A stretch of 42,703 bases of DNA from an uncultured Saprospiraceae bacterium (GTDB lineage Bacteria; Bacteroidota; Bacteroidia; Chitinophagales; Saprospiraceae), in assembly GCA_938015805.1 (NCBI GenBank), contig CALLXF010000009.1, forward strand, positions 1-42,703, given 5' to 3'. The notes under the pieces are model-generated. The model searched no databases, was not told the DNA's origin, and saw only the letters and a program-made list of their open reading frames with translations. Positions 1 through 42,703 of the stretch are shown in pieces. Made by a program: the position numbers and the translations under genes. Each line of letters starts with the position of its first letter. The first letter of the stretch is position 1.

Positions 1-1022
1 GGGTTAGGATAGATTATGATATTATTAAGGTCATGATTTATATCTTCTGAGGATAACACATCATCCTCGCATAGTATATCATGTAAAAATGCCGAGGTTA
101 GGTCTATCATTTCGCTCTCTGTATCTTCATCAAAAAAGTAAGAAACATGACCATTACTATTGACGAAAGTCTCTAAATAATTTTTTACACCTACACTATC
201 AGCGACCCTGTTACATTCTCCACTTCCTTCTAAATAGATGATATCAAAACCAAAAATATTTGCGAAACCTCCATTATATGGAACCGTCATGTCTCCGTCA
301 TCGTGCACACTAATAAACGGAGGATCGTTTGCATCTATCCATCTGGCATCATTAAGGCCACCAGAAAAATTTACTGTTCCCTGTACTTCTGACGAATAGT
401 TTAAATTATTTACGGTTCCTTCTAGTCCACCTTCTGCGGCGATAATATCTGTTAAATCTTGAGGGAAATTATCAGTCTCATCTAAAACAGCTGCATGCAT
501 CGCTGCGATGCCTCCAGCTGATACTCCCCCTAAAAATATATAGTCAGGGTCTATTCTAAATGTATTATTAGTATCAGCATCTGCTCTTAAAAAACGTACA
601 GCTCCTTTCATATCCGCCACTGCCTTAGTAACGACTACTTTCATTTCTTCTTCAGTCGGAATTGGGAATAAAGGAAGATCATATAATCTGTAGTCTATAG
701 TTACCGCAACAAAACCTTTACGAGCGTATGACTTACATAGAAAGTTAACATCTTCTTTTTCTCCACCGATAAAACTACCTCCAAATGCTACGATAATTGT
801 CGGACGTTTTATAGCTGTATCGCCTTGAGGTTCAAAAATAGTCATGAATAATTCTTGCTCATTTCCCCCTATGGTTGTTCCTATACCAAAGCTGATATTT
901 TCTGTAGAATCGACGTCGGTAAAAATATCTTCTAAAAATCTAGATCCATCACAGCTCGGATGATCCTGTGTAAAGGCTATTATGCTCATTAAAGTAAAAA
1001 AGGTAGAAAGAAATATTTTCAT
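1..1022 (-). CDS. Secreted carboxylesterase-like alpha/beta hydrolase with T9SS tail (3' end cut by window edge)
   Basis: The reading frame is open from an ATG at 1022 to the left edge, so the C-terminus is missing. It begins with a signal peptide (MKIFLSTFFTLMSIIAFTQD). An oxyanion-hole-like stretch (VAFGGSFIGG) is followed by the nucleophile elbow GVSAG near 490-540, and a late His (NGHVSYF) is a candidate catalytic residue. This order fits the carboxylesterase/lipase group of alpha/beta hydrolases, which hydrolyse carboxylic esters; the substrate cannot be told. The last visible residues read NIIIYPN, the usual opening of a type A T9SS sorting domain, so the protein is probably exported through the outer membrane. 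The fold is clear; the sorting domain is inferred from its first few residues. Confidence 0.8.
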   Translation of the reverse strand, partial: MKIFLSTFFTLMSIIAFTQDHPSCDGSRFLEDIFTDVDSTENISFGIGTTIGGNEQELFMTIFEPQGDTAIKRPTIIVAFGGSFIGGEKEDVNFLCKSYARKGFVAVTIDYRLYDLPLFPIPTEEEMKVVVTKAVADMKGAVRFLRADADTNNTFRIDPDYIFLGGVSAGGIAAMHAAVLDETDNFPQDLTDIIAAEGGLEGTVNNLNYSSEVQGTVNFSGGLNDARWIDANDPPFISVHDDGDMTVPYNGGFANIFGFDIIYLEGSGECNRVADSVGVKNYLETFVNSNGHVSYFFDEDTESEMIDLTSAFLHDILCEDDVLSSEDINHDLNNIIIYPN

Positions 1023-1131
1023 AAGTTTATTTTTTAATCTTTACAAAGCTACTAATCCTAAAGTGTTAATATTGCACAGTAGTTATGCTTTTCAAAATTT
1101 AAGACGTTAGTTACTATATAAATAACAGTTT

Positions 1132-1380
1132 ATGAAAAATTTGTTTTCTTTAATTCTTATTGTTTTTTTGATAGTTATTATTTCTTGTGGTGATAGTGAT
1201 GAATGTATGCAATGCACTGGAACCACCGCAAATGGAGAATCTGCAGATTATACAATCTGTAAAAATGATGATGGCACGACTACTCGTACGGATAATATTA
1301 ATAATACTGCGGTTACGGATTCTATAGGGTACGCAGAAGGTGTTGCCTTTTTTGAATCTGCAGGACTAACATGCAATTAA
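1132..1380 (+). CDS. Small lipoprotein, hypothetical
   Basis: An 82-aa protein whose signal peptide ends in the lipobox IISC, with lipidated Cys19. The mature part is about 60 residues and acidic, and has further cysteines near residues 25, 28, 43 and at the C-terminal TCN, which could form disulfides in the periplasm or at the surface. It is 25 bp from the next lipoprotein gene on the same strand, so the two are probably co-transcribed. I do not recognise the family. Confidence 0.7.
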   Translation: MKNLFSLILIVFLIVIISCGDSDECMQCTGTTANGESADYTICKNDDGTTTRTDNINNTAVTDSIGYAEGVAFFESAGLTCN

Positions 1381-1405
1381 TTTTTTAGTCAATATTTTTT
1401 TTAAT

Positions 1406-2035
1406 ATGAATGTAAAACTGAAGATGTTCATTCTTGGTTTGTATCTCTTTGTAGGATATGGATGTAAGAATAACTGTGTTTCTTTCTCTGGGGATCACAG
1501 TGTAGCATTTTATACCACCCATCCTAGTGTAGAAATAGTTCCTGCTGAATTTGAGACCATAACAGAGCAATATTTAGTTAAAGATGCTCATAATGTAGGA
1601 GCCACATTTGAGACAGTTACAGAGCAAGTCCTAGTTTCTCAGGCTTATACATCATATAAAGCTTGGGATGTAACACCGCTAAACATTGTAAATGATGCGG
1701 AAAATAATCAAATAGGTAACGTGGATTGTTACTTCTTTTATTCCGAAGAGGATATTATAATGACAGAATTACCCGCAGTATATACAACTAGAAGTTGGCA
1801 AAGATTAGTGGAAAATGGAATGGGGGATATTGTTCCCGCTCAGTACGAAACCAATACATGGAGACGTACTGTAAAGGATGGATCATTGATAAAGCCCTTA
1901 GTCGTCGATCGATCATCAGTCATAATGATATTTACTATTCCTGATCACCTTACAATGCAGGAATATCTAGAGAAGCAATTTGAACAACAAGATATAACCG
2001 ATTGTATTGAGGGGAATTCTTATCAGATTTTGTAA
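1406..2035 (+). CDS. Lipoprotein with four PAxYETxT-type repeats
   Basis: A 209-aa protein with a lipobox at VGYGC (Cys20). The mature region holds four degenerate copies of a 17-19-residue motif, at about residues 43-61, 64-80, 121-138 and 141-159, with consensus [IV]PAxYETxTxxxLVKDG. Similar PAxYxTVTxxVLV repeats occur in envelope proteins of Bacteroidota, sometimes beside OmpA domains; their role is unknown to me. The C-terminal 45 residues lack the motif. It lies just downstream of another lipoprotein gene and ends before a bidirectional terminator. The function is unknown; an envelope location is well supported by the lipobox. Confidence 0.75.
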   Translation: MNVKLKMFILGLYLFVGYGCKNNCVSFSGDHSVAFYTTHPSVEIVPAEFETITEQYLVKDAHNVGATFETVTEQVLVSQAYTSYKAWDVTPLNIVNDAENNQIGNVDCYFFYSEEDIIMTELPAVYTTRSWQRLVENGMGDIVPAQYETNTWRRTVKDGSLIKPLVVDRSSVIMIFTIPDHLTMQEYLEKQFEQQDITDCIEGNSYQIL

Positions 2036-2093
2036 TCAGTTTTTTAATACAGGTGCACGTGATTAGGGTAGATAGAATTTGTAAACCGCAAAA

Positions 2094-2143
2094 TACGATA
2101 AGCTCTAACTAAAAGTCGATAGATTAGAAAAGAGCTTATCGTA
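2094..2143. terminator. Bidirectional terminator between convergent genes
   Basis: TACGATAAGCTCT (2094-2106) and AGAGCTTATCGTA (2131-2143) form a perfect 13-bp inverted repeat around a 24-nt loop. It sits between the convergent ends of the repeat lipoprotein (stop at 2035) and the EGF-like lipoprotein (stop at 2164). A short U-run follows the stem in the minus-strand transcript. Confidence 0.75.
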
Positions 2144-2163
2144 GATTGTTATTTGGGAATTAT

Positions 2164-2631
2164 TTATTTTTCAAACGTAATGTCACAAGTAAAACCGCCT
2201 CCCATTAGGATTACATCTAAGGTGTTCTCATCGCTAAAGGTTCCATTGATATCTAAATCAAAACCACCCCAATCTCCAGCTGCCGAAAAAGCCATGTCAT
2301 TTATTGTTCCATCTAGCGTACCGATTATAGCTCCACTATCCAGGGTAATATTTATCTCTGTAGGATTTCCATTAGGATGAGCAAAAATGATTATTTCATC
2401 TATGGAAGTGGTATTCCCTGCACCACAGTCTGAGGCACCAGTAGTATATGTACCAAAATATTTTTGACTAGAAATAATATCACAAGCTGTTCCTTCATAA
2501 CCATCGATACATATACAAGTACCATCGTCACATGTTCCATTGCCACAATCAATATCAGCACATTTATCTTCACCACAACTTATAACTAACAATAAACTGG
2601 CTAAACAAAATAAATTAAATACTTTTTTCAT
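2164..2631 (-). CDS. EGF-like domain lipoprotein
   Basis: A 155-aa protein with a signal peptide and lipobox VISC (Cys19). Residues 24-51 have six cysteines in EGF-like order (C24, C29, C34, C39, C41, C50), including the typical CxCxxGYEGxxC ending. The remaining ~100 residues look like a beta-rich domain with many Gly, Asp and Thr residues (CDIISSQKYFGTYTTG onwards); small Bacteroidota lipoproteins often combine such a domain with an EGF-like module. It is probably anchored in the outer membrane. No enzymatic motif is seen. Confidence 0.75.
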   Translation of the reverse strand: MKKVFNLFCLASLLLVISCGEDKCADIDCGNGTCDDGTCICIDGYEGTACDIISSQKYFGTYTTGASDCGAGNTTSIDEIIIFAHPNGNPTEINITLDSGAIIGTLDGTINDMAFSAAGDWGGFDLDINGTFSDENTLDVILMGGGFTCDITFEK

Positions 2632-2744
2632 ACTATAAATTTTCGTTGACGAATATAGGAATTTATATAATGGTTAAAAGATCCGTTTGATAAATATAAT
2701 GATATGAAGTAGTCACTAAATATATTATAGAGGTGCCTATTTTT

Positions 2745-5567
2745 TTATATTGAGATAGAGGCTTCTAAATTTTCCATTCTTTTTAGTTGCAGGTAATGGC
2801 GTTTATATAGAAAAATGATAATTATTAAAATGGCTATTATAAATATAGTTGATGGTTCGGACATCCGTCTCGTATCGTCTTCCGTATCCAGAGATTTTTT
2901 ACCTGCTAGGACTTGTTCTTGTTTTTTTAAGAGCATTGCTTTTTGAGCTTCATTTTCTACCACGATAAAAGATGTAACGGGTGTAAGTATGCTACTAGTA
3001 AAACTATTTTTGATAAGGGAAAGCCACAGGTCCTCTGATAGGTCAGGATAAAGGAGTTGTTTTTTCCATTGTACATTTAGAAATAGAGTATTGTTCCAGT
3101 AATTTTTATTGGACTGTTGTCCAATGTTTTTATCGGGTTTTACATAAATACTGGCTTGTTTATTATCAGCAAGATATATTATCTTGCCATCTTTTAGTGG
3201 GAGTTGTTTGACAGGAATTTTGTGGTGTGGTCTGGAGTATTCTAGTTTTATTGTACTCGATTTAAATAATGGATGTGCATCCAGTAATCCTGTGTAATCG
3301 CATGTGTAATAAGGATTGCCTTCCGGCGAACAAAATCGCAGATCCTCAAAATTAACATTGGCTATAGAAGAAATATCTGGATTAAAAAGAACCATAACGG
3401 GATACGAGTTAGTATTGTTTTTGTACGCTTCTACTAGAGTTTTACGGACTGCTCTCTGTAAAAAATAACCGGCGGATTCTGATTGAATTTTATGATCGTG
3501 TTTACAATCCTTTTTGCAAGTATATGTATGTACTTCCGAATTGATCAAAGATATTTTTGCATTCTCAGCTAGTTCTGGATACTTTGTTTTTAGTTGATCT
3601 ATTGTTTTATAAAAAGTGTCTATGTTATAGTCTTCTGATGCTACATCTATCATAAAATGAAAATATGGATTACGAGTAACTGTGTCTAATTTAATTTTCT
3701 CTACTGCTGGTATATAAACAAGTTGTTCATTTTCGATAATAGCAACATCATGATTAGCTTTTGGGCCTAATGAGATTGTCCTATTATCTATATTTAGCGT
3801 TACAGCTTCTTTGTGTATAAACTCTATCCCGGTTTTACGCACTTCGTTCCGACCAAAAGGGAAGACTCTAAAAGTCACTTTGTTTCCAGTAGTGTAGTGT
3901 AATAATCCGGGGTCTCTATTTTGATTTCTAATCTGATTAAAAACCCACATTGCTGATTTTTTTTCTGTCAGTAAACCCATTTCTTTTTTATCACCGACAT
4001 ATAGATAGTAATCACTGATAAAGCAGGCCTCTGGTAGATCTAAAGTCGTTATATATTCTTGGTTAGGACGATCGAGATGGTTTTTTATATCTAGATGTAT
4101 CCATGATCTATAGACTTTTTGGTTTATGTCATAAGTAGTTTCTGTTTTTAAATCTTGGATTATGACTTGCCTATTAGGAAATTGAGTATCGTTTACTGGA
4201 AAAGAAGGCTCTCCTAAAAATACAGCTTCTAGATGTTCGATCTTAGTATTAGATAGTGTTAGGTTATCGAGGATGAGCCATTTAAAATATGATGACAGAT
4301 AAGGTAATTCGTTTCCTATCCAAAAGTTATTATTTCTCGTTTTGTGTGTCTTTATTTTACGGATGGTTTTAGAGAGCCTGTCAACATCTATATCATAGTC
4401 TTTATCGTAATCAGCATGGTAAATGTAGTCTATGGCGTTATGTAACGTTTTTCTAGTTTCTAAAAAATTACAAGTAATGATTGTAGGAATGATTATAAAA
4501 CTGACAACTCCTATTATTTTTAGTGATATGGTGGACATCTTATTTTTTAGATAAGCGTAATCTTGAGATATCTGGATTGCTTGTACTACAAAAACGATGA
4601 GAGGAGTAAGCATTAAAAATCCTAGGCCAAAAGCAATAATCGCAATAACAGATAGAGGTAAATAAGGCAGAAATACGATAAGGAAATAAAATATATACGA
4701 GAACCCTCCACATCTAATCGCAAATAAAAAGATCCGTATTTTTTTATTTTCTACTGAAGGAATACACAGAAATAATCCATTGGCGAAAGCCAAAATATAA
4801 AACCATAAATTACTGAAATCTCCAAAAATAAACTGGATGTAGTTATCCTTAAATAGAAGACCATTATTTAATGCAAGACCTAATAATGGAAAAATGATGC
4901 AAATAGGAATCTTCCATAAAAGCGGATAATTATAAAAAAGTCCTTTTCTTTTAAGAGTAAGAATATACATCCCTCTCACTAAAAAGAATATAAAAATGAC
5001 TACTCCTATGATGCTAAGTATAATCATAAGATGCTGTGAAAAATTATAGCTTATTTTTTGCCATAAGGGAAAAATCAATAGTGAACCTAGGTACCAGCTA
5101 ATAGGAACTGCTGCAGCTAATAAAAAGTTAAACCACGGTTTTTTGGATTCTATTTCTTTTGTAAAATTAGTGATGAGTATAAATAAGCTATAAAGTAAAG
5201 TAGGCATTAAAAATGTGGCAGGGTAAAGTTCTATAGTACTTGATTTCATCCATCTAGGAATGGAAGCTGGTATAAATTCTCCTATATGATTTAGGTGCAT
5301 GTAAATAAAAGTGATATATCCTATGAGGGTGGCGATCGCATAAAAAACGTGAACTCTTTCTTTAAAAGTGATACTTATGACAGTATAGATAATATTAACG
5401 ATACCTAGTCCGGCTATGATCCATCCTGTCTCAATCCATCGGGTAATAGAGTCTGTATCCAGAAGAGAGTGGATGATTTGAAATTGCCCTCTTAGGAGAA
5501 ATAGAAGTAAGACTAAGGGAGCAGTATTTACAATGAGTAAACATTTTGGATTAGAAAGACTTTTCAC
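2745..5567 (-). CDS. MSEP-CTERM protein, cognate substrate of exosortase K
   Basis: This 940-aa protein has many hydrophobic segments between about residues 10 and 365, then a soluble region of over 500 residues. The C-terminal signal is MSEP at residues 902-905, then a strongly hydrophobic helix (IFIIAILIIIIFLY), then basic KRHYLQLKR. That three-part architecture defines MSEP-CTERM proteins, the partners encoded next to exosortase K (Haft's exosortase families, TIGR04286/TIGR04287). The start is GTG at 5567, inside the end of xrtK (17-bp overlap), with no in-frame ATG close by, so translational coupling to xrtK is likely. It is expected to be cut near MSEP and transferred to an unknown acceptor at the inner membrane. 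The biological role is unknown. The family call rests on the C-terminal motif plus the neighbour. Confidence 0.85.
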   Translation of the reverse strand: MKSLSNPKCLLIVNTAPLVLLLFLLRGQFQIIHSLLDTDSITRWIETGWIIAGLGIVNIIYTVISITFKERVHVFYAIATLIGYITFIYMHLNHIGEFIPASIPRWMKSSTIELYPATFLMPTLLYSLFILITNFTKEIESKKPWFNFLLAAAVPISWYLGSLLIFPLWQKISYNFSQHLMIILSIIGVVIFIFFLVRGMYILTLKRKGLFYNYPLLWKIPICIIFPLLGLALNNGLLFKDNYIQFIFGDFSNLWFYILAFANGLFLCIPSVENKKIRIFLFAIRCGGFSYIFYFLIVFLPYLPLSVIAIIAFGLGFLMLTPLIVFVVQAIQISQDYAYLKNKMSTISLKIIGVVSFIIIPTIITCNFLETRKTLHNAIDYIYHADYDKDYDIDVDRLSKTIRKIKTHKTRNNNFWIGNELPYLSSYFKWLILDNLTLSNTKIEHLEAVFLGEPSFPVNDTQFPNRQVIIQDLKTETTYDINQKVYRSWIHLDIKNHLDRPNQEYITTLDLPEACFISDYYLYVGDKKEMGLLTEKKSAMWVFNQIRNQNRDPGLLHYTTGNKVTFRVFPFGRNEVRKTGIEFIHKEAVTLNIDNRTISLGPKANHDVAIIENEQLVYIPAVEKIKLDTVTRNPYFHFMIDVASEDYNIDTFYKTIDQLKTKYPELAENAKISLINSEVHTYTCKKDCKHDHKIQSESAGYFLQRAVRKTLVEAYKNNTNSYPVMVLFNPDISSIANVNFEDLRFCSPEGNPYYTCDYTGLLDAHPLFKSSTIKLEYSRPHHKIPVKQLPLKDGKIIYLADNKQASIYVKPDKNIGQQSNKNYWNNTLFLNVQWKKQLLYPDLSEDLWLSLIKNSFTSSILTPVTSFIVVENEAQKAMLLKKQEQVLAGKKSLDTEDDTRRMSEPSTIFIIAILIIIIFLYKRHYLQLKRMENLEASISI
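4776..4795. repeat. Dispersed hairpin repeat, GAAA-loop type, copy 1
   Basis: The 20-bp string TCCATTGGCGAAAGCCAAAA recurs exactly at 23272-23291 in an unrelated gene. Its core TTGGC-GAAA-GCCAA is a 5-bp stem with a GNRA-type tetraloop. Here it lies inside the MSEP-CTERM gene and encodes part of LAFANG on the minus strand. Confidence 0.55.
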
Positions 5568-6105
5568 GGGCTAAGTTTTTAGGAGTGATTTTATCGAGTA
5601 GTAAATAAAAAAAGACAAGGCAACTGAGATATACAATAACACCTATAGATTCATGTATAATAGGGTAGTAGTGATTCCATGATAAAGGTGTTATCTGATT
5701 TGTGAAAATAGAAACTATGATTCTGGAGCTATTAGTAAATAACGTTAAGGTATATGCGATAATAATCGAGGCTAATAAAGTAGATGTTTTTAGTAGAGGT
5801 CGATGACATCTAGGAATGATCAAAAAGGAGATCATTACAAATGAGATCAAGAAAAAATTAAATCCAGAACAGGATTTGTCGATAATAATATCTAAATCTT
5901 TAAAGTAATATCCTTCTTGCGGTTTATAGTTGCTGTGTGCTCCTGTAAACAGACTAATTATTTTATTTATGGGACTTAGTAAAAATTGTAGGTCATCCGT
6001 ACTGGTATTTCTATACCAAAGTTTTAGTATTAGAAATATTGCAGCGACTATACCTGTTATCGTTAGTTCGATTAATGTATTGGAATATTTCCTTAATTGT
6101 GGCAT
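5551..6105 (-). CDS. xrtK: Exosortase K
   Basis: A 184-aa integral membrane cysteine transpeptidase-like enzyme. The exosortase/archaeosortase catalytic set is visible: Cys79 in DKSCSGFNFF, Arg128 in TNSSRIIVSI and His151 in IIHESIGV, each next to a membrane segment. The short length fits the compact exosortases. It is followed, with a 17-bp overlap, by the MSEP-CTERM gene, the known partner of this subtype, so it probably processes that single protein. The ATG at 6105 is the only good start. The upstream region carries a nested inverted repeat (6133-6250) that could regulate the pair. Confidence 0.88.
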   Translation of the reverse strand: MPQLRKYSNTLIELTITGIVAAIFLILKLWYRNTSTDDLQFLLSPINKIISLFTGAHSNYKPQEGYYFKDLDIIIDKSCSGFNFFLISFVMISFLIIPRCHRPLLKTSTLLASIIIAYTLTLFTNSSRIIVSIFTNQITPLSWNHYYPIIHESIGVIVYLSCLVFFYLLLDKITPKNLAREKSF

Positions 6106-6132
6106 AGAAGCTTATTGTTTCTAATGCCAAAA

Positions 6133-6250
6133 TTATTTTAATAAATATCTCGTAAGGTCTAAGTCTATTATCCGTAACATATAAATTATTATTCGTTACG
6201 GCTGGTGAGATATTTTATGTGCGGAGTAAGGATACTATTTATTAAAATAA
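6133..6250. repeat. Nested inverted repeat upstream of xrtK
   Basis: The outer arms TTATTTTAATAAATA (6133-6147) and its exact complement (6236-6250) are 15 bp. Inside are AATATCTC (6144-6151)/GAGATATT (6207-6214), which competes with part of the outer stem, and CCGTAAC (6172-6178)/GTTACGG (6195-6201). The element covers most of the gap upstream of xrtK and starts 28 bp before its ATG. It could be a structured 5' leader or a miniature repeat. No flanking target duplication is visible. The rest of the gap, 6251-6349, shows nothing. Confidence 0.6.
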
Positions 6251-6349
6251 AGTGGGAGACTTATTAGAATACATTAATAACTAGCGAACTTTTGTGAGCA
6301 GACTTATAAAATTTTTATTTCTTGATTCTGGCTTATAACTAGAAATGAT

Positions 6350-6388
6350 AAAGCACCCTTCTTACTATATAAGTTTGAAGGATGCTTT
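6350..6388 (-). terminator. Terminator after the htrA operon
   Basis: AAAGCACCCTTC (6350-6361) and GAAGGATGCTTT (6377-6388) form a 12-bp stem. On the minus strand the single mismatch becomes a G-U pair. It begins 6 nt after the stop codon of the 55-aa ORF, so it probably ends the htrA transcript. Confidence 0.7.
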
Positions 6389-6394
6389 AGTTTT

Positions 6395-6562
6395 TTACTG
6401 TGCTTGTTCTGCTCGAAGATTATGCATAATCGTTTTATAGAAGATATCATTCATTACAATGGGCGTACTTATTTTATCAAATTTCACGATATACTTATGT
6501 GCATCTTTTTTTGTCCATTGTATAGATATGTCTTCTTCCTCTAGAGAAACTTCTTTCATCAT
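6395..6562 (-). CDS. Small 55-aa protein coupled to htrA, hypothetical
   Basis: A 55-aa ORF begins with two adjacent ATG codons (6562 and 6559), 7 nt after the htrA stop, and ends 6 nt before a terminator hairpin. That placement argues that it is a real, translationally coupled last gene of the operon. The product is acidic at the N-terminus (KEVSLEEEDISIQW), has no signal peptide or membrane segment, and is probably cytoplasmic. I do not recognise the family. Confidence 0.55.
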   Translation of the reverse strand: MMKEVSLEEEDISIQWTKKDAHKYIVKFDKISTPIVMNDIFYKTIMHNLRAEQAQ

Positions 6563-6569
6563 TTTATCT

Positions 6570-8084
6570 TTATAAGCCTAATGCATAATAATACTTTCCC
6601 GGAATATCTGTATAAACACCTTCGAGCATAATACCGCCTTCTTTATCTTCTAAATGTTCTAGTAGATCATTCATATTTTCGATCTTTTTATTATCGATGT
6701 GAGTAATAATAAAGTTATCTCGCATCTGGGTTTGTTTACGGATTTTTCCTGGAAATATTTTTTGCACGATTACGCCAGACTCTATATCTAGGTCAGCAAG
6801 TTGATCGGGTGTAGTATTCTCTATTCTTGCTCCTAAAATTTTTAGGGCTTTACCCGACTCTTTACTTAATTCTTCTGTATTTCCTTCTCTATGATAAAGT
6901 GTTACTGGAATCATTTGTTCTTTACCAGAACGATTGATGTATATGTCTACTTTTTCTCCTGGTCGATGTTGTGCAATCGCAGCTTGTAATTCCGAAGAGG
7001 TATTTACAGAAAGCTCATCAACCTTCGTGATAATATCTCCGACTTTTAATCCTGCGTTTTGAGCAGCACTTTTTTGTAAAATACTATCGATATAAATACC
7101 TTTGGAAATATTGATATTTTTTTCACGAGCAAGAGTACTATTTACCGTTTTAATCATTATTCCTAAGGCTCCTCTTTGCACCACCCCGAATTCCATTAAA
7201 TCTTCTACAACTTTCTGTACTATATTAGAAGGGACGGCAAATCCGTATCCAGCAAAGCTACCTGTCGGACTAGCAATAGCTGTATTTATTCCTATGAGTG
7301 CACCATTAAGATTAACCAATGCTCCACCACTGTTCCCAGGATTAATTGCGGCATCTGTTTGAATAAAATTTTCAACAGCGTATTTATCCTTGAGAATATT
7401 TATATTTCGTCCTTTTGCACTTATAATTCCAGCTGTAACCGTCGAGTTAAGACCCATCGGGTTTCCTACAGCCATAACCCACTGTCCAATTTTAACATGA
7501 TCAGAATTTGTTAAAGGAACCGTTGGTAGATTAGATTCTTTGATTTTTAGTAAGGCAATATCAGTAGATGGATCTGCACCTACTACGATGGCTTTATAAG
7601 TACGATTATCATGCAGTGTAATATCTATATCATCAGCACGATCTATGACATGGTTATTAGTAACGATATACCCATCTTTACTGATGATAACTCCTGATCC
7701 GGATCCTACTCTTGCCGGGGAACTATGGGACTTACTTTTACCTCCATTGGGGAAGAAGAACTCCTTCTTAAACTGGTCTCCAAAAAAATCTCTAAAAGGA
7801 TCTGGAATGCTTTGGAAGTCAGAAGAGGGTACTGTATTATGATGCAATGTGGTTGACTTTATATGAACAACTCCATCTAAAACAGAACTGGCAGTTTCGT
7901 TAAAGTCTAATGGAATCGCCTTACCATTATCATCTACTGTAAATACTGCTTTCTGACTCGGAATTGTATTTACATGCTCTATAGTTATTGTTTTTTTTTC
8001 GGGTCTAAAATGAGTAATTATACCCATAGCTGATAAACTTACAATCAAAGCAATCAAGCCCGAAAAGATCAAATTTCTTTTCAT
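6570..8084 (-). CDS. htrA: HtrA/DegP-type periplasmic serine protease
   Basis: This 504-aa protein begins with a signal anchor (residues 5-24). The trypsin-like domain (about 65-300) carries the triad His145 (TNNHV), Asp175 (STDIALLK) and Ser252 (NPGNSGGAL). A first PDZ domain (about 305-400) has the substrate-binding loop RGALGI and the motif AGLKVGDII. A more divergent second PDZ domain follows (about 410-500). This is the usual HtrA architecture: a periplasmic protease/chaperone that degrades misfolded envelope proteins. It is encoded beside Hsp20 on the same strand, a protein-stress neighbourhood. The ATG at 8084 precedes a good signal sequence. Confidence 0.93.
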   Translation of the reverse strand: MKRNLIFSGLIALIVSLSAMGIITHFRPEKKTITIEHVNTIPSQKAVFTVDDNGKAIPLDFNETASSVLDGVVHIKSTTLHHNTVPSSDFQSIPDPFRDFFGDQFKKEFFFPNGGKSKSHSSPARVGSGSGVIISKDGYIVTNNHVIDRADDIDITLHDNRTYKAIVVGADPSTDIALLKIKESNLPTVPLTNSDHVKIGQWVMAVGNPMGLNSTVTAGIISAKGRNINILKDKYAVENFIQTDAAINPGNSGGALVNLNGALIGINTAIASPTGSFAGYGFAVPSNIVQKVVEDLMEFGVVQRGALGIMIKTVNSTLAREKNINISKGIYIDSILQKSAAQNAGLKVGDIITKVDELSVNTSSELQAAIAQHRPGEKVDIYINRSGKEQMIPVTLYHREGNTEELSKESGKALKILGARIENTTPDQLADLDIESGVIVQKIFPGKIRKQTQMRDNFIITHIDNKKIENMNDLLEHLEDKEGGIMLEGVYTDIPGKYYYALGL

Positions 8085-8155
8085 TATTTAATGTTTTAAT
8101 TGTTGAGAAATAGAGGTAATTTCCTCTTGAAATTTACCGATATATAGAATAAAAC

Positions 8156-8599
8156 CTACTTGATTTTAATCTGTCGTACAGGTTTTTCTTTAGCCTCTTC
8201 TTTTTTTGCTAAATGGATTTGTAGAATTCCGTCTTGGTAAGAAGCATCGATTTTTTTGCTATCTACTAAACTAGAATTGAGATTAAATATCCGCTGGAAT
8301 TGAGTGTAACAAAATTCTCTGCGAGTGTACTGATCCTTGTTTTCTTTATCTCTGTTTTCTTTAGCCTCTCCTTTAATACACAATGTGTTGTTTTTTAATT
8401 CGATATTAAAATCTTCTTTTTTCATACCCGGTGCAGCCAGATGGACTATAAAGTGTTCGTCGTTTTCTTGGATATTTACTGAGGGTAAAGTTGAATTAGA
8501 ATTGGAGAAATTTCTATTTGTCCAATCGAAAAGATTATTCCAGTCGTCTTCAAAAAACCTTGAGACAGTTGGAAGTAAATTTGATTTTACTGGTAACAT
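8156..8599 (-). CDS. Small heat shock protein (Hsp20/alpha-crystallin family)
   Basis: A 147-aa cytoplasmic ATP-independent holdase chaperone. The alpha-crystallin domain covers about residues 38-140, with the conserved PGMKKEDFNIEL and a late DGILQIHLAK segment. The C-terminal tail ends RQIKIK, holding the I-x-I-type motif used in oligomer assembly. The length is typical. It has its own TAnnTTTG promoter box about 50 bp upstream and is followed 71 bp later by htrA, which could be co-transcribed. Confidence 0.92.
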   Translation of the reverse strand: MLPVKSNLLPTVSRFFEDDWNNLFDWTNRNFSNSNSTLPSVNIQENDEHFIVHLAAPGMKKEDFNIELKNNTLCIKGEAKENRDKENKDQYTRREFCYTQFQRIFNLNSSLVDSKKIDASYQDGILQIHLAKKEEAKEKPVRQIKIK

Positions 8600-8649
8600 G
8601 ACTTAAAATCTTAAAAGTGAATGAATAAATATCAATCAACATAAATCAA

Positions 8650-8657
8650 CAAATATA
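8650..8657 (-). promoter_or_regulatory. Promoter -7 box for hsp20
   Basis: On the minus strand this reads TATATTTG, an exact match to the Bacteroidota -7 consensus TAnnTTTG, 50 bp before the hsp20 ATG. A clear -33 TTTG is not seen. The rest of the 8600-8941 intergenic region holds the palindrome ACCAAATTTGGT (8744-8755) and the operator/promoter described at 8869-8900. Confidence 0.55.
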
Positions 8658-8868
8658 CCATGCCGTAAAAACTGACATTTTTTAAATAGTGTGTGTCAAA
8701 TTTTCATTATCGAGGGTCATTATTTCAGTTTATAATATGGAAAACCAAATTTGGTAAGGTCTATTTTAGATAATGATATTACTACGATCATCATAATCTA
8801 TATTGGCAATTTGATTGAGATTATAAATTGAGTATTACAGATAATTAGATTAACAAATTCGTTTTAAA

Positions 8869-8883
8869 TGCAACATTGTTGCA
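8869..8883. promoter_or_regulatory. Candidate Fur/Zur-family operator
   Basis: TGCAACATTGTTGCA is a perfect 7-1-7 palindrome, 58 bp before the lipoprotein gene of the TonB-receptor operon and 9 bp before a -7 box. Dyads of this type are typical of Fur-superfamily metal repressors, and its place in front of an outer-membrane uptake operon fits metal control. The assignment to zinc (Zur) is inference. Confidence 0.6.
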
Positions 8884-8892
8884 AATAAAACA

Positions 8893-8900
8893 TATCTTTG
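8893..8900 (+). promoter_or_regulatory. Promoter -7 box of the TonB-receptor operon
   Basis: TATCTTTG matches TAnnTTTG exactly, 41 bp before the ATG at 8942. The adjacent palindrome (8869-8883) lies where the -33 region would be, so a bound repressor would block the promoter. Confidence 0.55.
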
Positions 8901-8941
8901 TTTTGCATTGAACATTTTTAAAACTTTAAAAAATTAAAATC

Positions 8942-9502
8942 ATGTTTAAAAATTATAGAACTGTTTTACTTGTAGTTTTAGGAGCTGTTTTTTTTACGTC
9001 TTGTGATAAGGACGATCCAGAAATTCCAAATGGTGAAGAACTTATAACTACGGTAACTTATACGATGACACCATCTGGAGGTGGAACAGATGTAGTGATG
9101 AGCTTTAGAGATTTAGATGGTGATGGAGGAGATGAGCCTGTCATAGTCGGAGGGACACTTGCAGCTAATACAACCTATAATGGTACGCTAGAATTATTAA
9201 ATGAAGCTAACGACCCGACTATAGATATTGCAGAAGAGGTGAGTGAGGAAGATATAGATCATCAGTTCTTTTTCCAAACAGATATTACCGATTTAACCGT
9301 AAGTTATTCTGATCAGGATAGCCAGGGAAATCCATTAGGAATTTCTAGCACTGTTGTGACTGGAGGAACCGGTTCTGGTCAGATTACTATTATTCTTAGA
9401 CACGAACCTAATAAATCAGCAGCGGGGGTTTCTGATGGTATGATCGATAATGCTGGAGGCGAGACCGATATAGAAATAAGTTTTCCAGTAGATGTTAATT
9501 AG
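8942..9502 (+). CDS. Surface lipoprotein partner of a TonB-dependent receptor
   Basis: A 186-aa protein with lipobox FTSC (Cys21). The mature part is acidic, with a DLDGDGGDEP stretch near residue 58 that could bind a cation, and beta-rich repeats. Similar short lipoproteins, often annotated type 1 periplasmic binding fold superfamily, are commonly encoded directly before TonB-dependent receptors in Bacteroidota. It overlaps the receptor gene by 11 bp, so the two are translationally coupled. It probably captures or presents the receptor ligand at the outer membrane. The candidate Fur/Zur operator suggests a metal or metal complex; the ligand itself is not known. Confidence 0.75.
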   Translation: MFKNYRTVLLVVLGAVFFTSCDKDDPEIPNGEELITTVTYTMTPSGGGTDVVMSFRDLDGDGGDEPVIVGGTLAANTTYNGTLELLNEANDPTIDIAEEVSEEDIDHQFFFQTDITDLTVSYSDQDSQGNPLGISSTVVTGGTGSGQITIILRHEPNKSAAGVSDGMIDNAGGETDIEISFPVDVN

Positions 9503-11828
9503 GTTTTATAAATTTATTTTAGGGTTTGTTTTTATTGGTGTAACGGTTTCTAGTATTGCTCAAGATTGCAATATGAGCATCTTAGGTACCGTGATTGATG
9601 AGTCCTCTAATTTGCCTTTGACTTACGTCAATGTTTTTATCCAGGAAACTGGAACGGGAGTAGTGACGGACGACAAGGGCAATTTTGCCTTTGCCAATGT
9701 TTGTAAAGGAGAGTATCATATTATTTTTTCTCACATAGGGTGTGAGACTCAGCGATATCATTTTGATATTGAGCAGGATACTTTTTTAAATATTGTACTA
9801 TCTCATTCGGAGACATCCTTAAATACAGTGGTTATTCAAGGCGTAAAAAATGAACTGTCTAATCAATCTAATATCTCACTCGATCGTAAAGATATCGAGG
9901 ATAATAATAATCAGAGTATCTCGAGTCTTTTACAAAATGAGACTGGAGTACATCTGATAAAGAATGGAAATGGTATTTCTAAACCTGTTGTGCATGGGCT
10001 TTTTGGGAACAGGCTGACTATCCTCAATAACGGAATTATCCAGAGTGGTCAGCAGTGGGGAAATGATCATAGTCCAGAGATAGATCCTTTTGCAGCCGAT
10101 AAAATTACGATCATAAAAGGAGCTAGTGCTCTAGCTTACGGTGGCGGAAATCTAGGTAGTGTTATTTTAGTTCAGCCTAAAAAAATAAGTAAAGAGCCTC
10201 ATCTGCATGGTCAGATAAATTACTCATTTGAGACTAATGGGAGAGGTAATAATCTTAATACTCGTTTAGAAAAATATACACCACAACTTGCTTTTAGATT
10301 AAATGGTACGCTTAGAAAATATGGAGACAGTAAGACTCCTAATTACTATTTAAGAAATACAGGATTGGCGGAGGCTAATCTTTCTCTCCAATTAGAGAAA
10401 AGCTGGAATGCCAAAACTTTTGTCGATTTTTATAGTAGTACATTTAATACTCAGTTAGGCGTTTTAAGAGGATCTCATATTGGTAATCTTCCTGATTTAG
10501 AAGATGCGATCGGCAGGGAAATTCCTTTTTTTACTGAGCCCGATTATAATGACTCTATCGATGCTCCGAGGCAAGAAGTATCACATCATCTCACTAAACT
10601 AAGGCTTAAGCATTTTATAAAGGATAATCAGAGTGTGGAGTTAGTTCTGGCAGGTCAGTTAAATGATCGGAAGGAATATGATGTTAGACGTGGTGATCGA
10701 TCTGATACGCCTTCCTTAAGTTTACGACAGTACACATTTAATAGTGATCTTAAATATGCTCATGATTTTGCATCAGACTGGAGTTTAATTATCGGTAACC
10801 AAAACATCATTACCGATAATACAAATAATCCAGATACAGATATCTTACCGCTTATTCCAGATTACAGATCTATCCGCACTGGAGTATTTTCGACACTGTC
10901 TATGTCTTTTAGCTCAGCTCAGCTCAGCTTGGGTTGGCGATATGATTATGAGTATCAGAGTGTGGCAGCTATTACAAGATCACAGCCTCCAGAAATCATC
11001 AGGTATCAAAATGATTTTAATAATTTTAGTATGCTGTCATCTATTAAGATAGATATTTCTGAACATCAGTCTCTTAGTATGAGTAACGGAATTTCTATGC
11101 GTAACCCTGCTATAAACGAGCTATATAGTAATGGTCTGCATCAGGGTGTCAGTGGAATAGAGGAGGGCAATGTAGATTTGCAAACGGAGAAGGCTTTAAA
11201 ACAAACAGTAGAGTATAAATGGCTACCGAGCCCAACTTTTTCTTTTAATGCCCTTGGTTATATTCAACGATTTAAGGATTATATTTATTTGCAGCCTGAG
11301 GAAGAAGTGCGATTAACGATAAGAGGAGCATTTCCTGTTTTTAGTTATCGCCAGACTGATGCTCGCATTTATGGACTCGATTTATCTTCGCAGTTTACGC
11401 TAAAAAATTCGATTATAGGTCTTGTAAAATATAGTTATCTGAGAGGTTATGATGTAGGTAACGATACGCCGCTGATTTATATGCCACCTCCCAGTTTATT
11501 TGGTAGCGTAACTTTTAGGGCAGATCGATCGATAGGACTTACGTCCAATGTAAAACTCGAAGAAGTAGAAGTAGAAATTAATAATCGCTATGTATTGCAG
11601 CAAAATCATATTCTCCCCCAACAAGATTTTCTTGCTCCACCAGGTGCATATAATTTGGTCGGTTTAAAACTTTCAACAAATGTTTTTTTACCGGAGTATA
11701 AATTTAGATTTTTTATCAAAGCAGATAATCTCTTAAATATCTCTTATAGAGATTACTTAAATCGCCAACGATATTTTGCTGATGACGTAGGGCTTTCCCT
11801 TACAGCTGGTGTAAATCTTAAATTTTAA
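9492..11828 (+). CDS. TonB-dependent outer-membrane receptor
   Basis: A 778-aa protein with a signal peptide (cleavage after SIAQ, about residue 24). A carboxypeptidase-regulatory-like beta domain (about 29-112) is followed by the plug (about 120-235), with GIIQSGQQWGNDHSPEIDPF and IIKGASALAYGG, and a 22-strand-type barrel ending in aromatic-rich strands and a terminal KF. It imports a ligand across the outer membrane using TonB/ExbBD energy. The His/Asp-rich plug segment WGNDHSPEID is similar in character to that of zinc-type receptors, and the operator upstream points to metal regulation. Those two points are inference; the receptor family is certain. Confidence 0.92.
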   Translation: MLIRFYKFILGFVFIGVTVSSIAQDCNMSILGTVIDESSNLPLTYVNVFIQETGTGVVTDDKGNFAFANVCKGEYHIIFSHIGCETQRYHFDIEQDTFLNIVLSHSETSLNTVVIQGVKNELSNQSNISLDRKDIEDNNNQSISSLLQNETGVHLIKNGNGISKPVVHGLFGNRLTILNNGIIQSGQQWGNDHSPEIDPFAADKITIIKGASALAYGGGNLGSVILVQPKKISKEPHLHGQINYSFETNGRGNNLNTRLEKYTPQLAFRLNGTLRKYGDSKTPNYYLRNTGLAEANLSLQLEKSWNAKTFVDFYSSTFNTQLGVLRGSHIGNLPDLEDAIGREIPFFTEPDYNDSIDAPRQEVSHHLTKLRLKHFIKDNQSVELVLAGQLNDRKEYDVRRGDRSDTPSLSLRQYTFNSDLKYAHDFASDWSLIIGNQNIITDNTNNPDTDILPLIPDYRSIRTGVFSTLSMSFSSAQLSLGWRYDYEYQSVAAITRSQPPEIIRYQNDFNNFSMLSSIKIDISEHQSLSMSNGISMRNPAINELYSNGLHQGVSGIEEGNVDLQTEKALKQTVEYKWLPSPTFSFNALGYIQRFKDYIYLQPEEEVRLTIRGAFPVFSYRQTDARIYGLDLSSQFTLKNSIIGLVKYSYLRGYDVGNDTPLIYMPPPSLFGSVTFRADRSIGLTSNVKLEEVEVEINNRYVLQQNHILPQQDFLAPPGAYNLVGLKLSTNVFLPEYKFRFFIKADNLLNISYRDYLNRQRYFADDVGLSLTAGVNLKF

Positions 11829-11919
11829 AATAAGTAATAGGAATTAAGTAATAAGCAGGAAGTCTTGAATTAGATTTCATTAAAAGTGGTTATCTAATGG
11901 AATTGAAAGAATGGATGCT

Positions 11920-12447
11920 TTAGGTTTTCTTTCCAGGTGCAAAGCCTTCATACCAAAGATAAGCCCCACCATCATTTAAAAATCCATCTGTCTTGTAATA
12001 TTGTAGTCCGATCTTTTCTAAAACATTGGCGGAAGCCTTATTTTCTGGCATTGCGATACCGATGATTCTTTTTAGTTTAAGTTTATTAAATCCATAATCT
12101 AAAATAGCTTTACTGATTTCCGTAGCTAATCCTTTGCCCCAGTACTTAGGTAAAAACCGGTAACCTATATCGGTCATGCCTATCTCTGATTCGTATTTAA
12201 GACCAGCAAAGCCGATTACTTTATTTTCAGGTTTATAAACAGCAGCATAACGGCCATATCCATATGTTTGGTAATCAGAAAACCAAGTTCCAACAATGAT
12301 TTCTTTAGCCTCCTCTAGTGATTGTATTGCTTTCTCTCCTGTGTAACGCACTACATCTTCATTAGAATTAAATTCTAAAACCGCTGGTGCGTCGGTTAGG
12401 GTAAATTTACGTAGAGCAATTCTTTCGGTTTCTATTATAAAAGCCAC
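11920..12447 (-). CDS. GNAT family N-acetyltransferase (RimJ/RimL-like)
   Basis: A 175-aa single-domain enzyme. It starts IETERIALRKFTLTDAPAV, typical of the RimJ/RimL-like subgroup, and the acetyl-CoA-binding region near residues 95-108 reads RFLPKYWGKGLATE, the Q/RxxGxG/A-type loop. The later segment RIIGIAMPENKASANVLEKIG also matches the family. It transfers an acetyl group from acetyl-CoA to an amine, but the substrate cannot be read from the sequence. It is a single gene, convergent with the TonB receptor. Confidence 0.9.
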   Translation of the reverse strand: MAFIIETERIALRKFTLTDAPAVLEFNSNEDVVRYTGEKAIQSLEEAKEIIVGTWFSDYQTYGYGRYAAVYKPENKVIGFAGLKYESEIGMTDIGYRFLPKYWGKGLATEISKAILDYGFNKLKLKRIIGIAMPENKASANVLEKIGLQYYKTDGFLNDGGAYLWYEGFAPGKKT

Positions 12448-13019
12448 GACAAAATAAATTGGTTGTATTAAAATTATAAAAAGCTAGTTAAACGGTGATA
12501 GCTACAAGATTTGATTAATTAATATTCGATGATTTTCTCTGCCTAATATGGCTCTATGTTGCTCAGAATGGGTGAGTGATTAAATGCTTGGTATACTCCT
12601 AAGTTATGCAAGGATTGACCTTTTTGATTTTAGTGGATAAATTTTTAAAATCCGTTAAAAACAAAATAGTGTTTGAGCAGAACTAAGAATTGTGAGAATA
12701 AGATATGCCAATGGGATAGTATAATTAATAATGGGAAAATCAGCTGTTATTGCGAGTTTATTTTGTTTAGGATTTTATGAATTTAGGAGTGTTAAGAAAT
12801 CAAAACAGTCTTGAATTTTTGTTTCTTTTGCTTCAAGGCAAAAGAAAAAGAGGCATTTGAATATGAACTTAAATGACAATCAGAATGGAATATATATTTT
12901 TTACCCACTCAAATCGACATAGTGCCAAAAAATTATTGGAAAAAGGTAGAATGGAATGTAGAAGAAATTTGTTCTTGGTTTGATCTAATTATTATTAAAT
13001 ATTGATTAATAATTTCTAA
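12448..13019. other. Intergenic region with one hairpin
   Basis: No convincing gene is found in these 572 bp. TTTCTTTTGC (12822-12831) and GCAAAAGAAA (12838-12847) form a perfect 10-bp stem with a 6-nt loop, followed by an A-rich run. It could terminate transcription arriving from either side. A 27-codon ORF just before it ends in a stop at the edge of the hairpin and is not supported as a gene. Confidence 0.5.
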
Positions 13020-15494
13020 CTATCTAATAGTCTGGTAATCTATAAAGTAAACGATTCTAAGGGAGATACTGTTAGACTGAGGATGGGCTCCTAGTCCAGA
13101 TAAATTTCTAAAGTAATCTCTCTGAAATTCCTGATCTGACCCAAAAATCTGTTGCTTCCACACGAGGATGATATCACTACCTGGAGCAAACCGTTTAGTA
13201 AACTGCATATCGATGTTAAAGATATTTACGTTCTGATCAAAAACAGGAACACCATCATCTCCAATTCCATCAAATGCAATCGGATCATACCATCCTTTAT
13301 CATTTAGCTGTCCCAGTGTAGGCCAGTTTACCTCATCAGTATAATGTCGTAATCTAAAAGTCAGTGCCGTGTTATTATCAAAAACATAATTGGCGGTAAG
13401 CAAACTTTCTACATTATATCTTTCTCGTAATCCATATAATATGCCGTCATCGGATAGACCTGCTATAGGTCCATCGTAACCATTACGATTTACGTATGAA
13501 AACTGATTCTTATTTAACTCTATTCTCGCCTGATATCTTAATATAAGTTTATCATTTACCCTCCATCTAGGAGCTATTCGATAAAATCGATATCTCTCAA
13601 TATACTGGTATGAGTTACCGTTAACATACTCTAGATCCAGGGCCAATGTCTTACGATAGTCAGTAGAAACAAAAAATCCAAAAAACTGGAAAGCTTTAAC
13701 CAGAGAATACGTCTCAAAATCTCCAGTCCTAGGCTCAAAATAATTATGTCTATCTAAAGGTCTTCCTCCCGTAAATAATCCAAAAGCATTAAATCCCTTC
13801 GTAAAGAAAAAACTTCTAAAGTTCCACTCTAGACCATCATATACGTCAGGATTATAGAGTCTCGCATAGTTTACGGATAATCCCGCATCCCATCTATTAA
13901 AATATTTTTCAGGCTCATACTCATTATAATTTATGTATGCTCCATAGCTTTTCTCGTTTGGACTAAATAGTAATCCGAGATCATTAGGGTTATAGGTATC
14001 CGACTCTATTTTATGCTCCACCCCATAAGTCCATTTTCCACTGAGTTTTTCTGCCTCCAGGTTATACGCAAACCCTCTATCGGTTTCTTCCGTTCTAAAT
14101 TGCTGACTCACCGCTCCAAAACCTCTAACTCCCCATTTTTGGTCTTTAGTTTTTAGATTTACTAATCCTCCTGTAGTATTTGCATCATAAGCATCCCCTT
14201 TACGATATACATTGGTGTTGATCAATGTGACAAAAGAATTATTAGGCAGATTTTGATCAATTACAGTTACGTTATAATTAGTAAGTGGATTAGTTTGATA
14301 AGTTCTTCTTTCGCCTTGAGCGTTTTCTATGATAGCATCTTGTGACGCTTCTACTGCATTAAAAAATCCCACACCTGTACCGCGAGAAGTTCGACCTGAT
14401 ATTTTAAAGGCGTTATACAGTTGTGTCGTATTTTCATTTTCGATGACAGTCTCATCATCCTCTAAATCATTAAAAGCTCCGAAATAATCAAAAGGTGTAT
14501 CTCCTACTCGTCTACTATAAAAAAGATTCCCTTTGTTAAACAATTCGATTCCCTCTGTAAAAAAAGGTCTCCTTTCTTCAAATGCTTGTTCAAAAGGACT
14601 AAGATTTAATACTTGATTATCTGACTGCGTTTGTCCAAAATCAGGAATCAAAGTCATATCTAATGTAAAAGCATCATTTATCCCATATTTTAAATCCATA
14701 CCGATCCCGTATGCTGTTCCGTAGGAATGTACTTGATCAATAGATGGATCTTTAAAATGATTTACATACCCGATCACAAAAGGATTTAAACTTAATCGAA
14801 TAGGAGATTTAATATTTTTTAAACCATCCATTCTACCAAAATGAATGACATTACCATCTATCTCAGGATCTACCCTATTCCAAAAACTCTGCTCCCTATG
14901 TCGACGGATATTACGGATAAATTGTAGTCCCCACTCTTGTACTTCCACATCTGCAAATCTCAGTGCAGCATATGGTATCCGCATCTCCACTTGCCATCCC
15001 TTATCAGTATGTAAAATTTTGCTTTCCCATACGGCATCCCACGTACTATCATCATCTCCATCAGAAAATTTAGAATCTAGTTGTACCCCGGCCGCTGTCA
15101 CAAAAAAGCCTAAACCGTTCTGACCATCAGTATATGTATCAAAACATATCGCAAACCAATCAGCATTACCTGTATCATCTCTTACACTGAGATCTGTCAT
15201 TATTGAGTCTGGGCTCGTATCTTGTAAATCTGCAAATACATAAATCGCCTCATCATCATAAATCAGTTTGACTTCGCTTTTTTGAGCAGGAGGAAGATCT
15301 GGATCTGGTCTAAACTGTGTAAAATCGGTGGCTATATTTGCAACGGTCCAGGACTTCTCGTTATTCTTTCCATCTATCACGATATCCTCAGCTGTACGTA
15401 TAATATTATACCTTGTTTTCTTTAAGGTTTGGCTTAAAGCCAATGAAGAATAACTTACAAGAAAAAGAGATATAAAGATTATTTTTTTCACCAC
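13020..15494 (-). CDS. DUF5916 outer-membrane protein with CBM9-like N-domain
   Basis: This 824-aa protein has a signal peptide (residues 1-21) and a CBM9-like domain (about 33-225) opening IDGKNNEKSW. The long C-terminal DUF5916 part (about 235-824) contains the family hallmark RRPFFTEGIELF and looks like an outer-membrane beta-barrel with alternating aromatic residues. The family is widespread in Bacteroidota; its function is not established, though the N-domain suggests carbohydrate binding. The start consists of two consecutive GTG codons with no in-frame ATG. It is transcribed divergently from odhB, with a 22-bp palindromic site between them. Confidence 0.88.
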   Translation of the reverse strand: MVKKIIFISLFLVSYSSLALSQTLKKTRYNIIRTAEDIVIDGKNNEKSWTVANIATDFTQFRPDPDLPPAQKSEVKLIYDDEAIYVFADLQDTSPDSIMTDLSVRDDTGNADWFAICFDTYTDGQNGLGFFVTAAGVQLDSKFSDGDDDSTWDAVWESKILHTDKGWQVEMRIPYAALRFADVEVQEWGLQFIRNIRRHREQSFWNRVDPEIDGNVIHFGRMDGLKNIKSPIRLSLNPFVIGYVNHFKDPSIDQVHSYGTAYGIGMDLKYGINDAFTLDMTLIPDFGQTQSDNQVLNLSPFEQAFEERRPFFTEGIELFNKGNLFYSRRVGDTPFDYFGAFNDLEDDETVIENENTTQLYNAFKISGRTSRGTGVGFFNAVEASQDAIIENAQGERRTYQTNPLTNYNVTVIDQNLPNNSFVTLINTNVYRKGDAYDANTTGGLVNLKTKDQKWGVRGFGAVSQQFRTEETDRGFAYNLEAEKLSGKWTYGVEHKIESDTYNPNDLGLLFSPNEKSYGAYINYNEYEPEKYFNRWDAGLSVNYARLYNPDVYDGLEWNFRSFFFTKGFNAFGLFTGGRPLDRHNYFEPRTGDFETYSLVKAFQFFGFFVSTDYRKTLALDLEYVNGNSYQYIERYRFYRIAPRWRVNDKLILRYQARIELNKNQFSYVNRNGYDGPIAGLSDDGILYGLRERYNVESLLTANYVFDNNTALTFRLRHYTDEVNWPTLGQLNDKGWYDPIAFDGIGDDGVPVFDQNVNIFNIDMQFTKRFAPGSDIILVWKQQIFGSDQEFQRDYFRNLSGLGAHPQSNSISLRIVYFIDYQTIR
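15429..15444. repeat. Dispersed hairpin repeat, TTAAA type, copy 1
   Basis: TTGGCTTAAAGCCAAT occurs here, in the signal-peptide region of the DUF5916 gene, and again exactly at 37959-37974 in a different gene. It is a GGC/GCC hairpin related in design to the GAAA-loop repeats at 4776 and 23272. Confidence 0.5.
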
Positions 15495-15553
15495 TGTAAA
15501 ATTAATATCATTTAACTGTGAGTTTATATTTTTTAGACAAACATTGGATAAAA

Positions 15554-15575
15554 TTATTTAGAAGTATCTAAATAA
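15554..15575. promoter_or_regulatory. Palindrome in the odhB divergent promoter region
   Basis: TTATTTAGA and TCTAAATAA form a perfect 9-bp inverted repeat around AGTA. It lies about midway between the divergent starts of the DUF5916 gene and odhB. It may be an operator or a short hairpin; no regulator is encoded nearby. Confidence 0.35.
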
Positions 15576-15673
15576 AAATTATATGCTAATCTAAAAAATA
15601 TACACTAAATGAATCATAATAAACAGTAACCTCTATTTTTATCAGTAATTTTAAAGGTACAATTAGAATAATT

Positions 15674-16903
15674 ATGAGTATCGTAGAAATGAAAGTTCCG
15701 ACTATTGGAGAATCTATTACAGAAGTGACCCTATCCCAATGGTTAAAAGCCGATGGTGATTATGTTAATATAGACGAACCTATTTGCGAATTTGAATCGG
15801 ATAAAGCCACGTTAGAATTTCCTGCAGAAGCCTCAGGAAAAATAATACATGTTGCCGCCGAGGATGATGATTTAGAAATCGGAGCTCTCGTTGCTAAAAT
15901 CGATACCAGTGCAGCACCTCCTGCAGATGCACCTAAAAAAGAAGAATCTGCTCCAGCTGTAGAACCAACAAAAGAATCACCAGCTGCTAAACCAGCTACA
16001 GCCACGCATGCCACAGGACACCCATCTCCTGCAGCTGCAAAAATATTAAGAGAAGCAGACATAAATCCTGCCTCTGTCAGTGGATCTGGAAAAGACGGAC
16101 GGATCACAAAAGCAGATGCGGCCTCAGCAGCTTCTGCTCCTAAAAAAGAAAGTAGCCCTGCAGCTACAGCTACCATTAGCAACTCCGGAAATTTTAGTAG
16201 AGAAACGAGTAGAAAGAAAATGAGTCGTATGAGGCGGACTATCGCCTCTCGTCTAGTAGAAGCAAAAAATGCGACGGCTATGCTGACTACTTTTAACGAA
16301 GTTGATCTTACAGAGATCATGGCTCTTCGTAAAAAATATCAAGAAAAATTTGTAGCTAAGTATGGAATCAAGTTAGGCTTTATGTCGCTATTCTCTAAAG
16401 CTGTTTCTAATGCTTTGCTAGAGTTCCCAGATGTAAATGCCATCATAGATGAGGACACTAATGAATTTATCTACCACGATTTTACAGATATCTCTATTGC
16501 GATTTCTACTCCTACCGGTCTAGTAGTTCCTCCAGTTCATAATGTAGAATCACTAGGACTGCATGAAATAGAAATGAAAATAAAAGATCTAGCTGGAAAA
16601 GCTCGATCTGGAGACCTGACTCTAGACGAGATGAAAGGTGGAACCTTTACCATTACTAATGGAGGAATATTCGGATCTATGATGAGTACACCGATCATAA
16701 ATAGACCACAGTCCGCAATCTTAGGAATGCATACGATCCAGCAAAGGCCAGTCGCTATAAATGGCGAAGTAAAAATCAGACCTATGATGTATCTGGCGAT
16801 GTCATATGATCATAGAGTGATCGATGGTAGCACATCAGTTACATTCCTCGTAAGAGTAAAAGAACAGCTAGAAGATCCGATTAGATTGTTTATGGGGTTT
16901 TAG
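15674..16903 (+). CDS. odhB: 2-oxoglutarate dehydrogenase E2, dihydrolipoyl succinyltransferase
   Basis: A 409-aa E2 core of the TCA-cycle 2-oxoglutarate dehydrogenase complex. The lipoyl domain (about 2-78) carries the lipoylated Lys44 in [10 protein letters not shown]. An Ala/Pro/Lys-rich linker leads to the peripheral subunit-binding domain (about 114-150, [20 protein letters not shown]). After a second linker comes the catalytic domain (about 175-409) with the active-site motif DHRVIDG (His380, Asp384). The length and the SucB-like ending match succinyltransferases rather than pyruvate E2. The E1 gene is not adjacent, unlike the common sucAB arrangement. It uses an ATG start with no strong Shine-Dalgarno sequence. 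Confidence 0.93.
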
Positions 16904-16986
16904 AGAATTCGTAATTTATTTTAATTATTCTTTTTAGGCATTCTCGTAATTTATGATGCTTTTCCTAAAAGCTAATTTCTGAATGG

Positions 16987-17160
16987 CTAGAATAAGCCTT
17001 GTCTTATCCTATAGCATATTTTAATATTTCCTACGATAGCAAGACAAGGAGGAGCTCCTTCATTTTCCAACATCTCAAATATTCTACTTTCTGAATTTAA
17101 ATCAGGATAAAAAATAGTATCCCTTACTTCCACTCTTATACTACCCACTTTTTTTATCAC
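16987..17160 (-). CDS. Possible 57-aa protein or gene remnant
   Basis: This GTG-started ORF has AGGAG 7 nt upstream. The product (MIKKVGSIRVEVRDTIFYPD at the start) has ordinary amino-acid composition, lacks a signal peptide and ends RIRQGLF. An inverted repeat CCTTGTCTT (16997-17005)/AAGACAAGG (17041-17049) lies within it. I do not recognise it. It may be a small gene, or the surviving piece of a larger one. The rest of the 16904-17221 gap shows nothing. Confidence 0.3.
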   Translation of the reverse strand: MIKKVGSIRVEVRDTIFYPDLNSESRIFEMLENEGAPPCLAIVGNIKICYRIRQGLF

Positions 17161-17221
17161 TTGATTACTCCTGCATACGATTTAGAACCGATATTAAGTT
17201 TATAAAAGAAAACCCTTTTAT

Positions 17222-17917
17222 ATGAAGTCTCTTTTTTCTTGTTTCTTACTGCTCACTACGATTAGTATTTCTAGCCAATCCCTAAACATTCCACTTATAA
17301 AAACAACGGGTACTGCACAAGTTTATATTCCTGTCGATGAAGTACACTTTAATCTCCAAATATCTAAAACAGCTCTTACCATTGCAGAAGCTAGAAAAAA
17401 AAATATTGCTATTGCTGATGAGGTCGTAAACCTTTTAAGGAAAAAAGGAATACCTGCAAAATATATCCAATCATCTTCCATGAATATTAGTCGCAACTAT
17501 AAAAAACATTCAAAGAAAAAAGAGTGGGATGGATTTATTTCTAACCAAACCATTTATGTTTGTTTAACAGATCCATCTAAATACGATGATATCCTAGATG
17601 GATTATTAATCATGGATATAGCAAGTGTAAGAGGTCCTGAGTATAAAAGTACTCGTGCTAAAGAAGCCATAAAAAAAGCGAGAAAAGACGCGATAGTAAT
17701 CGCAAAGGAAAAAGCCACAGAACTGTGTTCATCACTGGGTCAGACTTTAGGAAAAGCAAAACTGATATCAGAAAATTTTGCAAGAAGTGCTAATACGGAT
17801 ACGTATTCTAGTGGAACCTCCCTCGTTGCAGATATAGATTCAGGAGGTCTATCTTTCCAACCTGGACAACTGGTTGTCAAAGCAAGTGTAACTGTTTCTT
17901 TTGAACTATTGGAATAA
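17222..17917 (+). CDS. SIMPL domain (DUF541) periplasmic protein
   Basis: A 231-aa protein with a signal peptide (residues 1-18, ending SISSQS). The SIMPL/DUF541 domain covers nearly all of the mature part: TGTAQVYIPVDEVHFNLQIS at its start, SSSMNISRNY in the middle and a final beta strand ASVTVSFELLE. Family members are periplasmic or envelope proteins of uncertain function, related to E. coli YggE (oxidative-stress related) and the BP26 antigen. It is followed 71 bp later by a membrane-protein gene on the same strand. Confidence 0.88.
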   Translation: MKSLFSCFLLLTTISISSQSLNIPLIKTTGTAQVYIPVDEVHFNLQISKTALTIAEARKKNIAIADEVVNLLRKKGIPAKYIQSSSMNISRNYKKHSKKKEWDGFISNQTIYVCLTDPSKYDDILDGLLIMDIASVRGPEYKSTRAKEAIKKARKDAIVIAKEKATELCSSLGQTLGKAKLISENFARSANTDTYSSGTSLVADIDSGGLSFQPGQLVVKASVTVSFELLE

Positions 17918-17988
17918 CTTGCAAGTCGGAATAATGTATAAAGTGTATGTCATTTCCTTAATTACTATTTTCGATCTACTTTTACGTG

Positions 17989-18492
17989 ATGACATTAGGA
18001 GACTGTTTTACATACATAGGAAATAATCCATCATGGGTTCTATTCTATTTTATAGCGATTCCATTCTTGGCATTTTTGGCTTGGATATTTGGGAAAGAAG
18101 AAGGGACTAATCCGCCTTGGAATTTTCTTTATGCTGGATTAGTTTATCTAGTAGCGATACCTGGTATTTTTGCGATCACTTTAAATATCTATTTATTTCT
18201 GTTTGAGCGACAGCCTATATTAGAGACTAATCTCTATTCTCAGGTGTTACCTATCGGATCCATGGTTTTGACTTTTTATATGATTAGAAAAAACGTATGT
18301 TTTGAAGATATTCCCGGATTTGGAAAACTATCAGGATTGATTATGATCCTCACCGCACTGATAGCATTTATGTGGTTTCTGGAAAAAACGTTTATAGTCG
18401 CTTTTACAAGTTTTCCGATACATTATTTATTCATAGGTTTTGTGTTTTTACTAGTAGTTGTAAGATTTGGATGGTCTCGTATTTTTGGATAG
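17989..18492 (+). CDS. Four-helix integral membrane protein, hypothetical
   Basis: A 167-aa protein with about four to five membrane helices (near residues 15-35, 47-70, 80-95, 110-130 and 140-160). A GTG at 17986 directly precedes the chosen ATG, and either could serve. The cytoplasmic loop FGKEEGTNPPWNFLYAG and the segment NVCFEDIPGFGKLSGLI are the most distinctive parts. Proteins of this kind recur in Bacteroidota without known function. It is convergent with the DUF1501 gene; between them is only a short 6-1-6 palindrome, GGATTATTAATCC (18604-18616). Confidence 0.7.
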   Translation: MTLGDCFTYIGNNPSWVLFYFIAIPFLAFLAWIFGKEEGTNPPWNFLYAGLVYLVAIPGIFAITLNIYLFLFERQPILETNLYSQVLPIGSMVLTFYMIRKNVCFEDIPGFGKLSGLIMILTALIAFMWFLEKTFIVAFTSFPIHYLFIGFVFLLVVVRFGWSRIFG

Positions 18493-18687
18493 AATTTATT
18501 GCAATGAGCAATATTTACAAGTTTTGAGATCTCAATAAAATTTTATTTATCTGACCATTAGAAAAAATCATCCAGCGTCTAACCTCCCTATTATCTAGAC
18601 TCAGGATTATTAATCCATTCTATAATTCTATTCATTTTAAAAAATTTATTCCCTAATAAACTTAGGCAAACTCGCTAATCCATAAAA

Positions 18688-20328
18688 TCAACTAGCTACC
18701 ACGAATTTACCAGAATACTGTTTTCCACCGTTAACGATTCTATAAATAAGTGGAGCTGTGCTGGTTCCATGAAATCTCGTATTATAATGTGCTTGATGTT
18801 TACCTTTAAGTTGATATTCGCTTACAAGCGTCGTTACCTTCTGACCCATTACTGAGAATATGGATATTTCTACTGGTCCTGGTCGGTCTAATGTATATTC
18901 TATAATAATGCCTCCCATACCATCTGATTTTGCAAGATGTTTTATTCCATGCTCTAGGGGTGTAACCTCTTGGGTACTAACTGACATACAATCAAAACCA
19001 ATTCCAGAAATACGCTCATAACTATCTCCCAAAATCATGTCTACTCCTACAGGATCGAGGCATAACCATGATTCTAAAATCGTCGCGTAAATAGATCTAA
19101 AATCAATGTCATGTTTCAAATTTCCGTTGTTATCGATATCATCCAAATCTGGATCTTTACCGAGTATTGCATTACCCTGAAGTGCCGGACCAAACATCAT
19201 AACAGGAGCAGCAGTACCATGATCAGTACCTCCCGAGTTTTCGTTTATCCTTCTTCCAAATTCGGAGAAAGTCATAGATAAAACCTCCTGTGCCTTATTA
19301 CCCTCCGTTAGATCTGCATAAAACTCCGTGACGGCATTAGATAAGGTATTCATTAAATTAGGGTGACTGTTATTTTGGTTTTCGTGAGTATCAAAACCAT
19401 CTAGTGTAACCATATATAAACGAGTTCCTAAATTTCCTTTAATTAGTCTTGCCACAATGGATAACTGTCGACTAAGTTCGTTGTTAGAATAACTGACTTC
19501 GTTAGTCCCATTTCCATAAGCCGTACTTATCTGTGGTGCGTAGCTAAAAGTAACATTCATAATACCACGCAAAAATCCTATTTGATCTCCATAATAACAG
19601 TCGTCAGGTAGGTTTACCGTGTCATATACAAAACCAGATTCTGCAATATCTAAAAGTCTATCTGGCGAATTAAAATTTACAGCCAGGTCTATCTGGTCTG
19701 GATTATGGAATGCCACTGCAGACCCGCTACTAATTTTAATCGCACCTGGAACCGATGGCAGTTCTTCTAGATAATTAGGATTTTGATCTAGTATATATCT
19801 ACCTAACCAGCCAGACTGATCTTCTGCATTGAGATAATTCTGATCACCCGAATTCCAAATATCAGTGGAATTAAAATGTGAGAGATTATGATCTTCATAA
19901 CCAACAGAATTAATAACCTTCATGGCTCCGTTATCCCAAAGCGATTTTATCCCTGTCATCGTTTTAGGAATCCCAAATTTATTATCATTATCTAAGGATA
20001 GTATATCTGATTGCGGGATTTTTATGGTGGGTCTTTCCTCGCTGTATTTAGAATAATCAAATAATGGTATGATCGTATTAAGACCATCATTACCACCTTT
20101 TAATCTGATGAGTACTAGTATCCTATCGTCTATACCTGCATTTGCAATCATAGGTAATAGGGAACTACTTGCTAAGGCACTTACAGAAAATCCTCCCATC
20201 ATCATCCCTGCCCCGGAAGCTAATCCTAAGGTTTGTAAAAATCCACGACGACTCCAATTGTTATGATCTTCTTGGTGTCTTTCTTTATTTTTTAGAGATA
20301 CTTCTCTTTGGTTATGGTCATTGCACAT
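18688..20328 (-). CDS. DUF1501 protein with Tat motif and T9SS sorting domain
   Basis: A 546-aa protein. The N-terminus carries a twin-arginine motif, SRRGFL at residues 26-31, followed by the hydrophobic segment LGLASGAGMMMGG, so it appears to be a Tat substrate. The DUF1501 domain (about 50-460) shows RLKGGNDGLNTIIP, TLDGFDTHENQ and FSEFGRRINENSGGTDHGTA, resembling the sulfatase/alkaline-phosphatase fold. The last ~80 residues (VEISIFSVMGQKVTTLVSEY to KFVVAS) form a type A T9SS sorting domain. The gene follows a DUF1800 gene 46 bp upstream, the usual partner. The enzymatic activity of the family is unproven. Confidence 0.9.
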   Translation of the reverse strand: MCNDHNQREVSLKNKERHQEDHNNWSRRGFLQTLGLASGAGMMMGGFSVSALASSSLLPMIANAGIDDRILVLIRLKGGNDGLNTIIPLFDYSKYSEERPTIKIPQSDILSLDNDNKFGIPKTMTGIKSLWDNGAMKVINSVGYEDHNLSHFNSTDIWNSGDQNYLNAEDQSGWLGRYILDQNPNYLEELPSVPGAIKISSGSAVAFHNPDQIDLAVNFNSPDRLLDIAESGFVYDTVNLPDDCYYGDQIGFLRGIMNVTFSYAPQISTAYGNGTNEVSYSNNELSRQLSIVARLIKGNLGTRLYMVTLDGFDTHENQNNSHPNLMNTLSNAVTEFYADLTEGNKAQEVLSMTFSEFGRRINENSGGTDHGTAAPVMMFGPALQGNAILGKDPDLDDIDNNGNLKHDIDFRSIYATILESWLCLDPVGVDMILGDSYERISGIGFDCMSVSTQEVTPLEHGIKHLAKSDGMGGIIIEYTLDRPGPVEISIFSVMGQKVTTLVSEYQLKGKHQAHYNTRFHGTSTAPLIYRIVNGGKQYSGKFVVAS

Positions 20329-20374
20329 AATGATTGTTTTATGCCGATTAGTTATGAGGGTTTAAAAAAGGAAA

Positions 20375-21850
20375 TTATCTCAACTGAAACTCTGGAAGTG
20401 TTGCTAGATGAGTGATCAGTAAAAAAATCTGCACTGGAGCATATTCCCACTGCATATTCCATTGTCCAGAATCAAAATAATTTTGAGGCACCTCTGCTTT
20501 AAATACCGTGAGAGCTTCCTCATATTCCAAATCAAACTGTAGTCCATTAGGTAACAAGTAATCGATGATTTTACGGACTACATTTTCAGGATCATCTTCT
20601 AAAGCATCTGTAAGTTTAATACCTAGATCTCGCAACGGCTCAAAAGTATTTCCTTGGATCCCAAAATAATAAGCCATGATATCTGATATTGCCTGCCATC
20701 TAAAAGGAAGTGTACTAGAGTTTATCCAGTCTCGATTACCAGGCCATCCAGAGACATCCGTAGGATTAAATATCCGTTGGTCATATTCATCACCAGAGAA
20801 GCCAATAGCAAAAATAATTTCCTCCTCATTTTCGTAACCAATATCTCCTAAAAAGGTCATAAAATGCTCTATATGTCCAGGTATTATCGTACTGATATGA
20901 GCCTCATCAAAAAAATGACTGCTTGTAAATAATTGTCTAAAAACTGGTTCCAACTCAAAATCGTTATCGATCATAACCTGAGCTAGTGCCTCTACAATCT
21001 CCGGCTTCTCGATCGGATTTACAAAATCTCTATAAAGTTTAGAACATATATGCCTAGCAATCTGCGGTCCTCTTTGTGTAAATAAAATATCGATTACATC
21101 GTCATAGCCCCAGTTACCGGTCTGACCAAAAATAGTCTTAGTACCAGTGTCATGAAGTGCTGCTATAAAAGGAATATCGCTACATAAATTATTTCCGTCG
21201 AATCCATTCCATCCTGTAAGTGCACGTGCAGTATCAACTATATCATCCTGAGTATATCCATTATCCACTCCTAAAGTAAATAGTTCGTAAAGCTCTCTTG
21301 CTAGATTTTCGTTAGGATCAAACTGAGTATTCTGCACCCCATTTAAAAATAACAACATGGCTGGCGTCTTACACATCTCCCTTGTAAACTCTCTAAAATT
21401 CCCTAGAGCATACTGTTGCAAAATCTTATGATACTGATACATCCATGAAGGACATATATACGTTTCCAAACGAGTCACAAAATGATTATGCCAATACCAA
21501 GACATCCGATCTCTAAGGCCATTAGACTTTAAGTCTATCATCCACTGTCGCCCCCACTGTAAAATCTGATCTATGATTTGCTGACTCCTTATATCCTCAT
21601 CTGGGTCATAATCTTCAAAAGACCAGTAAGCCCATTCTGGTTCTGTAGTAAGAGGCAAGTCTATAGCATCTGAAATAATACTATTTGCTATGTCCACAGG
21701 ATTACTAGCGAGTGCATTATTTACCATATCGATATCTCCACCGAGCGTCAATCGTCTATAAAGATGCAGTGCTTTTTTTTGGTTCCAGGGATTTTGAGCA
21801 TTAGGGATATATGCTTCTAAAATATCGTTTGCACAATTTAGGGTAGGCAT
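20375..21850 (-). CDS. DUF1800 domain protein
   Basis: This 491-aa protein matches DUF1800 throughout: LHLYRRLTLGG near residue 28, SWYWHNHFVTR near 125, YELFTLGVDNGYTQDDIVDTARALTGW near 190-215, and FDEAHISTIIPGH near 315. DUF1800 and DUF1501 genes are regularly paired in Bacteroidota, Planctomycetota and others, and the pair is thought to act outside the cytoplasm. This copy has no recognisable signal peptide; it begins MPTLNCANDILEAY, so its route of export is unclear, or it may travel with its Tat-exported partner. The start is ATG at 21850; no in-frame ATG is seen further upstream. Confidence 0.9.
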   Translation of the reverse strand: MPTLNCANDILEAYIPNAQNPWNQKKALHLYRRLTLGGDIDMVNNALASNPVDIANSIISDAIDLPLTTEPEWAYWSFEDYDPDEDIRSQQIIDQILQWGRQWMIDLKSNGLRDRMSWYWHNHFVTRLETYICPSWMYQYHKILQQYALGNFREFTREMCKTPAMLLFLNGVQNTQFDPNENLARELYELFTLGVDNGYTQDDIVDTARALTGWNGFDGNNLCSDIPFIAALHDTGTKTIFGQTGNWGYDDVIDILFTQRGPQIARHICSKLYRDFVNPIEKPEIVEALAQVMIDNDFELEPVFRQLFTSSHFFDEAHISTIIPGHIEHFMTFLGDIGYENEEEIIFAIGFSGDEYDQRIFNPTDVSGWPGNRDWINSSTLPFRWQAISDIMAYYFGIQGNTFEPLRDLGIKLTDALEDDPENVVRKIIDYLLPNGLQFDLEYEEALTVFKAEVPQNYFDSGQWNMQWEYAPVQIFLLITHLATLPEFQLR

Positions 21851-21920
21851 AATTATGGAAGTTAGTTCTGATACTTAAACACTAAAAACGACTTAATATT
21901 CTACAAAATAGCGTTTTGCC

Positions 21921-21941
21921 CGAATTTAAATACCTGTTTTC
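21921..21941 (-). promoter_or_regulatory. Conserved 21-bp upstream element, copy 1
   Basis: On the minus strand it begins GAAAACAGGT and matches the element at 22572-22592 at 17 of 21 positions. It lies 71 bp upstream of the DUF1800 start, so both minus-strand transcription units may share a regulator or promoter type. Confidence 0.35.
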
Positions 21942-22023
21942 AATTTCTTTCAAAATAGAAAGTACTGTATAAACGGCGAGTGCTTATCAAAAGTAACAAG
22001 GTCTAAATAATTTATTTCAAAAA

Positions 22024-22053
22024 AAAAGCCTGTAGACATTTCCACAGGCTTTT
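22024..22053 (-). terminator. Strong terminator after the 126-aa protein gene
   Basis: AAAAGCCTGT and ACAGGCTTTT form a perfect 10-bp stem with a 10-nt loop. On the minus strand it is followed by a run of U residues (complement of 22018-22027), a classical intrinsic terminator 27 bp after the stop codon of the gene at 22080-22460. Confidence 0.85.
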
Positions 22054-22079
22054 CTAGATAGTTGTATTGATTAAATTTT

Positions 22080-22460
22080 CTATTTCAGTTTTGAGAATGA
22101 AGTAGGAATTACTTTATCATTATTCATAAGAAAATTGAGTTGGTAATTACCGATAGAAAAATCGTTTATGTCTAATACTACTGATTTTGATAGAATTGGA
22201 ATTTGAAATTCTAAGATTCCATTTTGATCTAAAACTTGCACGTTTGTCATATTCTCTAAAGATTCAAAAACCAATTTCTTTTTATTTTCATCAAAATTTA
22301 CATGCAAAAATGTGTTGCTTGGGGTTTTGATAGTTAGTGATTCATAGGTGTATATTTCTTCTAAGTCCATTAAAACTGGGCTAGGTGCATTACTGGCATT
22401 TGCCATATTAGCAGAAAGAAAAAATAGCGTAACGATAATAGTCGGTAGGGATACTTTCAT
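22080..22460 (-). CDS. Small secreted protein resembling a stand-alone T9SS-tail fold
   Basis: A 126-aa protein with a signal peptide (residues 1-22, ending NMANA). The mature part has two halves. The second (about 70-126) includes VQVLDQNG, SKSVVLDINDFSIGNYQL and a closing NNDKVIP, a pattern much like the beta-sandwich of T9SS sorting domains. Without a cargo domain, it may be a periplasmic or surface protein of its own. It is the only gene between a shared upstream element and a strong terminator, so it is monocistronic. The function is unknown. Confidence 0.65.
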   Translation of the reverse strand: MKVSLPTIIVTLFFLSANMANASNAPSPVLMDLEEIYTYESLTIKTPSNTFLHVNFDENKKKLVFESLENMTNVQVLDQNGILEFQIPILSKSVVLDINDFSIGNYQLNFLMNNDKVIPTSFSKLK

Positions 22461-22475
22461 TGTTCTTTTTGATTA

Positions 22476-22494
22476 CTTGTCTATATATGACAAG
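22476..22494. promoter_or_regulatory. Hairpin just upstream of the 126-aa protein start
   Basis: CTTGTC and GACAAG pair around TATATAT, beginning 16 bp before the ATG. It is either a short operator or a 5' leader hairpin. The remaining gap 22495-22833 holds the element at 22572 and otherwise nothing recognisable. Confidence 0.3.
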
Positions 22495-22571
22495 CTTCTA
22501 CGTCGCTTCCCTAGGTAGGTCACATTTAATTAGATAAAAAATCAAGTTTTATATATTTTTTGCGAAATAGA

Positions 22572-22592
22572 CGACATAAAACACCTGTTTTC
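22572..22592 (-). promoter_or_regulatory. Conserved 21-bp upstream element, copy 2
   Basis: This partner of 21921-21941 shares GAAAACAGGT exactly and 17 of 21 positions overall; similarity also extends some bases further upstream. It lies 112 bp before the start of the 126-aa secreted protein gene. Confidence 0.35.
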
Positions 22593-22833
22593 GATTGCTT
22601 GAAACATGGTTTTTACATCAATGCATTAAAAACGGAAGGTAAGTTTATAAATGGTATAAGGCTATTAGAAGTATTAAGACCTTTTACTCAAATGTAAAAA
22701 ATAAGAGTTCTTTTTTAATGAATTGAGATTTCATTGCCCATTAAAAATTCTAGGTAAAGCGTTATATATCTTCCTATCACCTTAAATTAAAACCGATACG
22801 TTAATAGGGATAATACTTAGGACTTAAGAATGT

Positions 22834-23334
22834 TTATTTTTTTTTGTCGACTAATTGTGCATCGACTAGCTTGTACATCAGATTATTAATATCATCAGAA
22901 TTAAGTTTTAGCTTTCCTCTTAGCCAGATCGACTCGGAGGTAAACTTTACAGCATCTAGAGACTCAACCTCCATAACCGTCTCTGGACCTGCACCACCAC
23001 AGAAAAAGCACATGTTGTATGGGAATGCAGAAAAGATAAATTCCTTATGACTTTTATATCCCTCTACTGGAATAATATATCCTTTAAGCTCTATCTCTTG
23101 ACCAGATAGTGCTTTTACCTCGTCGGAAAAAACGGGTACATCGACTTTAAAGCCCATGATCTCATTATACTCTTTCTTGTAGGTAATTTTAGTGAGTGTT
23201 TTCCAAATACTTTTTTTCTTAGTTTCTACTTTCTCCTCAGCTGGTTCTGTCTTAGCAGACTGAGCAGATATTCCATTGGCGAAAGCCAAAAAGAACATCA
23301 AAACAAAAAAAGAAGCAAATTTTCTTACAGACAT
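22834..23334 (-). CDS. DUF3299 periplasmic protein of a putative metal-handling ABC locus
   Basis: A 166-aa protein with a signal peptide (about residues 1-25). The DUF3299 region (about 60-160) includes LSGQEIELKGYIIP and the cysteine motif CFFCGGAGPETV, which could bind metal or be redox active. A GTG at 23340 is possible, but the ATG at 23334 gives a better signal peptide. It lies 33 bp downstream of the FtsX-type permease and completes a three-gene operon. The same trio occurs in Gammaproteobacteria and, as far as I recall, includes Zur-regulated (zrg) genes of Vibrio, so a zinc role is inferred. The trio is clearly seen; the substrate is not. Confidence 0.8.
   Translation of the reverse strand: MSVRKFASFFVLMFFLAFANGISAQSAKTEPAEEKVETKKKSIWKTLTKITYKKEYNEIMGFKVDVPVFSDEVKALSGQEIELKGYIIPVEGYKSHKEFIFSAFPYNMCFFCGGAGPETVMEVESLDAVKFTSESIWLRGKLKLNSDDINNLMYKLVDAQLVDKKK
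23272..23291. repeat. Dispersed hairpin repeat, GAAA-loop type, copy 2
   Basis: Exact second copy of the 20-bp string at 4776-4795. Here it encodes part of the signal peptide (LAFANG) of the DUF3299 protein, in the same reading frame as copy 1. Confidence 0.55.
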
Positions 23335-23367
23335 AGTCACTGTGTATGAAGTGCAAAAGTAAGACGT

Positions 23368-24771
23368 TTATTTAGCATTTAAAGTTTTATTAATATCCGT
23401 ATTAAATGCTTTTATCGCTGGCAAAACAGATGCTATAAATCCGATACTCAAAGATAGTAGCAACAAATACAACTCATTTTTTCCAAATTTCCAAGAGTCA
23501 AAAGAATATTGATATGCATCCGACATCGCAGAAGCCATAACGGAAGAGGCCAAATGACTCACTATAATACCGATCGCAAAACCCACTAATCCCAAGATCA
23601 AGCCCTCTATAATAATCAAAAAGAATAGCTGACCCGCACTTGCTCCAGATACTCTCATCAGAGCTAACTCGTACTTACGTTCCTTAAGAGATTTAAATAA
23701 AGAAATAAAAATACTCAAACCAGATATAAACGCAATCAGTAAAGCTAGATATCGTAAAGCTGCAGTACCGACACCGATATTTGCATTTAGATTATTAATT
23801 TGATAAGCTGGCGACGCTGCCATGAGATCTGTGTTCTCATTTATATTACGAGGCATACTCAGTGCTTGGAAATTTGTGCGACTCTTAAACTGTATAAGTA
23901 TGGCTGTGATCTCCTCCTCAGGATGATTTAATAAATCCGCTATCGAGTTATCATGCTTATGATCGTGCTCTGCATGATCATCATGGTCATGTCCCGCATG
24001 GTTATCATGATCATGTCCTTTGTGATCTCCGTAGTCATGTCCCGCATGGTCATCATGATTATGACCTTCGTGATTTCCATGATCATGGTCATCGTGGTCT
24101 CCGTGATCATGACCTTCGTGATCATCCTCTACTGTATCAGTTTCTACATGAGAATGGACATTCCATATCGATGCCGTATTCGTCAAGATCAACTGGTCCA
24201 GCACTGTGCCATTAGATTCCAATATACCGACTACCGTAAAAGCTGTATGATCATGAGCTAGATCTTCGTCCTCTTCAAAACCATGTGAACTTACAAACTT
24301 ATCACCTAGTTTTAGTCCCGTCTTTTTAGCCACTGTTGAGCCTATCGTCACATCTTGATCTCTTACCCACTTTTTACCTTCCTTAATTTTTCCATTATAT
24401 AAATCTAAGATATCATACGTACTTCCGACGATCCGATATGACCTGTAGTTATCTCCCAGTGATAATGGTACCGCCCTTTTTATCAATGGGTGTTTAGGAT
24501 TTAAAAATGGTTTTGCTTTCTCTATTTTTATATTTCCTGTAGGATTATCGACATGATACATATTACATAATATCATCTGGAGTGGGCTTCCTTTTGCCCC
24601 TATCACCATATCGATATCTGCCAGATTGTTTTCAAATTTATTTTTTACTTGTTGGTTAAATAATAGCAAAAAATTTATCAGCCCGATACCTAGTGCAAAC
24701 AGTATAATGTTTAGTAGAAGTGTGAGTGGACTAGCGATTATATTTTTCCAAGCTAATTTTAAAAGACTCAT
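23368..24771 (-). CDS. FtsX-type ABC permease with a histidine-rich loop
   Basis: A 467-aa MacB/FtsX-like permease. One N-terminal helix (about 13-38), a large extracytoplasmic region (about 40-335) and three C-terminal helices (about 340-360, 385-410, 430-452) give the usual topology. Residues 218-273 are an insertion of HD/HG-type repeats with 21 histidines in about 57 residues, ideal for binding Zn2+, Cu2+ or Ni2+ in the periplasm. The permease overlaps its ATPase gene by 4 bp (ATGA). Family members work as mechanotransmission or lipoprotein-type transporters rather than channels. With the His loop and DUF3299 partner, a role in periplasmic metal handling is the best inference. Confidence 0.88.
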   Translation of the reverse strand: MSLLKLAWKNIIASPLTLLLNIILFALGIGLINFLLLFNQQVKNKFENNLADIDMVIGAKGSPLQMILCNMYHVDNPTGNIKIEKAKPFLNPKHPLIKRAVPLSLGDNYRSYRIVGSTYDILDLYNGKIKEGKKWVRDQDVTIGSTVAKKTGLKLGDKFVSSHGFEEDEDLAHDHTAFTVVGILESNGTVLDQLILTNTASIWNVHSHVETDTVEDDHEGHDHGDHDDHDHGNHEGHNHDDHAGHDYGDHKGHDHDNHAGHDHDDHAEHDHKHDNSIADLLNHPEEEITAILIQFKSRTNFQALSMPRNINENTDLMAASPAYQINNLNANIGVGTAALRYLALLIAFISGLSIFISLFKSLKERKYELALMRVSGASAGQLFFLIIIEGLILGLVGFAIGIIVSHLASSVMASAMSDAYQYSFDSWKFGKNELYLLLLSLSIGFIASVLPAIKAFNTDINKTLNAK

Positions 24772-25397
24772 GATAAAATGATTTGGTTATCGATGATGTC
24801 TTTTAATCTGTTATCATGCGTTACAATCAGTAAAGCTGCTCCAACTTTTTTGGCTTGATTATCCATAAGTTCAATTACTTTTTGACAGTTATCGTCATCT
24901 AGTGCAGAAGTAGGCTCGTCGGCCAATATTAATTTAGGGTTAGTCACAACAGCTCTTGCTATGGAGACTCTTTGTTTTTCTCCTTCACTTAAGTTATTTA
25001 CTTTACTATTTGCTTTATTCCCAATACCTAATTCCTCTAACAACTGATCACATCGTTTTCGATCTATTTTTACTCCTGCTAATTTCTGAGTGAGCATTAG
25101 ATTTTCTAAGACAGAGATCGAACTGATAAAGTGATTTTTCTGGAATATGATTCCAATATTTGCTCCTCTAAATGCATCAAGTTTAGAAATAGAGAAAGAC
25201 GATACCTCATGATTATCTATATGAATTTTACCAGTTTTGGCTTTGGTAAGCCCTCCAAGTAAATTTAGGAGTGTAGATTTTCCTATTCCTGATTTTCCTA
25301 AAATCAACAATTTTTCTCCAGAATCACAAGTAAAATCTGGGAAGGAAAATTGAGGTCCTTGCGGATATTTATAAGTAAGATCAGAAGTCTTTATCAT
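24768..25397 (-). CDS. ABC transporter ATPase (LolD/MacB type)
   Basis: A 209-aa cytoplasmic ATPase for the neighbouring FtsX-type permease. Walker A is GKSGIGKST (about 34-42), the Q-loop is IIFQKNH, the signature reads LSEGEKQRV (a variant of LSGGQ), Walker B is LILADEPTSALD, and the H-switch is IVTHD. An upstream in-frame TTG at 25406 is possible, but the ATG at 25397 is preferred. It is the first gene of the ATPase-permease-DUF3299 operon. A TAGATTTG box lies at 25404-25411, so close that a transcript from it would have almost no leader. Confidence 0.9.
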   Translation of the reverse strand: MIKTSDLTYKYPQGPQFSFPDFTCDSGEKLLILGKSGIGKSTLLNLLGGLTKAKTGKIHIDNHEVSSFSISKLDAFRGANIGIIFQKNHFISSISVLENLMLTQKLAGVKIDRKRCDQLLEELGIGNKANSKVNNLSEGEKQRVSIARAVVTNPKLILADEPTSALDDDNCQKVIELMDNQAKKVGAALLIVTHDNRLKDIIDNQIILS

Positions 25398-25823
25398 AAT
25401 GTACAAATCTAATACCTTTTGCCATTATCAGCTAATGGAATATTATTATATCAAAATAAAGTATTTAGATGTATTAAATAGCATGATAAAAAGATCAGAA
25501 ATATAAAAGGAGTTTCCATACCGCAGTATAGATAACTCCTATGGCTGTACGCCTAATGTTATTATAGAGACTTCTAAATATTCTTGAACATCATATTTTT
25601 AGCAAATTAATTTCAGAAATAGTTACAAGACAATAAACTTAGCTTGATACTATCATAAAGATATCTGCCTACATATTTTTACTTCTTCTCTTTTTTCAAT
25701 GAAAAATTAAATGCTTTGATTTAATTCTGTTTAATATATAGTCCTTTTTTGAGCTCTCCTTGGCTGAGTAATACCAAAATTATAACCGATAAAAAAAGTA
25801 TTGATAAAGGTTTCCTCTAATAA
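25398..25823. other. Intergenic region upstream of the tyrA remnant
   Basis: No intact gene is seen. AGGAGTT/AACTCCT (around 25508-25541) makes a weak hairpin. From about 25730 one frame gives short stretches (for example NTKIITDKKSIDK) that could be eroded upstream parts of tyrA, but they are too degraded to claim. Confidence 0.4.
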
Positions 25824-26158
25824 GAAGCCTCGGGTCACGTTAAGCATTTGGCATATGTTTCGCATTTATCTCATGTCAGTTCGTTTACATTAGGACGACT
25901 GTACTTGATATAGAGAAATTTTAAGAACATATTTTTAATCTTTCGAGACAGATTTTGAATAAACAGTAAGACTTACTAAAAGTGCACCTTAAACACAAAC
26001 ACGGATATAATAAATATAGTACCCATTTAATAACGGCTCTGGATCAATACATCGACCACACAAAAAAATTTAAAACGACGTTAGAACAAAATCATACTAA
26101 AGCTTCTTATCTATTAATGGAAGAAGGTAATCGGATAAAAGAAGTGCTCAATAAATAA
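25824..26158 (+). pseudogene. tyrA: Decayed prephenate dehydrogenase (tyrA), C-terminal part
   Basis: Frame 1 at 25845-25892 encodes HLAYVSHLSHVSSFTL, the highly conserved TyrA motif. At about 25895 the homology shifts frame: TVLDIEK continues, then a stop, then HIFNLSRQILNKQ, then another stop. The last stretch is open from a GTG at 25982 and ends with ALDQYID, KKF and LLMEEGNRIKEVLNK, like the C-terminus of Bacteroidota TyrA. At least one frameshift, two stops and a missing central segment (the usual STVRLAKSSPEMW region) show that the gene is dead. The order tyrA then DAHP synthase/chorismate mutase is the normal one in this phylum. A translated 58-aa remnant at 25982-26158 remains conceivable. 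Confidence 0.85.
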
Positions 26159-26161
26159 GCT

Positions 26162-27256
26162 ATGACAGAGGAGACTAAAACTAAAAAAGAGAAAACATGG
26201 TTAACTAGAGAAAAACGACCGATCGTTATCGCTGGACCTTGCAGTGCAGAAACAGAAGATCAAGTATTGGATACTGCTAAAAGATTATTTAAAACAAACA
26301 AAGTGGATATCCTTAGGGCAGGAATATGGAAACCTAGAACAAGACCAAATTCTTTTGAGGGTGTCGGTGTAAAAGGTCTTCCCTGGTTGCAAAAAGCTAA
26401 AGAGCTCACCGGTATGCCTGTGACCGTAGAAGTGGCCAAAGCATCTCACGTGGATATGTGTTTAGAATTTGGGATCGATATTTTATGGATCGGAGCTAGA
26501 ACGACTGTTAACCCATTTGCTGTGCAAGAAATTGCAGATGCTCTTAAAGGAGTAAATATTCCAATACTCGTAAAAAATCCGATCAATCCAGATTTATCTC
26601 TATGGCTGGGAGGGATAGAAAGACTAGAAAAAGTAGGGATTAAAGAAATCGGTGGCATCCATAGAGGATTCTCTAACCTAGGTGAAAAATTTTATCGAAA
26701 TCGTCCTCAGTGGCAAATACCATTAGAATTTAAAAGAATCAGACAAGATCTGCCCATGATCTGTGATCCTAGTCACATCTGCGGACGTAGAGATATTTTA
26801 CAGGAAGTTGGTCAAAAAGCGATGGACTTAGATTTTGATGGACTGATGATCGAGTCTCATATCGATCCTGATAATGCATGGAGTGATGCGGCACAGCAGA
26901 TCACACCAGAAGTACTAGGTGAAATGATCACAGAGATGGTATTAAGAGAAGATTATGAAGATATCCAACCCTTACAAAGTAAACTAGAGTATCTGAGACA
27001 AGAGATTAATCATGTAGATGATGAGCTGATCAATCTATTATCTAACAGAATGAATATCGCGAGACAAATAGGAGTTTATAAAAAAGATAATAATATGACT
27101 ATCCTACAACAGAAAAGATGGAATGAAATTATAGAAAAGTCTAAAAAGCAGGCAGCAGAGTCTGGCTTGAGCCAAGACTTTATAATAAAATTTATCAATG
27201 CCATCCATGAAGAAAGCATAAATCAACAAGAGAATGTTTTCAAATCTAAACAGTAA
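26162..27256 (+). CDS. Bifunctional DAHP synthase / chorismate mutase
   Basis: A 364-aa cytoplasmic fusion. Residues 1-265 are a type I-beta 3-deoxy-7-phosphoheptulonate synthase with AGPCSAE (24-30), RAGIWKPRTRP (52-62), IGARTTVNP, LVKNPI and CDPSHICGRRD, covering the phosphoenolpyruvate and metal sites. Residues about 272-364 form an AroQ-type chorismate mutase helix bundle (LRQEINHVDDELINLLSNRM). It condenses PEP with erythrose 4-phosphate at pathway entry and also converts chorismate to prephenate; in such fusions the mutase domain can mediate feedback inhibition. It begins 3 bp after the tyrA remnant, evidently once the next gene of that operon. Confidence 0.95.
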   Translation: MTEETKTKKEKTWLTREKRPIVIAGPCSAETEDQVLDTAKRLFKTNKVDILRAGIWKPRTRPNSFEGVGVKGLPWLQKAKELTGMPVTVEVAKASHVDMCLEFGIDILWIGARTTVNPFAVQEIADALKGVNIPILVKNPINPDLSLWLGGIERLEKVGIKEIGGIHRGFSNLGEKFYRNRPQWQIPLEFKRIRQDLPMICDPSHICGRRDILQEVGQKAMDLDFDGLMIESHIDPDNAWSDAAQQITPEVLGEMITEMVLREDYEDIQPLQSKLEYLRQEINHVDDELINLLSNRMNIARQIGVYKKDNNMTILQQKRWNEIIEKSKKQAAESGLSQDFIIKFINAIHEESINQQENVFKSKQ

Positions 27257-27295
27257 GGAATGGCTTATTATATTTGCATGATCTAAAATGAAAAT

Positions 27296-27850
27296 ATGAA
27301 ACTGGATTTAGGAAATTTAAAAAGTAAGGTAGAGCGTTATAAAGGTATTTTACAGAACACAATAGACTATAGATCTAAGTGGGAATCAGAGTCAAAACCT
27401 CTAATCGTTAAAACCTTAAAAAGCATCAATAAAAAAGTAGGACTAGGTGGAAAGATAGAGTTAAACGATAACATGGAAAACTTAGGTGTTGTTATCCTAA
27501 ACTTAGGTAAAGAGAAAAGTGGAATTTTTGAAAATATTCCAGATAGTGATATAAAAAGAAGTCTCATAAAATCTAATGGTGCTCTAGTATTCCAACAGCT
27601 TTTTAATGGTAAAATAATGGTCATGATTTTACCTCCTCACATAGAAGGATATGGCGAACCAAGACCTCCTAAAAATTTAGAAATCGTTAGACCGGAAGAA
27701 CTTAACGACGGTTATATTTTAAGATACGTAGATGAACTAGTAAATGAAGTTGCAAATTGGGAAGATTATGATGACGATCAGCCGACAATTAATAAAATCG
27801 GTTTTGGTAATCAACAGATGATCTTAGACGGAGCTGAAGAGGAAGAATAA
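27296..27850 (+). CDS. Conserved hypothetical cytoplasmic protein
   Basis: A 184-aa protein without signal peptide or membrane segments. The N-terminal 50 residues are basic and helical (LKSKVERYKGILQNT). The middle contains a beta-rich core (GVVILNLGKEKSG, NGKIMVMILPPHIEGYG), and the C-terminus is very acidic, ending GAEEEE. It lies 39 bp after the DAHP synthase gene on the same strand, so co-transcription is possible, but nothing in it suggests an aromatic-pathway role. I do not recognise the family. Confidence 0.75.
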   Translation: MKLDLGNLKSKVERYKGILQNTIDYRSKWESESKPLIVKTLKSINKKVGLGGKIELNDNMENLGVVILNLGKEKSGIFENIPDSDIKRSLIKSNGALVFQQLFNGKIMVMILPPHIEGYGEPRPPKNLEIVRPEELNDGYILRYVDELVNEVANWEDYDDDQPTINKIGFGNQQMILDGAEEEE

Positions 27851-27988
27851 GAAGTAGAGGTTGAAAAATAGAGGTTTTAGACTGTAAAGTATTATTACGT
27901 TCATTTATTAAAACATTGCACTTTGTTATCGCTGAGGCTATCCTCATGTCATAGCTAAGATTTAACAATACGATACTAGAGGTATAAT

Positions 27989-30013
27989 ATGGGTGTATAT
28001 AAACTTAACTCTAAATTTAAACCTACAGGAGATCAGCCTCAGGCGATCGAACAATTAGTAAACGGTGTAAAAAATAATGAGTACGCTCAGGTGTTACTGG
28101 GAGTAACTGGGTCTGGTAAAACATTTACTATGGCTAATGTTATCGCCCAGCTAAATAAACCTGTCCTTATTCTCACTCATAATAAGACCCTCACCGCACA
28201 ATTATACGCAGAGTTTACAGAGTTTTTTCCAGATAATGCTGTTGAGTATTTTGTATCCTACTACGATTACTATCAACCGGAAGCTTACATGTCCGTTAGT
28301 GATACTTACATTGAAAAAGACCTCTCTATAAATGACGAAGTAGATAAACTTAGACTAAGAGCATCTTCCTCACTTATGTCTGGAAGAAGAGATGTAATCA
28401 TTGTGGCTTCCGTATCCTGTATTTATGGTATGGGTAATCCAGAAGATCTCAAAGCGGGAATCATCAGAGTAAAAAAAGGACAAGTCCTTTCTAGAAATAC
28501 TTTCCTATATACACTTACAGAAAGTCTTTACTCTAGAAGCGAAATAGATTTTAGTAGAGGAACCTTTAGAGTAAGAGGAGATACTGTCGATATAAATTTG
28601 TCTTATACGGATTATGGTTATCGGGTGACTTTCTTTGGAGATGAGATCGAGAGTATCCAGAGGATCGAACTAGAAACTGGAAAGAAAATCGAGGCTATGG
28701 ACTTTGCAGCGATTTTTCCAGCTAACCTGTATCTAGCTCCTAAGGATAAATTAAAAGAGATTATAAAAGTCATAGAAGACGAATTACACGAACACGAAAA
28801 ATTCTTTATCTCAGAAGAAAGATACCTAGAAGCAAAACGGATAAAAGAGAGAGTAACCTTCGATATAGAAATGATGCGAGAGCTCGGTTACTGTAACGGT
28901 ATAGAAAATTATTCCCGGTTTTTTGATGGACGGAGACCAGGGACCAGGCCCTTTTGCTTATTAGATTTTTTTCCAGATGATTACCTGATGATGATTGACG
29001 AAAGTCACGTAACCATTCCTCAAGTAAGAGGAATGTGGGGAGGTGATAGAGCACGTAAATTAAATCTGGTGAATTTTGGTTTTAGACTTCCCTCCGCATT
29101 AGATAACAGACCACTCGCTTTTAACGAATTTGAGAACATGATTAACCAAGTCGTATTTGTAAGTGCGACTCCGGGAGATTTTGAGCTGGAAAAAACAGAA
29201 GGTCTAGTGGTAGAACAGATCGTAAGACCTACAGGACTACTAGATCCACCGATAGAAGTAAGACCTAGTCTAAATCAGATCGACGATCTATTAGAGGAAA
29301 TCCAAAAAAGAATCGATAGCGATGAACGAGTTTTAGTAACGACTTTGACTAAGAGAATGTCAGAGGAACTGACAAAATATCTCGCCAGACTAAATATAAA
29401 AGTACGATACATCCACTCGGAAGTGGATACCATGGATCGTGTAGAAATACTCCGAGATCTACGTCTAGGAACCTTTGATGTACTAGTAGGTGTAAACCTC
29501 CTAAGAGAAGGATTAGATTTACCAGAAGTATCACTCGTTGCAATACTGGATGCCGATAAAGAAGGGTTTTTACGTAACGCAAGGTCTCTGACTCAGACCG
29601 CTGGTCGTGCTGCTCGTAACTCTAATGGGATCGTAATATTCTATGCCGATAAGGTAACAAAAAGTATGCAGCATACCATCGACGAGACTAATAGAAGGAG
29701 GGCAATACAAATCGCTTATAACGAAGAGCACGGGATCACACCGCAAACTATATTTAAATCTAAGGAAGATATCATGAACCAGAAATCGATCTTAGATATC
29801 AGAGGTAAAAAATCAAATGCCTATATGGAAACAGAGGAACTAAATATAGCGGCGGATCCGATTATAAACTATATGAGTCGAGATCAATTAGAAAGATTAG
29901 TATCAGAAACAGAATCAAAAATGAAAGCTGCTGCTAAGGATCTAGACTTTATAACCGCAGCTCAGTATCGAGACGAACTACAAGCTCTTAAGAAGAAACT
30001 TAAAACAAAGTGA
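27989..30013 (+). CDS. uvrB: UvrABC excinuclease subunit B
   Basis: A 674-aa DNA-damage recognition helicase of nucleotide excision repair. Walker A GVTGSGKT (38-45), the damage-probing beta-hairpin YYDYYQPEAY (91-100), DESH motif II (MIDESHVTIPQ), motif VI QTAGRAARN, and the C-terminal UVR domain for UvrC contact (about 635-670, ITAAQYRDEL) are all present. The length equals the family norm. It loads on DNA with UvrA, then recruits UvrC. No other uvr gene is nearby. Confidence 0.97.
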   Translation: MGVYKLNSKFKPTGDQPQAIEQLVNGVKNNEYAQVLLGVTGSGKTFTMANVIAQLNKPVLILTHNKTLTAQLYAEFTEFFPDNAVEYFVSYYDYYQPEAYMSVSDTYIEKDLSINDEVDKLRLRASSSLMSGRRDVIIVASVSCIYGMGNPEDLKAGIIRVKKGQVLSRNTFLYTLTESLYSRSEIDFSRGTFRVRGDTVDINLSYTDYGYRVTFFGDEIESIQRIELETGKKIEAMDFAAIFPANLYLAPKDKLKEIIKVIEDELHEHEKFFISEERYLEAKRIKERVTFDIEMMRELGYCNGIENYSRFFDGRRPGTRPFCLLDFFPDDYLMMIDESHVTIPQVRGMWGGDRARKLNLVNFGFRLPSALDNRPLAFNEFENMINQVVFVSATPGDFELEKTEGLVVEQIVRPTGLLDPPIEVRPSLNQIDDLLEEIQKRIDSDERVLVTTLTKRMSEELTKYLARLNIKVRYIHSEVDTMDRVEILRDLRLGTFDVLVGVNLLREGLDLPEVSLVAILDADKEGFLRNARSLTQTAGRAARNSNGIVIFYADKVTKSMQHTIDETNRRRAIQIAYNEEHGITPQTIFKSKEDIMNQKSILDIRGKKSNAYMETEELNIAADPIINYMSRDQLERLVSETESKMKAAAKDLDFITAAQYRDELQALKKKLKTK

Positions 30014-30144
30014 TATTTGCTATTTGCAGGAAATGACAAGAAAATGTTTTTCATATTCCTTAGTACTAAAACCTGATTAGTGATTACAAAAGTTAAAACA
30101 TATATCTTTACATTCCAAAGATTATTTTAAAGTTTAAAAAGTAA

Positions 30145-31461
30145 ATGTCCACACAGCGTACCGTAGCATTCCAGACCTTAGGTTGTAAACTTAATTTTTC
30201 AGAAACCTCTTCTATAAAACGACAGTTTGAGGATCATGGTTATATAGCGGTACCCTATTCTGATCCTGCAGATATCTATATTTTAAATACTTGTAGTGTT
30301 ACCGATTTTGCCGATCGTAAATGTCGTAAAGCGGTGCGGTCAGCTCTGAAAAACAACAATGATGCTCGTGTAGTGGTGATCGGTTGCTATGCACAATTAA
30401 AGCCAGAAGAAATAGCAGATATAGAAGGTGTCGATCTAGTGCTCGGAGCCACAGAAAAATTTAATATCCTTAATTATATCGATGACTTATCCTCGACTAC
30501 TGATCGCGGAATGATCAAAGCGGGAGAACTTAGAGAGTTAAATACATTTAATAACGCCTATTCTATAGGTGATCGTACTAGGTCGTTCCTAAAAGTCCAA
30601 GACGGCTGCGATTATAAATGTACGTTTTGTACGATTCCTCAGGCAAGAGGAAAATCTCGATCTGATAGTATCCAGAACATTGTAAAATCTGCAAAGGTAA
30701 TAGCTCAGGCAGGTGTAAAAGAGATCGTTTTAACTGGAGTTAATATTGGTGATTTTGGACTAATAGAAAAAGAAGATGTCAGAGAAAGGTCAGAAGGTAC
30801 TTTTTTAGATCTGATCAAAGCACTAGACAAAGTGGATGGAATTTCTCGTTTTAGAATATCATCTATCGAGCCTAATCTATGTGATGATAAGATCATAGAA
30901 TTTGTAGCTCAGTCCGATAAATTTGTGCCTCATTTCCATATGCCATTACAGTCAGGATCTGATAAAATTCTTAAAGATATGCGTCGTCGATATCGCTCGG
31001 ATCTATATGTCGATCGTGTAAAAAAAATAAAAACACTGATGCCTCACTGTTGCATAGGGGTGGACGTTATCGTCGGTTTTCCAGGAGAGACAGAAGAAGA
31101 ATTTATGACGACCTATAATTTTCTAAAAGATCTCGATATTTCTTATTTACATGTCTTTACTTACTCAGAGCGTAATAATACTTTAGCGGCTTCCGCCAAT
31201 GGTGTAGTCTCCATGCAAGAACGTCGTCGCAGAAATCAGATGCTATCCATCCTCTCAGAAAAAAAGAAAAGACAGTTTTACGAGCAACACCTAGGAACAG
31301 AAAGAACAGTCCTTTTCGAAAAATCTAAGCGTCCAGGAAAAATGACCGGTTTTACAGATAACTACGTAAAAGTGGAAACAGATTTAAAAGAAGAACTGAT
31401 CAATTTTGAATGTCGAGAAACACTTTCTAAAATAAACGAACAAGGCTTAGTGACTATTTAA
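30145..31461 (+). CDS. mtaB: tRNA t6A37 methylthiotransferase MtaB
   Basis: A 438-aa radical-SAM enzyme that converts t6A to ms2t6A at position 37 of ANN-decoding tRNAs. The N-terminal UPF0004 domain has its cluster cysteines at 14 (TLGCKLN), 50 (NTCSVTD) and 81 (GCYAQ). The radical-SAM cluster is CDYKCTFC (Cys155, 159, 162). A divergent TRAM-like domain closes the protein (about 375-438). The sequence TLGCKLNFSE is characteristic of MtaB rather than MiaB or RimO. A near-consensus -7 box TATCTTTA lies some 35 bp upstream. Confidence 0.94.
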   Translation: MSTQRTVAFQTLGCKLNFSETSSIKRQFEDHGYIAVPYSDPADIYILNTCSVTDFADRKCRKAVRSALKNNNDARVVVIGCYAQLKPEEIADIEGVDLVLGATEKFNILNYIDDLSSTTDRGMIKAGELRELNTFNNAYSIGDRTRSFLKVQDGCDYKCTFCTIPQARGKSRSDSIQNIVKSAKVIAQAGVKEIVLTGVNIGDFGLIEKEDVRERSEGTFLDLIKALDKVDGISRFRISSIEPNLCDDKIIEFVAQSDKFVPHFHMPLQSGSDKILKDMRRRYRSDLYVDRVKKIKTLMPHCCIGVDVIVGFPGETEEEFMTTYNFLKDLDISYLHVFTYSERNNTLAASANGVVSMQERRRRNQMLSILSEKKKRQFYEQHLGTERTVLFEKSKRPGKMTGFTDNYVKVETDLKEELINFECRETLSKINEQGLVTI

Positions 31462-31708
31462 TTTAAAGCTTTCTTTTATAAGTCTATAGTGTTATCTAGA
31501 GCACATTAGAGACATACTCCTCCACTATCTTTATCAGTTTCTTCATTAGCTAAAACTTTCTTAGTATACCCCAAAAGAATCTAATACTTTTTCTTTACAG
31601 GAAAATACAATCATTACTATAAACCTAAATTCATTTTTATTGCCTAAACAATCTAGAAATTCCGCTGCTAGAATCTTTTATCATTAGCTTTTTTAAGTCA
31701 CCGAACAA
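31462..31708. other. Intergenic region between mtaB and the transposon
   Basis: No gene, strong hairpin or promoter was found in these 247 bp. It is the left flank of the insertion; the matching right flank resumes at 35046. Confidence 0.4.
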
Positions 31709-31716
31709 ATAGATTT
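31709..31716. repeat. Target site duplication, left copy
   Basis: ATAGATTT, directly outside the left terminal repeat and identical to 35038-35045. Eight bases is the usual duplication length of the IS1595 family. Confidence 0.9.
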
Positions 31717-31740
31717 GGTAATAACATAGAACAGACACCT
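31717..31740. repeat. Transposon left terminal inverted repeat
   Basis: It reads inward GGTAATAACATAG then AACAGACACCT, and matches the right end except at position 13 (G here, C there). Confidence 0.92.
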
Positions 31741-31785
31741 TTGAAATATTTTAATGTGTAATAGTCTTACCCACAATCAAATATC

Positions 31786-31801
31786 ACATCATTTTGGATG
31801 T
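31786..31801. promoter_or_regulatory. Operator-like palindrome, copy 1 (left cargo gene)
   Basis: ACATCATTTTGGATGT differs at three positions from the ideal palindrome ACATCCAATTGGATGT. Its TTTG is followed after 19 nt by TATATTTC, a near-perfect -33/-7 promoter pair. It ends 39 nt before the ATG at 31841. An overlapping 8-bp inverted repeat, TACCCACA (31768-31775)/TGTGGGTA (31799-31806), frames it. Confidence 0.7.
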
Positions 31802-31840
31802 GGGTATAAAAATATTATATTTCAGTTTCAAAAACTAAAT

Positions 31841-32164
31841 ATGAAAAAATTAATCATACTATTATTAACTTTTGTTCCAATTTTTTTAACTGCTCAATTA
31901 GCTAATAACCAAGATGTTTATTTAGCTGTTGATGGGAAAAGATATTTTAATCAAGAACACCAAATTGAAATCTTATTTCAAGACCAATTAATATATGTGA
32001 ATGGTAAAAAAGCTTATTTTAATCTTGATTATAAAAAGACTTCTGATTTTAGAGGTACTATTAAAGGTGAATCAGTAATTAACCCTGACGGTAGAATATT
32101 GATTACCTACGATGACTTAACTGGATGCGTAGTACAAGATGGGCTTACATTTCGACCTAAATAA
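31841..32164 (+). CDS. Transposon cargo: small secreted protein
   Basis: A 107-aa protein with a clear signal peptide (MKKLIILLLTFVPIFLTAQ). The mature part is beta-rich and looks like a single small domain (VYLAVDGKRYF, IYVNGKKAYF, GRILITYDD), with one cysteine. The frame is open further upstream to 31754, but the ATG at 31841 starts the signal peptide and lies 39 nt after an operator-like site, the same spacing as another cargo gene. It is probably regulated by the element's XRE protein. The function is unknown. Confidence 0.7.
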   Translation: MKKLIILLLTFVPIFLTAQLANNQDVYLAVDGKRYFNQEHQIEILFQDQLIYVNGKKAYFNLDYKKTSDFRGTIKGESVINPDGRILITYDDLTGCVVQDGLTFRPK

Positions 32165-32200
32165 ATTCACATAAAAACTCCAATACCTCTATTTATAAAC

Positions 32201-32407
32201 ATGGAAGGGAAATTATGTGTACTAAAAAAGAAAGGTGATTACTTTGTAATTACACCTAAAAATAAAGAACATTGTAAGTTAGTTCATGATACTATAATAG
32301 AAGACCAAAAAAATAAAGAGCTTATAAAGTTTTACATTGAGAGTTATGATTTTGGTTTAAATTTAGCCATACAAAGACCAAAGAATCCTTCATCATTAAT
32401 TGCATGA
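32201..32407 (+). CDS. Transposon cargo: 68-aa hypothetical protein
   Basis: A short, basic, cytoplasmic-looking protein (MEGKLCVLKKKGDYFVITPK at the start). It follows the secreted cargo gene by 36 bp on the same strand. Its last 64 bp overlap the end of a minus-strand ORF, so one of the two may be spurious. No family is recognised. Confidence 0.45.
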   Translation: MEGKLCVLKKKGDYFVITPKNKEHCKLVHDTIIEDQKNKELIKFYIESYDFGLNLAIQRPKNPSSLIA

Positions 32408-32568
32408 TAGTAACTAGGGTTATTAGTCTCATATAGTTTATAATCATTAATGGTATCTACATACTTCTTTAGATCATCGTCATTGGGTGGATTAATGTAT
32501 TTAATAGTGATAATATAATCACCTAAATCAAGTCCTTTGAAATCTACATCAATGTTTGGATTCTTCAT
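32344..32568 (-). CDS. Transposon cargo: 74-aa hypothetical protein
   Basis: An acidic 74-aa product without membrane segments; the segment DLGDYIITIKYINPPNDDDL looks like genuine beta structure. Its ATG overlaps the stop of a 30-aa ORF (ATGA), and it lies downstream of the XRE regulator on the same strand, so it could be the tail of that transcript. It converges on and overlaps the 68-aa ORF. No family is recognised. Confidence 0.5.
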   Translation of the reverse strand: MKNPNIDVDFKGLDLGDYIITIKYINPPNDDDLKKYVDTINDYKLYETNNPSYYHAINDEGFFGLCMAKFKPKS

Positions 32569-32657
32569 AAACTTACTTTAAAAAGATTATAATTGTAAAA
32601 AGGGTTATCGAGTTCACATATCTGCGAAGAGAAATAAAAGATTTTTTGCTCAATCAT
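32565..32657 (-). CDS. Possible 30-aa coupled ORF
   Basis: An ATG at 32657 opens 30 codons ending in a TGA that shares ATGA with the next ORF. The frame is open, without a start codon, for about 23 codons further upstream to the end of the XRE gene, which could mean a frameshifted extension. Support is the coupling only. Confidence 0.25.
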   Translation of the reverse strand: MIEQKIFYFSSQICELDNPFYNYNLFKVSL

Positions 32658-32718
32658 ACTATGACCCTGAAGCCATTTATAAAGTCGAGCGTCTTTTATC
32701 GAAAACGATAACCCTTTT
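32598..32718. repeat. Inverted repeat downstream of the XRE gene
   Basis: AAAAGGGTTATCG (32598-32610) and its exact complement (32706-32718) enclose 95 nt. An inner pair ATAAAAGA (32634-32641)/TCTTTTAT (32692-32699) and a competing local hairpin TTATCG-AAAA-CGATAA (32697-32712) are present. The repeat starts at the stop codon of the regulator gene in the minus direction and ends in a U-run, so it may act as an attenuator or terminator. Confidence 0.5.
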
Positions 32719-32931
32719 CTAAGATACTAATTCTTTTAATTCAATCTCCAAGCCCTCACACAGTTCCAAAAGATAAATGTAACTCACGTTACGTCTACCT
32801 TTTTCAAACCTCTGGATGGATTGCTGTGTCTTATCTGTCCTCAATGCAACCTCGTTTTGGCTTAAACCTTTTGACTCTCTTATGAGTCTAAAGCGTTCTC
32901 CAAGCTCACGTAATTTCTGCTTTGAATCCAT
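32719..32931 (-). CDS. XRE-family transcriptional regulator of the transposon
   Basis: A 70-aa single-domain Cro/C1-type repressor. The helix-turn-helix (about residues 21-46) shows the family pattern: GLSQNEVALRTDKTQQSIQRFEKG, split between recognition and scaffold helices. A last helix (YLLELCEGLEIELKELV) completes the five-helix fold. There is no ligand or protease domain. It is divergent from the DUF6150-like gene; the 89-bp gap between them contains a near-perfect 16-bp palindrome also found before two other genes of the element, the most likely binding site. Confidence 0.88.
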   Translation of the reverse strand: MDSKQKLRELGERFRLIRESKGLSQNEVALRTDKTQQSIQRFEKGRRNVSYIYLLELCEGLEIELKELVS

Positions 32932-32965
32932 ATTTCAAAAGAAATGGATTAATCATTTTTAACTC

Positions 32966-32981
32966 ACATCCATTTGGATGT
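32966..32981. promoter_or_regulatory. Operator-like palindrome, copy 2 (divergent regulator/cargo promoter)
   Basis: ACATCCATTTGGATGT deviates at one position from ACATCCAATTGGATGT. It is centred between the XRE gene and the DUF6150-like gene and ends 39 nt before the ATG at 33021, exactly as in copy 1. A TTTG inside the site and a TTATTTG 20-odd nt downstream suggest a promoter that a bound repressor would block. Confidence 0.75.
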
Positions 32982-33020
32982 AATGTTTTTATTCTCGTTA
33001 TTTGTAAAAACATCTATACT

Positions 33021-33233
33021 ATGGGTAAGGCAAAAGTTTTTATTGTTGACAGAGAACATCAATCAGATTATAAAGTTTTCTTCGTTGACAGAGATAACCA
33101 AGAAAAAAATCAGGCGATTATTGAAGGGGGACAACTTGTGGACAGAGCAAACAATGCTAATGTGAAAGTATATATCGTAGATCGTCAAAACAAAGGAGAC
33201 ATTTTAATCACAAGAAAAAACTTCCCTAAATAA
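33021..33233 (+). CDS. Transposon cargo: DUF6150-like repeat protein
   Basis: A 70-aa protein made of repeated KVFIVDREHQ-type units at about residues 5-14, 19-28, 39-45 and 49-58 (consensus KVyxVDRxxQ). This periodic beta-strand design resembles the DUF6150 family, whose role is unknown. An upstream in-frame start at 32922 would overlap the XRE gene; the ATG at 33021 is preferred because of the operator spacing and the repeat start. The stop overlaps the next ATG (TAATG), coupling it to a small membrane protein. Confidence 0.7.
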   Translation: MGKAKVFIVDREHQSDYKVFFVDRDNQEKNQAIIEGGQLVDRANNANVKVYIVDRQNKGDILITRKNFPK

Positions 33234-33409
33234 TGACATTTGCAGGAATATTTTGGTCAATCGTTTTATGTGTAATTGCGTTCTTTTCAAGAAATTTTAT
33301 TTGGAGAACTTTTAAATTCTCTGGTAAAATAGTTCTAGGGGTAGTTGTATTTTTTGCTTTTATTATGATAGCCACATACCTTTTGACTTGGATGACTTTT
33401 TTCACTTAA
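33233..33409 (+). CDS. Transposon cargo: 58-aa two-helix membrane protein
   Basis: The ATG overlaps the preceding stop in TAATG. The product has two hydrophobic helices (about residues 3-18 and 32-52) separated by a basic hairpin (SRNFIWRTFKFSGK), which predicts a cytoplasmic loop with both ends outside. Small two-helix proteins coupled to a soluble partner occur in toxin/immunity or effector pairs, but nothing here proves that. I do not recognise the family. Confidence 0.65.
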   Translation: MTFAGIFWSIVLCVIAFFSRNFIWRTFKFSGKIVLGVVVFFAFIMIATYLLTWMTFFT

Positions 33410-33444
33410 AGAATTATGGGAAGTGACCGTTTAAGGAACTAAAT

Positions 33445-33460
33445 ACATCCAATTGGTTGT
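33445..33460. promoter_or_regulatory. Operator-like palindrome, copy 3 (transposase)
   Basis: ACATCCAATTGGTTGT deviates at one position from ACATCCAATTGGATGT. It ends 27 nt before the transposase ATG, suggesting that the cargo regulator also controls transposase expression. Confidence 0.65.
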
Positions 33461-33487
33461 TATAGTTATGTAACAATTAATAAATAG

Positions 33488-34417
33488 ATGTGCAAATCTA
33501 AAACGACCCTAAAGGGTGTAATGGACTTTTTTAGTTCAGACTTAAACTGTATCGAATATTGGGTGAAGAATCGTTGGAACGGTGTTCCTATCTGTCCTCA
33601 CTGTGGAATTCAATCTAATCACTATTTTTTAAAAACAAGATTGATATTCAAATGTAGAGATTGCAAAAAACAATTTTCTGTGACTACAAAATCTAAATTT
33701 CATAATTCTAAAGTGAGCATTTCAAATTGGATGACTGCAATGTATATGCTCTGTCATCACAAAAAAGGAATTAGTTCTTATCAACTCGCAGAAGATATTG
33801 GAGTTACACAAAAAACCGCTTGGTTTATGTTAAGCAAATTAAGAGAATCTATGAATGATTCCATGTGGAGTTTAGATAAACTTTCTGACCACGTGGAAGT
33901 TGATGAAACTTATGTTGGAGGTAAGTCAAAAAATAAACACGCCAATAAAAGATTGAAGGGAACACAAGGTCGTTCAACGCTTACAAAAGTTGCAGTAGTA
34001 GGGATGGTACAGAGAAAAGGTAAGATTATTGCCAAGTCAGTCGCAAACGTAAATTCTAATACCTTAATACCAATGATGACTTCTAATATAGCTTGTAACT
34101 CAACGGTGTACACTGACGAGTATAGAGGTTATGCGAAAGTCAAATATGCTTTTACACATTTTAAAGTTGACCACGCTAAAGGAAAGTATGTTATCAACAA
34201 CGCTCATACGAATACGATAGAGAACTTTTGGAGTTTATTGAAGCGTTCAATTATTGGGATTTATCACAAGGTATCTCCAAAGCACATAGACAGGTACATT
34301 GCCGAAGCATCATTTAGATATAATAACCGAGATAAAAATGCCTTTGAAAAATTTGAGGAACTATTCAAAACGATTGAAGGAGAATTTTCATACAAGGAAT
34401 TAATAAAGGCAGCATAG
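33488..34417 (+). CDS. IS1595-family transposase
   Basis: A 309-aa DDE transposase. The N-terminal zinc ribbon uses Cys36, Cys39, Cys56 and Cys59. A helix-turn-helix-like region follows (about 78-120). The ISXO2-like catalytic domain (about 133-285) has Asp139 (EVDETYVGGK), Asp210 (VYTDEYRGY) and, as the likely third acidic residue, Glu245 (NTIENFWS). Length and motifs are those of an intact enzyme. It cuts and joins the element ends; the 8-bp target duplication observed fits the family. An operator-like site upstream implies repression by the element's XRE protein. Confidence 0.93.
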   Translation: MCKSKTTLKGVMDFFSSDLNCIEYWVKNRWNGVPICPHCGIQSNHYFLKTRLIFKCRDCKKQFSVTTKSKFHNSKVSISNWMTAMYMLCHHKKGISSYQLAEDIGVTQKTAWFMLSKLRESMNDSMWSLDKLSDHVEVDETYVGGKSKNKHANKRLKGTQGRSTLTKVAVVGMVQRKGKIIAKSVANVNSNTLIPMMTSNIACNSTVYTDEYRGYAKVKYAFTHFKVDHAKGKYVINNAHTNTIENFWSLLKRSIIGIYHKVSPKHIDRYIAEASFRYNNRDKNAFEKFEELFKTIEGEFSYKELIKAA

Positions 34418-34434
34418 TACAAGTTCACCAAGAC

Positions 34435-34464
34435 TTAATGGGTTGATTGCACATCGCCCATTAA
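34435..34464 (+). terminator. Hairpin after the transposase gene
   Basis: TTAATGGG (34435-34442) and CCCATTAA (34457-34464) form a perfect 8-bp stem 17 bp after the transposase stop. Only a short T-rich stretch follows, so termination may be partial. Confidence 0.5.
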
Positions 34465-34536
34465 TTGTTACGATACCTACTAAAGGATTTAGATTCTTTG
34501 GTGGGTATTTTTTGTTTTGGGATTGTATTTATAAGT

Positions 34537-34737
34537 ATGAAACACGATAAAAAAGAGATAATAAAAGAATTGGATTTAATGAGCAGAATTGGCACTGGAT
34601 GGTCTACTTATAAGGTCGATAATTTAAAATTGATTGAATTAATTTATCAAATAATGGTTAATCGAAAATGTGATAAGAAAACAGCCTTGAAATTTTTTGC
34701 TAAGAATTTTGAAACAACGCCAAAACTACCTGAATAG
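34537..34737 (+). CDS. Transposon cargo: 66-aa hypothetical protein
   Basis: A basic, helical, cytoplasmic-looking protein (KKEIIKELDLMSRIGTGWST). The frame is open upstream to 34465, but that start lies against the terminator hairpin; the ATG at 34537 is preferred. It converges on the next gene with adjoining stop codons. No family is recognised. Confidence 0.5.
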   Translation: MKHDKKEIIKELDLMSRIGTGWSTYKVDNLKLIELIYQIMVNRKCDKKTALKFFAKNFETTPKLPE

Positions 34738-34974
34738 TTATTTAGTGTACCACATAAGGGTTTCCAGTATTTCAATTAAATCTTCTTTATCAGAAATGTA
34801 ATATTTTTTAATTAGTTGGAGATTACCTTCAATTTTATATCCAGCAGATTCTATATAGTTTTTATAATCTACTATTAGAATTCCCAAAACTCTCTGTTGT
34901 TTAATTGTTGGGACTTTATTTGATTTAAGTATTTTTATACTATCTCTTAAAATTGCTTCTTTATTTAACTTCAT
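34738..34974 (-). CDS. Transposon cargo: 78-aa hypothetical protein
   Basis: A basic helical protein (LNKEAILRDSIKILKSNKVP) ending in an acidic segment and MWYTK; no membrane segment or motif. It lies at the right end of the element. Its start codon is inside a perfect 21-bp palindrome (34970-34990), which could regulate its transcription or hide its start in a hairpin. No family is recognised. Confidence 0.55.
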   Translation of the reverse strand: MKLNKEAILRDSIKILKSNKVPTIKQQRVLGILIVDYKNYIESAGYKIEGNLQLIKKYYISDKEDLIEILETLMWYTK

Positions 34975-34990
34975 ATCTTGAAGATATGAA
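34970..34990. promoter_or_regulatory. 21-bp palindrome over a start codon
   Basis: The arms TTCATATCTT and AAGATATGAA flank a single G (10-1-10, perfect). It contains the CAT (34972-34974) that is the minus-strand ATG, and lies 24 bp inside the right terminal repeat. The sequence is unrelated to the 16-bp operators. Confidence 0.6.
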
Positions 34991-35013
34991 AAAACATATT
35001 ATAGATTTATACT

Positions 35014-35037
35014 AGGTGTCTGTTGTATGTTATTACC
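35014..35037. repeat. Transposon right terminal inverted repeat
   Basis: Complement of the left end with one mismatch; it reads outward AGGTGTCTGTT then GTATGTTATTACC. Confidence 0.92.
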
Positions 35038-35045
35038 ATAGATTT
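35038..35045. repeat. Target site duplication, right copy
   Basis: ATAGATTT, identical to 31709-31716. One further ATAGATTT occurs inside the element at 35001-35008, which looks coincidental. Confidence 0.9.
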
Positions 35046-35124
35046 TAATCTAGTTAATTAATAAATAGAATTCTTTTCTAGGAACCAAACAACATGATTT
35101 GTTTTATACATTTAAAAAAGTAAG

Positions 35125-36234
35125 ATGAACATTAAAGCAGCAATCGTAAATAAAAAGAAAGCAAAATTTGAATTTGAAGATTTAGAAATTGCTTCTCCAG
35201 CTTCACATGAAGTTTTAATAAAAGTCGTAGCTACTGGACTATGTCATACTGACTTATCTGTTAAGGATGGCTATCTTCCTACTAACTATCCAGTAGTGCT
35301 AGGTCATGAAGGTGCTGGTATAATAGAGAAAGTTGGAGACCATGTGACCAATTTAAAAAAAGGGGATCATGTCGTTTTATCATATGGCTCTTGCGGTCAT
35401 TGTAGACCCTGCATGGAAGGTGATGCTGCATATTGCAATCAATTTAATCCACTCAATTTCCTCAACGAAAGACAAGGAAACAATCAAGATATATTTACTT
35501 CTTCTAAAAAATCTAAAGGTGTAAACGGTGCTTTTTTCCAACAATCCTCTTTTGCAACCTACGCTCTGGCTCACGAAAGGAATACAGTGAAAATATCTAA
35601 AAAAGTTGATCTCCGTATGATGGGGCCGCTGGGTTGTGGAATACAAACAGGAGCGGGAACGGTAATGAATACTCTTAATCCTAAACCTGGCTCTAGTATC
35701 GCAGTTTATGGAGTAGGTTCCGTAGGACTAGCAGCTATTATGGCTGCAAAAAATGCAGGGTGTGCATCTATCATTGCCGTGGATGTAAATCCCAAAAGAT
35801 TAAAAATCGCAAAAGAACTAGGTGCCACACACATGATAAATTCAAGTAAATCAGATCCAGTTGAAAAAATAAGATCTATTTCTTTAGATAATGGTGTAGA
35901 CTACACTGTAGAGGCATCAGGAATTAAGGAAGTCGCAACTCAGGCCTTCCAGTCATTAGCAAATAGAGGTACACTTGCTATTGTAGGAGCACCTCCTGGA
36001 AAAACTAAGTATGCATTTGATGCAAACGAGATGATCCTATCTGGTAGAAAAGTAATAGGTGTTGTAGAAGGTGATAGCGTTGTAAAAGTCTATATCCCTA
36101 AACTGATCGAACTATATCAGCAAGGAAGATTTCCTTTTGACAAACTAATAAAATACTACAAGTTTAAAGACATTAATAAGGCGGTAAAAGATATGGAAGA
36201 TGGTAAAGTAATCAAACCAATCTTAGAAATGTAG
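35125..36234 (+). CDS. Zinc-dependent alcohol dehydrogenase
   Basis: A 369-aa medium-chain dehydrogenase. The catalytic zinc ligands are Cys40, His61 (GHEGAG) and Cys171 (GPLGCGIQTG). The structural zinc site is Cys90, Cys93, Cys96 and Cys104. The Rossmann motif is GVGSVG (196-201), and Asp220 at the end of the second strand favours NAD over NADP. It resembles aryl or benzyl alcohol dehydrogenases in length and in the GIQTGAG segment, but the substrate is inference. It is a single gene directly right of the transposon, which may have separated it from its original promoter. Confidence 0.93.
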   Translation: MNIKAAIVNKKKAKFEFEDLEIASPASHEVLIKVVATGLCHTDLSVKDGYLPTNYPVVLGHEGAGIIEKVGDHVTNLKKGDHVVLSYGSCGHCRPCMEGDAAYCNQFNPLNFLNERQGNNQDIFTSSKKSKGVNGAFFQQSSFATYALAHERNTVKISKKVDLRMMGPLGCGIQTGAGTVMNTLNPKPGSSIAVYGVGSVGLAAIMAAKNAGCASIIAVDVNPKRLKIAKELGATHMINSSKSDPVEKIRSISLDNGVDYTVEASGIKEVATQAFQSLANRGTLAIVGAPPGKTKYAFDANEMILSGRKVIGVVEGDSVVKVYIPKLIELYQQGRFPFDKLIKYYKFKDINKAVKDMEDGKVIKPILEM

Positions 36235-36574
36235 TTCATCCATTAACTATTACAGTAACATTTTAAAAGAGATTTGCTATAAGCAATTTAATATTTTATT
36301 TAGTATTGAGATTAAAACTATTCTCTCAAGACATATAGAGTAATTCGACCCATACGCACTTTATATAATAGTAATATTTACATATCTTATGATCCTATTG
36401 CTGTTATCAGTTATACTATGAATTACTTTTCTTTTGTAACTCTTATTCTTTTTAAGCTAAACAGAATAGCTAAGTCTAGCTATGAATATATGGTTGATGA
36501 TTATAGAGATTGTTGTACGTCTAGTATGTCTGTTATAAAAAGCCACCTATTACCATACGTTGCAAAAATATTAT
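36235..36574. other. Intergenic region before the T9SS cargo gene
   Basis: No supported gene in these 340 bp. A 65-codon frame from 36418 overlaps the start of the next gene, has no recognisable product and is probably chance. No strong hairpin or TAnnTTTG box was found. Confidence 0.4.
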
Positions 36575-38179
36575 ATGAAGACATTATCATTCATCCTACT
36601 TTTAATCTTCCTTAATACAGCTGACTCTTTTTCTCAAAAAGACTACGAGCTGATCGATCACACTAGCCGATCTAACACTTTTAATGCAATACAGTTTACA
36701 GACTCTGTCATATATTACTCTTTACAGGATAACGACTTTCTATTTGGGAACAGCACATTTAATAGTATAGATTCTGCCGGTAATAGAAATAGCACACTAG
36801 TTTGGGGTGGAACATCAAAATGCAAATTTGTTCCTCAAGGAGAGCATCATCTTAAAGCATTTTACTATCAACTGTTTGAAGGTGATTTAGGAATACCAGG
36901 CATCTATCTACTAGAGAAGAATGAAGATCAGATAAGTATCGATTTTCATTATTTAGACTTATTTGAAATACATGATTTAGAAATAAATCATGACGATGAG
37001 CTTATCATTTTGGCAGATCAAAAACTGAGTATCTACGACTCGCAAGATTTTTTACTTCTAGAAACGGATTTTGCCCATGATCAGAATACGTACTTTATCA
37101 GAATTAAAAATGACATATATCTCACAACTCAAAATACAATTTATCACCTTAATGGATATACCTTAAATCCGATTTATAACACTACTGAAAACATATATAA
37201 GGTATTATCCTCACAACAAGATAAACTCTATATCATCCATGATACCGAGATCAAATCTATAAATACCATAGATCTAACCGTTAGTAGCTTGCTGACATAT
37301 GATATTCCACAAAAAACAGAAGTACAGTATAATGGCAATCAGGAATTTATTTTCACCAGTTCTACAGGTAATGACCAGCGTTTTACTATCGTAAGTAATA
37401 TTGGAGGATCGGATATACTTTACGAAACACTTCCAGGAGAATCTTTTAAACACACAAGACGCATAGGTAATCAGCTCTACCTAAACGGCACTTTATCAAA
37501 TAGCACAGTAAACCATACCTACTTTAAAAAGACTAGTTTAGATAATACAAATAATCCTGCGATATGCTTAGATGCAATAATTAGATTTGCAGAAATAGAA
37601 CATGTAGCTAAAACCTTCCATAGCGAAGTCCCTACTCCTTTTGGGCCGGATACTATATTTAGATATGATTATACCTATCTGATAACGATAGAAAACAACA
37701 GCTCAGATTCCACAAATCGACTAGATATTTACTCATCTACTTTTGAGCAAGGTGGTTTCTTAAGCAATCAAAACTTACACTTTACAGTAGAAGACTTAGG
37801 GCCAGCCGAGATCAGAACGATCACTGGCGAACTAATATATTTCTCCTCTAGAGGTAAGATCCAACCTAATCTGTTATACCTATCAGGAGCGGATTATTTT
37901 TTAGATTGCGATCCCAGTAATAACACTTTTGACGTAAGTAACATTGTTTCTTCGACCATTGGCTTAAAGCCAATAAAATCACTAACTATATTTCCAAACC
38001 CGGCAACTAATTATATACAAATCAGTAATAAATCTTCCTTGCCCTACGCCATACATTCGCCGGAAGGCAAAACAGTTTTAAGCGGTATATTTAAAGAAAA
38101 AATAGATGTGTCAAAATTATCTCGCGGCATATACTTTATGCATATCGATGGAGAAATAAAACGATTTATAAAAATTTAA
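36575..38179 (+). CDS. Secreted protein with T9SS type A sorting domain
   Basis: A 534-aa protein with a signal peptide (MKTLSFILLLIFLNTADSFS). The centre (about 25-320) is rich in short beta strands and could be a propeller. Residues about 325-455 resemble an Ig-like or adhesion module. The last ~70 residues (SLTIFPNPATNYIQISN to KRFIKI) form a canonical T9SS tail. The TTG at 36560 would add five residues; the ATG at 36575 gives the proper signal peptide. It is secreted or surface attached; the function is not recognised. Confidence 0.85.
   Translation: MKTLSFILLLIFLNTADSFSQKDYELIDHTSRSNTFNAIQFTDSVIYYSLQDNDFLFGNSTFNSIDSAGNRNSTLVWGGTSKCKFVPQGEHHLKAFYYQLFEGDLGIPGIYLLEKNEDQISIDFHYLDLFEIHDLEINHDDELIILADQKLSIYDSQDFLLLETDFAHDQNTYFIRIKNDIYLTTQNTIYHLNGYTLNPIYNTTENIYKVLSSQQDKLYIIHDTEIKSINTIDLTVSSLLTYDIPQKTEVQYNGNQEFIFTSSTGNDQRFTIVSNIGGSDILYETLPGESFKHTRRIGNQLYLNGTLSNSTVNHTYFKKTSLDNTNNPAICLDAIIRFAEIEHVAKTFHSEVPTPFGPDTIFRYDYTYLITIENNSSDSTNRLDIYSSTFEQGGFLSNQNLHFTVEDLGPAEIRTITGELIYFSSRGKIQPNLLYLSGADYFLDCDPSNNTFDVSNIVSSTIGLKPIKSLTIFPNPATNYIQISNKSSLPYAIHSPEGKTVLSGIFKEKIDVSKLSRGIYFMHIDGEIKRFIKI
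37959..37974. repeat. Dispersed hairpin repeat, TTAAA type, copy 2
   Basis: TTGGCTTAAAGCCAAT, identical to 15429-15444. With the preceding A it becomes a 17-bp near-palindrome. It lies in the linker directly before the T9SS tail of the secreted protein. Confidence 0.5.
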
Positions 38180-38358
38180 ACTAATAAAATAGAACTTCCA
38201 TAATCTAGCCTTTTAATGTCTCGAAAATGTACTATAAGTTCGCGTGATATTATTATGACGTAAGCTATTTCTAACTATACGGGTTTTAAAAAACAGTCTG
38301 TAAGTGAACTTTGAAGCTAGAGCATAACGTTATACTACAGATACAAAAATAAATCGCC

Positions 38359-38805
38359 ATGGCATCAATAAAGGATATACTAGCGTCAAAAGTGTTTTTT
38401 AAGCTTTTAGAAAAAGCCAGCCTACTCGTTACTAAAAACAGGAAACTATCCAAGGTAGCGACGGCAGCTCTAGAAAAAGTGATGAAAACAGGAAGCGTAA
38501 AAGCCCTAGGAGTGGGTATCATTACGCAGATAAAACTGATGAGTATGATGACTTATTATTATGCTCGTGGAACCTATCGGGATATCTCTCGTAAAAGTAT
38601 TGTGGTAGTTATTGCAGTGCTTCTTTATTTCTTAATGCCTTTTGATCTTGTTCCAGATTTTATTCCTGGTCTTGGATATCTAGATGATATTACGCTTATC
38701 GGCTGGTTATTCTCTACTCTAGGAAAAGAGTTAGTGTTATTTGAAGAATGGCATAAAAAATACGGGAATATAGAAACGATCGGTTTTAAAGACCTCAATA
38801 ATTAA
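38359..38805 (+). CDS. DUF1232 (YkvA-type) membrane protein
   Basis: A 148-aa protein. The DUF1232 signature covers about residues 75-112: YFLMPFDLVPDFIPGLGYLDD, a helix followed by a PDLIPD-type turn. One or two membrane helices are predicted there (about 72-90 and 108-125). The N-terminal 60 residues are basic. Family members are small membrane proteins of unknown function. It is convergent with the outer-membrane protein gene that follows. Confidence 0.9.
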   Translation: MASIKDILASKVFFKLLEKASLLVTKNRKLSKVATAALEKVMKTGSVKALGVGIITQIKLMSMMTYYYARGTYRDISRKSIVVVIAVLLYFLMPFDLVPDFIPGLGYLDDITLIGWLFSTLGKELVLFEEWHKKYGNIETIGFKDLNN

Positions 38806-38817
38806 GAAAGATAATAC

Positions 38818-39387
38818 CTAAAAATGGACTCCGATCCCAAGGTCCCAAAAATTCCAAGTGGAACCAGTCACATCTGATACAGAATCTAGAAAACCTATCT
38901 CATACTCAAAGTCGATTGTAATATCTAATATATCAGCACCTATTCCTATTATCGCTCCTGTAGTCACCGGATTAAACTGATCATAAGGTGCCGTGGGGTG
39001 ATCTTCAGGCCAAGTCATTAAAATATTTGCGGTGCTATAACCCTTTATTCTTATGCAGGTACTTTTATCAAATTCGATCACTTTATACATCGCACCGATT
39101 CTTACTTTGGCCCACTTCATCGTCTCTTCTCTCTCGATTAAATTTCCCTTAACCATGGCGAGGAAATTTACGTCTTGGTATTTTGCTCCTCCGATTATAG
39201 AAAATTTTTCTTTGGGTCGGAGTCGAGTTTCTACAGCTATAAATATTCCGTTATGTGCTTTTCCCTCTGGTGTCATAACCATATCAGCATTTACTCCTGA
39301 GGAAATACCAGCAAAGAATTGAATACCTTTTTGGGTTAACCCAATGGTACCCAAGCTTAAGAAAAGAGTGATAAGTAAAATTCGCAT
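38818..39387 (-). CDS. Outer-membrane beta-barrel protein, hypothetical
   Basis: A 189-aa protein with a signal peptide (about residues 1-18). The rest shows alternating hydrophobic strands with Gly and aromatic residues (GIFIAVETRLRP, FEYEIGFLD) and ends in a final strand closing with HF, typical of small outer-membrane barrels. A TAAGTTTG box lies about 15 bp upstream on the minus strand (39402-39409). The function is unknown. Confidence 0.65.
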   Translation of the reverse strand: MRILLITLFLSLGTIGLTQKGIQFFAGISSGVNADMVMTPEGKAHNGIFIAVETRLRPKEKFSIIGGAKYQDVNFLAMVKGNLIEREETMKWAKVRIGAMYKVIEFDKSTCIRIKGYSTANILMTWPEDHPTAPYDQFNPVTTGAIIGIGADILDITIDFEYEIGFLDSVSDVTGSTWNFWDLGIGVHF

Positions 39388-39444
39388 TTTGGTATTTGTG
39401 ACAAACTTAACATTATATATAATTTTATTGCATATGAAGTATGC

Positions 39445-39452
39445 TATATTTG
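39445..39452 (+). promoter_or_regulatory. Promoter -7 box for the MscS gene
   Basis: TATATTTG matches TAnnTTTG exactly, 18 bp before the ATG at 39471. An A-rich AAAAAAGGAT leader precedes the start. Confidence 0.5.
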
Positions 39453-39470
39453 CCGAACTAAAAAAAGGAT

Positions 39471-40292
39471 ATGGACATTGATAAAATCACTCAAACTGGA
39501 ATTAATAAAGCTATCGATTATGCACCTAAAGTGGCCCTTGCTCTATTAACATTAATTGTTGGATTTTGGGTGATTAAATATTTAGTAAACTATGCTGCTA
39601 AGGCTTTGCAAAAATCTGGAACGGACCTCACCTTAGCTAACTTCCTGAGCTCTTTACTAAATATCCTTCTCAAGGTAATGTTGATTCTTTCTGTTGCGAG
39701 CATGTTTGGAGTTAACACCACTTCTTTTATCGCCATTTTCAGTGCATTAATGGTGGGTATCGGTATGGCTTTAAACGGCACCCTAGGTCATGCTGCTTCT
39801 GGTGTTATGCTAATGATATTTAGACCTTTTAAAGTTGATGACCTAGTACAAATAGGAGGTAATGCTACGATAGGTACAGTAGATAGTATTAACGCCTTCA
39901 ATACTACATTAAAAACATTGGATAACAAACGCATTATTATAGGTAATAGTAATGTAACTGGAAATGATATTACTAATATCTCCGGACAAGGAGAAGTAGG
40001 AGTGGAGCTAACATTTGGTATCGGTTATGATGATAATATTGATAAAGCAAGAAAAATTATTCTTGAAGTAGGTGAGTCATGTCCTCATATTTTAAGTACT
40101 CCACCCCAAGGAGTTGTTGTCGCAAACTTAGGTGATAGTTCTGTCGATTTAGCCACAAGACCTTTTTGTAAATCTGAGCATTACTGGGATGTAATGTTCT
40201 ATATGCAGGAAAATGTAAAGGAAGCTTTTGATGCTAATGGTGTAGGTATCCCTTATCCGACTATGGATTTAAATGTGAGCAAGGTCGGGTAG
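39471..40292 (+). CDS. Small-conductance mechanosensitive channel (MscS family)
   Basis: A 273-aa inner-membrane channel close in length to E. coli MscS (286). Three helices (about 18-40, 58-78, 84-110) end in the glycine/alanine-rich pore helix IGMALNGTLGHAASGVMLMIFRPFKVDD, split here at the family's conserved FRPF turn. The beta domain (GTVDSINAFNTTLKTLDN, IIIGNSNVTG) and an alpha/beta C-terminal domain follow. It releases solutes on hypo-osmotic shock. It is a single gene with its own promoter box. Confidence 0.94.
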   Translation: MDIDKITQTGINKAIDYAPKVALALLTLIVGFWVIKYLVNYAAKALQKSGTDLTLANFLSSLLNILLKVMLILSVASMFGVNTTSFIAIFSALMVGIGMALNGTLGHAASGVMLMIFRPFKVDDLVQIGGNATIGTVDSINAFNTTLKTLDNKRIIIGNSNVTGNDITNISGQGEVGVELTFGIGYDDNIDKARKIILEVGESCPHILSTPPQGVVVANLGDSSVDLATRPFCKSEHYWDVMFYMQENVKEAFDANGVGIPYPTMDLNVSKVG

Positions 40293-40417
40293 ATAGTTAT
40301 AAAGTTTAAAGCTAGAAGTTATCATAGGCTCACGGTATCAATCATTAACACTATGGTTATCTAATATCTCAAATCGAGCATCTAAAGTCTATGCTTTAAA
40401 ATTCATTAGTATGTGAT

Positions 40418-41182
40418 CTATCCAAATTCCCAACCAAATTTTAGAATCAATCTTTTTATAAGTAGTTTGTAATCTGTTTGTATTTCATTTCCTAAGGCAT
40501 CGATAAAAAATTCTCTGCCTGAAGTTTTCTGAAAGTACTGACCTAACATGAGCTGGAATTTAGATTTACTTCTGGAAGAAAAGTGTAAGCCTACTCCATA
40601 CATTGCATTTATCCCGCCTTCTTGTTCATTACGGATACCCTCAATATTTTCCTCGGAAGAGAATCCTTGACCTATTCGCCCCCAGGCAAAAAATCTTCTT
40701 TTACCATCTAGTATATTATATCGTCCATAAGCAAAGAATGTAGAAAACTGAGTATCAAAATTAAAACCCGCAGCACTAGTCTCATTAAACTCAAAACCTG
40801 TTCCACCACCCAGGGCAAAATTTTCTGATATTCTCTGAGCAAATAAAAATTCGATATGACTAGATACCTGATCTGTTAAAACATTTGTCCCCATAGAGAA
40901 TGTCCAGAAAAAACCCTTTGTCTCAAAATATTTTCCATCTGTAAAGACTATCGCATTATTTTCATCATAAATATGCTTAGCTAATCTTCTATCGACATGT
41001 ATGGTATCCCGTGTGCTTAATCGCATTTTGATCACATCATCATCCTCGTCAACTTTATTACCATAAAAGATAGAGCCGTCATATAGCTTTGCTAACATAT
41101 AACCTTCTTCAGCTTGGGCAAGAGAAGAAGAATAACCAACAACTATAAATAAGAAAAAAAAACCTAGCGACTTATAGCTCAT
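40418..41182 (-). CDS. Outer-membrane beta-barrel protein, hypothetical
   Basis: A 254-aa protein with a signal peptide (about residues 1-22, ending SLAQ). A short domain (about 25-75, KLYDGSIFYGNKVDEDDD) precedes a region of amphipathic strands (ALGGGTGFEF, FFAYGRYNI, NAMYGVGLHF) ending ILKFGWEFG, as in outer-membrane barrels. It overlaps the LVIVD lipoprotein gene by one base (TAATG), so the two are one operon and may act together. The function is unknown. Confidence 0.7.
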   Translation of the reverse strand: MSYKSLGFFFLFIVVGYSSSLAQAEEGYMLAKLYDGSIFYGNKVDEDDDVIKMRLSTRDTIHVDRRLAKHIYDENNAIVFTDGKYFETKGFFWTFSMGTNVLTDQVSSHIEFLFAQRISENFALGGGTGFEFNETSAAGFNFDTQFSTFFAYGRYNILDGKRRFFAWGRIGQGFSSEENIEGIRNEQEGGINAMYGVGLHFSSRSKSKFQLMLGQYFQKTSGREFFIDALGNEIQTDYKLLIKRLILKFGWEFG

Positions 41183-42447
41183 TAAAAAGCAATTGTACTT
41201 TTTAATTCTAGTTGATCTGCTGATCCATTAATAAACTGCATCAGGCCATCAGGACCAGCTATAAAAACAATATTACTATTAGTAGGATCAGCTATTATAT
41301 CATAAGCCTCGATATCTGTAAAATGCATTTGTAAAATAGGATTATCATTTAGACTTACGTCAAAAACCTTAAGCCCATTTTGTCCTTCTCCAACATACAA
41401 ACGGTCTCCTATAACCGTCATACCGTAAGGACTATTCATTGCAATCTCATCTACTTCCTTAGGATTAGATAAATTATTTATATCCAGCACTACAAGAGCG
41501 TTTATATTTCCGGGACATTCAGAAAAATCTGCAGTTCGTAAAGTAATATAAGCAACTTTATTATGTGGTAACACAGGATCACAAGAAGTCGCATGTTCAA
41601 AATCATACAGTCGAGTCGGCTGTATCTCACTATCGAGACTGTAAATAGTCATTGAAGATCTAGACCCTACAAAAAGATTGTTATCATAAGGAAAAATGGT
41701 TTCCATATCATCTTTGATGTTGTGCATTTTATTTGCAATCGTAAAATTACCATCCGTATCATTTAAGATCATCATGTTATTATTGCTAATGACATAGACA
41801 TGGTCTCCGTTTTTAGTAATCCGATTTACGGTCCCACTCTGAGCAGAACTATTTCCCGCAAACGAAGTAGGAATTGCAGAGTTAGGAATAATATTTTTAC
41901 CAAAATCCAGATACACTAACTGGTCTCCTATGATCTCATCGTAAAACTCATCTTGGTCTGACAGTTGGATTGTTTTTTCTTGATAATTAAAACCGATTAA
42001 CGTATTACCTTGGTTATCCATAAACTCTTCTTGGATTGCGTTTTCCGCTCTGGCAGTTAGTATAGGCTGGTTAGGATCAGAGATATCTATTTTGACCATA
42101 TCATAATAGGTCTCCGCATAGATGTAGTTTCCACTAACGTAAAACTCTCTGTTTCCAGGAATATTTATAAACGATTCTCTGATTGGGTTTTCTCTATCTG
42201 CATTATTGACTACATGGATTCCTGATCCTTCCTCCCCTATTAATACATAATCTTCTCCGATAAATATCTTACCCGCATTAGATATAGCTCTAGCTCCCTC
42301 AGATAAAGGCATCGCCCTTATCTCATCCATATCTCCATAGATAGCAGTAGCTTCCTGATAGGTCACGGTCACGGTACCTGTATCTTCTGTACAAGAGGTT
42401 ATAAATAGCGTCAGGCAAAGGATAAATAGAAAAGAAATATTTTTCAT
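41182..42447 (-). CDS. LVIVD-repeat lipoprotein
   Basis: A 421-aa protein with lipobox ITSC (Cys19). The mature part consists of repeated propeller-like units of LVIVD type, for example GIHVVNNADRENP, MVKIDISDPNQP, LVVLDINNLSNPKEV and GLKVFDVSLNDNP, each ending in an aspartate turn and NP. LVIVD proteins are extracytoplasmic beta-propellers, common in Bacteroidota, of uncertain role. It is the first gene of a two-gene operon with an outer-membrane barrel protein. Two direct copies of TTAAGGTGAT (42512-42521, 42563-42572) lie upstream. Confidence 0.88.
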   Translation of the reverse strand: MKNISFLFILCLTLFITSCTEDTGTVTVTYQEATAIYGDMDEIRAMPLSEGARAISNAGKIFIGEDYVLIGEEGSGIHVVNNADRENPIRESFINIPGNREFYVSGNYIYAETYYDMVKIDISDPNQPILTARAENAIQEEFMDNQGNTLIGFNYQEKTIQLSDQDEFYDEIIGDQLVYLDFGKNIIPNSAIPTSFAGNSSAQSGTVNRITKNGDHVYVISNNNMMILNDTDGNFTIANKMHNIKDDMETIFPYDNNLFVGSRSSMTIYSLDSEIQPTRLYDFEHATSCDPVLPHNKVAYITLRTADFSECPGNINALVVLDINNLSNPKEVDEIAMNSPYGMTVIGDRLYVGEGQNGLKVFDVSLNDNPILQMHFTDIEAYDIIADPTNSNIVFIAGPDGLMQFINGSADQLELKSTIAF

Positions 42448-42652
42448 AGAAGTTTATTTTTTATGATAACGTATAAAATCTAATAAATGTCTTTAGGAGT
42501 ATATTCTAAAGTTAAGGTGATTTAAATAGATATTGGACAGTACTTATAAGCTTAACAGAAATTTAAGGTGATGATAAACCTTTACGAAGCAGGTATTTAT
42601 AAGATTACTTCATTCATTAAAAAAAATGAACTGATATTATTGGCAGAAAATA

Positions 42653-42689
42653 AAAAGAGCCTGCAAATCAATGACTTACAGACTCTTTT
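42653..42689 (-). terminator. Terminator of a gene entering from the right
   Basis: AAAAGAGCCTG (42653-42663) and CAGACTCTTTT (42679-42689) pair over 11 bp, with one G-U on the minus strand. A U-rich run follows (complement of 42640-42656). It must end a minus-strand transcript that starts beyond the window. Confidence 0.75.
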
Positions 42690-42691
42690 GT

Positions 42692-42703
42692 TGACCCACT
42701 AGG
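42692..42703 (-). tRNA. Possible 3' end of a tRNA (cut by window edge)
   Basis: On the minus strand the last bases read CCTA, then GTGGGTC, then A, which fits the end of a T-stem, a 7-nt acceptor strand and a discriminator base, directly before an intrinsic terminator and with no protein end visible. Only 12 bases are available, so the identity cannot be told and the call is tentative. Confidence 0.3.

Follow-up and report, generated by a model that had tools for sequence, protein, structure and literature searches.

Exosortase K and a single, predicted multi-pass MSEP-CTERM substrate encoded by overlapping genes in an uncultured Saprospiraceae bacterium

Introduction

To our knowledge, the question of what exosortases attach to their substrates is still open. 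XrtX, one such enzyme, acts on PID-CTERM proteins. For EpsH-type systems, PMC1569441 gives a median of eight substrates per genome and describes one family, of three members, in which the PEP-CTERM proteins are integral to the membrane. The C-termini of inter-alpha-inhibitor heavy chains are ester-linked to chondroitin sulfate once a C-terminal pro-domain has been removed (PMC7170535).

The locus described here lies in the window, that is, the whole analysed stretch of 42,703 nucleotides (contig CALLXF010000009.1, assembly GCA_938015805.1). It encodes an exosortase K (XrtK) and an MSEP-CTERM protein, which we regard, with a probability of about 0.8, as a one-enzyme, one-substrate exosortase system operating by the mechanism proposed below. 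A literature search, with most subscription journals outside its scope, returned no paper on XrtK or MSEP-CTERM.

The gene pair and its relatives

The two genes, their overlap and the codons of the catalytic triad were located as follows:

5551-6105, minus strand: xrtK, exosortase K, 184 aa (TIGR04287, PF09721, AF2 model)
2745-5567, minus strand: MSEP-CTERM protein, 940 aa, GTG start (TIGR04286, AF2 model)
5551-5567, minus strand: overlap of the two genes, 17 nt (ORF coordinates)
5869-5871, minus strand: codon of Cys79, presumed nucleophile (C in 69/69 aligned XrtKs)
5722-5724, minus strand: codon of Arg128 (R in 69/69 aligned XrtKs)
5653-5655, minus strand: codon of His151 (H in 69/69 aligned XrtKs)

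The xrtK frame was matched by TIGR04287 with 147.2 bits (cut-off 55) and by PF09721 with 28.7 bits (cut-off 25.7), and its partner by TIGR04286 with 831.2 bits over residues 2-927 (cut-off 150). Since both families are already curated in NCBIfam, the pair is of a known kind, and the family score rules out an MSEP tail arising by chance. The initial annotation had recognised an exosortase K and an MSEP-tailed partner in overlapping genes, and the coordinates, strand, triad and tail proved to be as it described them; the triad that it named is invariant in the XrtK alignment (window and 68 of 70 relatives, L085 and L086 being left out). The AF2 model of XrtK (pLDDT 91.8) had no match in the PDB below E 0.001, the best being 0.38.

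The genome (3.59 Mb, 98.8% complete) contained one match to the exosortase/archaeosortase model TIGR04178, a model that is not fully sensitive, two of 15 Hymenobacter XrtKs (G538, G590) having been missed by it. A pattern search for MSEP/MTEP gave 27 matches (10 MSEP, 8 MTEP, 9 other). Among the 18 M[ST]EP sites, the tail in the window was the one C-terminal sorting tail, in line with the expectation of the initial annotation that there would be no other; the next two most hydrophobic sites lay in open frames 24 and 102 codons long, neither of them a plausible membrane-anchored protein.

No relative was found by a single-sequence search of genome contigs. With an alignment of nine proteins, 174 relatives were matched and 80 were kept, and all counts out of 80 refer to these. 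In 70 of them an XrtK gene precedes the substrate gene on the same strand, with either an overlap or a gap of no more than 290 nt; cultured species with the pair include Dokdonia pacifica and Hymenobacter norwichensis. The remaining ten comprise L088, which starts at a contig edge, and nine PID-tailed Hymenobacter proteins. The overlap was exactly 17 nt in 43 of the 70 relatives with both genes, and the distances among XrtKs correlated with those among substrates (r = 0.89, 69 loci; 0 of 1000 permutations as high). The epithet "dedicated" given to the enzyme at the outset is apt for the genome of the window, with its one substrate, but is not absolute, as one Hymenobacter clade keeps the substrate without XrtK.

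Neighbouring ORFs (≥100 aa) were clustered and one representative was named per cluster, without a shuffled control. Envelope genes (CreD, a SanA-like protein, DUF1361 and others) were found to adjoin the pair in 20/80 loci; they do not stand beside it in the window and went undetected in 60/80 loci, including some with short flanks. The idea of a free two-gene cassette, which had come from differing neighbours in the first loci read, was dropped because of these shared envelope genes. Among the matches listed in a literature search on the CreD, SanA and DUF names, nothing was on point.

Membrane topology, tail and ectodomain

The MSEP-CTERM protein was divided into the following parts:

4470-5543, minus strand: residues 9-366, with eleven membrane helices predicted from hydropathy and charge bias averaged over the alignment
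3828-4142, minus strand: VIT domain, residues 476-580 (PF08487, 32.2 bits, cut-off 26.5)
3213-3677, minus strand: vWA-like domain with degenerate metal site, residues 631-785 (VIA-align vWA matches, Z up to 9.3)
2904-2984, minus strand: return segment TPVTSF and next helix, residues 862-888 (within the heavy chain 1 match)
2853-2864, minus strand: MSEP motif, presumed processing site, residues 902-905 (pLDDT < 50 at 898-906; M[STPAD]EP in 70/80 kept relatives)
2748-2849, minus strand: C-terminal helix and basic tail, residues 907-940 (AF2 helix 907-939; Lys/Arg excess)

The AF2 model (pLDDT 87.2, pTM 0.86) was computed from an alignment of the window protein with 73 of the 80 relatives (omitted: the near copies L085 and L086, the 3'-truncated L136, and L152, L154, L161 and L163). 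Many membrane helices ahead of a soluble domain of more than 500 residues had been claimed, and the predicted topology agrees: eleven helices are followed by a loop of about 535 residues and, past MSEP, by a twelfth helix. From the charge distribution, the large loop is predicted to lie outside and MSEP at the outer membrane face, within a linker predicted to be flexible. The tail runs from MSEP through the hydrophobic helix to a basic end (after residue 920, a mean of 6.0 Lys/Arg versus 0.6 Asp/Glu), as MSEP-CTERM tails do. Family models, genome counts, the 80 relatives and this topology together uphold an exosortase K with one multi-pass substrate.

The soluble domain is indeed large and, by prediction, on the outside; the VIT domain inside it, which provides the only PF08487 match in the genome, had been overlooked. 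When the model was searched with Foldseek, the only solved structures to match the ectodomain below E 0.001 were those of inter-alpha-inhibitor heavy chain 1 (PDB 6FPY, 6FPZ; about 1e-8), and in the VIA match residues 464-885 of the model were superimposed on 47-652 of the heavy chain 1 chain with Z 10.4. Both have the order VIT, vWA, return strand, at 9-12% identity, an overall rmsd of 9-13 Å and a TM-score of 0.2-0.3. The vWA metal site of heavy chain 1 is formed by Asp298, Ser300, Ser302 and Asp403 (PMC7170535). The fold of the model is vWA-like, but in the 74 aligned MSEP-CTERM sequences only Asp641 (74/74) and usually Ser643 (69/74; Ala in the window) of a functional site are kept, position 645 being variable. 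The model thus suggests an ectodomain composed of a VIT domain and a degenerate vWA domain, built like the human heavy chain. Among the matches listed, no publication paired a sortase or exosortase with inter-alpha-trypsin.

Signal switch in Hymenobacter

Enzyme and signal were found to co-vary among 120 Hymenobacter genomes: XrtK is encoded in 15, the same 15 that carry M[ST]EP tails. Substrate tails could be read in 40 genomes, 15 of them with MSEP/MTEP (all with XrtK) and 25 with PID-type tails, among which XrtK occurs in 0/25 and XrtX in 24/25 (none was detected in G587). H. norwichensis, H. elongatus and H. crusticola encode both XrtK and XrtX, and H. persicinus is a PID-tailed species. 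A tree was built by a quick method from the 40 Hymenobacter sequences and 22 hand-picked outgroup rows, with SH-aLRT as its sole measure of support. It drew warnings that the outgroup branches are long and the composition is uneven; columns past window residue 880 had been removed, so the tail could not shape it. Loss of XrtK and the tail switch appear on it as one event, and the data therefore amount to one natural experiment, not 25. The substrate gene of G543, which is broken, was excluded from the tree and the tail counts; G516 was kept, with the first part of its gene in a different frame.

These sequence comparisons suggest that the substrate gained the tail signal of another exosortase when one Hymenobacter clade lost XrtK, and that C-terminal processing, beyond the protein itself, is what selection keeps. 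The PID tails might instead be products of decay after XrtK loss, with no functional switch to XrtX. The defects in G543 and G516 would fit such decay, as would the PID_CTERM scores (nine of the 25 switched proteins were scanned and all nine matched, five over the cut-off and four below) and the frequency of XrtX in the genus (83/120 genomes); XrtX is also encoded in 55 of the 80 genomes that lack a usable substrate gene and is therefore no specific marker. Decay is nonetheless considered improbable: all 25 tails retain the P[ILV]D motif, the hydrophobic stretch and the basic end despite end branches of up to 0.54 changes per column, XrtX is found in only 4/15 MSEP-tailed genomes against nearly all PID-tailed ones (Fisher p = 6e-6, shared ancestry not corrected for), and no XrtK remnant was detected upstream in any of the nine loci tested (best E 0.57). 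Read as a switch, the case would be a natural exchange of signals, one that could be repeated experimentally.

Proposed mechanism

We infer the following course of events. The eleven helices would hold the substrate in the inner membrane with the heavy-chain-like domain (VIT and degenerate vWA) outside, while the twelfth helix and the basic tail would pin the C-terminus temporarily. At the outer membrane face, Cys79 of XrtK, helped by His151 and Arg128, would attack next to MSEP; the twelfth helix would be released and the new C-terminus handed to an acceptor, most likely a membrane lipid by analogy with the archaeosortase proposal. The protein would stay in the membrane with a newly modified C-terminus next to the domain outside, and would presumably serve the integrity of the cell envelope.

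XrtK might, on the other hand, only cut, so that the twelfth helix is lost, the carboxyl end is left free with nothing attached, and the outside domain is freed to move. This is the less probable course, though one to be taken seriously: no acceptor is known, and because the eleven helices continue to anchor the protein, no new anchor is needed, unlike in PEP-CTERM proteins. Transfer is favoured by what is reported of relatives of XrtK, namely that homologues of phosphatidylserine synthase and decarboxylase take part in archaeosortase-dependent maturation (PMC7157517) and that exosortases are suspected transpeptidases (PMC11980579). A tail that serves for docking or assembly in a stable complex of XrtK and the protein, formed without covalent chemistry, would account for overlapping genes and correlated distances; this reading is very unlikely given the invariant triad, and it does not predict that the tail becomes a signal of the type of another exosortase subfamily where XrtK is lost. 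Cleavage at MSEP followed by transfer is hence preferred, and a single substrate, with its one C-terminus and its one mass, makes the question of what is attached tractable.

More tentatively, and at somewhat below even odds, the protein may belong to a bacterial class of polytopic proteins with an inter-alpha-inhibitor-like ectodomain whose purpose needs C-terminal conjugation, which is served by at least three exosortases (XrtK, XrtN, XrtX) and which selection rewired from XrtK to XrtX in one lineage upon XrtK loss. If this is true, bacteria and animals would share the combination of a heavy-chain fold with C-terminal conjugation. The likeness to the heavy chain also offers a concrete idea of the role that such a domain might have once conjugated.

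Comparison with known systems

Heavy chain 1 differs from the MSEP-CTERM protein, which lacks the full metal site and carries eleven extra membrane helices; it also has a sugar acceptor, of which no sign was seen for the MSEP-CTERM protein. EpsH-type exosortases of PEP-CTERM systems share the Cys-Arg-His triad (PMC1569441) but are predicted to have eight or more helices and mostly act on many substrates, whereas XrtK has 184 aa and, judged on M[ST]EP alone, one substrate tail.

In one Hymenobacter clade the substrate is probably served by the XrtX/PID-CTERM system (NF046081/NF046080), which represents another exosortase subfamily with another signal. Its pairing was taken here from co-occurrence (12/12 versus 0/5), each of the 12 XrtX genomes having between 1 and 6 matches to PID_CTERM.

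The XrtN system (TIGR04476/TIGR04477) has a VIT protein that likewise combines a multi-helix membrane part, a VIT domain and a C-terminal signal; window residues 244-602 gave a profile match of probability 99.5 to six such proteins, all over the TIGR04477 cut-off. It differs in its tail (VPEP[HR]EW in 6/6 examined) and in the XrtN gene, which follows the substrate gene in the two loci read; membership was rejected, the window scoring 35.6 and 55.9 bits against cut-offs of 200 and 250 (TIGR04476, TIGR04477).

From the XrtK/MSEP-CTERM system itself (TIGR04287/TIGR04286) the locus shows no essential difference: scores far over the cut-offs, adjacent genes and the same tail make it a member of both families, to which the predicted fold of the ectodomain, the switch of tail and enzyme in Hymenobacter and the envelope-gene neighbours are added here.

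Identification and topology of the gene pair

The two genes of the pair lie on the minus strand and overlap by 17 nt:

2745-5567, minus strand: MSEP-CTERM protein (the substrate), 940 aa; TIGR04286, 831.2 bits, cut-off 150
5551-6105, minus strand: xrtK (exosortase K), 184 aa; TIGR04287, 147.2 bits, cut-off 55

The score of the smaller gene bore out its earlier identification as exosortase K, and the triad named in the initial annotation (Cys79, Arg128, His151) was found in full, each residue being present in all 69 aligned XrtKs. The tail of the overlapping gene was likewise as described (MSEP, then a hydrophobic helix, then a basic end). Many membrane helices had been claimed ahead of a soluble domain of more than 500 residues; in agreement with this, alignment-averaged hydropathy predicted eleven helices between residues 9 and 366, then a loop of some 535 residues and, past MSEP, one more helix, the twelfth. 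The initial annotation had overlooked a VIT domain (PF08487, 32.2 bits, cut-off 26.5), which spans residues 476-580. Both genes are ordinary representatives of families already described.

The positive charge of the substrate is concentrated in loops from which an outside position is predicted for the large loop, and an inside one for the N-terminus and the basic tail. Of three successive hydrophobic segments in XrtK, the first begins with Cys79, the second is followed by Arg128 and the third is preceded by His151, so that all three residues should lie on one membrane face, which by analogy with the topology published for EpsH (PMC1569441) would be the outer one. The AlphaFold2 model of the substrate was good (pLDDT 87.2, pTM 0.86), and residues 898-906 around MSEP fell below pLDDT 50, in keeping with an accessible linker.

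Occurrence in the genome and in relatives

The genome of the window (3.59 Mb, 118 contigs, 98.8% complete) contained one exosortase/archaeosortase match (TIGR04178, a model of incomplete sensitivity that missed 2 of 15 Hymenobacter XrtKs) and one VIT-domain match, namely the XrtK and the substrate of the window. Other sorting tails were searched for with a DNA pattern covering MSEP and MTEP, the rarer MPEP, MAEP and MDEP of relatives lying outside it. This gave 27 matches, 10 of which encode MSEP, 8 MTEP and 9 something else; none of the other 17 MSEP- or MTEP-encoding sites resembled a C-terminal sorting tail, and the tail in the window was thus the only one among 18, as had been anticipated.

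The TIGR04286 cut-off was passed in 6 of 100 related genomes (that of the window included) and in none of three other genomes of its genus, although the completeness of two of these is just 73% and 64%. Across 395 genomes sampled evenly from the phylum, it was passed in five and the XrtK cut-off in four, the fifth genome being a Hymenobacter (G262, same place as G509). At E 0.001, full matches counted, the numbers rose to 32/100 and 80/395, the weaker matches being mostly restricted to the VIT stretch.

The 80 loci of relatives that were kept belong mostly to Bacteroidota, with Leptospiraceae, Spirochaetia, Treponema, Fibrimonadales and Elusimicrobia also among them (record titles). XrtK preceded the substrate gene in 70, with an overlap of exactly 17 nt in 43 of the 70 loci that had both. 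M[STPAD]EP tails were likewise found in 70 loci (62 MSEP, 5 MTEP, and one each of MPEP, MAEP and MDEP), 69 of them with XrtK; the exception, L088, starts at a contig edge. At L136 XrtK was present and the substrate was cut before its tail, and the remaining nine loci had neither XrtK nor such a tail. Since the distances of XrtK and substrate were correlated (r = 0.89, 69 loci; none of 1000 permutations as high), the two proteins travel together.

Signal switch in Hymenobacter

The nine loci without XrtK, despite at least 2.9 kb of upstream sequence, were all from Hymenobacter and were exactly those without MSEP. In the tails of their substrates, P[ILV]D is followed by a hydrophobic stretch and then by basic residues, and all nine were matched by PID_CTERM (NF046080; E 2e-12 to 0.012), five of them over the cut-off. 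A substrate match was obtained in 41 of 120 Hymenobacter genomes (the gene is broken in G543, and in G516 its first part is out of frame with the rest). Tails were readable in 40. They were M[ST]EP in 15 genomes, every one of which had XrtK upstream, and of the PID type in the other 25, all of which lacked XrtK. Genome-wide, XrtK was found in the same 15 genomes and in no other.

The other exosortase, XrtX (NF046081), was matched in 83 of the 120 genomes (82 over the cut-off): in 24 of the 25 PID-tailed (absent from G587), 4 of the 15 MSEP-tailed and 55 of the 80 others. With genomes counted as independent despite shared ancestry, the PID-tailed group differed from the MSEP-tailed (Fisher, p = 6e-6) and from the other genomes (p = 0.007). 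Among 17 genomes tested, PID_CTERM matches (one to six per genome) occurred in 12/12 with XrtX vs 0/5 without; some were the substrate itself and the rest lay in small open frames, and in the four of these whose tails were compared the tails were closely similar.

On the tree, the 25 PID-tailed substrates grouped in a single clade (SH-aLRT 100), placed both next to and inside the MSEP-tailed relatives; SH-aLRT was only 91 for the branch by which two MSEP lineages fall outside. Because the clade is single, the change from XrtK to the PID signal in Hymenobacter is, as judged from these sequences, one switch that was later inherited. The four MSEP-tailed genomes with both XrtK and XrtX are the intermediate state that such a switch needs.

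Several XrtK loci are flanked by aconitase and a thioredoxin-like protein upstream and by DUF2459 and a subtilisin-like protein downstream, all four families being present at L139, L141 and L143. Two to four of them recur at four of the nine PID loci (L147, L152, L157, L161), where the loss of XrtK therefore looks like loss in place; the other five have different neighbours.

L281 (G543:C1:3891500-3897000), from a Hymenobacter genome, has a broken MSEP-family gene, its matches falling into at least four pieces; two XrtX genes remain in that genome. At L165, XrtX shares one frame (357 aa) with an XrtX-associated membrane protein, this second part scoring 65.9 bits, under the cut-off of 75.

Gene neighbourhood

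In 20 of the 80 loci, spanning Flavobacteriaceae, Marinifilaceae, Chitinophagaceae and Saprospiraceae (record title or genus), the pair was on the same strand near genes for CreD, SanA-like DUF218, DUF1361, DUF4153, DUF2809, a Coq4-like protein and two unnamed families, with gaps below 15 nt or overlaps in several; at L123 and L127, both from Saprospiraceae, CreD lies upstream of XrtK at distances of 10 and 58 nt. The CreD and SanA-like neighbours point weakly to envelope upkeep: by their NCBIfam names, CreD relates to cell envelope integrity and SanA to outer membrane permeability, the SanA match lying below its cut-off (203 of 363 bits).

Upstream in five loci (L100, L105, L107, L108, L112), DUF4153, the small protein c13, SanA-like, DUF2809, DUF1361, XrtK and MSEP-CTERM were tightly packed in this order, and three of the five also had the Coq4-like gene. 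For the representatives of the recurrent families c0 and c13, neither Pfam nor NCBIfam yielded a match at E 0.01. None of these envelope neighbours was beside the pair in the window. There, an HtrA-like protease with a PDZ domain (6570-8084) and Hsp20 (8156-8599) lie upstream of XrtK on the minus strand, a small protein with an EGF-like stretch (2164-2631, minus strand) adjoins the substrate gene, and a protein nearby (1406-2035, plus strand) was without family match.

Outside domain, proposed reaction and comparison with known systems

By sequence, the best solved match of the substrate profile was inter-alpha-inhibitor heavy chain H4 (E 0.0074, VIT part). The only fold matches below E 0.001 were three chains of heavy chain 1 (6FPY, 6FPZ; E about 1e-8), and VIA-align gave Z 10.4 for model residues 464-885 against chain residues 47-652. 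Many unrelated vWA domains reach Z 8 to 9.3 on residues 631-785, a vWA fold in the model, and a specific likeness to heavy chains thus rests on the combined span. The metal site of the vWA fold is degenerate: Asp641 is kept in 74/74 and Ser643 in 69/74 (the window has Ala), and position 645 varies. With 9-12% identity and an overall rmsd of 9-13 A, the domains are arranged differently from those of heavy chain 1. The modelled ectodomain resembles a heavy chain in fold, family membership not being claimed; what makes the likeness suggestive is that, as described in PMC7170535, removal of a C-terminal pro-domain from heavy chains is followed by ester linkage of their C-termini to chondroitin sulfate.

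The best reading, by analogy, is that XrtK would carry out transpeptidation at MSEP, that the twelfth helix would be removed, and that the new C-terminus would become attached to a membrane component. Exosortases are generally suspected to be transpeptidases (PMC11980579), and archaeosortase maturation is described as involving homologues of phosphatidylserine synthase and decarboxylase (PMC7157517). In Flavobacterium johnsoniae, also of the Bacteroidota, deletion of xrtF, which encodes a different exosortase from XrtK, was reported to affect biofilm and the colonisation of surfaces (PMC10936215).

A literature search covering few subscription journals returned nothing on 'exosortase K' or 'MSEP-CTERM' and no paper pairing PID-CTERM, exosortase, XrtX, XrtN or XrtK; none of the matches listed joined sortases with inter-alpha-trypsin. 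As far as was searched, the signal switch, the heavy-chain-like fold and the envelope neighbourhood therefore seem to be without earlier description.

PMC1569441 mentions a single family of PEP-CTERM proteins that are integral to the membrane, with three members. Substrates of the XrtN system have the last helices and the VIT domain in common with the window protein (probability 99.5, window residues 244-602), with which they may form a wider class; all six used were over the TIGR04477 cut-off. TIGR02921, a PEP-CTERM protein family by description and presumably that three-member family, matched one of the six (E 4e-6) and the VIT region of L158 (21.8 bits, far below the cut-off of 200). All six XrtN substrates end in VPEP[HR]EW and a hydrophobic stretch, whereas the window protein has an MSEP tail, and at L081 and L082 the gene order is opposite to that of the XrtK pair, the XrtN gene (over the TIGR04476 cut-off) lying directly 3' of its VIT substrate.
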